A DNA stretch of 57,859 nucleotides from Burkholderiaceae bacterium (GTDB lineage Bacteria > Pseudomonadota > Gammaproteobacteria > Burkholderiales > Burkholderiaceae_C): the NCBI GenBank assembly GCA_013360485.1, contig JABWBN010000003.1:1-57859 (forward strand), given 5' to 3'. Positions 1-57,859 of the stretch are shown in pieces (the first letter of the stretch is position 1; the number at the start of each line of letters is the position of its first letter). The translations under genes and the position numbers were made by a program. Under the pieces are notes generated by a model. That model did no database searches. It had not been told where the DNA came from and was given only the letters and a program-made list of their open reading frames with translations.

Positions 1-876
1 CTGCGCATGGGCGCAACGGGCCGCGAACCGGCAGCCGGCAAACGCACCCGTGAGCGGCGGCACCGTGCCGGCGATGGCCGCCAGCGGCTGGCCCCGGTGT
101 TGCGCGTCCGGCAACGCACCGAGCAGCGCGCGGGCATAGGGATGCCGCGGCGCCGAGAAGAACTCCGCCGCTTCGGCAACCTCGATGATCTGGCCGGCGT
201 ACATCAGGGCCACGCGGTGGGCCATGCCGGACACCACGGCCAGGTCGTGGGTGATGAGCAGCAAACCCATGCCCTGCTCGCGCTGCAGGTCCTTGAGCAG
301 ATCGAGGATCTGCTTCTGGATCGTGACATCCAAGGCCGTGGTGGGTTCGTCGGCAATCAGGAAGTCGGGCTCCGCGGCCAGGGCCTGGGCGATCATGACC
401 CGCTGCTTCTGTCCGCCGCTCATGCGGAACGGGTAGTCGTCGATGCGCCGCTCGGGCTCGGGAATGCCCACCTTGCGCAACCAGTCGATGGCTTTCGCCC
501 TGGCGGCTTCGCCGCGCAGCGGGGTGTGCGCCTCGATGGCTTCGATGATCTGCTGCCCGACCTTCATCACCGGATTGAGGCTGGTGGCAGGCTCCTGGAA
601 GATCATCCCGATGCGCCCGCCGCGCACGGCGCGCATGCCCGACTCGGGCAGGCCCAGTACGTCGGTGTCATCCAACCGGATGTGGCCGTCGGCAACCTGC
701 CCGTTCTCCGGCAGCAGCCGCATCAACGCCAGTGCCGTCATGCTCTTGCCGCACCCGGATTCGCCCACCAGGGCAAAGGTCTCGCCGCGGCGAATGGACA
801 GTGCCAGGCCGTCGATGGCGCGGACGATGCCCGCATCGGCGTCGAGTGCCACCTTGAGGTTGTCGATGGTCAGCAT
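1..876 (-). CDS. ABC transporter ATP-binding protein (peptide/YejF-like), C-terminus outside window
   Basis: Reverse-strand reading from ATG at 876 gives Walker [14 protein letters not shown] and signature [15 protein letters not shown], plus [13 protein letters not shown] typical of oligopeptide ABC ATPases; open at the window edge. Confidence 0.9.
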
Positions 877-887
877 GGCAGCAGGCG

Positions 888-2330
888 TCAGGCAGGTTTG
901 CGCAGGGCCAGGCGCGGTCGCATCGACCGCGCGCGTGGATCGAAGGCGTCGCGTACACCGTCTGCGAACAGGTTGGCCGCCAGTACCAGCGTCACCATGA
1001 AGACGAAGGCCGCGACGAACGACCACCACACCACCGGATCGCGGCTCATTTCGCTGCGGGCCATGTTGATCATGCCCCCGAAGCTGCTGGTGGATGGATC
1101 GACACCGACGCCCACGTATGTGAGCACCGCTTCGTAGAGGATCAGGTCGCTGAAGCCCAGCACGGTGGTGATGAGCACCAGGTGCACCACATTGGGCAGG
1201 ATATGGCGCGCCATGATCCTTGCGGGGCTCACGCCGAATGCGGTGGCCGCCTGCACGAAGTCGAGCTCGCGCAGCTTCATGGTCTCGGCGCGCACCAGTC
1301 GGCACAGTCCGGCCCACCCGGTCAGGCCGAGGATCGCGCACAGCATGAACACCTTCAGGTCGGAGCGCTCGACACCGGTATCGAACCACTCGGGGTGCTT
1401 GTCCAGCGCCACCTGAACCATGAGCACGCACGCCGCGATCAACAGCACGCTCGGCACCGAAGACAGCACGGTGTAGAGGTACTGCACCAGTTCGTCGACC
1501 CAGCCGCGGAAGTACCCGGCCAGGATGCCCAGGGTCACCGCCACCGGCAGCATGGCGAGCGTGGACAACGTACCGATGACGAAGGCAGTGCGCACGCTCT
1601 TGAGCGTTTGCACCAGCACGTCGTTGCCGGTGCGATCGGTTCCGAACACGTGATAGTGCCCAGCCAGCGCGGCCACCGCCCCGGCCAGCATGCAGATCGC
1701 GCCCAGGGTCAGAACCACGGCCCGGATCGGCAAGTGCGTGCGATCGGCGGCGATGTCACGCAGCGCCGGATTCAGCCCGCCGTGGCTGCGCCGCAGCAGC
1801 ACGGCAGCGAGCAGGTACAGACCCAACGCGACCAGCAGGCCTGCACCCGCGCCCGTGGCCGCACGTGCGGTGATGTCGGCAGCCCATTGCGAAGCCGGGT
1901 CCTGTAGATGCGCGCCTCCGTGGTTCAGGCGCGGGAACTCGCGCACCGTTTGCCCGTTGCGCTCGATCGACTGCTTGGTCAGCGACACGTAGGCCAGCGG
2001 GCGGGAGTAGGTGGTCTCGCGCATCTCCAGCTGACGCTCGAGCAACAGGTCGAGCACCGACAGCGTGCGCGTGTCATGGAAGACCTGACCCGCCGCCTGG
2101 CCGGGCCTGAACGCCAGCTCCCGCCGGATGTGCACGCTGTCGAGCGCGGTCACGCCGATGAACAGCATCAGCACCACCGCCGAGCACAGCGCCGCCGGGT
2201 CGCGCAGCACCTTCTCCCAGGTGGCGCGCAGGTGCTCGTGGCGGCTCACACGCCAGGCGTAGCCCGCAAGCGTGGCGAACAGCAGCCACAGCGCGACATC
2301 GGTCCACAAGAGGACGAACTTGAATCCCAT
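888..2330 (-). CDS. Peptide ABC transporter permease (YejE-like)
   Basis: 480 aa membrane protein with DppC/YejE-type motifs (GTDRTGNDVL, ILPNVVHLVLITT); upstream of the ATPase in the same operon. Confidence 0.88.
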   Translation of the reverse strand: MGFKFVLLWTDVALWLLFATLAGYAWRVSRHEHLRATWEKVLRDPAALCSAVVLMLFIGVTALDSVHIRRELAFRPGQAAGQVFHDTRTLSVLDLLLERQLEMRETTYSRPLAYVSLTKQSIERNGQTVREFPRLNHGGAHLQDPASQWAADITARAATGAGAGLLVALGLYLLAAVLLRRSHGGLNPALRDIAADRTHLPIRAVVLTLGAICMLAGAVAALAGHYHVFGTDRTGNDVLVQTLKSVRTAFVIGTLSTLAMLPVAVTLGILAGYFRGWVDELVQYLYTVLSSVPSVLLIAACVLMVQVALDKHPEWFDTGVERSDLKVFMLCAILGLTGWAGLCRLVRAETMKLRELDFVQAATAFGVSPARIMARHILPNVVHLVLITTVLGFSDLILYEAVLTYVGVGVDPSTSSFGGMINMARSEMSRDPVVWWSFVAAFVFMVTLVLAANLFADGVRDAFDPRARSMRPRLALRKPA

Positions 2331-2340
2331 GATCGCCCTC

Positions 2341-3324
2341 TCAGGACAGCCGCACGCGGGGATCGACCCACGTATAGGCGATGTCGATCAGCACGTTGGT
2401 GGCGATGTACAGCGCCGAGCCGAGGAACACCATCGTGCGCACGATGGCGAAGTCCTGCCCGCCGATGGCCTCGATGACGAACGACCCCAGCCCCGGAATG
2501 CCGAAGAAGCTCTCGAACACCAGGCTGCCGAGGAAGACATAGGGCAGGTAGGCGCCGGCGCTGGTGATGATGGGCATGAGTGCGTTGCGCAGCACATGGC
2601 GGAACAGCACCACCTGCTCGGACAGACCCTTGGCTCGCGCGGTGCGCACGTAGTCCTTGCCGATCTCCTCGAGGAACATGGCCCGGTACAGCCGCGCTTC
2701 GCCGCCCAGCCGGGCCAGCAGCGACAAGACGATGGGCAGCGCCAGGAAGCGCACCGCATCGAGCCCCGGGGCGTAGCCCGAGATCGGCACGAGCCGCAGC
2801 AGCCGCGAGAAGAAGTACTGGCCGACGATGATGTAGAACAGGCTCGAGATCGAGAGCATCACCACGCACAGCACGACGCCCCAGAAGTCGATGCGCGAGT
2901 GGCGGAAGAACACCAGCAGCAGCGAGAAAGTCACGCTCACGATGAGCTGCAACACGAACAGCGGCACCGCCAATCGAAGGCTCACCCCCATGCGCGTGGC
3001 CACCTCGTGGCCGATGTCCACCGAGCGCGCCGAGTCGCTGCGGCCGAAGTCCAGTGCCATCAGCGAGACCGAGCGCTCCCAGAGCACCGTGCGCGTGACC
3101 TGCGCCGCGCCCTGCTCGCTCGCATTCCAGTACAGCGGGCGGTCGTAGCCGCGCTCGGCCTTCCACTTGTCGATCTGTTCCTGCGTCACCCGCTTGCCCC
3201 CGATGTTCAGGCGCGCCATGTCGTCCGGCGTGTTGACGGTGAAGAACAGGAAGAACGTCAGCAGATTGACGCCAATGAGGATGAGGAAGCCGTAACCCAG
3301 ACGGCGCAGGATGAAGCCACCCAT
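2341..3324 (-). CDS. Peptide ABC transporter permease (YejB-like)
   Basis: MGGFILRRLGYGFLILIGVNLLTFFLFF...ARAKGLSEQVVLFRHVLRNALMPIIT, a DppB/YejB-type permease. Confidence 0.88.
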   Translation of the reverse strand: MGGFILRRLGYGFLILIGVNLLTFFLFFTVNTPDDMARLNIGGKRVTQEQIDKWKAERGYDRPLYWNASEQGAAQVTRTVLWERSVSLMALDFGRSDSARSVDIGHEVATRMGVSLRLAVPLFVLQLIVSVTFSLLLVFFRHSRIDFWGVVLCVVMLSISSLFYIIVGQYFFSRLLRLVPISGYAPGLDAVRFLALPIVLSLLARLGGEARLYRAMFLEEIGKDYVRTARAKGLSEQVVLFRHVLRNALMPIITSAGAYLPYVFLGSLVFESFFGIPGLGSFVIEAIGGQDFAIVRTMVFLGSALYIATNVLIDIAYTWVDPRVRLS

Positions 3325-3328
3325 GGTC

Positions 3329-5575
3329 TCAGGCCCCCTTGGCTGCGGTGACCACGGGTGCCGCCTTGGCGGTGGCCGTCTCGCGGGCACGGAAGCTGCG
3401 CCTCGCCACCCACACCAGCCACGCAGCCAGGGCGAAGAGCAAGCCCAGTGGCCAGTACACCGGCTGGTTCCACTCGGCCTGCTTGCGCGTGCGCAACGCG
3501 GTATCGATCCGGTAGTACTTGGCCATGTCGCGGATCATGATGCTGGGCTTGCCGTTGTGCACCCACTGCTGGAACGCAAGGCCGCCCCAGGGGAAGTAGC
3601 CGAAGCACCAGGGGCTGTCCTCCTGCAGCATGCGCACCATGCGGTCGATCAACTCCTGCTTGCGCGGGCCCTCTTCCAGGGCCTGGAGCTGGCGGTACAA
3701 CGCGTCGTACTCGGGGTTGTCGTAGTTGGCGTAGTTGTCGCCCTGGCTCTTGGATCGCGCCAAAGGCCCATACGTCAGGAACAGGAAGTTCTCGGCATCG
3801 GGATAGTCGGCCAGCCAGCCGCCCCAGAAGATCTGGTGCCGGCCTTTGAGGGTCTTGTCCTGGTACTGGTTGAAGTCGGTGGCGCGGATTTCGAGTTGGA
3901 TACCCAATTTGGCGAACTGCTTGACCATCCAGTCGTTCTCGCTCTTGAACTCGGGGGTGATGGCCCGCTGGAAGTCGTAGTTGAGCACCAGGGGCTTGCC
4001 GGTCTTGGCGTCACGCCCCTCGGGGTAGCCCGCCTGGGCAAGCAGCTTGCGCGCATCCTCGATGGGGCGACGCACGGCCTTGCCGTCTCGCCACACATGG
4101 GTGACGGGGTTGTGGAAGCCGGGCTGCCCTTCGCGTGAGCCGAACAGCCCCGGCGGGATGGGCCCATGGGCGGCCACGCCACCCTTGTGCTTGAAGATGC
4201 GGCCGTATCCCTCTTCCCAATCGACGGCGATGGCGATGGCCTGGCGCAGCTTGCGGTTGCGTACCTGCTGCTCGGGGGTGTCGCCCTTGCCGACCACCGG
4301 ATCGAGCATGTTGAATCCCAGGTACCAGTTGCTGATATCGGTCATCAGCGGGAACTGGAAGCCTCGCTCCTCATAAAGGCGCCGGATGTCATCGGAGTCG
4401 TCGGCGTCGGCACGAAAACTCACCCCGTACTCGGGGCGCTCGATCTCCGGCACATCGAGGAAGCCCTGCTTGAACTTGTCGCGCCGAGGCACCGCTTCCT
4501 TCTCGATGGTCACGTACAGCGTATCGATGAAGGGCATGGGCTTGCCGCAGTCGTCGAGCAGCCCGGCGGGCTTGTCCTCAGGCATGCCCTCGCATGGATA
4601 GGGCTCACCGCGGTAGTTCGGGTTGCGCACCATCACATGGCGCCGGTCCCGCACGAACTCCTTCATCATGTAGGGCCCGGTGCCCACCGGCCACTGGTTG
4701 AGCGAAAGGCCGTTTTCGCTCATGCCCTCTTGGGCATAGAAGGCATCGGCCTCCCAGGGGATGGGCGCGAGAAACGGCATGGCCATCCAGTAGCTCCACT
4801 GCGGGTACTTGCCCTTGAGCCGGATGCGCCAGGTGTACTTGTCGGGTGCCGAACTGCCCTCGAGCGGGAATTTCCGGAAGTCCAGGAAGGGTTTGTCGCG
4901 CGCATCCTCCGGCAAGCCCGCCAACAGCTTGACGTCTTCGGCCTTGATGCGATCGGCGTATTCGCGCATGCCGATGACGTAGTCGGCGAAGATGGCGAAC
5001 ACAGGTGCCTCGATGCGTGTGGTGGCATGGCGCTTGAGCGCGTAGACGAAGTCCTCGGCGACGAGTTCACGCGTGCCCTGGTGTTCGAACTCGAACGGCG
5101 AGCGGCGATCGCCGAGCTGCTCACGGCTGAGTTGCAGATAGCGGCTGCGTCCCTGGTCGTCCTTGGCGAAGGCCGGATGGGGCTGGTAGAGGACGCCCGG
5201 GCGTATGCGCACGTCGTAGACGCTCTGCGCGATCAGTTCGGGCGGCGCATCGGCGGGCAGCACCTTGCCGTCCTTGTCGAGGTAGGTGGGCTTGGCCACC
5301 TCGGCCGCTGACTTCGGAACCAGCGTGTAGGGCCGCTTGAGGTAGTGGTACCCGTAGGGCGGCTCGTAGATCTGGAAGGTGTAGGCCGACTCGGGGTTGG
5401 CGTAGGACGCTGTGGGGTCGAGGTAGCGAGGCGAGCGCTCATCGAACGTGTAATACAGCGTGTTGCGCTGCGCAGCGTCGGCCGGATAGGGGCTGTTGTT
5501 GCACCCACCCGCCGCGACGGCGACGAGCAGCGCCAATGCCAGGTGCCAGGCCCTGGACAAGTGAAAACCGCGCAT
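3329..5575 (-). CDS. Extracellular peptide-binding protein of ABC transporter (YejA-like)
   Basis: 748 aa; signal/lipobox-like N-terminus (LLVAVAAGGCNNS), SBP_bac_5-type sequence; 4 bp before the permease gene. Confidence 0.87.
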   Translation of the reverse strand: MRGFHLSRAWHLALALLVAVAAGGCNNSPYPADAAQRNTLYYTFDERSPRYLDPTASYANPESAYTFQIYEPPYGYHYLKRPYTLVPKSAAEVAKPTYLDKDGKVLPADAPPELIAQSVYDVRIRPGVLYQPHPAFAKDDQGRSRYLQLSREQLGDRRSPFEFEHQGTRELVAEDFVYALKRHATTRIEAPVFAIFADYVIGMREYADRIKAEDVKLLAGLPEDARDKPFLDFRKFPLEGSSAPDKYTWRIRLKGKYPQWSYWMAMPFLAPIPWEADAFYAQEGMSENGLSLNQWPVGTGPYMMKEFVRDRRHVMVRNPNYRGEPYPCEGMPEDKPAGLLDDCGKPMPFIDTLYVTIEKEAVPRRDKFKQGFLDVPEIERPEYGVSFRADADDSDDIRRLYEERGFQFPLMTDISNWYLGFNMLDPVVGKGDTPEQQVRNRKLRQAIAIAVDWEEGYGRIFKHKGGVAAHGPIPPGLFGSREGQPGFHNPVTHVWRDGKAVRRPIEDARKLLAQAGYPEGRDAKTGKPLVLNYDFQRAITPEFKSENDWMVKQFAKLGIQLEIRATDFNQYQDKTLKGRHQIFWGGWLADYPDAENFLFLTYGPLARSKSQGDNYANYDNPEYDALYRQLQALEEGPRKQELIDRMVRMLQEDSPWCFGYFPWGGLAFQQWVHNGKPSIMIRDMAKYYRIDTALRTRKQAEWNQPVYWPLGLLFALAAWLVWVARRSFRARETATAKAAPVVTAAKGA

Positions 5576-5787
5576 GCGGGAGCACTCCTGGTGCGGGCAG
5601 TCGGCCGCGCGGGGTGGCGCTGCCAGTTGCCGGAAAACGAGCGCCCCGACCGGCCTGCGCTCATGACGCCAGCCCTTCGAGGCGAAGCGTGGATTCTATG
5701 CCGCCCGCCGCCCGGGCGACCTCGGGGTTGGCCCGGGGCCACCCACCCCTTCACTTGCGGGGTGGTGCGACCGCCTGGCCCGAGACA

Positions 5788-6699
5788 TCAGTGCCCACCC
5801 CAGCCCACCAGTACGTCGCGGCCTTGCACCACCAGCTCGACTCGGGCGCCGACCGGCAGACACACCTTGGTGCGCACATGCCCGAAGGGCAACCCAGTGA
5901 GAACGGGCACCGGGCACACCTGCCGCACATGGGCTACCGCTCGTTTCAGTGTATAGCCGCGGTCCAGCGGCGACATACGGTAGTCGGTGAACGCGCCCAG
6001 CAAGACCGCCTTCTGGCGCTCCAGCACGCCGGCCTGGTGCAGCTGAAGCAGTGCGCGCTCGATGCGGTAAGGGTGTTCGTTGACGTCTTCGAGAAAGAGG
6101 ATGCCGTTGCGCAGCTTGGGCCAATACGGCGTGCCCAGCAGTGACTGCACAACGGCGAGGTTGCCACCCCATAGCACACCGCGCGCCTGCAGGCCGTCAT
6201 AACCCGGCTCGGTACGGAAACCTACCGCCTCGAGCTCGCCCGCCATCGCCTCGCGCAGACAGTCGCGCGTCACGTCGTTGACGCCGCCCTCGTCGTCGGC
6301 GGGCCCGAAGTCTTCAGCCGCCATCGGACCGTGCCAGCTGCGCGCACCGGTGCGCGCCAGCAGGCCCAATTGCAGTGCGGTGAGGTCGCTGTATCCGACC
6401 CAACGCGTGCCCTGCTCCACTGACCGCGCGAGGCGCCCCCAGTCGATCCGGTCGAGCAGCCGCGTCAGGCCATAGCCGCCGCGGCTGGCCATGGCCACCG
6501 AGGGTGCGGCGTCGGCGACGCGATGCAACGTGGCCAGTCGCGCGTCGTCATCGCCGGCAAACCGCTGATGGCGCGCACGCACGCTCGAGTCGATGCTCAC
6601 GTCGAAGCCCAGCGCGCCCAGGCGCCGCCGCGCGCGGGCCACGGCACCCAGTCGCAGCTCGACGCCTGCGGCCGCGTAGATGATGAGGCTGTCCGTCAT
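5788..6699 (-). CDS. ldcA: LD-carboxypeptidase (muramoyltetrapeptide carboxypeptidase, S66 family)
   Basis: MTDSLIIYAAAG...ARHQRFAGDDDARLATLHRVADAA...SRGGYGLTRLLDRIDW...VGYSDLTALQLGLLARTG...; S66 family motifs; start overlaps the tadA stop (ATGA). Confidence 0.88.
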   Translation of the reverse strand: MTDSLIIYAAAGVELRLGAVARARRRLGALGFDVSIDSSVRARHQRFAGDDDARLATLHRVADAAPSVAMASRGGYGLTRLLDRIDWGRLARSVEQGTRWVGYSDLTALQLGLLARTGARSWHGPMAAEDFGPADDEGGVNDVTRDCLREAMAGELEAVGFRTEPGYDGLQARGVLWGGNLAVVQSLLGTPYWPKLRNGILFLEDVNEHPYRIERALLQLHQAGVLERQKAVLLGAFTDYRMSPLDRGYTLKRAVAHVRQVCPVPVLTGLPFGHVRTKVCLPVGARVELVVQGRDVLVGWGGH

Positions 6700-7268
6700 G
6701 AAGATCCCGGTTCGTCGTGCATCGGCAACTCGCATGCGTCGCCCGTCGGTATGGGCTCATCACCGGGGTCATCCGGCACGGGCAACTGGGCATCGCGCTC
6801 GGCTCGCTGCAGGGCGCGACGCTGGGCGAAGAACTCGCGCAGCATCTGTGCACTGGCATCTGCCAGCACCCCCCCCTGCACCACGGTGTGGTGGTTGAGC
6901 TGCGGCTGGGCGAACAGATCGACTACCGAACCTGCGGCACCCGTCTTGGGGTCGAATGCGCCGAACACCACCCGCTTGAATCGCGCGTGCATGATGGCCA
7001 TGGCACACATGGCACATGGCTCCAGCGTCACGTAGAGCTCGCAATCGGGCAGGCGGTAGTTCTCGAGCAGGTGCGCCGCGTGCCGCATGGCCACGATTTC
7101 GGCGTGCGCCGTGGGGTCGTGCGTGGTGATGGGGCGGTTGTAGCCGGTGGCCAGCACCTGCCCCTCGCGCATGATGACCGCACCTACCGGCACCTCGCCG
7201 GCCAGCTGCGCATTGAGCGCCTGGTCGAGCGCAATGCGCATGGCGCGTTCATCTTGGGGGTTGATCAC
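6696..7268 (-). CDS. tadA: tRNA-specific adenosine deaminase TadA
   Basis: HAEIVAMRHAA and PCAMCAMAI zinc/deaminase motifs. Confidence 0.92.
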   Translation of the reverse strand: MINPQDERAMRIALDQALNAQLAGEVPVGAVIMREGQVLATGYNRPITTHDPTAHAEIVAMRHAAHLLENYRLPDCELYVTLEPCAMCAMAIMHARFKRVVFGAFDPKTGAAGSVVDLFAQPQLNHHTVVQGGVLADASAQMLREFFAQRRALQRAERDAQLPVPDDPGDEPIPTGDACELPMHDEPGSS

Positions 7269-7377
7269 GGTGAACTCCGCGGCATCACCGTGATTGTGAC
7301 CTACACCGCGCCCTCGCCCCCCCCCGCTTAGCCTGCGGCGACCGCAGCGGACGCCGAAAACTATCGCGTGGCTCGCC

Positions 7378-8616
<1,239 letters not shown>

Positions 8617-8729
8617 CGAGGCTCCTCCATGGAAGGGTGGACTGGAAGTCCAGCACCTTAGGCACGCCCGATGACCGCGCCGTGACCTCGCGTTGACAGC
8701 TCGGCATTTGCACCGAGCATGGGCACCCG

Positions 8730-9368
8730 CTAGACGGTCATCGACGGCCTTTGTGACAGCGCTTCGCGCCAACGCATCAAGTGCGCGTGCTCAGATGCGT
8801 CAGGCCGGAACTTGACGATCCGTGCGAAGTCCACTGCCACGGCTGCCGTGATGTCGGCAATGCTGAAGCGATCGCCCGCGACGAATGCCCGGTTCGACAG
8901 GCACCCGTCGAGCACCGCCATGAACTGCCGCAGCCGCAGCAGCCCGCGTTCAGCCAGCGCCGGAATCTGCTCGTAACCCATGGGGCCCGGCAACGCGCGC
9001 CCGGCCATGGCAGGCGAGCTGTTGCGCAGCGCCTCGGCCACGGCCAGCAGGCCCTCGAACTCGGCGCGCCAGTGCCAGCTGGCCACCTCCGCCTTCTCCA
9101 GCGGCGTGGTACCCAGCAGAGGGGGATCGGGGCGCACCGCCTCGGCCCAGGCGATGATGGCGGCGTTGTCGGTCAAAACCACACCCTCTTCGGTGCGCAA
9201 GGCAGGCACCGTGCACAGCGGGTTGATGGCGCGGTAGGCGTCGCCCAACTGCTCGCCGCCGCGAAGGTCGATCTGCACTGTTTCATGCGCAATCGCCTTT
9301 TCCGCCAGCAGGATGCGTGCGCGCCGCGGGCTCGGGGCGGTGGCGCAGTCGTAGAGCGTGATCGTCAT
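8730..9368 (-). CDS. Glutathione S-transferase family protein
   Basis: N-terminal thioredoxin-like GST domain ([23 protein letters not shown]) and alpha-helical C-terminus. Confidence 0.85.
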
Positions 9369-9395
9369 GGCAGCACTCCTGCAGTGACACCGGGC

Positions 9396-10262
9396 TCAGG
9401 TGAGCTTGTCCTGGGTTCGGGTCTCGAAGTCGACGGCGTCGTGGCGTTCGTGCAATTGGGTTTCAGGCGGTCCCCACAGCCGGTTGACCATGCGACCGCG
9501 CCGCGCGGCCGGTCGTTGCGCAATGCGGTCTGCCCACTCCACGACATGCCGGTACTCCTGCACCTGCAGAAACTCGCCCGCCTCGTACAGCTGCCCCTTG
9601 GCCAACGCGCCGTACCACGGCCAGATCGCGATGTCGGCGATGGTGTAGTCGGCGCCCGCCACATAAGGCACCTCGGCCAGCCGGCGGTCGAGCACATCGA
9701 GCTGACGCTTGACCTCCATGGCGAAGCGGTCGATCGGATAGCGCCATTTGGCCGGCGCATACGCATAGAAGTGGCCAAAGCCGCCGCCCAGGTACGGCGC
9801 ACTGCCCATCTGCCAGAACAACCACGACAGGCACTCGGCGCGCGCCGCAGCCTCGTTGGGCAGCAGCGCCCCGAACTTCTCGGCGAGGTACACCAGGATC
9901 GACCCGGATTCGAACACGCGCACCGGCTGCGGTCCGCTGCGGTCCACCAGGGCGGGGATCTTGCTGTTCGGATTGACGGCGACGAAGCCACTGCCGAATT
10001 GGTCGCCCTGCTGGATGCGGATGGGCCACGCGTCGTACTCGGCGCCCGCGTGACCCAGGACCAGCAATTCCTCCAGCATCACCGTGACCTTGACCCCGTT
10101 GGGAGTGGCCATCGAATACAACTGCAGCGGGTGGCGGCCGACCGGCAGTTCGGCTTCGTGGGTGGCTCCGGCCGTAGGACGGTTGATCGACGCGAAGCTT
10201 CCGCCGGCATCGACAGGCGGGGACCAGACTCGGGGTGGGGTGTAGTCGGCAGGGTTATCCAT
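9396..10262 (-). CDS. yghU: Glutathione-dependent disulfide-bond oxidoreductase (YghU-like)
   Basis: MDNPADYTPPRVW...NPNSKIPALVDRSGPQPVRVFESGSILVYLAEKFG...GSAPYLGGGFGHFYAYAP is diagnostic of the YghU/YfcG family. Confidence 0.88.
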   Translation of the reverse strand: MDNPADYTPPRVWSPPVDAGGSFASINRPTAGATHEAELPVGRHPLQLYSMATPNGVKVTVMLEELLVLGHAGAEYDAWPIRIQQGDQFGSGFVAVNPNSKIPALVDRSGPQPVRVFESGSILVYLAEKFGALLPNEAAARAECLSWLFWQMGSAPYLGGGFGHFYAYAPAKWRYPIDRFAMEVKRQLDVLDRRLAEVPYVAGADYTIADIAIWPWYGALAKGQLYEAGEFLQVQEYRHVVEWADRIAQRPAARRGRMVNRLWGPPETQLHERHDAVDFETRTQDKLT

Positions 10263-10384
10263 GCCGCCATTCTGCGGGCAGTGGTGACGCTGGGCGAGCC
10301 ATGCTTCGCATGGCCACACAGGCGGCTGGCCCGCGCGCACGACCGTAGGTGGAACCTGAGCCGAGTCCGCCGCTCGAACACACG

Positions 10385-11320
10385 TTATCGCGGTCTTGGT
10401 ACCAGCACTTCGCGCCCCTGGGCATCGTGCTCCCACCGGTAGTGACGCGCGACGAACGCCGCGTCGATGGGCACGCCTTGCCCCGGGCCCACCAGGCTCG
10501 CGTCGATGCGCACGCCGTCGGGCTTGCCCGTGGCCAGATCGACCACCAGCAGGGCCTGGAAGCGTTCGTCGCTCGCCCAGTCCCGACCATCGCCGGCCAG
10601 CACGAAGCGGGTACGTCCGGGAGACAGGGCGATCGCCGGCGAGTTGCTGGCGTTCATCTCGACATCACCCTTGACCTTGCCCTGGTGCCACCAGGGCTCG
10701 ACGGGCCGGGTGGCCAGCGTGCCGACATCGAGAACGACACGGTGGCGCAAGTACAAGAGCCGGCCACCTGCCAGCCGAAGGTTCGGCGGCGAGTCGATGC
10801 GGTCGAGCCCGTAGCCGGTGCTCTGGGGTCCAGGCTGCCCGTTGGCGGAATCGAGCCATTGCAGCGCGCTGTCGCTCGCCTGCGGCGCCAGTTCACGAAC
10901 CTCGGCGTGATCACCTTCATCGACCACCAGGTGATAGCGCATGCCGCTGGCCAGCAGGAGCGCCGGCCTGGGCGCGTCCGGCAACTCGAGCACTTGAAAG
11001 TGCCGCTCGCCCAGGCCAGGCACGGCCACGTTTCGTCCCCGATGGCTGATCGAGTACTCCCGCATGCGCTGGGTACCGAAGGGGTTGCCGGTTCGCATGA
11101 AGAGCCCGCCGTCACCGATGCGCTTCGCGTGCTGGGTGATGACAAACGAACCGACTCTGCGCTCGGCTGCGTCGTCAGCCGAACCGGCGGCGTGCGCGTG
11201 ATCGGTCGCGGCTGCGAACAGAAGGAGCCAGAGGGATGGCGCGCCAGCAAGGCGCCACAACGTGCCGCGGGGCTCGGCGAAGCACCCACGCGCAGACGGC
11301 GACCGGCCCGAATTGCTCAT
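10385..11320 (-). CDS. Hypothetical secreted protein
   Basis: Long ORF with good codon structure; likely start MSNSGRS..; hydrophobic segment LWLLLFAAATDHAHA near the N-terminus. Confidence 0.6.
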   Translation of the reverse strand: MSNSGRSPSARGCFAEPRGTLWRLAGAPSLWLLLFAAATDHAHAAGSADDAAERRVGSFVITQHAKRIGDGGLFMRTGNPFGTQRMREYSISHRGRNVAVPGLGERHFQVLELPDAPRPALLLASGMRYHLVVDEGDHAEVRELAPQASDSALQWLDSANGQPGPQSTGYGLDRIDSPPNLRLAGGRLLYLRHRVVLDVGTLATRPVEPWWHQGKVKGDVEMNASNSPAIALSPGRTRFVLAGDGRDWASDERFQALLVVDLATGKPDGVRIDASLVGPGQGVPIDAAFVARHYRWEHDAQGREVLVPRPR

Positions 11321-11562
11321 TGCATCGTCTCCAGAAGACTCGTTGCGGCCCACAACGGCCGTGGACGGCGCGCCGCGTCGCTGTAGCGCACCCGGCCTTC
11401 GCATGGGCCCATCCCTGCGGCGAGCGGCCCCGGGACGGCCCGCACATCATCCCCCGACCCGAACTCGGCGTGCTGCATTGAAACAATGGTGTCGCAATGC
11501 CTGAGCAGAATCGTGCGAGGCCGCGCGCCCGCCGGTCGATCTGAACCCAGGAGTCCCTCACG

Positions 11563-11814
11563 ATGATCAAGCCCTTTGCCGTCATCGGCATCGCCGCACT
11601 GGCTGCCGGATGCGCCAGCCAGACCCCCAGCAGCACGCCGGCCCCGGCGGCAGCCAAGACCGCCGCCGCCAAGGTTCCGCAGTGCTACTCCGGCGATGCC
11701 GGACGCTTCTACAACGTCGGCGAAAAGACCACACTGGCAGGGCTGGAGGTCGCATGCACGGCCACCTCCGACGGCAAGAACGGTCAGTGGATGTCGGCCA
11801 AGCACGCCAAGTAG
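11563..11814 (+). CDS. Small lipoprotein, DUF1496-like
   Basis: MIKPFAVIGIAALAAGCASQ lipobox, then CYSGDAGRFYNVGEKTTLAGLEVACTATSDGKNGQWM. Confidence 0.6.
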   Translation: MIKPFAVIGIAALAAGCASQTPSSTPAPAAAKTAAAKVPQCYSGDAGRFYNVGEKTTLAGLEVACTATSDGKNGQWMSAKHAK

Positions 11815-11882
11815 CCTTCAACAGCGTGTGGCGCACGTAGCCCGGCGAGCCGGGCCTCGGTCGACGCCCGGGCATCGCGCCT

Positions 11883-12676
11883 TCATGCCCCTAATGCGTA
11901 GAACGCCATGGCCGGGCTGCGGATATCGAGCCGCTCGAAGCGACCGAACCCCGCCTGCTCGGCCAGCGCCCTCGCCCGACGCTCGCCCCAGCACGCACCC
12001 AGACCCGGTCCACCCATGGCCAGGCTCTGCGGCACGCAGTGCAGGCACGAGATGCCATAGAGCATGCGCGCGAACGGGTTGCCAAAGTTTTCCTGAAGCG
12101 GTCAGGCTCCAGTCCGGCTACGGTCGCGCCCGGGAACGCCTGTGCCAGCGCGATAGGCACCACCCCCACGCCGCAGCCGATGTCGATCGCGCGCCCTCCG
12201 GCCATTAGTCGCTCGGCCACGCCTGGCACCGAGGGCAACCAACTGCGCACCAGCCGGTTGTTGTACACGGCGCGATTCATCGCCGCCAGCGCCTCGGGCA
12301 ACTCCGTGCCGTACTCTGCAAAGCCCACGCCTGCCCCGCTGCGAAACGCAGGCTCGAGTTGCGCAATGGCGCCGGCGATCGAAGGCAGGCCCCCGAAAAG
12401 CCCAGCCAGCCAGCACTCCGACGTGCGATCGGTCAGAAACTGGGCATGTTCATCCGGCAGCTCGAAGGCGCCCGTCGCAGGATCGTAGTCCACGTAACCG
12501 GCGCCAGCCATGCCGGCGAGCCACTCCTCGGCGTAGCGCGGGGCGATTTGGGCGCGCTGTGCCAAAGCCTCGAACAGCTGCAGGCGACTGCCCAGCAGCA
12601 CCAGCGATGCGGCCATCGTGGTGGCCACATCCCCGACCATCTTCAACGTGAAGGAATTGGCGCGCTGCTTGTCCAT
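11883..12676 (-). pseudogene. SAM-dependent methyltransferase (winged-helix plus class I MTase type) with internal deletion and frameshift
   Basis: N-terminal part (MDKQRANSFTLKMVGDVATTMAAS..GRAIDIGCGVGVVPIALAQAFPGATVAGLEPDRF) is in one frame; the C-terminal part (NPFARMLYGISCLHCVPQSLAMGGPGLGACWGERRARALAEQAGFGRFERLD..) is in another; junction near 12088-12100. Confidence 0.7.
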
Positions 12677-12924
12677 CTGGGCACTCCATTCTGGATCCGC
12701 GACCGTTAGGCTCGGCCGCAAGCCGAATCGCGAACGTACCGGGTTGACCACGGTTCGGCATGGAGTCCAAGCGATCGTGGCACCTCAACGGCCGAGGTTC
12801 CGCCGCGGCAGCGCAATGCCAGATTTCGAACGCGCTCGTAGAAATCGGCATCATTCAGCGATCGGTGCAGCCGGTATGGTGCGTGCTCATGGGCCTGCAT
12901 CCGCGGGCCTGGACACACCGAATC

Positions 12925-13785
12925 ATGGCCACGATCAACGACATCACATTCATCGACACCCTGGCGGCCGCGCCTGTCTCCGTTGCCTCAGGAATCGAAC
13001 GGACGATTTGCAGCCCGGACCTGTGCGGCTCGAAGAACCTCATCGCCTACCGCCGCACGATTTCCGCGGGGCGCAGCCTGAGCGTAGAGGCCGGCGACAA
13101 CTACCATCTGCTGTACGTCATCGAGGGCGCGGCAGACGGGCAGATCCGCTTCGGCGGCGACTCGCACGCAGCCGACGAAGGTGCCGGCGTGTTGCTGGTG
13201 CCAGGCGAGTCGGCCTCCATCCACGCGCAGGGCTCAAACCTCGACGTGCTGCACCTGGTGACGCCCAAGCCCCCTGCAGCGGTCGAGAACGGTCTGCCTG
13301 GCGGACCGGGCTACTTCTTCAACCGCGGCACGTTGCGGGCGCTGGCTGACTCCAGCGGCGGCCGGGTGCGCCGCTTCTGCGTGGAGTCCAGCGTGCGCTA
13401 TCCGGACGGGCGTCGGCTGACGCAGACCAACGCGATACAGGCGGGCGAGATGCACTACAACGCCGGCGGCGCGTCGCCCTATCACCTGCACAAGCCGACC
13501 GAGGCCAATCCCGACGGCGCCGCCCACTGCTACATCACGTTCAAGGGACGCGGCAAGGTCGACGTCGGCGAGACCTCCCAAGTCATCGAGCCGGGCACGC
13601 TGGTCTATTTCCCCTCTGGCATCCCTCACCAGCTCAACGCCTGGGAGGGCGCGCTGGACTACTTCGAGATCCAGGCATGGCGCAGCTTCAAGACCGACAT
13701 CCTGAGCAACGATCCGCTTGGCCTGAAGTGGTTCTACGTTGGCGAAGGCGCTGACGAGCCCAAGGTCGAGTGGAACCAGAGCTGA
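12925..13785 (+). CDS. Cupin (bicupin) domain protein
   Basis: Two cupin-like halves (YHLLYVIEGAADGQI..; SPYHLHKPTEANPDGAAHCYITFKGRGKVDVGETSQVIEPGTLVYFPSGIPHQLNAWEGALDYFEIQ). Confidence 0.75.
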   Translation: MATINDITFIDTLAAAPVSVASGIERTICSPDLCGSKNLIAYRRTISAGRSLSVEAGDNYHLLYVIEGAADGQIRFGGDSHAADEGAGVLLVPGESASIHAQGSNLDVLHLVTPKPPAAVENGLPGGPGYFFNRGTLRALADSSGGRVRRFCVESSVRYPDGRRLTQTNAIQAGEMHYNAGGASPYHLHKPTEANPDGAAHCYITFKGRGKVDVGETSQVIEPGTLVYFPSGIPHQLNAWEGALDYFEIQAWRSFKTDILSNDPLGLKWFYVGEGADEPKVEWNQS

Positions 13786-13840
13786 AGGCCGGCCGCGGAA
13801 AGCGGCTGGGCTGAGGCGCGCCTGCGCGCGACGAAGTGGT

Positions 13841-14110
13841 TGTCACTCCCACTCTTTTTGTCTGTCAACAGGCGGGTGCTGTTCATAGGCAAGACTCGCG
13901 ATTTGGCCGCGTGGCAGAGGGTCGATACCGACATCTCTGCCGTCGCGATCTTGGCCTCGCGCGGGGCAAAGATCTGCCGATTCCAGGCATGAATGGCGGG
14001 AATCGGCGTCGGAGGATCTGTGGCCGACCCGTTAAGCAGCAGTATGTCGGTGTCGAATGGCCACTTTGCCGCGCGATGACGGTAGTTCCGCGCGGGCTGA
14101 CGGTATTGCG
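13841..14110. repeat. Non-coding cassette A (MITE-like or transposon-end remnant)
   Basis: Shares ACTCCCACTCT..TGTCAACAG.CGGG..TCATAGG..CTCG..GGTCGATACCGACA...CCGTCGCG with 16231-16328; ends with tgacggta repeats at 14077 and 14098. Confidence 0.55.
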
Positions 14111-14137
14111 GTCTGAATCACCTTCGTCACTCGCGTT

Positions 14138-14166
14138 CGCCTTACAATATTGATATTTGTAAGGCG
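14138..14166. promoter_or_regulatory. Perfect inverted repeat, putative toxin-antitoxin operator
   Basis: cgccttacaa-tattgatat-ttgtaaggcg: 10 bp perfect arms, 9 bp spacer, 6 bp upstream of the AbrB-type antitoxin ATG. Confidence 0.65.
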
Positions 14167-14172
14167 CATGCC

Positions 14173-14394
14173 ATGAGTGAATCCACCATTACCGCGAAAG
14201 GCCAGACCACCGTGCCCGCGGACATCCGGACACTTGTCAATGCCAAGCCCGGCACGCGGCTGGTCTGGTCGGCGATGCCCGACGGCACCATCATCGTCCG
14301 GGCCAAGACCAAGTCCATACTCGACATGGCCGGCATGCTCAAGGCACCCAAGGGCAAGCATGTCAGCGTCGACGACATGAACCCCTGGCGCTGA
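14173..14394 (+). CDS. AbrB/MazE-type (SpoVT-AbrB domain) antitoxin
   Basis: ESTITAKGQTTVPADIRTLVNAKPGTRLVWSAMPDGTIIV, swapped-hairpin AbrB motif. Confidence 0.85.
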   Translation: MSESTITAKGQTTVPADIRTLVNAKPGTRLVWSAMPDGTIIVRAKTKSILDMAGMLKAPKGKHVSVDDMNPWR

Positions 14395-14404
14395 CTTCGG
14401 CACG

Positions 14405-14809
14405 ATGCCAGCTCTCGACACCAACGTCCTGGTGCGCTATGTCGTCCAGGACGATTCCTCGCAACTGGCCGCCGCCAAGCGCCTCATCGGCCGCTGTGTC
14501 GCAGAAGGCTCGACGCTGTTCGTCCCCGATACGGTCGTGCTCGAGTTGGAATGGGTGCTGCGATCCAGCTTCGCATTCCGCAAAGAAGAGGTGCTGATGA
14601 CCCTGTCCAGCCTTTTTTCGGCGGCCGAGTTGACGTTCGAGTCCGAGCGCCCGCTCGAGATCGCGCTGCAGTTGTTCCGTGAGGGATCCGCCGACTTTGC
14701 GGACTGCCTCCACGTCGCGTTGGCCACGCAGGCTGGCGAGCAGCCGCTGTGGACTTTCGACAAGGGGGCAGCCAAGGTCAGCGGAGCGCAACTGTTGGCC
14801 AAGGCTTGA
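14405..14809 (+). CDS. PIN-domain toxin (VapC-like)
   Basis: MPALDTNVLVRYVVQDD..ADFADCLHVALATQ..TFDKGAAKVSGAQLL, PIN catalytic acidic residues; 10 bp after the antitoxin. Confidence 0.88.
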   Translation: MPALDTNVLVRYVVQDDSSQLAAAKRLIGRCVAEGSTLFVPDTVVLELEWVLRSSFAFRKEEVLMTLSSLFSAAELTFESERPLEIALQLFREGSADFADCLHVALATQAGEQPLWTFDKGAAKVSGAQLLAKA

Positions 14810-14920
14810 ATCGCGAAGTGACCAAGGAAACGTCGGCACCGAACGCCTTAAGTGGTTGTCGCATCGAGACTTTGTGACGAACTTTTTACCGTCACGACAC
14901 TCCCGCTCGGACGCGCCGCG

Positions 14921-15241
14921 TCAGTGCGCATCCACCGTCTGCTCTTCGGCTTCCTTCCACGGCCTGATCTTTGCGAGCGTCTTCGCGAGGCTCGCCTTCG
15001 CGACCTCGGTGTCGTAGTCCGCCTGCAGGCGCAGCCACCAGCCGTCGGTGAGTCCGAAGAAGCGGCACAGCCGCAGATCGGTGTCCGCGGTGATGGCACG
15101 CTTGCCGGCGACGATCTCGCCGATGCGCTGCGCGGGCACATCGATCTCCTTCGCCAGCCGGTAGTTGCTCATGCCCAAGGGCTTGAGGAACTCCTCGGCG
15201 AGCATCTCGCCGGGCGACACCGGTTTGAGTTTCCTGCTCAT
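14921..15241 (-). CDS. higA: HigA-type XRE antitoxin
   Basis: MSRKLKPVSPGEMLAEEFLKPLGMSNYRLAKEIDVPAQRIGEIVAGKRAITADTDLRLCRFFGLTDGWWLRLQADYD. Confidence 0.9.
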   Translation of the reverse strand: MSRKLKPVSPGEMLAEEFLKPLGMSNYRLAKEIDVPAQRIGEIVAGKRAITADTDLRLCRFFGLTDGWWLRLQADYDTEVAKASLAKTLAKIRPWKEAEEQTVDAH

Positions 15242-15252
15242 CTCTCTTTGCC

Positions 15253-15534
15253 TCAGTGATAGTCCACGATCTCGACGTCTTCGGCATCGCTGCCCGTCCA
15301 GCGGAAGCAGATGCGGAACTGATCGTTCACCCGCAAGCTCCACTGGCCCGCGCGATCGCCCTTCAGCTGCTCGAGCCGGTTGGCCGGCGGCGCGCGCAGG
15401 TCTTCGATGTGTCGCGCCAGGTCGAGCTGCTTCAGCTTGCGCAGCGCCGGGCGCTCGATGTTGGCGAAGCGTGCCACCCGGCGCAAGTGAAAGAGCGCTT
15501 CGGTGTCGGCACACTTGAACGTCCTGATCGCCAC
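15253..15534 (-). CDS. higB: HigB/RelE-type toxin
   Basis: VAIRTFKCADTEALF..RRVARFANIERPALRKLKQLDLA..LRAPPANRLEQLKGDRAGQWSLRVNDQFRICFRWTGSDAEDVEIVDYH; GTG start at 15534 fits the family N-terminus; toxin precedes antitoxin. Confidence 0.88.
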   Translation of the reverse strand: MAIRTFKCADTEALFHLRRVARFANIERPALRKLKQLDLARHIEDLRAPPANRLEQLKGDRAGQWSLRVNDQFRICFRWTGSDAEDVEIVDYH

Positions 15535-15582
15535 AGGCAAAATAGTATTGCGAGGCGTGATTAACGTCAAGCGTGATTATCG

Positions 15583-15830
15583 ATGAGCCCAGTCGCCGCG
15601 CACAAGTGGGCGTTCGCGCCGCGTTTTCGCCGGCATGCCTTCGGCTGGCGCTCGCAGCCTGCCGTGCAGCGCGTTCGGCAAGCCGTGGCCGAGGTCCAGA
15701 TACTCGCGAAGAAGGACCCGGCGCTCGCCGCCGGCGGTGCGGTCCTGTTCCTCGAGAAGGTGTCACCGGCGCTCGTGCGGGTCAATAGTTCCTCCGGCGC
15801 CATCGGCACCGCGGTCAATCACGCGATCGA
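15583..15830 (+). pseudogene. 5' remnant of a conserved hypothetical gene
   Basis: HKWAFAPRFRRHAFGWRSQPAVQRVRQAVAEVQILAKKDPALAAGGAVLFLEKVSPALVRVNSSSGAIGTAVNHAI resembles the N-terminus of a conserved bacterial family; similarity-like sequence stops after NHAI. Confidence 0.5.
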
Positions 15831-16062
15831 CCGCCAAGAAGCCGATCGCCGCGTCGCTGGGAACACGAACGATCCCGAAAGCTTCATGCGACGGCCGCTG
15901 TACGGCGCGTGTCCGCCGCAGCCACACATCTCACCAGAAACGCGCTGCTCGCACGAAAACTCCGCCACAGTTAGCGTGCCGAAGCAATGTTCCTCGCCCA
16001 CGCCCAAGGCGAAGCGGAATCTGATAATCGACGCGATGGCGATATTTGCTGGTCAGTGAAGA

Positions 16063-16229
16063 TCAGGGTTTCTTCCCGACCGGGCCGAAGCCGTGGTGCT
16101 CGTTCTCGTAGTCCTCGATCCGCGTGACGAGCACGTCGCGCTCCCTCGCCTGTGCGCTGCCCTCCTCGGCCTGGAAGACACCCCGTAGGTGGCGGAAGGC
16201 GCGCTGCAGATCCTCGTCGTTGGGGACCT
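16063..16229 (-). pseudogene. 3' remnant of a probable HigA-like antitoxin
   Basis: Reverse strand reads VPNDEDLQRAFRHLRGVFQAEEGSAQARERDVLVTRIEDYENEHHGFGPVGKKP*; no start codon, abuts cassette B. Confidence 0.45.
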
Positions 16230-16230
16230 T

Positions 16231-16490
16231 TACTCCCACTCTATTGTCAACAGCCGGGCACCTCTCATAGGTAGATCTCGGTCTTCGAGGCCGTTCCGGA
16301 AGGTCGATACCGACAAAACTACCGTCGCGGTTCCCACCGGAACTGGCGCCCCGTTTCGCCGATCTTGTCCCGTCGAGCCACCCTCGCCTCTCGCCACGGA
16401 GCTCTTGGGCTCAAGCGGGACCAACTTGACGGTATCCGGTGGCAAGTCGCTCGGGTCAATGACGGTATTCCTGGAGTCGGTGACGGTATT
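16231..16490. repeat. Non-coding cassette B (related to cassette A)
   Basis: Left ~100 nt aligns with cassette A; right side has tgacggta repeats at 16427, 16460 and 16481, with further copies at 16566 and 16619. Confidence 0.55.
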
Positions 16491-16661
16491 GCATCCTCTG
16501 GCCGCCCCGCCCGGCCTTCGACCTCGTCCGGGAGTATGACTCACCTCTCAAACGGGGCGGACCATTGACGGTACCAACAGCCGCCGCCGGCCGGTCCCGT
16601 CGGTATCAGCGGGCCGTGTGACGGTATGCGGGGCGGCCGTTCTCGGAGGGCCCTGCGCAAC

Positions 16662-17972
16662 TCAAGACCTTAGCGAACGGCGGAGATCGCCCCTCTCTGC
16701 TGCCGTTCGCGGTTCCGCGAACAGGCCTGGCAGTCCAGACTTGGCCGCGAGCAGCGCAGGATGCTCGCCTGTGGCCTTCCACGTCAGGCCGCAGGCAGCC
16801 ACCAGCAGCGAGCGCACCGGGGCGATGGCGGCGATCAGCTGCCGACGGATGCCCGAGGCCCGGCTCGGTGAGCGTTGAGCACGCTTGGCCGCAATGAGTT
16901 CGAGCAGCCGCGTGCGCAGTTCGGCTGCCCGGTCTTCGTCCTGGGCCAGCTCAGCCAACTCTTGCAGCAGCGGCTGGTACTGCCGCGACCAGTCGATGGC
17001 CAACACTGCGTCGTCGGCGCATTGGCGCCAGAGATCGGCGGCGCGGCGCTGGAACATGAGGATGAACTGGTCGGTGGCCGTCAGCAGGCAGTAGCGCAGG
17101 AAGCAGGCCATTTCGACGGTCCGTGCCCGCTCCTTGATGCGCTCGCTGATCGACGGTGGCCGTGTGGCCATGCGCCGGGCGTAGCGGCGCACGAGCGCAT
17201 CGTTGAGCTCGCCCAGGTATCGATCCAGGCCCAGGCCGTTGAGGAAGGTGATGCGCTCGAGCACTTCGGCGATCTGGCGCGTGGAGTGCTTGGCCGGCGC
17301 GCTCCACAGCCAGCTCTGGCAGTGCTGGCCGTCCGGCCGGGTGGCAGCCACAGCAGCGGCCCACTGCTTCAAGGCAGTGGCCGACACCGTGGCCCGGATG
17401 AACGCGGCCGTGGCGGCCTCGAGGTCGGCCGGTGCGGCCGCCACCAGCGCCCGGATGGCGCGCTCGTGCACGATGATCAGCCTGTGCTCGTACAACCAGT
17501 GCCGGGCCCGCAGCAGCAGCCGCTCGCGGTCGGCGGTGTGGGCCACCTCGTCGCGCAAAATGCGCACCAGTGCGCGGCGCTGGTGTTCGCTCATCCAGGC
17601 AAAGCCCAGGACCTCGCAGGCCTGCTGCTGGTGATCGAACAAGGTCCGGCCGCGCGAATACAACGCCCGCAGCGATGCCAGATCGGGCGTGGCGATGTCC
17701 AGCGTCTGGCCCAGGTGCCGCAGCAAAGCAACCGGCACGGCGCGAACGCTGTTCAAAGGCCGCCCGCTCATGCGCACGAAACCGATGTGCAGCGCCAGGC
17801 CCAGCTTGTGGTGGTCGCCCCTGCGCCGTTCGATCAGCTCCCGCTCGGCGAGGCTGAAGGTGAAGAAGGCCTGCAGCTCGAACGGGCTGAACTCACGCGG
17901 CAGCTCACGCAGGCCCAGGTACGGTGGGTGCCAGCCCTGCATCGCCGCCGCTCCCCACGAGTCGAAAGGCAA
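16662..17972 (-). mobile_element. Tn3-family transposase N-terminal fragment (truncated)
   Basis: 436 aa with LREFSPFELQAFFTFSLAERELIERRRGDHHKLGLALHIGFVRMSGRPLN-type DUF4158/Tn3 TnpA N-terminus; lacks the DDE catalytic half. Confidence 0.8.
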
Positions 17973-18084
17973 CCAAAGATACGCCCAGCTGAACCGAACA
18001 GCAAACGCCGCGAAATCAATGACTTACCGCTGAGCACCCGCGCAGTTGCTGGCGATCCGAACCGTCACCTTTTGCACCGAAGTC

Positions 18085-18246
18085 AAGGGGACCCCGCATC
18101 GGTCGGCCGGGCTCGATCAGGATGTGCCGGATGCCGTGGCCCTGCGCTCAGCCGATGAACGCTCGGCTGGTGAACTCCGGGCCGTTGTCGGGGCGCACGG
18201 ATCGGCCACGGTCAGGCACTTCAAGCGCCGGCCGCTGCCGGCCCAT
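18085..18246 (-). mobile_element. IS3-family OrfB remnant
   Basis: Reverse strand: RRLKCLTVAD then, in another frame, RPDNGPEFTSRAFIG*AQGHGIRHILIEPGRPM, hallmark IS3 OrfB integrase-core peptides. Confidence 0.7.
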
Positions 18247-18353
18247 TGATTGCGGAGCCCCGCATGAGATTCTCAAAGTCTACCCGATTGAGATGCCATG
18301 TCGTCTACGTCATAACTCGGTCGCGATTCAGCCCGTCATTCCTGGCGTCGTTC

Positions 18354-19793
18354 TCAGTAGACACCCTGGGCGCGCATCGCGTCGGCCACCTTCACGAATC
18401 CAGCGATGTTGGCGCCATCGACGTAGTTGATCGAACCGTCAGAGCGCTTGCCGTGGCGAACGCAGTTGTTGTGGATGTCCTTCATGATGGCGTGCAACCG
18501 CTCGTCGACCTCGCCGGCGGACCATGACAGACGCAGTGCGTTCTGCGACATCTCCAGCCCCGAAGTGGCCACGCCGCCTGCGTTGCTGGCCTTGCCAGGT
18601 GCGTACAACGTGCGGGCCTTCAGGAAGACATCCACGGCTTGCAGCGTGCAGGGCATGTTGGCGCCTTCGGCCACACAGAACGCGCCGTTGGCCACCAGGG
18701 TGGCCGCGTCGAGTTCGTCGAGCTCGTTCTGCGTTGCGCAGGGCAGCGCGATGTCGGTGGGCACGTGCCAGGGCCGCTTGCCGGCCTCGAAGTGCAGGCC
18801 GAACTGAGCCGCAAACGCCGACAGGCGTCCGCGCTTGACGTTCTTCAGCTGCATCAGCGCCTGGAGCTTCTCGGTGTCGATGCCATCACGGTCGACGACG
18901 GTGCCATCGGAATCGGAGAAGGTAATCACGCGCGCGCCCAGCTCGATGGCCTTCTCGGCAGCGTACTGCGCCACGTTGCCCGACCCCGAGATCGAGACCC
19001 GCAGGCCGTCGAAGTTGCGATGGGCGCGGCGCAGCATCTCCTGCGCGAAATACACCGTGCCATAGCCGGTAGCCTCGGGTCGCATCAGGCTGCCCCCGAA
19101 CGCGATGCCCTTGCCGGTGAACACGCCGCCGGTGTCGTTCGACAGCTTTTTCATCGCACCGGCCATGAAGCCCACCTCGCGTGCACCGACGCCGATGTCG
19201 CCCGCGGGCACATCGGTGTTGGGGCCCAGGTGGCGGTAAAGCTCGCTCATCAACGCCTGGCAGAAGCGCATCACTTCGGCGTCGCTCTTGCCCTTGGGGT
19301 CAAAGTCGGAACCACCCTTGGCGCCACCCATCGGCAGCGTGGTCAGCGAGTTCTTCAGCGTCTGCTCGAACGCGAGGAACTTCAGGATCGACAGTGTCAC
19401 CGATGGATGAAACCGCATGCCGCCCTTGTAGGGGCCGATGGCCGAGCTGTGCTGGATGCGGAAGGCGCGGTTCACCTGGGTCTGGCCCCGGTCGTCGAGC
19501 CAGGCCACGCGGAACTGGATCACCCGTTCGGGCTCGACGAGACGCTCGAGCAGGGCGTACTCGCCGTACTGCGGGTGGGTTTCGATGAATGGCCACAAGC
19601 TGACCATCACTTCCCGGACGGCTTGCAAAAACTCGGGCTGGTGAGGGTCCCGCCGCGCCACTGCGGCCAGGAAGTCGTCGAGATGGGCGAATTTCAAAGC
19701 GGTCTTCTCCGGTCGAAAGGAATGGGCGCGCGCCCATTTGTCGGGCGCTGCACACCAACCGCGTGCCCTCTGAGATTTTAGGGGACCCGGCAT
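18354..19793 (-). CDS. gdhA: NADP-type glutamate dehydrogenase
   Basis: PYKGGMRFHPSVTLSILKFLAFEQTLKNSLTTLPMGGAKGGSDFDPKGKSDAEVMRFCQALMSELYRHLG; likely true start is TTG before KFAHLDDFL. Confidence 0.93.
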   Translation of the reverse strand: MPGPLKSQRARGWCAAPDKWARAHSFRPEKTALKFAHLDDFLAAVARRDPHQPEFLQAVREVMVSLWPFIETHPQYGEYALLERLVEPERVIQFRVAWLDDRGQTQVNRAFRIQHSSAIGPYKGGMRFHPSVTLSILKFLAFEQTLKNSLTTLPMGGAKGGSDFDPKGKSDAEVMRFCQALMSELYRHLGPNTDVPAGDIGVGAREVGFMAGAMKKLSNDTGGVFTGKGIAFGGSLMRPEATGYGTVYFAQEMLRRAHRNFDGLRVSISGSGNVAQYAAEKAIELGARVITFSDSDGTVVDRDGIDTEKLQALMQLKNVKRGRLSAFAAQFGLHFEAGKRPWHVPTDIALPCATQNELDELDAATLVANGAFCVAEGANMPCTLQAVDVFLKARTLYAPGKASNAGGVATSGLEMSQNALRLSWSAGEVDERLHAIMKDIHNNCVRHGKRSDGSINYVDGANIAGFVKVADAMRAQGVY

Positions 19794-20362
19794 GCACCAT
19801 CCTGCCCTGACCTTGTGGCACTGCGCAGGTGCAGTGAAGCGATTTGCCGTCGGTGCATGCCAATGCCCTAGCTAGCCCCGGAGCTTGCGGAAACACCCAT
19901 GACAAAGTGCTGGTTGGATGACCCAGCCACGAGGGAGATCTCGTCTTGAGCGGGCCTCTGATGAAACGGGCTGCAGGTCCCGCTGAGTTCGCCAAGCCGG
20001 TGCTTCACCTGTGCCCGCCCATGGTGGCGTTCGCGACCGGGCTGCCATGGGTCAGTCCATTTGGAGTGCTCATTCATTCTTCTGCAATACGCCTACGCCC
20101 CAGTGCGACATGCACTCCAAGATTTGCGTGAAGCACCCTGCGGCAATAAACTTTAGCCATGAGTTTTACCCTGTCCCTAGCCGCGTTCGGCGGTGCATTC
20201 AGCGAGGCGGCATTCTTTGCTGCCGTGTCGCTGTGCACGCCGCAGTTGCGTGCCGGGATGGGGACTCACACCCGTCAGCCGGCCGCACATCCTTAGGCCC
20301 GGCGATCACCTCCACACCAGTTGCGCAAACCTCAGATCGCCGGGCTCCCAGCCCGCGCGTAG

Positions 20363-20836
20363 ATGCGTGTCTCCGACCCGGAGGCACTCAGCTTGACACT
20401 GAAGGAACGCCCCGTGGAAGTGACCACCCTCGAGCGCACGCTCACTGAACTGGACCATGTCCGCCTCCTGAACCTGCTCCGCCGCGATGCACGCGGTGAC
20501 GGTTCACCGCATCAAGTCCGTGCCATCGAAGACGTCTTGGAGGCCTCCGCGCTCGTGCCTTCGCGCGAGGTGGCACCCGACGTCGTGACGATGTATTCGA
20601 AGGTCCTGCTGCAGGACACCCAGACCGGCCAGCGAAACACGCTGACCCTGTGTTACCCCGCGGATGCCGAGCCGGCGGTTGGATTCGTGTCTGTGCTGTC
20701 CCCGGTCGGCAGCGCTTTGCTCGGCCTGCGGGTCGGCAGCATGGCCCGCTGGTCTACCCCTGCTGGCGATGAAAGGGCGGCCGAGATTCTGGCCATCCTC
20801 TTCCAGCCCGAGTCGAGCGGCGACTACGCGATGTAG
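20363..20836 (+). CDS. Rnk-like nucleoside diphosphate kinase regulator (GreA/GreB C-terminal domain)
   Basis: LTELDHVRLLNLL..APDVVTMYSKVLLQD..LTLCYPADAEP..VSVLSPVGSALLGLRVGS..ILFQPESSGDYAM; true start may be an internal GTG near 20411. Confidence 0.8.
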   Translation: MRVSDPEALSLTLKERPVEVTTLERTLTELDHVRLLNLLRRDARGDGSPHQVRAIEDVLEASALVPSREVAPDVVTMYSKVLLQDTQTGQRNTLTLCYPADAEPAVGFVSVLSPVGSALLGLRVGSMARWSTPAGDERAAEILAILFQPESSGDYAM

Positions 20837-20979
20837 CCGCCGCGTGCAGTCTGGCGGCTGCACACCACGATCGTGGCGACGGCGGGCCTGAACTCCACCT
20901 CCGGGGCGATGCACATCGCTCCGTAGGCACACGCTCGTCTGCCGCCTGTCGGAACACGACTGTTCTCGAGGAGACACAG

Positions 20980-22026
20980 ATGACGTCATTCAAATCCATT
21001 CTGGCGGCAACCGATTTTTCGGTTGACGGAAACAATGCAGTGCGCCGCGCGGCGCTGTTGGCGCATGAGCACGGAGCCCGCCTTCACATCCTGCACGTTC
21101 TGAATGCGGCAGGCTGCAAGCCGCTGCGCGACTGGTTCTCACCGACCTTGGACTTCGACCTCAAGGCCGCACAGGCGCGCGACGCGCTCCGGCGCCTGTC
21201 CGTCGAGATATCGGGTGCCTACGACTTGACCGCCAGTGTCGAGGTCATCGTCGGCGACACGTTCGAGACGCTGATGCAGGCGTCGGAGCATGTCGACCTG
21301 GTGGTGCTCGGACGACGGGGTCACGGCCGCTTCAAGGGATTGCTCGTCGGCAGAACCGTCGATCGCATGCTCCGAATCGGCGGGCGTCCTGTCCTCGTCG
21401 TCAAGACATCGGTGCATGGGACCTATCGGCGTGTCCTGGTACCCATCGACTTCACGGCCTCGTCGGATGCGGCGATTCGCGTCGCTGGCCGGATGCGCCG
21501 CGAGGAAGGCATGCATGTGTTCCACGCCATCAACTCCAAGCGAGAGGCCGTGCTGCGCGATGCCGATGTTCCCGAGCACGTCATCAGGGAGTCGCGCCTG
21601 ATGGAAGAAGGCGCGGTCAACGCTCGCATGCGTCGCAAGGTCTCCAGACTCGGCCTGGACGGCGCGTCCATGAACTATGCGCTGGCGTACGGCCACCCGG
21701 TGCGATCGACCCTGCGTCACGCCCACAGGCTCGGTGCCGACCTCATCGTCACCGGGAAACAGGGTCGTTCAACCTTGGGCAACTTCCTTCTCGGCAGCGT
21801 CAGCAGCCGCGTCCTGTCCGAGGCGTCTTGCGACATGTTGATCGTGCCGCGGCCGCTGGACAGTTCTCCGCCGGAGGCTGCGAAAGCGGTTGCGGCTCGA
21901 CGGAACTCGGAGCGCTACATCGACAACGCGGCCCTTGCCCAGAGCGCGGCAGCGCATGCCGGGGCCTTGACTCATGACCATTGGATCCACAACAAGGCTC
22001 GATTCGTGTCGCGGAGATCGTCATGA
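20980..22026 (+). CDS. Universal stress protein, tandem UspA domains
   Basis: SFKSILAATDFS and YRRVLVPIDFT starts; nucleotide-binding motifs LGRRGHGRFKGLLVGR and TGKQGRSTLGNFLLGSVSSRVL. Confidence 0.9.
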   Translation: MTSFKSILAATDFSVDGNNAVRRAALLAHEHGARLHILHVLNAAGCKPLRDWFSPTLDFDLKAAQARDALRRLSVEISGAYDLTASVEVIVGDTFETLMQASEHVDLVVLGRRGHGRFKGLLVGRTVDRMLRIGGRPVLVVKTSVHGTYRRVLVPIDFTASSDAAIRVAGRMRREEGMHVFHAINSKREAVLRDADVPEHVIRESRLMEEGAVNARMRRKVSRLGLDGASMNYALAYGHPVRSTLRHAHRLGADLIVTGKQGRSTLGNFLLGSVSSRVLSEASCDMLIVPRPLDSSPPEAAKAVAARRNSERYIDNAALAQSAAAHAGALTHDHWIHNKARFVSRRSS

Positions 22027-22316
22027 GGCTGATGCAAATGCCGTGGACCGCGCTGTTGGACATGCAGCCGCAGAGGAGTCACCAGATCGCATGGTTCGTC
22101 TACGGATGGGTCGAGCGCGAACACGTCCTGAACGTGACCGCCTGTGCGGATTGGTGGATGCGAGCGCTTGGGCTATCGACGGCTCAGGTTAAGGCCTCTC
22201 CGCAGGGTACTCGGAACACTGGTGCGCAGGCCGAGCCCCAGGTGATGGTCCACGACAGTGGCCGAGCCGAAACCCATCGCCGCGGATCTCGGCGTCGACT
22301 GGAGTCGCTCCCATGA
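22023..22316 (+). CDS. Small protein of unknown function
   Basis: MRLMQMPWTALLDMQPQRSHQIAWFVYGWVEREHVLNVTACADWWMRALGL..; ATGA overlaps with both the upstream usp stop and the downstream start. Confidence 0.55.
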   Translation: MRLMQMPWTALLDMQPQRSHQIAWFVYGWVEREHVLNVTACADWWMRALGLSTAQVKASPQGTRNTGAQAEPQVMVHDSGRAETHRRGSRRRLESLP

Positions 22317-23194
22317 AAATCTCTTCAACCGCACTCAAGGCAAAGCGCTCCTGTGCAAGCGGCTACCGCTGGTTCGCCCGGCGATTCAAGAGTCCGGCCG
22401 AGTACCAGAGCGTGATCGACGCACTCGTCGCCGACGGACGCGTCGACGACGCCTGCTGGCTGCTTGAGCAGTTCGGCCCCATCAAGTCCGTTCTCGTGGT
22501 CGATGCCATTTCTGCGCATGCCTTCGTCTATGCGGGATCGGTCCAGGTGCGTGGCGAGGTGGATGTCGACGCCATGCTTCGCACGGGGGGCTCGTTGAAA
22601 GCAGGCGGCAGCATTCGCGCCGGCAATGCGATCTGGATCGGCAACGATCTGCACGCCGGTGCTGGCCTGCGCACACTCGGATCGTTGCGCACCGGCGGCG
22701 ACCTGGTCTCGTCCTGGAGCGTCGAGGTGCACGGCGCCCTGACGTGCGGCGGCGACCTGCGGGTCCGCGGAGCCTTGGCCTGTGGGGCGGCGATGCGTGG
22801 CGAGGGTTCGACCGTGGTGGCCGAGGACCTCGAGGTCAACGGCATGATCCATTGCGAAAAGAGCCTGCAGGTCGGCGGCGATCTGGTTTGCACGGAAGGT
22901 CTGCGCGCCGGGCACGGGATCCAGGTCGGCCAGTCGATTCGCACCGGCATGCACATCGACGCCGGCTGGGGCATCGTTGCCGGATCGGACATCACGGGCG
23001 AGGGTGCCATCCGGGCCGGCGAGTGCATCGTGAGCGGCGGCAGCGTCCGGGCGGGCGCCGGCTTCAGCCTCTACGCCGGGCTGAGTGTCCGCCGCGATGC
23101 ATGGCCCTCGTGTGGGCGTGTGGTGTCGCGGACGCGCCCCGAGAATCTGCTCAGCGGCTTCTGGGACCGCGTTCCTTGCGGAGCATCTGCATGA
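22313..23194 (+). CDS. Hexapeptide-repeat beta-solenoid (bactofilin/LbH-like) protein
   Basis: About 30 uninterrupted six-residue repeats with hydrophobic position 2 (SLKAGG SIRAGN AIWIGN DLHAGA ...). Confidence 0.75.
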   Translation: MKISSTALKAKRSCASGYRWFARRFKSPAEYQSVIDALVADGRVDDACWLLEQFGPIKSVLVVDAISAHAFVYAGSVQVRGEVDVDAMLRTGGSLKAGGSIRAGNAIWIGNDLHAGAGLRTLGSLRTGGDLVSSWSVEVHGALTCGGDLRVRGALACGAAMRGEGSTVVAEDLEVNGMIHCEKSLQVGGDLVCTEGLRAGHGIQVGQSIRTGMHIDAGWGIVAGSDITGEGAIRAGECIVSGGSVRAGAGFSLYAGLSVRRDAWPSCGRVVSRTRPENLLSGFWDRVPCGASA

Positions 23195-24108
23195 TCGCCC
23201 CGTTCGGACCCATCCTCGTGGCGACCGATTTCTCCGGGCATGCCCGCCATGCCGCCGCGAGGGCGGCGCGCCTGGCACACGACACCCATTCGGCGCTGAC
23301 ACTGATGCACGTTCTGCCTGCGCAGCCGGTGACGAAGGTCCGCAAATGGCTGGGTGCCTCGAGTGCGCGTGAGCGGAAGGTGTGCGACGAAGCGCGCCGG
23401 CAACTGTGCCAGCTCGCCTCGGAACTTACCAGCGTGCGGCGCGTCGAGTTCGACATCGAGGCTGCTGCCGGCTCCGCCCCGGACGAGATCGTGCGGGCGG
23501 CCGATCGCGTGGATGCGCGGCTGTTGGTCTTGGGTGCACGCGGCGCCGGATTCCTGCGTCGCCTGGTGCTGGGCACCACCTCGCAGCGCCTGGTGCGCCG
23601 CACGGACCGACCCCTGCTGGTCGTGCGGCAGACGGCGGCTCGGTCGTACCGGCGCGTGCTGGTGGCGGTCGACTTCTCACCTCGGTCGCGCCATGCCTTG
23701 AACCTCGCGCAGCGCGTTGCGCCAAACGCGAAGCTCGTGATCCTGACGGTGTTCGAGGTGCCGTTCGAGGGGAAGATTCGCTTTGCCGGCGTCGATGACG
23801 CGACGTTCGAGATCTATCGCAAGCGAGCGCGCGCGGAAGCGCTGCGACAGCTGCACGCACTGGCCCACGAGGCCGGTCTCTCGCCCTCGCAGTGGGAGCC
23901 CTCTGTGGTGGAGGGGGACGCTTCACGACGCATCGTCGAGCAGGAACAGTCACGCAACTGCGACTTGGTCGTGCTGACCCCGCACGGTCAATCGGCCGCC
24001 GCGGACCTGCTGCTCGGCAGCGTGACCAGGCACGTGCTCGTCGAGGGCCATGTCGACGTGCTCTTGTCCACACGAATGCCTGGTCAGCCCATCCGCCCAT
24101 GGGAGTGA
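23191..24108 (+). CDS. Universal stress protein, tandem UspA domains
   Basis: MIAPFGPILVATDFSGHARHAAARAARLAHDTHSALTLMHVL..LGARGAGFLRRLVLGTTSQRLV..YRRVLVAVDFS..LLLGSVTRHVL. Confidence 0.88.
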   Translation: MIAPFGPILVATDFSGHARHAAARAARLAHDTHSALTLMHVLPAQPVTKVRKWLGASSARERKVCDEARRQLCQLASELTSVRRVEFDIEAAAGSAPDEIVRAADRVDARLLVLGARGAGFLRRLVLGTTSQRLVRRTDRPLLVVRQTAARSYRRVLVAVDFSPRSRHALNLAQRVAPNAKLVILTVFEVPFEGKIRFAGVDDATFEIYRKRARAEALRQLHALAHEAGLSPSQWEPSVVEGDASRRIVEQEQSRNCDLVVLTPHGQSAAADLLLGSVTRHVLVEGHVDVLLSTRMPGQPIRPWE

Positions 24109-24110
24109 AG

Positions 24111-25031
24111 ATGAACCGGCCCTTCGTTTCGCTGTGTCCCGAGATCACCCGGTCTGACGCGCTCAAGCTGATGGGCTGGCTTGAAGACGAGTGCGTGACC
24201 CGCCACCTCAGCGATTCGCGCCATGTCTCCCGGTTCATCGAGCAGGTCATTGATCGGGTTCAGTTGCCCATCCTGACCCATCTGTTCAACCAGGGCGGCC
24301 GCTTCTTCATGGTCTGCGACGAGCATGACCGGCCAGTGGGGTTCGTGCGCCTCGTCATGGCGGGACGGGTCTGCGAGATGGTCCTGGTGATCGGCGACCG
24401 CGACAACTGGGGCCGTCGGCTCGGAGCCAGCGCCATCCGGGAAGCCATGAAACGCGCCTTCTTCGAGATGCGCGCGGAGCGGCTCGTCGCCAAGGTTCAC
24501 CGGGACAACGTGCGTTCGCTGAAGGTGTTCCAGCGATCCGGATTCCTGCTCGAAAGCCAGTCCCCTGCCCTGGTGAGCTTTGCAATGACGTCGGAGCGCT
24601 ATCTCCGGCGCTTGCGCGAAAGCCCCGCAGGTCACACCGACCACATCCACATCGCCGAGACCGATCAGGCAAGGCTCAGGAATCTGATCGCGTTGGACCC
24701 GGCGTCGGCCAGCTTCGAGCTGGAGCACGAGATCGAACGCGCCATCGTCGTCGATTCCCGGCAGATGCCTCGGGATGTCGTGACGATGAACTCGCGCGCC
24801 TTGCTGCACCTGGACGACGATGCGGTGGAAGTAGCGCTGGTCTACCCGGACGACGCGGACGACGCGGACGACAGCGCCCGCAGGCTGTCGGTCTGTGCTG
24901 GGATCGGCACCGCGATCCTGGGTTACCGGGAGGGCGATGCTTTCGACTGGCGACTCCCGGACAGGACCTGCCGCATTCGGATCGGGCGGGTGCTTTACCA
25001 GCCGGAGGCTGCGGGGGACCTTCACCTGTAA
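24111..25031 (+). CDS. GNAT acetyltransferase fused to Rnk-like GreA/GreB C-terminal domain
   Basis: N-terminal GNAT (DNWGRRLGASAIREAMKRAFFEMRAERLVAKVHRDNVRSLKVFQRSGFLLE); C-terminal IAETDQARLRNLI..PRDVVTMNSRALLHL..LVYPDD..AGIGTAILGYREGD..VLYQPEAAGDLHL parallels the stand-alone Rnk at 20363. Confidence 0.82.
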   Translation: MNRPFVSLCPEITRSDALKLMGWLEDECVTRHLSDSRHVSRFIEQVIDRVQLPILTHLFNQGGRFFMVCDEHDRPVGFVRLVMAGRVCEMVLVIGDRDNWGRRLGASAIREAMKRAFFEMRAERLVAKVHRDNVRSLKVFQRSGFLLESQSPALVSFAMTSERYLRRLRESPAGHTDHIHIAETDQARLRNLIALDPASASFELEHEIERAIVVDSRQMPRDVVTMNSRALLHLDDDAVEVALVYPDDADDADDSARRLSVCAGIGTAILGYREGDAFDWRLPDRTCRIRIGRVLYQPEAAGDLHL

Positions 25032-25340
25032 GCGGATAGGCAGAGCATCCTCTTGCCCGCACCCGTCGCCTTGCCGAGACGCCTGACAGCTGCCCTTCGA
25101 GAATGGCGGCTTGGTTGGATGCGGCCGCTCGGCAATCGACATTTGCACCCCGACCGGCATCGCGCCCAGGGTTCAACTCTCGTCCTCGGCCAGCCTTCGT
25201 ACCGTCAAATCGACTTCTCGATGGACCTCGCGAGCGTCCCAAACGGTCCCGCAGCTACTCTGGTCGAGATGTCAACAATGCGGCCACATCATCAACGAGA
25301 ACTTGCAACCCTCTGATTTATAAAGACTTTTTTCTGACCG

Positions 25341-26927
25341 TCACTCCCACTCGATCGTCGCCGGCGGCTTGCTGCTCACGTCGTAGGTGACCCGGTTGAT
25401 GCCGCGGACCTCGTTGATGATGCGGCCCGACACGCGCTTGAGCAGTTCGTAGGGCAGCTCGGCCCAGTCGGCCGTCATGAAGTCGCTGGTCTGCACGGCG
25501 CGCAGCGCCACCACGTAGTCGTAGGTGCGGCCGTCGCCCATCACGCCGACGCTCTTGACGGGCAGGAACACGGCGAAGGCCTGGCTGGTGAGGTCGTACC
25601 AGGTCTTGCCCGTGCGTTCGTCGACGGTTCGGCGCAGTTCTTCGATGAAGATGTGGTCGGCACGGCGCAGCAGGTCGGCATATTCGCGCTTGACCTCGCC
25701 CAGGATGCGCACGCCCAGCCCCGGGCCGGGGAACGGGTGTCGATAGACCATGTCGTGCGGAAGCCCCAGTGCCACGCCCAGCTCGCGCACCTCGTCCTTG
25801 AACAGGTCGCGCAGGGGTTCGAGCAGCTTCAGGCCGAGCGTCTCGGGCAGGCCACCGACGTTGTGGTGGCTCTTGATCGTGGTGGCCTTCTTGGTCTTGG
25901 CGCCGCCGGACTCGATCACGTCCGGGTAGATCGTGCCCTGGGCAAGCCATTTCGCACTCTGAAGTTTGCAGGCCTCGGCCTGGAACACCTCGACGAACTC
26001 TCGGCCGATGATCTTGCGCTTGGCCTCGGGGTCGGCCACGCCGGCCAGCGCCGCCATGAACTGGGTGCTGGCGTCCACATGAACCACCTTGGCATGCAGG
26101 CGTCCGGCGAACATTTCCATCACCATGGCGCCTTCGTTCAGCCGCAACAGGCCATGGTCGACGAAAACGCAGGTGAGTTGCTCGCCGATGGCACGGTGGA
26201 TGAGCGCTGCGGCCACGCTGGAGTCGACACCGCCGGACAGCCCCAGGATCACCTCGTCGCTTCCCACCTGCTCGCGGATCTTCTCGACGGCCTCGGCGAT
26301 GTGGTCGCGCATCACCCAGTCGGGACTGGCGGCGCAGATGTCGAGCACGAAACGCTCGAGCAGCGCCCTGCCCTGCAAGGTGTGCGTCACCTCGGGATGA
26401 AACTGCACGGCGTAGTAGCGGCGTGTTTCATCGGCCATGCCGGCAATCGGGCAGCTCGGTGTGCTGGCCATCAGCTTGAAGCCCGGCGGCATGGCCGTGA
26501 CCTTGTCGCCGTGGCTCATCCATACCTTCAGCATGCCGTGGCTTTCGGACGTGCGGTAGTCTTCGATGCCATCGAGCAGCCGGGTGTGGCCGTGTGCACG
26601 CACCTCGGCGTAGCCGAACTCGCGATGCGTGCTGGCCTCGACCTGCCCGCCCAGCTGCACGGTCATCGTGAACATGCCGTAGCAGATGCCCAACACGGGC
26701 ACGCCCAGCTGCCACACCACCTCGGGCGCGCGCAGCTCGTGCTCTTCGTAGGTGCTGGCATGGCTGCCTGACAGGATGACGCCCTTCGGAGCGAACTCCC
26801 GGATGAAGTCGGCGGACACGTCGTTGGGGTGGATCTCGCAGTAGACGTGCGCCTCGCGGATGCGCCGCGCGATCAGCTGCGTGACCTGCGAGCCGAAGTC
26901 CAGGATGAGGATCTTGTCGTGATTCAT
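25341..26927 (-). CDS. guaA: GMP synthase (glutamine-hydrolysing)
   Basis: [51 protein letters not shown]-terminus KPPATIEWE. Confidence 0.97.
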
Positions 26928-28203
26928 GGTGTCACCGATGCAGCGCCCGTAGCGGCGTGGCGCCGGAAGTAGCGGATGGCCAGCGCGGCGCCACAGGCCT
27001 GCAGCGCTGCGCAGAAGTAAAAGGGCAAGCCCATGCGCCAGTCACCGGGCGGCAGGTGGGATACCAGGCCGAGCAAAGGCGTGGCCACCATGGGCGCGAC
27101 GACCGCCATCATGCTGTTGATGGACGCCAGCGAGCCCATCGTCGAGCCCTGGGCGCGGGCGTCGGCGGCGTTGGCGATCAGGCTCTGGATGGCTGCAGCG
27201 GCACCCCCGCCGATGATGCCGCCCACGACGATCACCACGTACATCATCCAACCCTCGGTCGCTAGGCCGAACCCGAGGTAGCTCAGCGATCCGGACACCA
27301 GGCCTACCGCGGCAAGCGCCTGGGTGCTGAAGCGCGCCAGCATATGCCGCAGCAGCACGCCTTGCACCAATGCCGAGATGGCACCCACGGCAAAGAGCGA
27401 CCAGCCCACCTCGGCCGGCCCCCATCCGAACTTGAACTTCGTGTACAGCACCCAGCTCGTATGCAGCGTGAACTGCGACAACGCGGCGAGCGCCACCACC
27501 ACCACCAGCGGCCCCACCCCCTGCAGGCGCGCCAACGTCCCCAAAGCCGCGAACGGATGGACCCGGCTCCAGCGGAAGGGTTGCCGGCGCTCACGGGGCA
27601 GCGACTCGGGCAGCACGAAGAAGCCATAAAGCCAATTCACCACTGCAAGCGACCCGGCCACAAAGAACGGCAGGCGGATGTCGATGGCACCCAGCAGCCC
27701 GCCAAGCACCGGGCCCAGGATGAACCCGATGCCGAACATCGCGCCCAACATGCCGAATCGCCGCGCGCGCTCCTCCGGTGGGGTGATGTCGGAAACGTAG
27801 GCATTGGCCACGGCCGCGTTGGCCTGCATGGCCCCGGAGAACAGGCGTACCGTGATGAGCATCCACAAGGCCGTGGCCAGTGCGGTGACGAAGAAGCTCA
27901 GCGCCAACCCGCAGAAGCCAACGAGCAGCACAGGCCGCCGGCCGTAGCGATCCGACAGCGCGCCCAGCACCGGCGAGCCGAAGAAGTTGGCCACGCCGAA
28001 TGTGATGGTCACGGCGCCATACCACCACGCGTGCTCGGTGGGCGAGGCCGTGAAGGTGCCCACCAGATGCGGCAGCACGGGAATGATCAGGCCGATCGAC
28101 ACCATGTCGATCAGCACCGTGATCATGATGAAGACCATCGCGGGGCTGCGCCCGCCGGCCGGCGCCTGCTCAGGCGCGTCGTGGGCATGCCGCATCGGCG
28201 CGC

Positions 28204-28207
<4 letters not shown>
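26924..28207 (-). CDS. MFS transporter (TetA/TCR-like)
   Basis: 12-TM pattern; [16 protein letters not shown] motif [28 protein letters not shown]. Confidence 0.88.
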
Positions 28208-29673
<1,466 letters not shown>

Positions 29674-29864
29674 GGGAATGGCTCCAGACGCAAAAGCGGA
29701 TTATAGGGAAGGCACCATGCCAAAGCCCGCGCAGTGCCGCGCGGGACGTCCACTCGAGCGGCCGACCGGAGGGCTGCGGTATCCGAGGCGTTCACGATTT
29801 GTGGCCGACGGCCACGCGCGCACCGCTACACTGTCGCGGTGCTGCAATGCTGAGGACGAGTGAA

Positions 29865-30365
29865 ATGCACGCGAAGCTGGCCATCGGATTGCTGTGCGCG
29901 GCCCTGGTTGCCGCGCTGCCGGCGCATGCCCAGTGGAAGTGGAAGGACTCCAGCGGCCAGGTGCACATCAGTGACCGCCCGCCGCCGGCCGACGTGCCCG
30001 ACGCCAGCATCCTCCAGCGTCCGGCAGCGCCCACGGTTCGCAGGGCGGCGCCGGCGGCAGCCGCTGCCTCGGTGGCGGCCAGCGGGCCTTCTGCCGCAAG
30101 CAGGCCCCGGGTTGACAGCGAGCTCGAAGCCCGCATGAAGAAGGCCGAGCAGGAACAGAAGGCCAAGGCCAAGGCCGAGGAGGAGCGCGTCGCCGCTTCA
30201 CGGGCCGAGAATTGCCGCCGGGCCCGGCAGCAGCTGGCTGCATTGGAGAGCGGCATGCGCGTGGTGCGCATGAACGACAAGGGCGAGCGCGAGTATCTTG
30301 ACGACGCCCAGCGTGCCGCGGAGGTTCAGCGCGCCCGGCAACTCATCGCGTCAGAATGCCAGTGA
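29865..30365 (+). CDS. DUF4124 domain-containing secreted protein
   Basis: MHAKLAIGLLCAALVAALPAHAQWKWKDSSGQVHISDRPPPADVP, typical DUF4124 N-terminus. Confidence 0.8.
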   Translation: MHAKLAIGLLCAALVAALPAHAQWKWKDSSGQVHISDRPPPADVPDASILQRPAAPTVRRAAPAAAAASVAASGPSAASRPRVDSELEARMKKAEQEQKAKAKAEEERVAASRAENCRRARQQLAALESGMRVVRMNDKGEREYLDDAQRAAEVQRARQLIASECQ

Positions 30366-30372
30366 CCGCACG

Positions 30373-30708
30373 CTAGCCAGCGCCAGCCGACCGCGGCGCA
30401 CGGCGCAGGCCGTCACGCCGATAGCGCTGGCGCCGGGCTTCCTTCGGGTCGACCCGCAGCGGCCGATACAGCTCCACGCGGTCGCCGTCGCGCAGCAGCG
30501 CGTCATGTTCACACGCGCGGCTCCAAACACCAGCCTGCAAAGCCTGTCGGTGCTCGCTCGGCATAGCCAGCCACCAGTCACACATCGCCAGGGCCTGGCC
30601 CAGCGTTGCCGGTGCCGGCAACTGCACAACGGTGTGGTGCAACTCATGCGGTGCCGGCGCGTACATCACCTCGATGCGCATCAGGTTCACCGCGTCATCG
30701 TTCGCCAT
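30373..30708 (-). CDS. rnfH: RnfH family protein (UPF0125)
   Basis: [53 protein letters not shown]. Confidence 0.85.
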
Positions 30709-31144
30709 GGATCTGCTCCGCACGCTTGACAAAAGAGTCGACGAACGTGTTCGCGACCCGATCGAACACGGGGCTCAAGACCCGCTCGAGCGGGGAGCTC
30801 GCAAACGCGTAGCGCAGGTCGAAGTCGATGCGGCAAGCCGACGCGCCGGCCTGCTTGCCGATCGGCACGAAGCGCCAGGTGCCGTCCAGCGCCGAAAACG
30901 GACCGTCCACCAGGCGCATGACGACCTGCTCATGTGGCGTGTGCTCGTTGCGCGTGGTGAACGCATGACGCAAGCCCGCGTAAGCCAGGTGCAGGCGCGC
31001 GGTCATGCCACCGCCATCTCGTGCCAGGACCTCGGCGCGATCACACCACGGCAGGAAGCCGGGATAGTCCTCGACACCTGTGACGAGCTCGTACATCTCG
31101 CGGGCCGAGTACCACAGCAGGACCGACTTCTTCACATGCTTCAT
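30695..31144 (-). CDS. ratA: RatA family (START/coenzyme Q-binding-like) protein
   Basis: [59 protein letters not shown]. Confidence 0.88.
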
Positions 31145-31237
31145 ACAATGCCGCGATTCTAGAAGGCGACCCGACCGCGCGCTGTCGATGGCCCGGGGGA
31201 CCGTGCCCGCGTGCAGGCCGCCGTCATCGCCACGCTC

Positions 31238-31708
31238 ATGTCCGCACCCATTGCTGAAAACCGCCGCGCCCGTTTCGACTACCACCTCGAGGAGTTCTAT
31301 GAGGCTGGTGTCGTGCTGGAAGGCTGGGAGATCAAGGCGATCCGCGCCGGCCAGGTGCAGCTCACCGACGGTTATGTGGTGATCCGCGACGGCGAGCTCT
31401 ATCTCATCGGTTGCCGCATCAATGCGCTGCGATCGGCCAGCACCCACGTGCACCCCGAAGCCGACCGCACCAAGAAGCTCCTGATGCACAAGGACGAAAT
31501 CCGACGCCTGATCGGCAAAGTGGAGCAGCGCGGCTACACCCTGGTGCCGGTCAACCTTCACTACCGCGGCGGTCGGGTGAAGGCGGAGATCGCACTGGCA
31601 AAGGGCAAGGCCCAGCACGACAAGCGCGAGACCGAGAAGAAGCGCGACTGGGAGCGCGAGCGCGGCCGCCTGATGCGCACCAAGGTGTCGTCAGCCGGAC
31701 GCGAGTAG
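31238..31708 (+). CDS. smpB: SsrA-binding protein SmpB
   Basis: [67 protein letters not shown]. Confidence 0.95.
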
Positions 31709-31725
31709 CCGCGCCCTGGCGGGCC

Positions 31726-32511
31726 TCAGCTCCACTTGGGTGGCCGCTTGTCGATGAAGGCCTGCACGCCCTCGAGTGCGGCGTCGTCCATCATGTTGCA
31801 AGCCATCGTCTCGCAGGCGTCGGCATAGGCCGCCTCGATCCCTTCTTCGATCTGGCGGTAAAAGAGCTGCTTGCCCATGGCCAGCGCCACGCGCGGCTTG
31901 GCCACGATGGCCGCCACCAGCTTTTCGAGCGCCTCGTCCAGTTCCGTGGGATCGGCGACCCGGTTGACCAGTCCCAGGCGCCGCGCCTCCTCTGCGCCGA
32001 CAAACTCGCCCGTGACCAGCATTTCGAAGGCTGCCTTGCGCGACAAGTTGCGCGACAGGGCCACACTGGGCGTGGAACAGAACAGGCCGAGGTTGACGCC
32101 GCTGACGGCAAAGCGTGCGTCACTGGCCGCCACGGCCAGGTCGCACATCGCCACCAATTGGCAGCCCGCTGCCGTGGCAATGCCATGCACGCGCGCGATC
32201 ACGGGCACGTCCAGGCGCTGGATCGCGAGCATCATGCGCCCGCACTGGTTAAACAGGCGCTCGTAGTAGCTTTGCGACGGATCGGTGCGCATTTCCTTGA
32301 GGTCGTGGCCAGCGCAGAACGCCCGACCCGCCCCCGCCAGCACCACCACACGCACGCTGTCGTCGCTCGCAATCTGGTCCAGCTCGGTTTGCAGCGCGGC
32401 GATCATCGCCTCGGACAGCGAATTGAAGGCCTGCGGACGGTTGAGCGTCAGTCGCAGCACACCGCGGGCATCCAGGGTGCGCAGGATCAGCGGGTCATCG
32501 GTGCCAAGCAT
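31726..32511 (-). CDS. Enoyl-CoA hydratase/isomerase family protein
   Basis: LNRPQAFNSLSEAM..GRAFCAGHDLKEM..RVHGIATAAGCQLVAMCDLAVA. Confidence 0.9.
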   Translation of the reverse strand: MLGTDDPLILRTLDARGVLRLTLNRPQAFNSLSEAMIAALQTELDQIASDDSVRVVVLAGAGRAFCAGHDLKEMRTDPSQSYYERLFNQCGRMMLAIQRLDVPVIARVHGIATAAGCQLVAMCDLAVAASDARFAVSGVNLGLFCSTPSVALSRNLSRKAAFEMLVTGEFVGAEEARRLGLVNRVADPTELDEALEKLVAAIVAKPRVALAMGKQLFYRQIEEGIEAAYADACETMACNMMDDAALEGVQAFIDKRPPKWS

Positions 32512-32719
32512 GGGGTGGGTCCTTCGGGGATCGGTCGGGCGCCAGAACGTGGAGCCGCGGCGCCGCACGAGCGTTGGCGCGACGGCGCGAACGTGCTGGA
32601 CGATGTACGGGCGTCTGCTCGCGCGAGGCGACAGTCGGGCATCATCGCGCGAGCCCGCAGGCCGTGCCGCGGTGATTGTCCTAACCTGCACCGGCGCGCC
32701 ATGGGCTACACTGCGCGCC

Positions 32720-32931
32720 GTCAGGAGAGAGCTTCACCCGAAGCCGCCGAAGGCGCAGAGGCATCCCCTCGAACGCTCAGGCAAAAGGACTGGCAAGCGC
32801 CACGCCTCGTGCGCGGCGTTCCTCACTGGAGAGAGGCGGGTTATTCCATTCGTGGATGCAGCCCGCCCACCGAAGGGGCAAGCGGAGCCGGCATCACCGG
32901 CGCCGCCAATCTCTCAGGTAAAGCGGACAGC
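32720..32931 (+). ncRNA. Tandem glycine riboswitch (two aptamers)
   Basis: Aptamer 1: aggagagagcttcacccgaagccgccgaaggcgcagag..cgctcaggcaaaaggact; aptamer 2: ctggagagaggcggg..cccaccgaaggggcaagc..aatctctcaggtaaagcggacag; directly upstream of gcvT. Confidence 0.93.
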
Positions 32932-32972
32932 GAGGGCAGCCCCCACCTCCGGGTGGGTGCCCGATGCCCTCG
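32931..32972 (+). promoter_or_regulatory. Putative riboswitch expression-platform hairpin
   Basis: Outer arms cgagggca (32931-32938) / tgccctcg (32965-32972); inner hairpin cccacc-tccg-ggtggg (32942-32957); precedes the RBS gaaggagg. Confidence 0.55.
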
Positions 32973-32996
32973 ATCAGCGTCTCGAAGGAGGCCCGT

Positions 32997-34109
32997 ATGA
33001 CCGCCCACCTGCTGCGCACCCCGCTGCACGCTCTCCATGTCGAACTCGGCGCCAAGATGGTGCCCTTCGCCGGCTATGACATGCCGGTCAACTATCCCGG
33101 TGGCATCCTCGCCGAGCATCGCCATTGCCGCGACTTCGCTGCACTGTTCGATGTGTCGCACATGGGCCAGCTGCAGCTGCGGGGCGGCGACGCTGCAGCC
33201 GCCCTGGAAACGCTGGTCCCGGTGGACGTCATCGACCTGCCGGTCGGAAAGCAGCGTTATGCCTTCTTCACCAACGCGGCCGGCGGCCTGCTCGACGACC
33301 TGATGATCACCCGCCGCGCCGACCACCTGTTTCTCGTGGTCAATGCGGCGTGCAAGGAAGCCGACCAGCGACACCTGATCACCCACATCGGGCACCGCTG
33401 CACGATGGTGCCGCTGCCCGAGCGGGCCCTGCTGGCGCTGCAAGGACCCGCAGCCGTGACGGCGCTGGCGCAACTCGACCCGGGTGTGGCCGATCTCACC
33501 TTCATGACCGGTGGCGATTTCACCCTGGCCGGTGCGTCGTGCTTCGTCACGCGATCGGGCTATACCGGCGAAGACGGATTCGAGATCTCGGTGCCGGCCG
33601 ACGCCGCCGAACGCCTGGCTCGCGCCATGCTGGCGCTGCCGGACGTCAAGCCCGCTGGGCTCGGTGCGCGCGACACGCTGCGGCTGGAGGCAGGCCTTTG
33701 CCTTTACGGCCACGACATCAACGAGACCACCACCCCGGTCGAAGCCGGGCTCACCTGGGCGATCCAGAAAGTGCGCCGTCCGGGTGGCGCGCGTGCCGGA
33801 GGCTACCCTGGTGCCGCGGTGATCGAGTCGCAACTGGCCCTGGGCCCCAAGATCAAGCGCGTGGGCCTGAGCGGCCTCGAGAAGGTGCCAGTGCGCGAGG
33901 GCGCTCCCATCGTCGATGCGCAGGGCCACAAGCTCGGGCATGTCACCAGCGGCACGCTGGGCCCCACCGTCTTCGAGCCGGTGGCCATGGCCTACCTGGC
34001 CGCCAACCACGCCATCGCGCACCACGAGGTCTATGCCGAGGTGCGTGGCAAGCGCCTGCCGATGCGCGTGGCGCCGATGCCGTTCACGCCCCATCGCTAC
34101 CACCGCTGA
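32997..34109 (+). CDS. gcvT: Glycine cleavage system T protein
   Basis: LRTPLHALHVELGAKMVPFAGYDMPVNYPGGILAEHRHCR..AALFDVSHMGQ. Confidence 0.97.
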   Translation: MTAHLLRTPLHALHVELGAKMVPFAGYDMPVNYPGGILAEHRHCRDFAALFDVSHMGQLQLRGGDAAAALETLVPVDVIDLPVGKQRYAFFTNAAGGLLDDLMITRRADHLFLVVNAACKEADQRHLITHIGHRCTMVPLPERALLALQGPAAVTALAQLDPGVADLTFMTGGDFTLAGASCFVTRSGYTGEDGFEISVPADAAERLARAMLALPDVKPAGLGARDTLRLEAGLCLYGHDINETTTPVEAGLTWAIQKVRRPGGARAGGYPGAAVIESQLALGPKIKRVGLSGLEKVPVREGAPIVDAQGHKLGHVTSGTLGPTVFEPVAMAYLAANHAIAHHEVYAEVRGKRLPMRVAPMPFTPHRYHR

Positions 34110-34155
34110 CCTTCCCCCCAGTCGTCACATCCCCATCGCACTCGGAGCCCTTCCC

Positions 34156-34530
34156 ATGACCACCATGTTCACCCCCGACCACGAATGGATCAACATCGAG
34201 GACCACGAGGCGGCGGTCGTCGGCATCACGCTGCACGCGCAGGACGCGCTGGGCGACGTGGTGTTCGTCGACTTGCCGGAAGCGGGCCGCACCTACAAAA
34301 AGGGTGAAGTTGCAGGCGTGGTGGAGTCGGTGAAAGCGGCGGCCGACATCTACATGCCGGTGGACGGCGAAATCGTGGAGGTCAACGAGGCGCTGCGGGC
34401 CGACCCTGCACTGGCCAACCGCGACCCGATGGGCGAAGGCTGGTTCTTCAAGGTGCATGTCACCGACATGGGCCAGTTCGACCAACTGATGGATCCACCG
34501 GCGTACGACGCCCTGCTCAAGACGCTCTGA
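34156..34530 (+). CDS. gcvH: Glycine cleavage system H protein
   Basis: TPDHEWINIEDHEAAVVGITLHAQDALGDVVFVDLPEAG..ESVKAAADIYMPVDGEIVEVNEAL. Confidence 0.97.
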   Translation: MTTMFTPDHEWINIEDHEAAVVGITLHAQDALGDVVFVDLPEAGRTYKKGEVAGVVESVKAAADIYMPVDGEIVEVNEALRADPALANRDPMGEGWFFKVHVTDMGQFDQLMDPPAYDALLKTL

Positions 34531-34707
34531 CCCCGGAGCCGCCGGGCAGTTCCGCACCGGCCGTATGTTTGGGGAGTGCACGGGTCGCAGGCGCCTGGGC
34601 GCCAGCACTACCCCCCATCGAACCTCCCATCACGCGCGGCGAACGACCTGGCGCCTGGCGACCAGCCAGCGCCCGCGCCCTGCGCCCTCCCCCTGCCTGA
34701 CCTTGCC

Positions 34708-37641
<2,934 letters not shown>

Positions 37642-37658
37642 ACCGCCTGGAGGTGCCC

Positions 37659-39050
37659 ATGGCCGTCTCCGTCTTCGACCTGTTCAAGATCGGCATCGGG
37701 CCGAGCAGTTCCCACACCGTGGGCCCGATGCGAGCCGCGCGCATGTTCGTCACGCGGCTGGCGAGCGATGGGCAGCTTGCCGACGTGGCCCGGTTGCGCT
37801 GCGAGTTGTACGGCTCGCTCGGCGCCACCGGCAAGGGCCACGGCAGCGACAAGGCGGTGCTGCTGGGTCTGATGGGGCACGAGCCGGACGCCATCGACCC
37901 GGATGCCATTCCGGCGTTGCTGGAGGACACGCGGCGCAAGCAGCAGCTGCAGTTGCCCGGCGGTCTCTGCCTGGCCTTCAACGAGGGAGAGGACCTCACC
38001 TTCCACCGCCGCGAGTCCCTGCCCTTCCATGCCAACGGCATGCGGTTCACGGCGTTCGACGGTGCCGGTGCCGAGCTCGCCAACCGCGTGTACTACTCGG
38101 TGGGTGGCGGCTTCGTCGTCAGCGATGTCGTCGCCACCGACGGCAGCCGCCACAAGGCGGTCGCCCCCGACACCACCACCCTGCCGCACCCCTTCCACAG
38201 TGCCGCGCAGCTGTTGACACGCACCCAGGAACTGAGCTGCAGCATCGCGCAGGTCATGCGGCGCAACGAGCGGCATTGGCGGGGCGACGACGAAATCGAC
38301 CAGGGCCTGCTGCGCATCTGGCAAACCATGCAGGAGTGCGTGGCACGCGGTTGCCGCACCGAAGGCCTGCTGCCCGGGGGGTTCAAGGTCAAGCGCCGGG
38401 CGGCGGCCCTGCACCGTTCGTTGACCGGCAACCCGGAGGCCGCACTGCGCGACCCGCTGCAGGTGCTCGATTGGGTGAACCTCTACGCCTTGGCAGTGAA
38501 CGAAGAGAACGCCGCCGGCGGCCGCGTGGTCACGGCGCCGACCAACGGTGCCGCGGGCATCGTGCCGGCTGTGCTGCACTACTACCACCGGTTCGTGCAT
38601 GGCAGCAGCGACCGCGGTGTGATCGACTTCCTGCTCACCGCGGCGGCGATCGGCATTCTTTACAAGGAGAACGCCAGCATCAGCGGCGCCGAAGTGGGCT
38701 GCCAGGGCGAGGTCGGCGTGGCCTGCTCCATGGCGGCGGGCGCGCTGTGTGCGGTGCTCGGCGGCACACCCGAGCAGGTGGAAAACGCAGCCGAGATCGG
38801 CATGGAGCATCACCTGGGGCTGACCTGCGACCCGGTGGGCGGATTGGTGCAGATTCCGTGCATCGAACGCAACGCCATCGCCTCGGTGAAGGCGATCAAC
38901 GCCGCACGCATGGCCCTTCGCGGCGACGGCACCCACTTCGTGAGCCTGGACCAGGTCATCAAGACCATGCGCGAAACCGGCGCCGACATGATGACCAAGT
39001 ACAAGGAAACGGCCCGTGGCGGGCTGGCGGTGAACATCGTCGAGTGCTGA
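37659..39050 (+). CDS. sdaA: L-serine ammonia-lyase
   Basis: [66 protein letters not shown]. Confidence 0.96.
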
Positions 39051-39209
39051 GCGACGCGCCGCTTCGTTGAACGACGAATCGCGAATAGGCCGGTTTCCGC
39101 TGGGCTTATTCCGGCTTTGTCGTTGTGGTTGATGCCGGAACATGGCACCCGTCGAGAAATCCGTACAGGGTCCTCGCTGTCGTACCGTTGTCCAGTCTGG
39201 GAGTTCGCC

Positions 39210-40754
39210 ATGTCCAGCTTCGGCCTGTCCCCCGTTGCGCCCGCCGTGAAATTGATGTGCCGCCTGCGGCTGACCGGCAAGATGCTGTGCGTCGCCGTGC
39301 CGCTGCTGGGCGCCTTGCTCGGGGCGTACCTCGCTGCACTCGGCGTGGGCGATGCCGGCATCACGCAAGTCCTGCTGGGCACCAGCCTGACGTTGCTGGC
39401 CCTGGCCGGCTATCTGGCGCTGGGCTTCCATGCGAGCTTCGGCAAACGGCTGGCCGAGCTGCACGACGGCGTGAAGATCGTGTCGGCCGGTGATCTGTCT
39501 CACAAGATCGAGATCGCCGGAACCGACGAATTGGCGTTGATCGGCGCACTCGTCGAGGCCATGAATGGCCGGCTGTCCACCATGGTGGCCGAAATTCGCA
39601 GCAGCGCCGCACGAGTGGGCATGTCGGGCGAGCAGGTCGCCCACAGCAGCCAGGAGCTGTCGCAGCGCACCGACCAGCAGGCCGGCAGCGTGCGCCAGGC
39701 GGTGGACACCGTTCAAAACCTCGCCCAGGCCGTGGCCGCCAATGCCAACGCGGCGGGCGAACTCGATGCGCTCACTGAGCGCTTGAAGGCCCGGGCCGAA
39801 TCGGGCGGTGCCGCCATGCGCCACTCGGTCGAAGCCATGTCCGGGCTCGAAGACAGCTCCAAGCGCGTGGGCGAGATCATCGGTGTCATCGACGGCATCG
39901 CATTCCAGACGAACATCCTCGCGCTCAATGCAGCGGTCGAAGCCGCCCGAGCCGGCGAGGCCGGCCGTGGCTTTGCCGTGGTGGCCGCGGAGGTGCGCCA
40001 GCTTGCTCAACGCTCGGCTTCGGCCGCGGCGGAGATTCGTCAGCTCATCGCACGATCGAGCGAACAGGTCGACGGTTCGGTCAGGCAGACACGCGAGGTC
40101 GGACGCTCGCTCGACGAACTGGTCGACGGCGTGCGCACCGTCTCCCAGGCGCTGCGCAGCATCGCCCAGGCCAGTGCCCGTCAGCGCGACGACCTGCAGC
40201 AGGTTTCGACCAGCGTGGCCAGCCTCGACGAAATCACGCGCCGCAACGCCGAGATGGTCGACGTATCCCAGGGTGCCTCGCATGACCTCGTCGCTCGGGC
40301 CAAGACGCTTACATCCGCAGTGGCCAACATCCGCCTGCGCCAGGGCAGCGCCGATGAAGCGCGCGCGCTGGTGGTGCGCGCCGTCGAGCTGGTGAAGCAG
40401 CGCGGGGTGCACGGCGCGTCCGAGCAATTGCACTCGCGCCAGGCCGGGTTCGTCGACCGCGATCTCTACATCTTCATCGTCGACCGCCAGGGCTACTACC
40501 GGTTGCACGGCTCCAAGCCGGCCACCGAGGGCAAGCGGGTGCACGAGATCTCAGGCATCGACGGCGACAAGTTCGTGCGCGACGCCTGGGCCGCAGCGCC
40601 CGGAGAGGGTGGCTGGGTCGAGTACGACATCGTCAACCTCGAAACCGGCGCTGTACAGCCCAAGGCGTCGTTCGTGGTGCAAATCAACGACCAGCAACTG
40701 CTGGGTTGCGGCATCTACCGACAGACGGACAAGACACCGACTGCGGCTGCCTGA
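39210..40754 (+). CDS. Methyl-accepting chemotaxis protein with C-terminal Cache-like domain
   Basis: HAMP/MA core ([38 protein letters not shown]) followed by [38 protein letters not shown].. Confidence 0.85.
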
Positions 40755-40785
40755 GCGAGCCCAGGCGCCGAAAGGACGGCGGTCG

Positions 40786-41286
40786 TCAGCGGCGCCCGCG
40801 CAGAATCCTGCGGCTCAGTTTGTATTGACCTGCGTCGGTGAGCCGCAGCGCGATCAGGTGCCGGCGATCGTCCTCATCGTGCTCAAAAGTCGCAACCACC
40901 TGGACCAGAGTGGATCGCCCCTCGCGACGGCACTCCACCGAATGGAAGTCATACTGAGCATGGTCGTCATTGAGCTCGGAAATCGACACCGTGCCGACCA
41001 CCACCGAACCCTGTTGCTGCGTCGCATGCGCAACGCGCTGCACGTAGAGTTCGCTTCCAGCCCCGTCGTACACGTCACCGACGATCACCCGGAAGTACCC
41101 TTCGCGCCCTTCGGCTTTCCACGCCCCACAGCGCTGGACGGAGCGCCACACCACCGATAGCCCCGCGACCTGGTCGACCAGAATAGATTGCGCCGCCTGC
41201 GCAGAAACACTCAGGAGGGCCACAACCGCGGCCGGAACGAGCCACCTCACCACTTCGCGCTTGACGCTTCGCTGGGCTGCTTCCAT
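40786..41286 (-). CDS. Secreted/periplasmic hypothetical protein
   Basis: N-terminal hydrophobic signal-like LVPAAVVALLSVSAQAAQ; overlaps the 3' end of the amidase gene by 40 bp. Confidence 0.6.
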   Translation of the reverse strand: MEAAQRSVKREVVRWLVPAAVVALLSVSAQAAQSILVDQVAGLSVVWRSVQRCGAWKAEGREGYFRVIVGDVYDGAGSELYVQRVAHATQQQGSVVVGTVSISELNDDHAQYDFHSVECRREGRSTLVQVVATFEHDEDDRRHLIALRLTDAGQYKLSRRILRGRR

Positions 41287-41828
41287 GAGATCTCCGAGTG
41301 GCGATATACGTCAGTGCGTGCCAGCCGCAACGTATGAAGCAGTTCAGTAAGTAGCCACTGCAGCGATGTCTGCTGCGCATCTGTCAGCGGCTCAAAGACG
41401 TTATTGGGAGCCTGAGACACCACCTCGATACCGATCGAGTCGCTGTTTGCTGGATACCGGCGCGGGTACTCCTTCCGAGACTCGACGCGCCCGATTCCAG
41501 AGCCGACCCGCTTGCCCCGCAGCGCCTGAAGCTCTGCCGGCGCGCACGATCTTTCCGCAAGACAACGCGACTTGATCTGCCCAACATGATGCGTCTTCCT
41601 GTAGAGCGAAGCCGTTTGAAAAATCGTTCCGTCCTTGTCAATCAAGAAGTGCGCACCACTCGATCCAGGTCGGTCATAGCTGCTCAGTGTGGATGCTGCA
41701 GTAGAACTGCCTGTTTGGTGCACGACGACAGCATGAACCACTGGCAAGTCACCGCGCTCAATGCCGCTTCGTAGCGCCAGCCGCACCCTGGAACTGACAA
41801 CTTGTCCTCGATCGTCGATTGAAAGCAT
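41247..41828 (-). CDS. N-acetylmuramoyl-L-alanine amidase (PGRP-like)
   Basis: VVHAVVVHQTGSSTAASTLSSY..GSSGAHFLIDKDGTIFQTASLYRKTHHVG..NSDSIGIEVVSQ: Amidase_2-type zinc motifs; no obvious signal peptide. Confidence 0.8.
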   Translation of the reverse strand: MLSIDDRGQVVSSRVRLALRSGIERGDLPVVHAVVVHQTGSSTAASTLSSYDRPGSSGAHFLIDKDGTIFQTASLYRKTHHVGQIKSRCLAERSCAPAELQALRGKRVGSGIGRVESRKEYPRRYPANSDSIGIEVVSQAPNNVFEPLTDAQQTSLQWLLTELLHTLRLARTDVYRHSEISWKQPSEASSAKW

Positions 41829-41967
41829 GATCCCTCCCATCAAAGCAAACGGCCGGCAGATGCGAGCTTGCATCGTCGTTGCTGGGCAGAGTCTAGCTGC
41901 GTTGCCGTGGCCGATCTGACCACAAACTAGGGGGCCGCCAACGGCCTCACGCCCCCTTCCGCCGTCG

Positions 41968-44900
41968 TCAATCCCGATCGGCCGCAGCCGGCTGAGGAAG
42001 AACGCCGCTGGCCGGTTGTGGCGTGGGTGCCACGACGGGCTTCTTCTCCCGGACCAGGTAGCTGTACAGCACCGGTACGACGATCAGTGTCAGCAGCGTC
42101 GAGGTGATGACCCCGCCGATGATGGCGCGGCCCATCGGGGCCTGGAGTTCACCGCCGTCGTTGAAGGCCAATGCCAGCGGCAGCATGCCGAACACCATGG
42201 CTGCGGTGGTCATGATGATCGGGCGCATGCGGATGAGGCCAGCCTGCAGCAGTGCATCGGCCATCGTCGCACCGGCCTTGCGGGCATGATTGGCAAAGTC
42301 GACCAGCAGGATCGCGTTCTTCGTCACCAGACCCATCAGCATCACCAGGCCGATCATCGAGAACACGTTCAGGGTCGAGCGCCAGAACAGCAGCGCCAGC
42401 ATCACGCCGATCAACGACAGCGGCAGCGAGGCCATGATCGCAACCGGTTGCAGGAAGCTGCCGAACTGGCTGGCCAGAACGATGTAGATGAAGATCACCG
42501 CCAGCGCCATCGCCGACAGCAGCCCGCCGAAGGCTTCGGCCTGCTGCTGCATCTGGCCGCCCACGTCGAAGCTGTAGCCCGGTGGCAGCGTGGTCTCCTT
42601 GATGAGCTTCTGCACGTCGGCGCCCACCTCGCCGGATGAGCGGCCCTGCACCCCGGCAAACACGGCTTCACGCCGCTGCAGGTTCTGGCGGCGGATGATC
42701 TCGGGGTTGAACACCGACTCGACGGTGGCCACGCTGTCCAGCGTGATCGGGGTGCCATCCTTCGCAAAGGCCACCGGCAGGCCGCGCAGTTGCTCCACTC
42801 GTTCGCGCTGGCTTTCGTTGAGTCGCAGCACCACGTCGACCTGGTCGCCGTCGGGCGTGGTCCAGTAGGTTGCGGTTTCGCCATTGACGTAGGCGCGCAG
42901 CGAAGATGCCAGTTGCGGCGCCGTCAGCCCCAATTCGCGCACGGCGCCCGGCTTGAGCTTCACGGCATAGGCCGGCAGCCCCGGCTTCACCGACAGTTCC
43001 ACGTCGACGACGCCCGGAATCTTCTTGACCTTCTCCGCAAAGTCGGTGGCCACCTGGGCCAGACCTTCGGCATCGTTGCCCAGTATGGCGATGTAGATGG
43101 GGCGGTCGAAGCCCACGGCCGCATCGGTGCCCGGAATGCGCGCGATCTCGGCGCGTATGGCCTCCTCCACCTCCTTCTGGCTGCGTTGGCGTTCCTTGCG
43201 CGGCTTGAGCGCGATGTTCAGCCATGCCTGGTTGCGCTGGCCTTCGCCGCCCACCCATGTGGAAACGGTATCCACTTCGGGCATGGCGCCGACGATGGAT
43301 TCGATCTGGCGCACCTTCGCATCGCTGCGCTCCAGGCTGGAGCCCACCGGCATGCGCAGCGTCAGCTGGGTGAAGCCCTGGTCCGTCTGCGGCACGAACT
43401 CGCTGCCCACCAGAGGTGCCAGCCCGATCGCGGCCACGAAGCTGAAGACTCCGGTGGCCAGAACGACGCCACGCGGGGTCAGCGTGGCGCGCCGCAGGCG
43501 CCGGGGGGTGGCGGGGTCGCGCCGGCCAGCCGCGTCGAAACCGCGACCGAACGCGGGCAGCCACAGCCGGTAGCGTCGCCCGGAGAACGCCCAGCGGATC
43601 ACCCGCTCGTACACGCGGTGCAGCACGTCCATCGCGCGGTCAGTGGCTCGGACGAGGTGGCCGAGCACAGGCAGGCGCTTCAGGTGCTCGCTGGGTGGGT
43701 CTTTCCAGATGCTGGAGAGCATCGGGTCGAGCGTGAAGCTGACGAACAGGCTCACCAGCACCGCCACCACCACCGTGATCCCGAAGGGATAGAAGAACTT
43801 GCCGATGATGCCGCCCATGAACGCCACCGGCACGAACACGGCACAGATGGCGAAGGTGGTGGCCATGACGGCCAGCCCGATTTCCTCGGTGCCCTCGCGC
43901 GCAGCACGCAGGTGGTCCTTGCCCAGGTGCACGTGGCGCACGATGTTCTCGCGCACCACGATGGCATCGTCGATCAGCAGCCCGATGCACAGGGACAGCG
44001 CCATCATCGTCATGAAGTTCAGCGTGAAACCGAACGCATAGACGGCGATGAAGCTGGAGATCACCGCGATGGGCAGCGTCAGCCCCGTGATGATGGTCGA
44101 GCGCCAGGAGTGCAGGAACAGGAAGACGATGGCCACCGTGAGCAGCGCACCCTCGATCAGCGTGTGGCGCAGGCCGTCGAGCGAATCCTTGACCCAGTCG
44201 CTGCTGGCGTACACAAGCTTGAGCTCGACGTCGGGCGGGAGCGACTTGCGCACCTCGTCCATGGCCTTCTTCACGGCGTCACCGGCGGCCACGATGTTGG
44301 CGTCCTGCTGCTTGTACACGTTGAAGTTGATGGCGCGCTGGCCGTTGATGCGCGCCGTCGAGTCGGCCTCCTTCTCGCGTTCGACCAGCGCGCCCAGGTC
44401 CCCGAGCGTGAGAACCAGACTCCCACGACGAGCCACAACGACCGATTGCAGCGCCTTCGGGTCCCGCACCTTGCCCTCGACGCGCAGCAAGGTGTCTTGG
44501 ATGCCGTCGCTGAGCAGCCCCACCGGTTGATCGGCGTTGGCCTCGCGCAATGCGGTCGCGATCTCGGCCGGCGTCACGCCGTACGAACGCAGGCGCACCG
44601 GGTCGAGGTCGATGCGCACCTCGCGCACCGTCAGACCGCTGATTTCGACGCGTGCCACGCCCTCCACGCGCTGCAGCCGCTTGCCCACCACCTGCTCGCC
44701 GAGCAGCGAGAGCTCGCGTGCGCCGCGGGTCTTGGACACGAGCGCCAGGTTCACCACCGGCTGGGCGTTGTCGTTGTTCCAGCGTGCGATCGTGGGTGCC
44801 TTGGCCTCCCGCGGGAAGCCCGCCTGCACTGCAGCGATGCGGTCGCGCACCTCCTGCATGCCGCGGCCCATGTCGGCATCGAGCGAGAACTCGACACTCA

Positions 44901-45171
44901 TCTGCCCCCTGCCCTCCAGGCTGCGCGAGGTGATGCGCTTGACCCCGGCGATGCTGTTGACGGCCTCTTCAACCGGCTTCATCAACTCGCGCTCCACCGC
45001 TTCGGGCGAAGCCCCCGGATAGCCGATCTCGACCCATGCCCCGGGAAACGTGATGTCGGGCATCTGCTCGACGCCCAGTTTGGAATACGAGAACAGACCC
45101 AGCACACACAGGGCCACCATCACCATGGCGGCAAACACCGGGTTCTGGATCGAGACGCGGGTCATCCACAT
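41968..45171 (-). CDS. RND efflux permease (AcrB/HAE1-like)
   Basis: MWMTRVSIQNPVFAAMVMVALCVLGLFSYSKLGVEQMPDITFPGAWVEIGYPGASPEAVE.. and RND membrane motifs. Confidence 0.93.
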   Translation of the reverse strand: MWMTRVSIQNPVFAAMVMVALCVLGLFSYSKLGVEQMPDITFPGAWVEIGYPGASPEAVERELMKPVEEAVNSIAGVKRITSRSLEGRGQMSVEFSLDADMGRGMQEVRDRIAAVQAGFPREAKAPTIARWNNDNAQPVVNLALVSKTRGARELSLLGEQVVGKRLQRVEGVARVEISGLTVREVRIDLDPVRLRSYGVTPAEIATALREANADQPVGLLSDGIQDTLLRVEGKVRDPKALQSVVVARRGSLVLTLGDLGALVEREKEADSTARINGQRAINFNVYKQQDANIVAAGDAVKKAMDEVRKSLPPDVELKLVYASSDWVKDSLDGLRHTLIEGALLTVAIVFLFLHSWRSTIITGLTLPIAVISSFIAVYAFGFTLNFMTMMALSLCIGLLIDDAIVVRENIVRHVHLGKDHLRAAREGTEEIGLAVMATTFAICAVFVPVAFMGGIIGKFFYPFGITVVVAVLVSLFVSFTLDPMLSSIWKDPPSEHLKRLPVLGHLVRATDRAMDVLHRVYERVIRWAFSGRRYRLWLPAFGRGFDAAGRRDPATPRRLRRATLTPRGVVLATGVFSFVAAIGLAPLVGSEFVPQTDQGFTQLTLRMPVGSSLERSDAKVRQIESIVGAMPEVDTVSTWVGGEGQRNQAWLNIALKPRKERQRSQKEVEEAIRAEIARIPGTDAAVGFDRPIYIAILGNDAEGLAQVATDFAEKVKKIPGVVDVELSVKPGLPAYAVKLKPGAVRELGLTAPQLASSLRAYVNGETATYWTTPDGDQVDVVLRLNESQRERVEQLRGLPVAFAKDGTPITLDSVATVESVFNPEIIRRQNLQRREAVFAGVQGRSSGEVGADVQKLIKETTLPPGYSFDVGGQMQQQAEAFGGLLSAMALAVIFIYIVLASQFGSFLQPVAIMASLPLSLIGVMLALLFWRSTLNVFSMIGLVMLMGLVTKNAILLVDFANHARKAGATMADALLQAGLIRMRPIIMTTAAMVFGMLPLALAFNDGGELQAPMGRAIIGGVITSTLLTLIVVPVLYSYLVREKKPVVAPTPQPASGVLPQPAAADRD

Positions 45172-45202
45172 GGGCTGCTCCTGGTCGGGTGCGCAATCGC
45201 GT

Positions 45203-46387
45203 TCAACGCGTCGCGAGATTGGCCGAAGCGCTGGCCGATGCCACGGCTGCAGCCTTGCCAGCCACCACGTTGGCCTTCGCGCCCTCGCGCAGGTTGTCAA
45301 AGCGGGCGGCCAACACCTGGCTGGCAGGACCTACGCCGCTGACGACCTCGACCCGGCCGGCGGCATCGTCGCGGCGGCCCAGCGTCACCGCTCGGCGCGC
45401 AAGCGTGCCGTTCTCGATCACCCAGACGTGATCCTGCCCGGATGTATTGCCCACGGCCGGCAGCGGGACCGTCAGGCGCTGCTGCACGTCAGCCAACTCC
45501 ACCCGCGCCAGAGCGTATTGCCCGGCCCGCAGCAACTCTCGCGGGTTGTCCAGCGCGATCGTCACGCCGATCGAGCGTGTGCCCGGCTCTGCCGCCGGTG
45601 CGATGCGCGCGATGCGCCCGGGCACCGGCTGTTCGAGGCCCTCGACCCGCACCTGCACGGACATCCCGGCGGCCAACGCAGCCACTTCGTGCGTGCCGAC
45701 GCTGCCCGCCAACTCGAGATGGCGCAGGTCCACCAGGGTGTACACCGGTTGCTCCATCGTGACCTTCTCGCCAGGCACCACATGGCGCTTGGCCACGATG
45801 CCGGCGATAGGCGCCATCAGCGCGCCTTCGCGCAAACCCACACGCGTGGTATCGAGCGAGGCCTGGGCGGCGCTGTGCGCGGCCCGCGCGGTATCGAGTT
45901 GTGCGCGCGAGTTCTCCAACGCAATGGGTGAAATGAACGACTGCGACGCCAGCCGCTCATTGGAAGCATGCGTGCGTTCGGCCTGCACCAGCGAGGCGCG
46001 CGCCGATTCGAGGTTGGCCTGCCGTTCGGCCACGCGGTTGCCCAGTTCGGCCAGGTCGATGCGGCCGAGCACCTGGCCGGCGGTCACACGCTGGCCCTCG
46101 GTGACCTGCAGCGACAGCAACGCCCCGGCGGCCTTGGCGCGCACCACGGCGGTCTGCGGTGCCACCAGCGGCCCCGAGAACTCGATCTGCCGCGGCATGG
46201 CGGCCAGCCTTGGCTGCACCACTTCGGAGGGCTGGAACTCCAGCATGGGTGCGGATGCCGCTGCCGCCGGCCGCGCTGCATCCGCCGTCTTGGCTCCGGC
46301 GTTGCGCTGCGACGACATCAGCACCACGCTGACGCCGATCACCGCCACGACGGCCACGCCACCGCCTATCCATCGACCCTTGTGCAT
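45203..46387 (-). CDS. RND efflux periplasmic adaptor subunit
   Basis: HlyD/MFP domains (PQTAVVRAKAAGALLSLQVTEGQRVTAGQVLGRID.. APIAGIVAKRHVVPGEKVTMEQPVYTLVDLRHLEL). Confidence 0.92.
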   Translation of the reverse strand: MHKGRWIGGGVAVVAVIGVSVVLMSSQRNAGAKTADAARPAAAASAPMLEFQPSEVVQPRLAAMPRQIEFSGPLVAPQTAVVRAKAAGALLSLQVTEGQRVTAGQVLGRIDLAELGNRVAERQANLESARASLVQAERTHASNERLASQSFISPIALENSRAQLDTARAAHSAAQASLDTTRVGLREGALMAPIAGIVAKRHVVPGEKVTMEQPVYTLVDLRHLELAGSVGTHEVAALAAGMSVQVRVEGLEQPVPGRIARIAPAAEPGTRSIGVTIALDNPRELLRAGQYALARVELADVQQRLTVPLPAVGNTSGQDHVWVIENGTLARRAVTLGRRDDAAGRVEVVSGVGPASQVLAARFDNLREGAKANVVAGKAAAVASASASANLATR

Positions 46388-46611
46388 GTCTTCCCCTCGC
46401 TGTGCTGCGTCCGGTTGCCACGTGGTGCGCCCGGCGTGTGTGACCGGATGCATCGAGGCGTGCGCAGTCTAGGAGGGCGGTCGAATCGCGCGCAGTCCCA
46501 TGCGACGAACTGCAGGCTGCGGGCGATGAACTGCAGCGCCGGCCGGGAACCCGCCAGCGGCCCGCCGGTCACGCCGGAGGGTGCGCGTGGTGTCGTTGCC
46601 GCTCGAGCGGG

Positions 46612-48960
46612 TCAGGTGCCGGCTTCCGCCAGCGCACCCAGAAGGCTGTCGGCACCCTCGTCGGCAGTCGCGGCGCCGTTGGGCGCGGCGGTACTGACCC
46701 CGAGCGTGGGCTCGGCATTGCGGTGGATCGCCGCCCCAAGGAACAGCTCCGCATTCAAGCCCACGATGTATCCGCTCTTGGCGACCGGCTCGCCGCTGCT
46801 GGGGTCGCAGCCGGTGTAGTCGATCCAGCCCTGGCCACGGGCCGCTGCGGCCTGGGCTGCCTTCATGAAATGCTCCGCCATCGCGAACGTCCAGCCCGGC
46901 CGGTCGTAGACACTCTGGCCGAGCAGCGCTTCCTGTCCGGCTGCCGCGTGGCACACCCCGGAGCGATCCAGCACGTAGACAAAGGCGTCGCGGTCGACGT
47001 AGCTCACGCCGTCGTTGAATTCCTGCAAGGCCGCGTCCACACCCACGGCCTCGACCCGGGCCATCGCCCGTTCCACCAGTTCGCGGGCCTCATCGGCCGT
47101 CACCTGCCTAAGCTTCATTGACGCCACAGCCTTGCGCAGCGCCGCCGCCTGCTCCACCAGCGCCTGCGAGGCGAACCCCGACTTGCCCACCGACTCGGCG
47201 TTCTCCTGGGTGATCCGGTCCAGGCCCTGCACATGCTGGCGCACTTCGTCGAGATGGGTGTCCTGCTGCACGCTGGTATCGGCCAGGCTGCGCAGGCGCA
47301 GCGACACCTCGTTGACGATGCCGGTCACCGACGCCAGCGCACCGTGCGTGGTCTGGATGCGGTTCGATGACTCGGCCACCTGCCGGTTGCTCTGGTCGAT
47401 CAGCGTGCGCACTTCGGCTGCCGCGTCCGAGCAGCGCTGGGCCAGTTGGCGTACCTCCGAGGCCACCACGGCGAAGCCCTTGCCCGCCTCGCCCGCCCTC
47501 GCGGCCTCGACCGATGCGTTCAACGCCAGCAGATTGGTCTGGAATGCGATGTCGTCGATCACGCCGTTGACCTCCGCCACCCGGCGCGCACTGAGCTCGA
47601 GTGCCTGCACCGATTCCACGGCATCGCTCATCGCCGTGCTGCCCGCCTCGATGCGCTCGCGCAAGGTGGTGGTCAGGTCGTCCAGCGCCTCGGCGGTGCG
47701 GGCCGTGCTGCGCGAAGCCTCGCCAAGCCTGTCGACTGTGGCCAGCGACAACCTCAGCTCGGCCGCCTGCTGTTCGGTGCGGTTGGCAAGCGCCTGGCCG
47801 TCCTCGCCCATCGACTGGCCCGCCTGGCCCACGCGCACGGCGCTGCTGCGCACCTCGGCCACCATGGCCGACAACTGCGCGCTCATGCGCTCGAGGCTGC
47901 ACCCGATGCGGCCGATCTCGTCGTGGCGCATCGAGGTGATGTAACGGGAGAGATCGCCGCCGGCGAGCGCCTCGATGTCGTTGCCGAGCAGTCGCAGCGC
48001 CCTGAGATACCCGCTCACCATCGAGTGCACGGCCACGGCCAGGCCCAACCCCACGGCCAGGCAAGCCAGCACCACGGCGGCGACGACAACCGCCGCGCCG
48101 CGCGCGCGCTCGCTCAGGCGTTGCGCCAGCCGATCACCGGCCTCGGCGTGCAGTTGCACCAGACCCGCATGCGCTTGATCGGCCAGCGTCAGCATGCGCG
48201 ATCGGTCGGTATCGGCAGCGCCGGGCGCGCGTCGCGCCTGGTCGAGCCATTGCTGCATGCGCTCACGCGCACGCCCCCACGACGCCAGGCCTTCTTCGCC
48301 GGCGCGTTGCAGGGCATCATGCCGCGCCCTGAGCATGACCAGATGGTCTTCCAGCGCCTGCAAACGGGCCGGTTCAACGGTCCCGGCACCTGCGGCGGCG
48401 TCGACCTGCACGCTGACCAGGTCTTCGGCGAGCGAGGTGACCTGATCGACCTGCATCGACACCAACGACTGCGTGGACGGGCGCGGGTCGACCAGCAGGC
48501 CCGAGCCTTCGGCGACCAGTGCGGTCAACGCCTGCAGGCGACGCGACGACAAGCCCGCGACGTCGGCGCCGCTGCGCTGACGCTCGGCCTGCCACCACGC
48601 TGCCCAGCCCGATGAGCGAGACGCCTGCGCCAGGGCGTCGACCCGTGCCATGACCTCCGTCGCCCTGCGGCGGGCGACATCCGCAGCGGCGTTGGCATCG
48701 CCGGCCTGGGCACGTGCCTGCGCCAGCCGGGCCGCCTGCAACTCGAAGTCCAGCGTAGCCACGGTGCCCGTCACTTGAATGCCGGCCAGTTCGCCGCGTG
48801 CCTGAATGATGACTTGCCCGCGGTCGAGCACGACCAGCACCAACAGCACCACGAACGGCGCTGCGGCCAGAGCAGCCCCCAGCCACTGCTTTGCACGAAG
48901 CGGCCAGCGCGCCAGCACGCGCATGAAGGGCCGTGCCATCGTTTCCAACCTGTGGTTCAT
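46612..48960 (-). CDS. Methyl-accepting chemotaxis protein with C-terminal Cache-like domain
   Basis: N-terminal TM/sensor, HAMP, MA core ([38 protein letters not shown]) and C-terminal [37 protein letters not shown].. Confidence 0.85.
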
Positions 48961-48970
48961 GGCGATCCCT

Positions 48971-50995
48971 TCAGCAGAACTCGAGATGGCGCACCGAGCG
49001 CTTGAGGCTGTCGCCCTGGTCGCGCAGACCGGCAGATGCCTCGGACAGCTGCTCGACGAGCCGCGCGTTGCCGGTGGCGGCTTGCTCGACGTCGCGGGTG
49101 ATGTCCAGCACCTCCCGCGAGCGACTCTGGCCATCGTGCACCAGGTCGACGATCTCGCCCATGATGCGGTTGACTGCCTCGATCTCCGCATCCGCCTGGC
49201 GCACCGCCGTGGCGGCCCGCTCGGCCACGAGGCCGCCTTCATCGATTTCGGCGACCGAGGCCTCGACAATGGCCTGGATCCGCCGCGACGCCGACTCGCT
49301 GCGAGCTGCCAGCGCACGCACCTCCTGCGCCACCACCGCGAAGCCCTTGCCGGCGACGCCGGCGCGCGCCGCCTCGACGGAGGCATTGATGGCCAGCAGC
49401 TTGGTCTGGTACGACACGTTCTCGACCAGCGTCACCACCTGCCCGATCTCATGGCTCTTGCCCTGCAGCTGGCGCATGCGCTCGTGCAGCCCGGTCATGG
49501 CCTTTCGGCTGCGGTTCGCCTCGTTGCGCATCACGCGCACATGCTCGGCCGCCCTGTCCACGGCCTGCCGGCACCGCTCCATCAATTCTGTCACCGACTC
49601 GGTGCGGCCGGCCACCGTGCCGATGGCCTCGCGAATGTGGCCGGTGTGGCGCGACAAGCCTGCGTTGCCGGTGGCCACCTCCCGCGAGGCATGCGACACC
49701 GCCGCCACGCCCTGCGTGACGGCCTCGAACAGGCCGGACATCTGCGCCGCCGATCGGCTGAGCGTGTTCAGCGCCTCGCCGATCTCGTCGCGCCCATAGC
49801 CTGTGGGCCTGATGGTCAGGTTGCCGCGCCCGAGTTCGGCCACTTGGCTGCACAAGTGCTCCAGGCCCCCGGCCAGCACCTTGTAGATGCACAGCAGCAC
49901 ATAGGCGCTCAGGCCCAGCACCACCAGTGCCAGTGCCGCTGCCCATGCCAGGCCACGCCACTGCTCGCTGGCGCGCGCGCGCAGGTGTTCCTGCAACGCG
50001 GCCCAGCCGATGTCCTCGATCGCGCGAGCGGCCTGGTCGGCACGGACGACCTTCGCGGCAACTTCGGCCGGCGCCCGCGTGCCGGACCCGCGCTCCATCC
50101 ATTGAACTCGGGCTTCGAGATCACGCACCGCTGCATCCAGCGCACCCGTGTGTTGTGGCACCTGCGCCAATGCGCGGTCGTAAGCCGGACGAAGCAGCGA
50201 CTGGACAGTGCGCACCTCATGTGCAGCAGACAAGAAGCCGGTGGCCGCCCCGACTTCCCGGTCGGCCCGGCTCGTCCGCACGGCCTGGCTCTCCATCTGC
50301 GACAGGCGCACGCCCAATTCGTGGCCGAGCCGCACGAGCCCGTCGCGCAACACGGTTGCCCGCGGATCCTGGTCGAGCCAGGGTGCCCAGGCCGCAAGAC
50401 CCTCGCCACCGGTGAGGGTCAAGGCATCGGCATAGGCCCGCACGGCAGCCGAGGTGGCCCCTGGGGCGCTGGTTCTCTTCGCAACGCCGCCGCCAGCGCG
50501 CTGGCGCTGAAGTTCCTGCCGCGCTGAGGTGGCCGTCGACCAGGCATGGGCAACGGCCACGTGGTCCCGCACAAAGTCGGAGACCGCCGGCTCCACTTGG
50601 CCGTACAACCGTGCCTCGTTCTCCAACGCCTGCACGACTTCGCGAGGGTCACCCTGCCCGGCCTCCACACGGACACTGACCTCCACCAGATCCATCGCGC
50701 CATGGCGCAGCCGAGCCAGGGCAGCAAGGGAGTGGCCCATCGAGCTGGCGCGCTGGGCGCTCGCCGCCGCCGCCATGCGATGCCGTGCCACGTCCTGCCC
50801 CAGCCCCAGCACGAGCAGCGCCACCGCAGCGGCGGCCACCCATGCCTTGCGCCTCAGCGGCACATTGCGCAATAGCCGCACACCCGGCCCCCAGACGCCG
50901 TGGTATTGCGCCAGCGCACCGACGCGGCCCAGCCAGCCGCGGGCGGGCGGCCGTTCGGCCAGCCGACCCAGTAGTCGTGCGATCCGTGCGTACAT
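48971..50995 (-). CDS. Methyl-accepting chemotaxis protein
   Basis: TM segment [51 protein letters not shown]. Confidence 0.85.
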
Positions 50996-51323
50996 CGATT
51001 TGCTCTCCATCGGAACCGTCGGGCTGCCGTCGGAACACGACTTCTCTCGCCGACAACCGACCCTCGCCGGTTATCGGTTCCGACGAACGCCGGCTGTAGG
51101 GATTTCGGTATGCCCCGAACCTGCGTCTGCGGCCACCGTGAAGTAGCCGGTCGGTCCCGCACTTTTTTTCATTTCAGTTTGGGTGCGCACCCTTAATCTC
51201 AGGGCGTAACGGCCGAAGTTGCCCATGCCGCCCTTGCACTCCCGGGCGCCACGAACACCCCTGGCCTGGCCGCGGGTGACCCGCAACCAGGTCGTTCGCG
51301 CCGAGAACAACGTGCCCATCCAC

Positions 51324-52487
51324 ATGTCAGCAGCGGAACTCGACTCATCGGCCACCGTGGAGCCAGTCGCCGCGGCGCGGCCGCCCAGGCGCTTGGCGAA
51401 GGTACTGCGGCGCCTCGCCGTTCCTCTGGCCTGCGCCGCCAGCGCTGCAGGCGCTGCGTTGGCGCTATCGGTCCTGGGTTGGGTGGGCGCGCTGGGCGCT
51501 GCAGTCGCAAGTGGCGTCGGCGGATGGGCTCTGGTGCGCATCGGCAGGCGCAGCCACCCGCGAGCTGCCCAGGAGCTTTCGGAGGCCCGATTGGGCGCAC
51601 AAATCGTGCCCGTCTGGCAACGCACGGTCGAGGCGGCAAAGACCCACTCGGAGCGCGACGCCGACACCCTGCTGGAGAGCTTTGCCAACGTTGCGGGTCA
51701 CCTGGATCAAGCGCTGGCCGGCGGCACCAGCCTCACCTTGGACAACGCCAGCATCGATCAGTTGCTCGACCGCCACAAGCCCGAACTGGACCGCCTGCTT
51801 CAGGCCACCCTGAACGAGGTGCGGCAGAAGGAGCAGATGTTGGCCATCGTCAATCAGTTGCGCGAGGAAATCGGCGGCATGCTGAACCTGGCCCGCGATG
51901 TGCAAAGCATCAGCCGCGCCACCCACCTGCTGGCGATGAACGCCTCGGTCGAGGCCACCCGTGCCGGCGCGGCTGGCAGCGGCATGGCCGTCGTGGCACA
52001 GGAAGTGCGCGGCCTGGCCGGGCAGTCGCGGCAGGCCGGCAACCAGTTGGCCAAGTTCCTGTCGGACGCGCAGGAACGGCTGGCAGCGGCCAACCGAACC
52101 GCGCGGCGGCACGCGACCGACGATGACGAAATCCACATGCAGGCCGACGATGCCGCGCGCGATGTACTGCGTGCCTTGCTGGCCAGCGTGGCCGAGGCGG
52201 CACGTTCCTCGCAGACGCTGCGTCTGGCCGGGCGACAGGTCCAGACCGACCTGGAAAAGATCTTCATGGGTCTGCAGGGCCAGGATCGCCTCAGCCAGAT
52301 GCTGAGCTCGGTCACCGAAGACATGGACCGCTACAGCGCCTGGCTTCGGGGTCGGCCCGATCCGGCGGCCCAACGCCCCAGCGACTGGCTCACCCGCCTG
52401 GAACAAAGCTACACGATGGAAGACATGCGCTCAGCGCACCACGGCAACGTGGCCATCGAGCAGTCCCAGGGCGTCGAATTCTTCTGA
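51324..52487 (+). CDS. Methyl-accepting chemotaxis-like transducer
   Basis: TM segments then [46 protein letters not shown]-terminal GLQGQDRLSQMLSSVTEDMDRYSAWLRG. Confidence 0.8.
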   Translation: MSAAELDSSATVEPVAAARPPRRLAKVLRRLAVPLACAASAAGAALALSVLGWVGALGAAVASGVGGWALVRIGRRSHPRAAQELSEARLGAQIVPVWQRTVEAAKTHSERDADTLLESFANVAGHLDQALAGGTSLTLDNASIDQLLDRHKPELDRLLQATLNEVRQKEQMLAIVNQLREEIGGMLNLARDVQSISRATHLLAMNASVEATRAGAAGSGMAVVAQEVRGLAGQSRQAGNQLAKFLSDAQERLAAANRTARRHATDDDEIHMQADDAARDVLRALLASVAEAARSSQTLRLAGRQVQTDLEKIFMGLQGQDRLSQMLSSVTEDMDRYSAWLRGRPDPAAQRPSDWLTRLEQSYTMEDMRSAHHGNVAIEQSQGVEFF

Positions 52488-52616
52488 GAAACCGCGAACT
52501 GCCGCTGGCTCGCCCCGCTTATCCACCCATCCCTGCAACCCACCTTTGCGCACAGTGCCCACTGCATCCGCATCGCTACGGGGCGTCACCGCGCCCGTGA
52601 CTGGAAGGAATTCTCC

Positions 52617-52985
52617 ATGAGCAACAAGACCGTGATGATCGTCGACGATTCCGGCAGCTTCCGCACCGTCGTCAAGCTGGCGTTGCAGAAGGCCGGATAT
52701 GGTGTCGTCGAGGCCATCGATGGCCGCGATGCCGTCGGGAAGCTGGGCGCGCAGAAGGTCAACCTGATCGTCTGCGACGTCAACATGCCCAACATGGACG
52801 GGCTGAGCTTCCTGCGTCACGTCAAGGAGAACGCAGCCCACAAGTTCACTCCGGTGATCATGCTGACCACCGAGTCGCAGGAAGCCAAGAAGGCCGAGGG
52901 GCGTGCCGCCGGCGCCCGCGCCTGGATCACCAAACCGTTCCAGCCGTCACAGCTGGTGGATGCCGTCAACCGACTGTGCGTCTGA
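52617..52985 (+). CDS. CheY-like response regulator
   Basis: KTVMIVDDSGSFRTVVKLALQKAGYGVVEAIDGRDA..LIVCDVNMPNMDGLSFL..VIMLTTESQ..GARAWITKPFQP. Confidence 0.93.
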   Translation: MSNKTVMIVDDSGSFRTVVKLALQKAGYGVVEAIDGRDAVGKLGAQKVNLIVCDVNMPNMDGLSFLRHVKENAAHKFTPVIMLTTESQEAKKAEGRAAGARAWITKPFQPSQLVDAVNRLCV

Positions 52986-52992
52986 GTCCGAC

Positions 52993-53295
52993 ATGGCCAC
53001 CACCTTGGCTCTGGCGGGCGAACTGACCATCGCGCAGGCGGCGACCCAGCGCGAGGCGTTGCTGGCCGCCCTGGCCGGATGCGATGCGGCGCTGACGCTG
53101 GAACTGTCGGGGGTTGAAGCCTTCGACAGCTCGGGCGTGCAACTGCTGCTGGCGGTCCGGCGCAGCATGGCCGAACGCGGCGGCACGTTGGGTCTGCAGG
53201 CATGCAGCCCCCCGGTGATGGAAGCCTTGCGCGTGTACGGACTCCTCGACCTGTTCGGCTTCGGTCCGGCACATGCGGCGCCCGGGGAAGGCTGA
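52993..53295 (+). CDS. STAS-domain protein (anti-anti-sigma-like)
   Basis: LALAGELTIAQAATQREALLAALAGCDAALTLELSGVEAFDSSGVQLLLAVRRS. Confidence 0.85.
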   Translation: MATTLALAGELTIAQAATQREALLAALAGCDAALTLELSGVEAFDSSGVQLLLAVRRSMAERGGTLGLQACSPPVMEALRVYGLLDLFGFGPAHAAPGEG

Positions 53296-53299
53296 TCCA

Positions 53300-55471
53300 A
53301 TGAACGCACAAGACGACGACGAGATCATTGCCGCTGCGCGCAGCGGCTTTCTCGACGAAGCACGGCAGATGCTCGCCCAGTTCGAGCAATCGCTGCTGGT
53401 TCTCGAGAACGACCCGACAGACACCGAGAGCCTGAACGCCGCGTTCCGGGCAGCCCATACGATCAAGGGCAGTGCCGGGCTGTTCGGCTTCGACGCGGTG
53501 GTGGCGTTCACGCACGAGGCGGAGACGCTGCTCGAAGCCCTGCGAGCGGGTCAACTCGCCCTCGACGACGCGGCGGCTGCACTGCTGCTGCAAAGCCGCG
53601 ACCAGATCGAGGCATTGCTCCAGGAGGTGAACTCCGGCACCCAGGATCCGGACGTGGCGCAGCACAGCCACGAGCTGGGGCAGGCACTGCGGGCGCTGTT
53701 GCCTGTGGCCACCGATCGGTCCGCCGCAGGGGTGACACCGCTGGCGGTGCCGGAACAGGCCACGGCGGGCGTCTGGCACATCTCGCTGCGCTTCGGCGAC
53801 GACGCCCTGCGCAATGGCCTCGATCCGTTGTCCTTCATACGCTATCTCGGCACGCTGGGCCGCGTGGAGCAGATCCGCACGCTGGTCGATCGAATCCCGG
53901 TGCTCGAGCTGCTCGACCCCGAGGGTTGCCGTCTGGGCTTCGAAATCCGATTCGAGTCCTCGGCCACGCAGCAGCAGATCGCCGATGTCTTCGAGTTCTG
54001 TGTCGATGACTGTGCCATCGGCATCCTGGCGTCGGATGCCGCGTCGGCGCAGTGGGACGCACTGTTGTCCGAGCGGGCCGGCGACGACGCCGAGCGGGCC
54101 GCGCTGCTGGAGCTGTGGCAGGCGATGGGCGTCTCGCTGCCCCTGCGCGACGCCGACGCTGGTACCGATCCGCTGACCGATACCTCTCCTCGAATCGAGC
54201 GGCGCGCCGCTGCCGGGGCCGACCGACGCCGCAACGAGCCCGAACGCCGAACCGGTGCCCGCGACCGCCGCGCGGGTGACGAGACCCGCTTCATCCGCGT
54301 ACGCGCCGACAAGCTCGACCGCCTGATCGACCTGATCGGGGAGTTGGTCATCGCCAGCTCCGGCGCGCAGCTCGTGGCCGAGACCGAACAGTCGCCGCGC
54401 TTTGGCGAGGCGGCGTTGCGCATCCACGACCTGGTGCAGGAAGCCCGCGACGGTGCGTTGGGCCTGCGCATGGTGCCGATCGGCGAAACCTTCACCCGCT
54501 TCCAGCGCGTGGTGCGCGATGTGTGCAAGCAGCTGGGCAAAGACGTCGAGCTGCAGATCACGGGCGGCGACACCGAGCTCGACAAGTCGATGGTCGAGAC
54601 CATCGCCGACCCGCTGATGCACCTGGTGCGCAACAGCCTGGACCACGGCATCGAGACTGCAGAGCAGCGGGTGGCAGCCGGCAAGGGTGCCCGCGGCCGT
54701 CTGGCGCTGCATGCATATCACGAATCGGGCTCGATCGTCATCGAGGTCAGCGACGACGGGCGCGGACTCGACCGCGAGCGCATCCTGTCCAAGGCGATCG
54801 AGCGCGGCCTGGTGGCCGACGATGCGCAGCTGTCCGACGAAGAGGTTCACCAGCTCATCTTCGCCCCCGGCTTTTCCACCGCCGAGGCCGTGACCAACCT
54901 GTCGGGCCGCGGCGTGGGCATGGATGTGGTCAAGCGCAACATCGAGGCCCTGCGCGGGCACATCCGCATCGCCAGCCAGCCGGGGCGCGGCACCACGATG
55001 CAGATCCGCTTGCCGCTCACATTGGCCATCATCGACGGCTTTCTGACCAGCGTCGGTGGCGTGAGCTATGTGCTGCCGCTGGAACTGGTGGCCGAGTGCC
55101 TCGAGGTGCCACCCGAGTGCACAACCGAACCCGAACGGGTGGCCGGCCACTTCGACCTGCGCGGCGAAGTGCTGCCCTACCTGGACATCAGCCGCTTCTA
55201 CCGCCACGCTGCGCCACCACCCGGCGCCGCGCGACGCAGCCTGGTCCTCGTGCACGACGGCGGCAGCCGTGTCGGTCTGGTGGTTGACCGCCTGCTGGGC
55301 GAGCACCAGACCGTGATCAAGCCACTGGGGCAGGTGTTCCAGCACATCCGCGGCCTGGCCGGCTCGACCATCCTGGGCAGCGGCGAGGTGGCACTGATCC
55401 TCGACGTGCCCGCCCTGCTGGACCTGGTGACCGGCGCTGGCCGCGCGACTGCACCGCATGCACCGCACTGA
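53300..55471 (+). CDS. cheA: Chemotaxis histidine kinase CheA
   Basis: Hpt HTIKGSAGLFGFD; VRADKLDRLIDLIGELVIASS; HATPase LVRNSLDHGIE..GRGVGMDVVKRNIEALRGHI; C-terminal CheW-like domain. Confidence 0.94.
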   Translation: MNAQDDDEIIAAARSGFLDEARQMLAQFEQSLLVLENDPTDTESLNAAFRAAHTIKGSAGLFGFDAVVAFTHEAETLLEALRAGQLALDDAAAALLLQSRDQIEALLQEVNSGTQDPDVAQHSHELGQALRALLPVATDRSAAGVTPLAVPEQATAGVWHISLRFGDDALRNGLDPLSFIRYLGTLGRVEQIRTLVDRIPVLELLDPEGCRLGFEIRFESSATQQQIADVFEFCVDDCAIGILASDAASAQWDALLSERAGDDAERAALLELWQAMGVSLPLRDADAGTDPLTDTSPRIERRAAAGADRRRNEPERRTGARDRRAGDETRFIRVRADKLDRLIDLIGELVIASSGAQLVAETEQSPRFGEAALRIHDLVQEARDGALGLRMVPIGETFTRFQRVVRDVCKQLGKDVELQITGGDTELDKSMVETIADPLMHLVRNSLDHGIETAEQRVAAGKGARGRLALHAYHESGSIVIEVSDDGRGLDRERILSKAIERGLVADDAQLSDEEVHQLIFAPGFSTAEAVTNLSGRGVGMDVVKRNIEALRGHIRIASQPGRGTTMQIRLPLTLAIIDGFLTSVGGVSYVLPLELVAECLEVPPECTTEPERVAGHFDLRGEVLPYLDISRFYRHAAPPPGAARRSLVLVHDGGSRVGLVVDRLLGEHQTVIKPLGQVFQHIRGLAGSTILGSGEVALILDVPALLDLVTGAGRATAPHAPH

Positions 55472-55519
55472 CCCGGTGCCCCAGACGAAACCCTTAGTGA
55501 ACCCCGTAGGACCTGCACG

Positions 55520-57859
55520 ATGACCCCGAACCCGCTGCACCGCATGAACCTGTGGCAGAAATTCGCCGCGATCGGCGCGCTGGCCCTCACGCTCATCGCC
55601 ATACCCGGTGCGATCGTTCTGCGCGACCGCATCGACACGCAGCGCGTCGCCCACGACGAAGAGGCCGGCCTGGCGCCGGCCGCAGCGATGCTGCGCACGA
55701 TCCAGATCACGCAACAACATCGCGGCCTGGCGGCCAACGTGCTCAGCGGCAACATGGCGTTCGCCGATAAGCGCGCCAAGGCCAAAGACGATGTCGACGC
55801 CGCACTGGCCAAGGCCGCCACCACGGGGACCGAACTCGGGCAGCGCATGCACACCGGCACAATCGACGAGCGCATGAATGAAATGGCCGGGCAGTGGAAG
55901 ACCCTGGCTGGGGCCGTCGGCGCACGCAGCATCTCGCCGGCCGAGAGCGCGCAGCGCCACACCCGGCTCATCGAGAGCCAGTTCGCCCTGCTCGACGAGA
56001 TTGTGTCCACGTCCACCCTGGCACTGGACCCCGAGGCCGCGAGCTTCTACCTGATCATGGGCACGCTGGACTATGGCCCTCGCCTGACCGAGTACCTCGG
56101 CCAGTTGCGGGCGCTCGGCACCAATGCGTTGTCGAAGAAGGAGATCACCCCCGAGCAACGCGCCGCGATCGCGGGCCTGATCGGCAACAGCCGCCACTAC
56201 AGCCTGCGCGTGCAGCAAGCACTCGAACGCTCGAAGGCTGCCGATGCAACGCTCGCGGCTGCCCTGGCCAAATCGATCGGTACGGCAGTCGAGTCGGCGA
56301 AGACTGCCGCCGACCTGGCTGAAGCAGAGCTGGTCAGCGCCGCCAAGATCACGTTTACCGCCCCGGATTTCCACACCCGCATGACGCAGGCCATCGACAG
56401 CCAGTTCGACCTGGTCACCGCGGCGACCGGTGAGCTCACGCGCATCCTGGAAGCCCGCGCCGACGCAGCGCGCACGACGGTCGTCCAGGTGAGCCTGGCG
56501 CTCGCCGGCGGCCTGCTGGCGATGCTGGTGACCGTGTGGCTCATCCTGCGGGTGTCGAATCGAGCGCTGCGTGCGTCGATGGATGCCGCCCAGGCGCTGT
56601 CGCGTGGCGATCTGTCGGTGAAGGTGGCCACGGACGGGCGGAACGACTTCGGCCAACTCGCCGCGGCTGTCGAGATGGCGCGCGCCAACGTACAGGACCT
56701 GCTGGCCGAGGTGCGCGGCATGTATCAGCGCCACGAGCGCGGCGACATCGACGTGGTCATCGACGCCGGCCGCTTCCAGGGCGAATTCGGAACCATGGCC
56801 CAAGGCATCAACGAGATGGTCGGCGCGCACATCGATGTGAAGAAGCGCGCACTGGGGGTGGTGGCTGAATTCAGCCGCGGCAATCTCGATGCCGACATGG
56901 AGAAGCTGCCCGGCAAGAAGGCGTTCATCAACGATACGCTCGACACCGTGCGCCGCCTGCTGCGCGAGGCCAACAACGCCGCAGCCGAGAACCTGCGCAT
57001 TCGCCGTGCGCTGGAGGCGGTGCCCAGCGCCGTGATGGTGACCGACAGCGAAGGCGTGATCCGGTTCGCCAACAGCGCCGTGCTGGCGCTGCTGCGGCGC
57101 ATCGAGCCGGGCCTGCGCCAGCGTGTGCCCGACTTCTCGGCCGATCAGGTGTTGGGCCAGAACTTCGACCGCTTCCACCGCAATCCAGCGCATCAACGTG
57201 CCATCGTCGATCACCTGAAGGCACCGCACGCGGCGCAGTTCAAGTTCGGCGAACACACCATCCGCCTCACGGCCACGCCCATCTCGGGCGAGGACGGCCA
57301 GCGCGTGGGCACCATCCTCGACTGGACCGACCGGTCGGCTGAAGTCGCCGCGGAGGAAGACGTGACCGCACTGGTCGAGGCCGCATCGCGCGGCGACTTC
57401 TCGCGCCGGGTCGACGTGGCGCGCCGCGAAGGCTTCTTCCGCACGCTGGGCGAGCACATGAATCGCCTGGTCGACACCACCGACCGCTCGCTCCACGAGA
57501 TCAACGATGCCGTGAACCGGGTGGCGCAAGGCGACCTGACGCGAGAGTTCGTAGGCGAGTACCAGGGCGTCTTCGCACGACTGCAGGGCGACCTCAATGC
57601 CATGACGCGCCAGTTGGTGACGACGATCTCCGACGTCAATGCTGCAGCGCAGGCGCTCACCTCGGCGTCGGGCCAGGTGTCGAGCACGTCGCAGTCGCTG
57701 TCGCAGTCGGCCTCCGAACAGGCTGCCAGCGTTGAGCAGACCACCGCCAGCCTTCAGGAAATGGCCGCCTCGGTCAAGCAAAACGCCGACAACGCCAATG
57801 TCACCGACGGCATGGCCACCAAGGCCGCCCGCGAGGCCGACGAAGGTGGCCAGGCCGTG
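55520..57859 (+). CDS. Methyl-accepting chemotaxis protein with PAS and repeated HAMP-like segments, 3' end outside window
   Basis: TM segments, HAMP-like repeats, PAS-like RRALEAVPSAVMVTDSEGVIRFAN, start of MA domain (SQSLSQSASEQAASVEQTTASLQEMAASVKQNADNA); open at the window end. Confidence 0.9.
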   Translation, partial: MTPNPLHRMNLWQKFAAIGALALTLIAIPGAIVLRDRIDTQRVAHDEEAGLAPAAAMLRTIQITQQHRGLAANVLSGNMAFADKRAKAKDDVDAALAKAATTGTELGQRMHTGTIDERMNEMAGQWKTLAGAVGARSISPAESAQRHTRLIESQFALLDEIVSTSTLALDPEAASFYLIMGTLDYGPRLTEYLGQLRALGTNALSKKEITPEQRAAIAGLIGNSRHYSLRVQQALERSKAADATLAAALAKSIGTAVESAKTAADLAEAELVSAAKITFTAPDFHTRMTQAIDSQFDLVTAATGELTRILEARADAARTTVVQVSLALAGGLLAMLVTVWLILRVSNRALRASMDAAQALSRGDLSVKVATDGRNDFGQLAAAVEMARANVQDLLAEVRGMYQRHERGDIDVVIDAGRFQGEFGTMAQGINEMVGAHIDVKKRALGVVAEFSRGNLDADMEKLPGKKAFINDTLDTVRRLLREANNAAAENLRIRRALEAVPSAVMVTDSEGVIRFANSAVLALLRRIEPGLRQRVPDFSADQVLGQNFDRFHRNPAHQRAIVDHLKAPHAAQFKFGEHTIRLTATPISGEDGQRVGTILDWTDRSAEVAAEEDVTALVEAASRGDFSRRVDVARREGFFRTLGEHMNRLVDTTDRSLHEINDAVNRVAQGDLTREFVGEYQGVFARLQGDLNAMTRQLVTTISDVNAAAQALTSASGQVSSTSQSLSQSASEQAASVEQTTASLQEMAASVKQNADNANVTDGMATKAAREADEGGQAV

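Follow-up and report, generated by a model that had tools for sequence, protein, structure and literature searches.

A candidate translation-gated 5' leader shared by Rnk, universal-stress and beta-solenoid genes in Burkholderiales

In trp-type leader-peptide attenuators and other uORF leaders, a short translated open reading frame (ORF) is followed by an RNA structure and then by the regulated gene. Upstream of rnk, a structured RNA is catalogued in Rfam as rnk_leader (RF01771); it was recovered in E. coli in a control search and had no match in the genome analysed here. Many leaderless transcripts have been reported in Burkholderia cenocepacia and Cupriavidus metallidurans, and in B. cenocepacia a TA-rich promoter motif lies directly upstream of them (PMC4603805, PMC7563307). 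We found no mention of rnk in the main texts of these two papers, nor of leader peptides in that of PMC4603805. Our literature search returned no report of a Burkholderia rnk leader, of an rnk attenuator, or of Rnk together with universal stress proteins (Usp) in Burkholderiales. Here, we analyse an operon from a Burkholderiaceae bacterium, carried by a DNA stretch of 57 859 nucleotides (the window). From comparative sequence analysis, we put at about one in two the probability that, together with other Rnk, universal-stress and solenoid genes of Burkholderiales, this operon forms a regulon under a common translation-gated 5' leader.

The operon comprises six ORFs, all on the plus strand, between gdhA (18354-19793, minus strand; ELFV dehydrogenase) and guaA (25341-26927, minus strand; GMP synthase). 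An earlier sequence-only reading had described this arrangement and listed the products as Rnk, a tandem Usp protein, a small protein, a beta-solenoid, a second tandem Usp protein and a GNAT::Rnk fusion; the ORF coordinates and domain searches bear out both points. The first gene, rnk (20414..20836, 140 aa), matches the GreA_GreB C-terminal domain (E 6e-20) and NCBIfam Rnk (PRK05753, E 2.5e-29). It had been correctly recognized as Rnk, with ATG 20363 as its start. This ATG is missing in Roseateles and Rubrivivax, where GTG 20414 and the Shine-Dalgarno (SD) sequence GAAGGA are kept; since only the GTG and its SD (20401..20406, conserved in the window and in the related loci L002, L004 and L005) are conserved, we place the start at GTG 20414. 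The last gene (24111..25031, plus strand, 306 aa) encodes a GNAT domain (E 1e-13) fused to an Rnk domain (Rnk_N/GreA_GreB; PRK05753, E 2e-26). Both rnk (101.8 bits) and GNAT::Rnk (92.7 bits) miss the PRK05753 equivalog cut-off of 109 bits and both exceed the Pfam GreA_GreB cut-off; their products are Rnk-like proteins, not certified equivalogs.

The second and fifth genes (20980..22026, 348 aa, and 23191..24108, 305 aa; plus strand) each encode two Usp domains (PF00582; E 2e-42 and 6e-48), with scores of 145.9 and 163.5 bits against a gathering score of 24 bits. The third (22023..22316, plus strand, 97 aa from ATG 22023) had no match in the domain-family search. Comparison with L004 and L005 indicates purifying selection in its first approximately 54 codons only (pN/pS about 0.35), with no constraint seen in the tail. 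A gap of 143 nt separates rnk from the first usp gene. The following junctions consist of three 4-nt ATGA overlaps and one 2-nt gap, so the last five genes had rightly been described as having almost no intergenic space.

The fourth gene (22313..23194, plus strand, 293 aa) encodes a beta-solenoid protein with a YdhT-like helical N-terminal domain, modelled by AlphaFold with a pLDDT of 91.5. Its domain matches, to Bactofilin and to the N-terminus of YdhT, are both weak: it scores 14.6 bits against the Bactofilin gathering score of 27.9 (PF04519), and 19.7 bits, over residues 5-47 only, against the YdhT equivalog cut-off of 300 (NF007410). Among 34 relatives, FapA was matched by 17 and bactofilin by eight (E<0.01 for bactofilin), the likeness lying in the solenoid body, and on these matches the protein groups with FapA/bactofilin-type beta-solenoids. 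The N-terminus is helical and conserved; in 10 of the 34 members its first approximately 45 residues match E. coli YdhT. The protein differs from YdhT, bactofilin and FapA, lying far under the YdhT cut-off and having no fold match in the PDB at E<0.001. Designed PPR proteins, found as PDB sequence matches to the solenoid profile, cover about 25 residues and were rejected as chance helical matches. The full-length family was found in Burkholderiales only.

The complete six-gene order is present in the window and in one Pelomonas MAG, and partially in three relatives; it is a lineage trait. Rnk, Usp and solenoid genes recur together in many genera, and the recurrent core of the operon is Rnk-(Usp)-(solenoid). 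GNAT::Rnk is a strongly conserved protein (56-81% identity in 20 of 401 genomes; mean column identity of 80% in an alignment of 21 members), with a predicted structure of only 72 pLDDT. It lies inside the operon in the window lineage only; in nearly all carriers it is found at an unrelated locus, behind its own, different leader, and is usually solitary. The expected conserved co-occurrence is observed for Rnk, Usp and solenoid and fails for GNAT::Rnk. Likewise, the suggestion of a co-regulated stress module is sustained by the recurrence of the first three and by the common leader before the first gene, and does not extend to GNAT::Rnk as a functional partner.

The sequence-only reading had gone further, proposing that the solenoid gathers the Usp proteins and GNAT::Rnk and so links stress to acetylation and transcription. 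In the window and L002 these genes are contiguous, and in L003 and L004 partly so; however, GNAT::Rnk lies apart from the others in nearly every genome that carries it, and in many genomes the solenoid gene stands alone behind the leader. Since GNAT::Rnk is usually solitary elsewhere, a scaffolded acetylation module is unsupported, its scaffolding and acetylation links being guesses, and we regard this model as highly improbable. No hypoxia-specific features were found: the leader has no FNR-box-like site, and no TTGATN4ATCAA-like site with two or fewer mismatches occurs within 15571-21981, so that the upstream FNR-type site of an Lxa-like FNR/hypoxia-regulated locus is lacking.

The conserved leader (20124-20345, plus strand) consists of a sigma70-like promoter, a 45-codon ORF and an 11-bp hairpin adjoining the stop codon. 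The predicted -35 box is TTGCGT (20124..20129) and the predicted -10 box TAAACT (20147..20152), with a predicted transcription start at 20159, the A of the ATG. The ORF (20159..20296), predicted to be leaderless, encodes MSFTLSLAAFGGAFSEAAFFAAVSLCTPQLRAGMGTHTRQPAAHP and ends with TAG (20294-20296). The hairpin (20297..20345) is formed by the arms GCCCGGCGATC and GATCGCCGGGC around a C/U-rich loop of 27 nt, and ends 68 nt ahead of rnk. The loop contains the motif GCGCA (20323..20327), and 10 nt 3' of the stem, at a conserved position, lies GCGCG (20355..20359); the two are possible pseudoknot partners. A sigma70 consensus scan of the window gave no site at a strict threshold, and the promoter is apparent only on comparison of many leader copies. 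The window hairpin is near-invariant across five relatives, and the leader is retained in L003 despite deletion of rnk and usp. Downstream of the stem the sequence is C/A-rich; as there is no U-tract, the hairpin is not an intrinsic terminator. The stem with U-tract that a classical transcription attenuator has between leader ORF and gene is absent, and no terminator-like site was found on the plus strand in 19700-25500.

The hairpin was searched with a regular expression alone, prior to any covariance model, which yielded 33 copies carrying the same ORF and promoter. A covariance model of the leader (R1) was then searched in 401 genomes of the family, representing 141 genera; matches were found in 113 genomes and 58 genera. 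Beyond the family they are rare, in further families of the same order, and there were none in 183 sampled genomes from other orders of the class. Cultured carriers include Roseateles toxinivorans, Polaromonas naphthalenivorans and Variovorax paradoxus. The gene after the leader is of the Rnk type in 80, of the solenoid type in nine and of the Usp type in six of the 97 copies examined (95 in total); in one genome the leader precedes a SpeD-SpeE polyamine gene. One leader type thus precedes whichever of the Rnk, Usp or solenoid genes stands first and, for this reason, looks like the joint control element of a stress regulon.

The relation between promoter, ORF and stem is strict. In the frame of the stop codon, an ORF start lies 5-9 nt past the -10 box in 84 per cent of 95 distinct copies, versus 0 per cent in the other frames and 0.9 per cent at random positions. 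The -10 box ends 6-9 nt ahead of the leader ATG or GTG in 100 of 111 elements. Across 100 elements a TTG (T 0.62, T 0.62, G 0.66) is enriched at a distance of exactly 17 nt from the -10 box, as is a C before that box; neither position was used in selecting the elements. The ORF is usually 30-48 codons long. Its in-phase stop lies exactly at -3 to the stem in 86 of 95 copies and within the stem in the others; at one locus, L105, the ORF continues through the stem to +90. Stop-codon readthrough was rejected on two grounds: the copies use all three stop codons, and the stop moves between -3 and the inside of the stem.

With the stop adjoining the stem, and with recurrent C-terminal residues (P/T, A, A, H/D/L, S/P), the leader peptide could be an arrest peptide whose P-A-A-H-S/P end stalls the ribosome at the stop on a signal, the stalled ribosome setting the hairpin. 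However, the last codons are as conserved at their third positions as at the first two (GCA in 81 of 82 Ala codons, CAT in 55 of 56 His codons), and GAT and CTT occur as alternatives to CAT; this suggests that the nucleotide counts and not the residue. The remainder of the peptide is barely constrained (pN/pS of 0.65, versus 0.83 and 1.15 in the other frames, from ungapped pairs of equal length; a codon-position test on gapped alignments gave no information). An arrest peptide therefore seems unlikely.

The pairs of the stem are formed in 99.2 per cent of cells, with 32 double-sided changes versus 6.7 in shuffles. A GC-rich inverted repeat with both arms conserved, close downstream of a promoter, might also be a DNA operator for a repressor or activator, the ORF being incidental. 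Yet the spacing between the arms varies by more than 20 nt (loops of 23 to 45 nt), as is more readily understood for an RNA than for a DNA operator of fixed phase; moreover, the predicted start lies approximately 110-140 nt before the arms, and an operator gives no reason for the strict relation of frame and stop. We consider this very unlikely. Alternatively, a stable stem lacking a terminator tract may be a passive stabilizer or insulator of the mRNA, the leader ORF merely keeping ribosomes on the 5' end. The hairpin-to-start distance (median 68 nt) would allow the next gene to be initiated independently, and an SD is present before that gene in 98 of 107 elements. The loop, however, is conserved beyond the needs of a stabilizer (48% C; GCGC in 87 of 94 loops), as is the motif upstream of the stop, and we find this reading quite unlikely.

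Complementarity of the loop exceeds that of shuffled loops both to the SD (p 1e-6) and to the 3' flank. There is no covariation between loop and downstream sequence, and own pairs are no better than swapped ones (p 0.45); for these reasons the pseudoknot is kept only as possible. Masking the 5' arm changes the predicted SD accessibility from 0.42 to 0.39. This effect is slight and towards less access, so a switch is not evident from thermodynamics.

Under the translation-gated reading favoured here, a 70S ribosome would initiate on the leaderless ORF at the very 5' end of the transcript and would terminate at the hairpin base. For as long as it sat on the stop codon, it would cover the 5' arm and keep the hairpin open; once it had gone, or were the leader not translated, the hairpin would form, and its C/U-rich, GCGC-bearing loop could pair downstream, SD region included. 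Whether raised or lowered by the leader, expression of the stress genes would then follow the state of the translation apparatus, through leaderless initiation and through termination, and the particular peptide sequence would not be what matters. Tentatively, these sequence comparisons may point to a new class of translation-gated leader, in which the only role of a leaderless, sequence-independent ORF would be to have ribosomes terminate at the hairpin foot, and which might switch rnk, usp, solenoid and, in one genome, SpeD-SpeE genes together as a stress regulon of Burkholderiales. To our knowledge, there are few leader elements in which the peptide sequence seems irrelevant yet the frame and stop position of the ORF matter. 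If it works in this way, the leader, compact and found in cultured bacteria, would report genetically and directly on leaderless (70S) initiation and on termination in bacteria rich in leaderless mRNAs, and would define a regulon in which an unnamed solenoid family is joined with Rnk and universal stress proteins.

Neither the window region nor 18 other leader loci had an Rfam match at E<=1. The leader resembles RF01771 in that a structured RNA is conserved ahead of rnk; it differs in having a predicted leaderless ORF adjoining the stem and in preceding usp and solenoid genes as well. The leaderless mRNAs of B. cenocepacia and C. metallidurans concern annotated genes (PMC4603805, PMC7563307). 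With trp-type attenuators and uORF leaders the present leader shares a short ORF, the translation of which is here predicted, and an RNA structure before the gene. In contrast to these, it lacks a terminator and a series of regulatory codons, its peptide is little constrained, and its ORF is predicted to begin with the transcript itself, the stop being fixed against the stem.

The stretch upstream of rnk (20124-20345, plus strand) is conserved above the level of coding sequence in an alignment of five loci: the window, L002 (Pelomonas MAG), L003 (MAG), L004 (Roseateles toxinivorans DSM 16998) and L005 (Rubrivivax MAG). The same alignment contains a perfect inverted repeat, GCCCGGCGATC-27 nt-GATCGCCGGGC. 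Most loci encoding the beta-solenoid protein of the operon carry this hairpin, with compensated stem changes, upstream of their first gene (Rnk, solenoid or Usp). A strict, model-free pattern search found 33 hairpin copies in 30 loci. In these copies an in-frame ORF ends directly 5' of the stem or a few codons into its 5' arm, and nearly every one has the ORF's ATG 6-9 nt 3' of a -10-like box. A transcription start 6-8 nt past that box would coincide with the ATG itself, and the leader ORF is thus predicted to be leaderless. As a conserved sequence feature the leader is real, and it is the notable finding of this analysis. It has no entry in Rfam 15, and no description was found in the literature searched, which left out most subscription papers.

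A covariance model built from the hairpin and its close flanks matches the element in 113 of the 401 genomes of the family, representing 58 of 141 genera. The realigned set comprises 97 matches from 90 element loci and six solenoid loci. The genes downstream are Rnk alone (38 copies), Rnk-Usp (35), Rnk-solenoid (4), Rnk-Usp-solenoid (1), Rnk-Rnk (2), solenoid or solenoid-like (9) and Usp (6). No gene was recognised after two copies: one is a weak antisense match, and the other (L160, G273:C1:1006751) lies 5' of a SpeD-SpeE fusion of AdoMet decarboxylase and spermidine synthase. The leader is doubled at some loci (two copies each at L111 and L115, and two divergent copies at L100); either each copy has a separate Rnk downstream, or one copy lies 5' of the solenoid gene and the other 5' of a divergent Usp gene.

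An in-phase stop codon stands at exactly -3 relative to the stem in 86 of the 95 non-redundant copies, a statistic not wholly independent of the model because the stop falls partly within the 13 upstream positions that the model covers. The statistics on the ORF start and the promoter do not depend on the model. Of these copies, 84% have, in the stop's frame, an ATG that opens 20-60 codons and follows TAnnnT by 5-9 nt; the figure is 0% for either of the other frames and 0.9% for random positions. In columns unused for the selection, a TTG stands at the -35 position with a spacing of precisely 17 nt, and the -10 box is preceded by a C. Stem cells are paired in 99.2% of cases, as against 25-45% in slid alignments, and there are 32 double-sided changes versus a shuffle mean of 6.7; five of the ten stem pairs are invariant, or nearly so, on both sides and contribute little information.

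Among 31 ungapped close pairs, with the last seven codons left out, the pN/pS of the leader ORF is 0.65 in frame, and the other two frames give 0.83 and 1.15. The peptide is under little constraint, and most of it seems not to matter. In the last codons, conservation extends to all three positions (GCA for 81 of 82 alanines, CAT for 55 of 56 histidines) and CAT alternates with CTT and GAT, which points to an RNA motif just 5' of the stop, not to specific residues. The frame and the stop position, by contrast with most of the peptide, appear to matter; the leader ORF of L003, shrunk to 12 codons with promoter spacing and stop retained, fits this picture.

The hairpin ends a median of 68 nt (IQR 64-73) before the next start codon, and a Shine-Dalgarno (SD) sequence is present in 98 of 107 elements. 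C makes up 48% of the loop and T 25%, and 87 of 94 loops contain GCGC. Pairing of the loop with the GCGC-containing 3' flank beats shuffles (p 3e-16); own pairs are no better than swapped pairs, so that covariation lends no support to such a pseudoknot. Loop-to-SD complementarity is also above that of shuffled loops (p 1e-6). Masking the 5' arm, as by a ribosome at the stop, slightly lowers the predicted SD access, and there is no terminator 3' of the hairpin. We infer a mechanism in which a ribosome that ends translation at the stop of the leader ORF would control whether the hairpin and the loop contacts form.

Two further families of the order have elements of this anatomy 5' of Rnk, and in one of them the solenoid gene lies further downstream. 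In a third family the copy that precedes Rnk is more divergent: its ORF spans 14 codons, and it lacks a clear -10 box. Elsewhere in the class the leader was found in 0 of 183 genomes. Two named carriers, Polaromonas naphthalenivorans pPNAP03 and Variovorax paradoxus SPNA7, come from plasmid records.

In Cupriavidus metallidurans the solenoid occurs without the main leader element; this species, like several other solenoid loci, has a second kind of hairpin (GCCGTGCGG...). Loci of this type (L067, L068, L072, L076, L117, L102 and L214) lack the main element and carry GCCGTGCGG..CCGCACGGC and variants. At several of them a leader ORF ending ..TA(L/V/M)LS(A/E)AVR.., as read by eye, extends into the stem, and the -10 box of this ORF does not lie at the ATG.

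The window is the complete contig (C252) of a 4.3 Mb draft genome. Between gdhA and guaA, six plus-strand genes follow in series: rnk, a tandem-Usp gene, a small ORF, the beta-solenoid gene, a second tandem-Usp gene and a GNAT::Rnk fusion. Three junctions are 4-nt ATGA overlaps and one is a 2-nt gap; rnk and usp1 are 143 nt apart. The sequence-only reading had described this series correctly but placed the rnk start at ATG 20363; we assign it to GTG 20414, since this codon and its GAAGGA SD are conserved and the ATG is not. In the small ORF (22023-22316), constraint is confined to the first ~54 codons, and the tail looks unconstrained.

Among named genome contigs, L002 has the identical six-gene set. 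The second Usp gene is absent from L004, L003 has lost both Usp genes as well as rnk, and L005 retains rnk-usp-small-solenoid; the operon flanks differ in L003-L005. The full-length solenoid occurs in about 35 of the 401 family genomes, at 39-89% identity, and the better conserved full-length GNAT::Rnk fusion in 20. Recurrent solenoid partners are Rnk and Usp, in the arrangements Rnk-Usp-solenoid, Rnk-Rnk-Usp-solenoid, Rnk-Rnk-Usp-Usp-solenoid and Rnk-solenoid. Elsewhere, GNAT::Rnk sits at an unrelated locus, among unrelated genes and behind a leader of its own, and is therefore a lineage-specific addition. Of the scaffolded module proposed earlier, the association of Rnk, Usp and solenoid is supported by recurrent arrangements; the inclusion of GNAT::Rnk is not supported. 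Solitary GNAT::Rnk genes (L080, L081, L083, L085, L089, L093, L095 and L097) are preceded by a conserved leader of ~75 nt, with two inverted repeats (ATGGCC..GGCCAT and ATGAAAGGCTTTCAT) 3' of a TA(G/A)AAT box; the copy in the window keeps only the SD of it.

The solenoid neighbourhoods often include a second, shorter solenoid-like gene 3' of the first (~180-280 aa; L071, L077, L114, L070, L074, L075, L100 and L101); the one such protein tested, from L077, matches no Pfam family. The operon itself is an ordinary grouping of known families, in part specific to the lineage, built around a solenoid protein that is undescribed and whose full-length family is restricted to Burkholderiales in the sampled genomes. 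Its AlphaFold model (pLDDT 91.5) has three or four helices followed by a long beta-solenoid, a fold with no match in the PDB at E<0.001. A structural or assembly role is our guess. Pfam ties relatives of the protein to the solenoids of FapA and bactofilin, and NCBIfam ties its N-terminus to YdhT.
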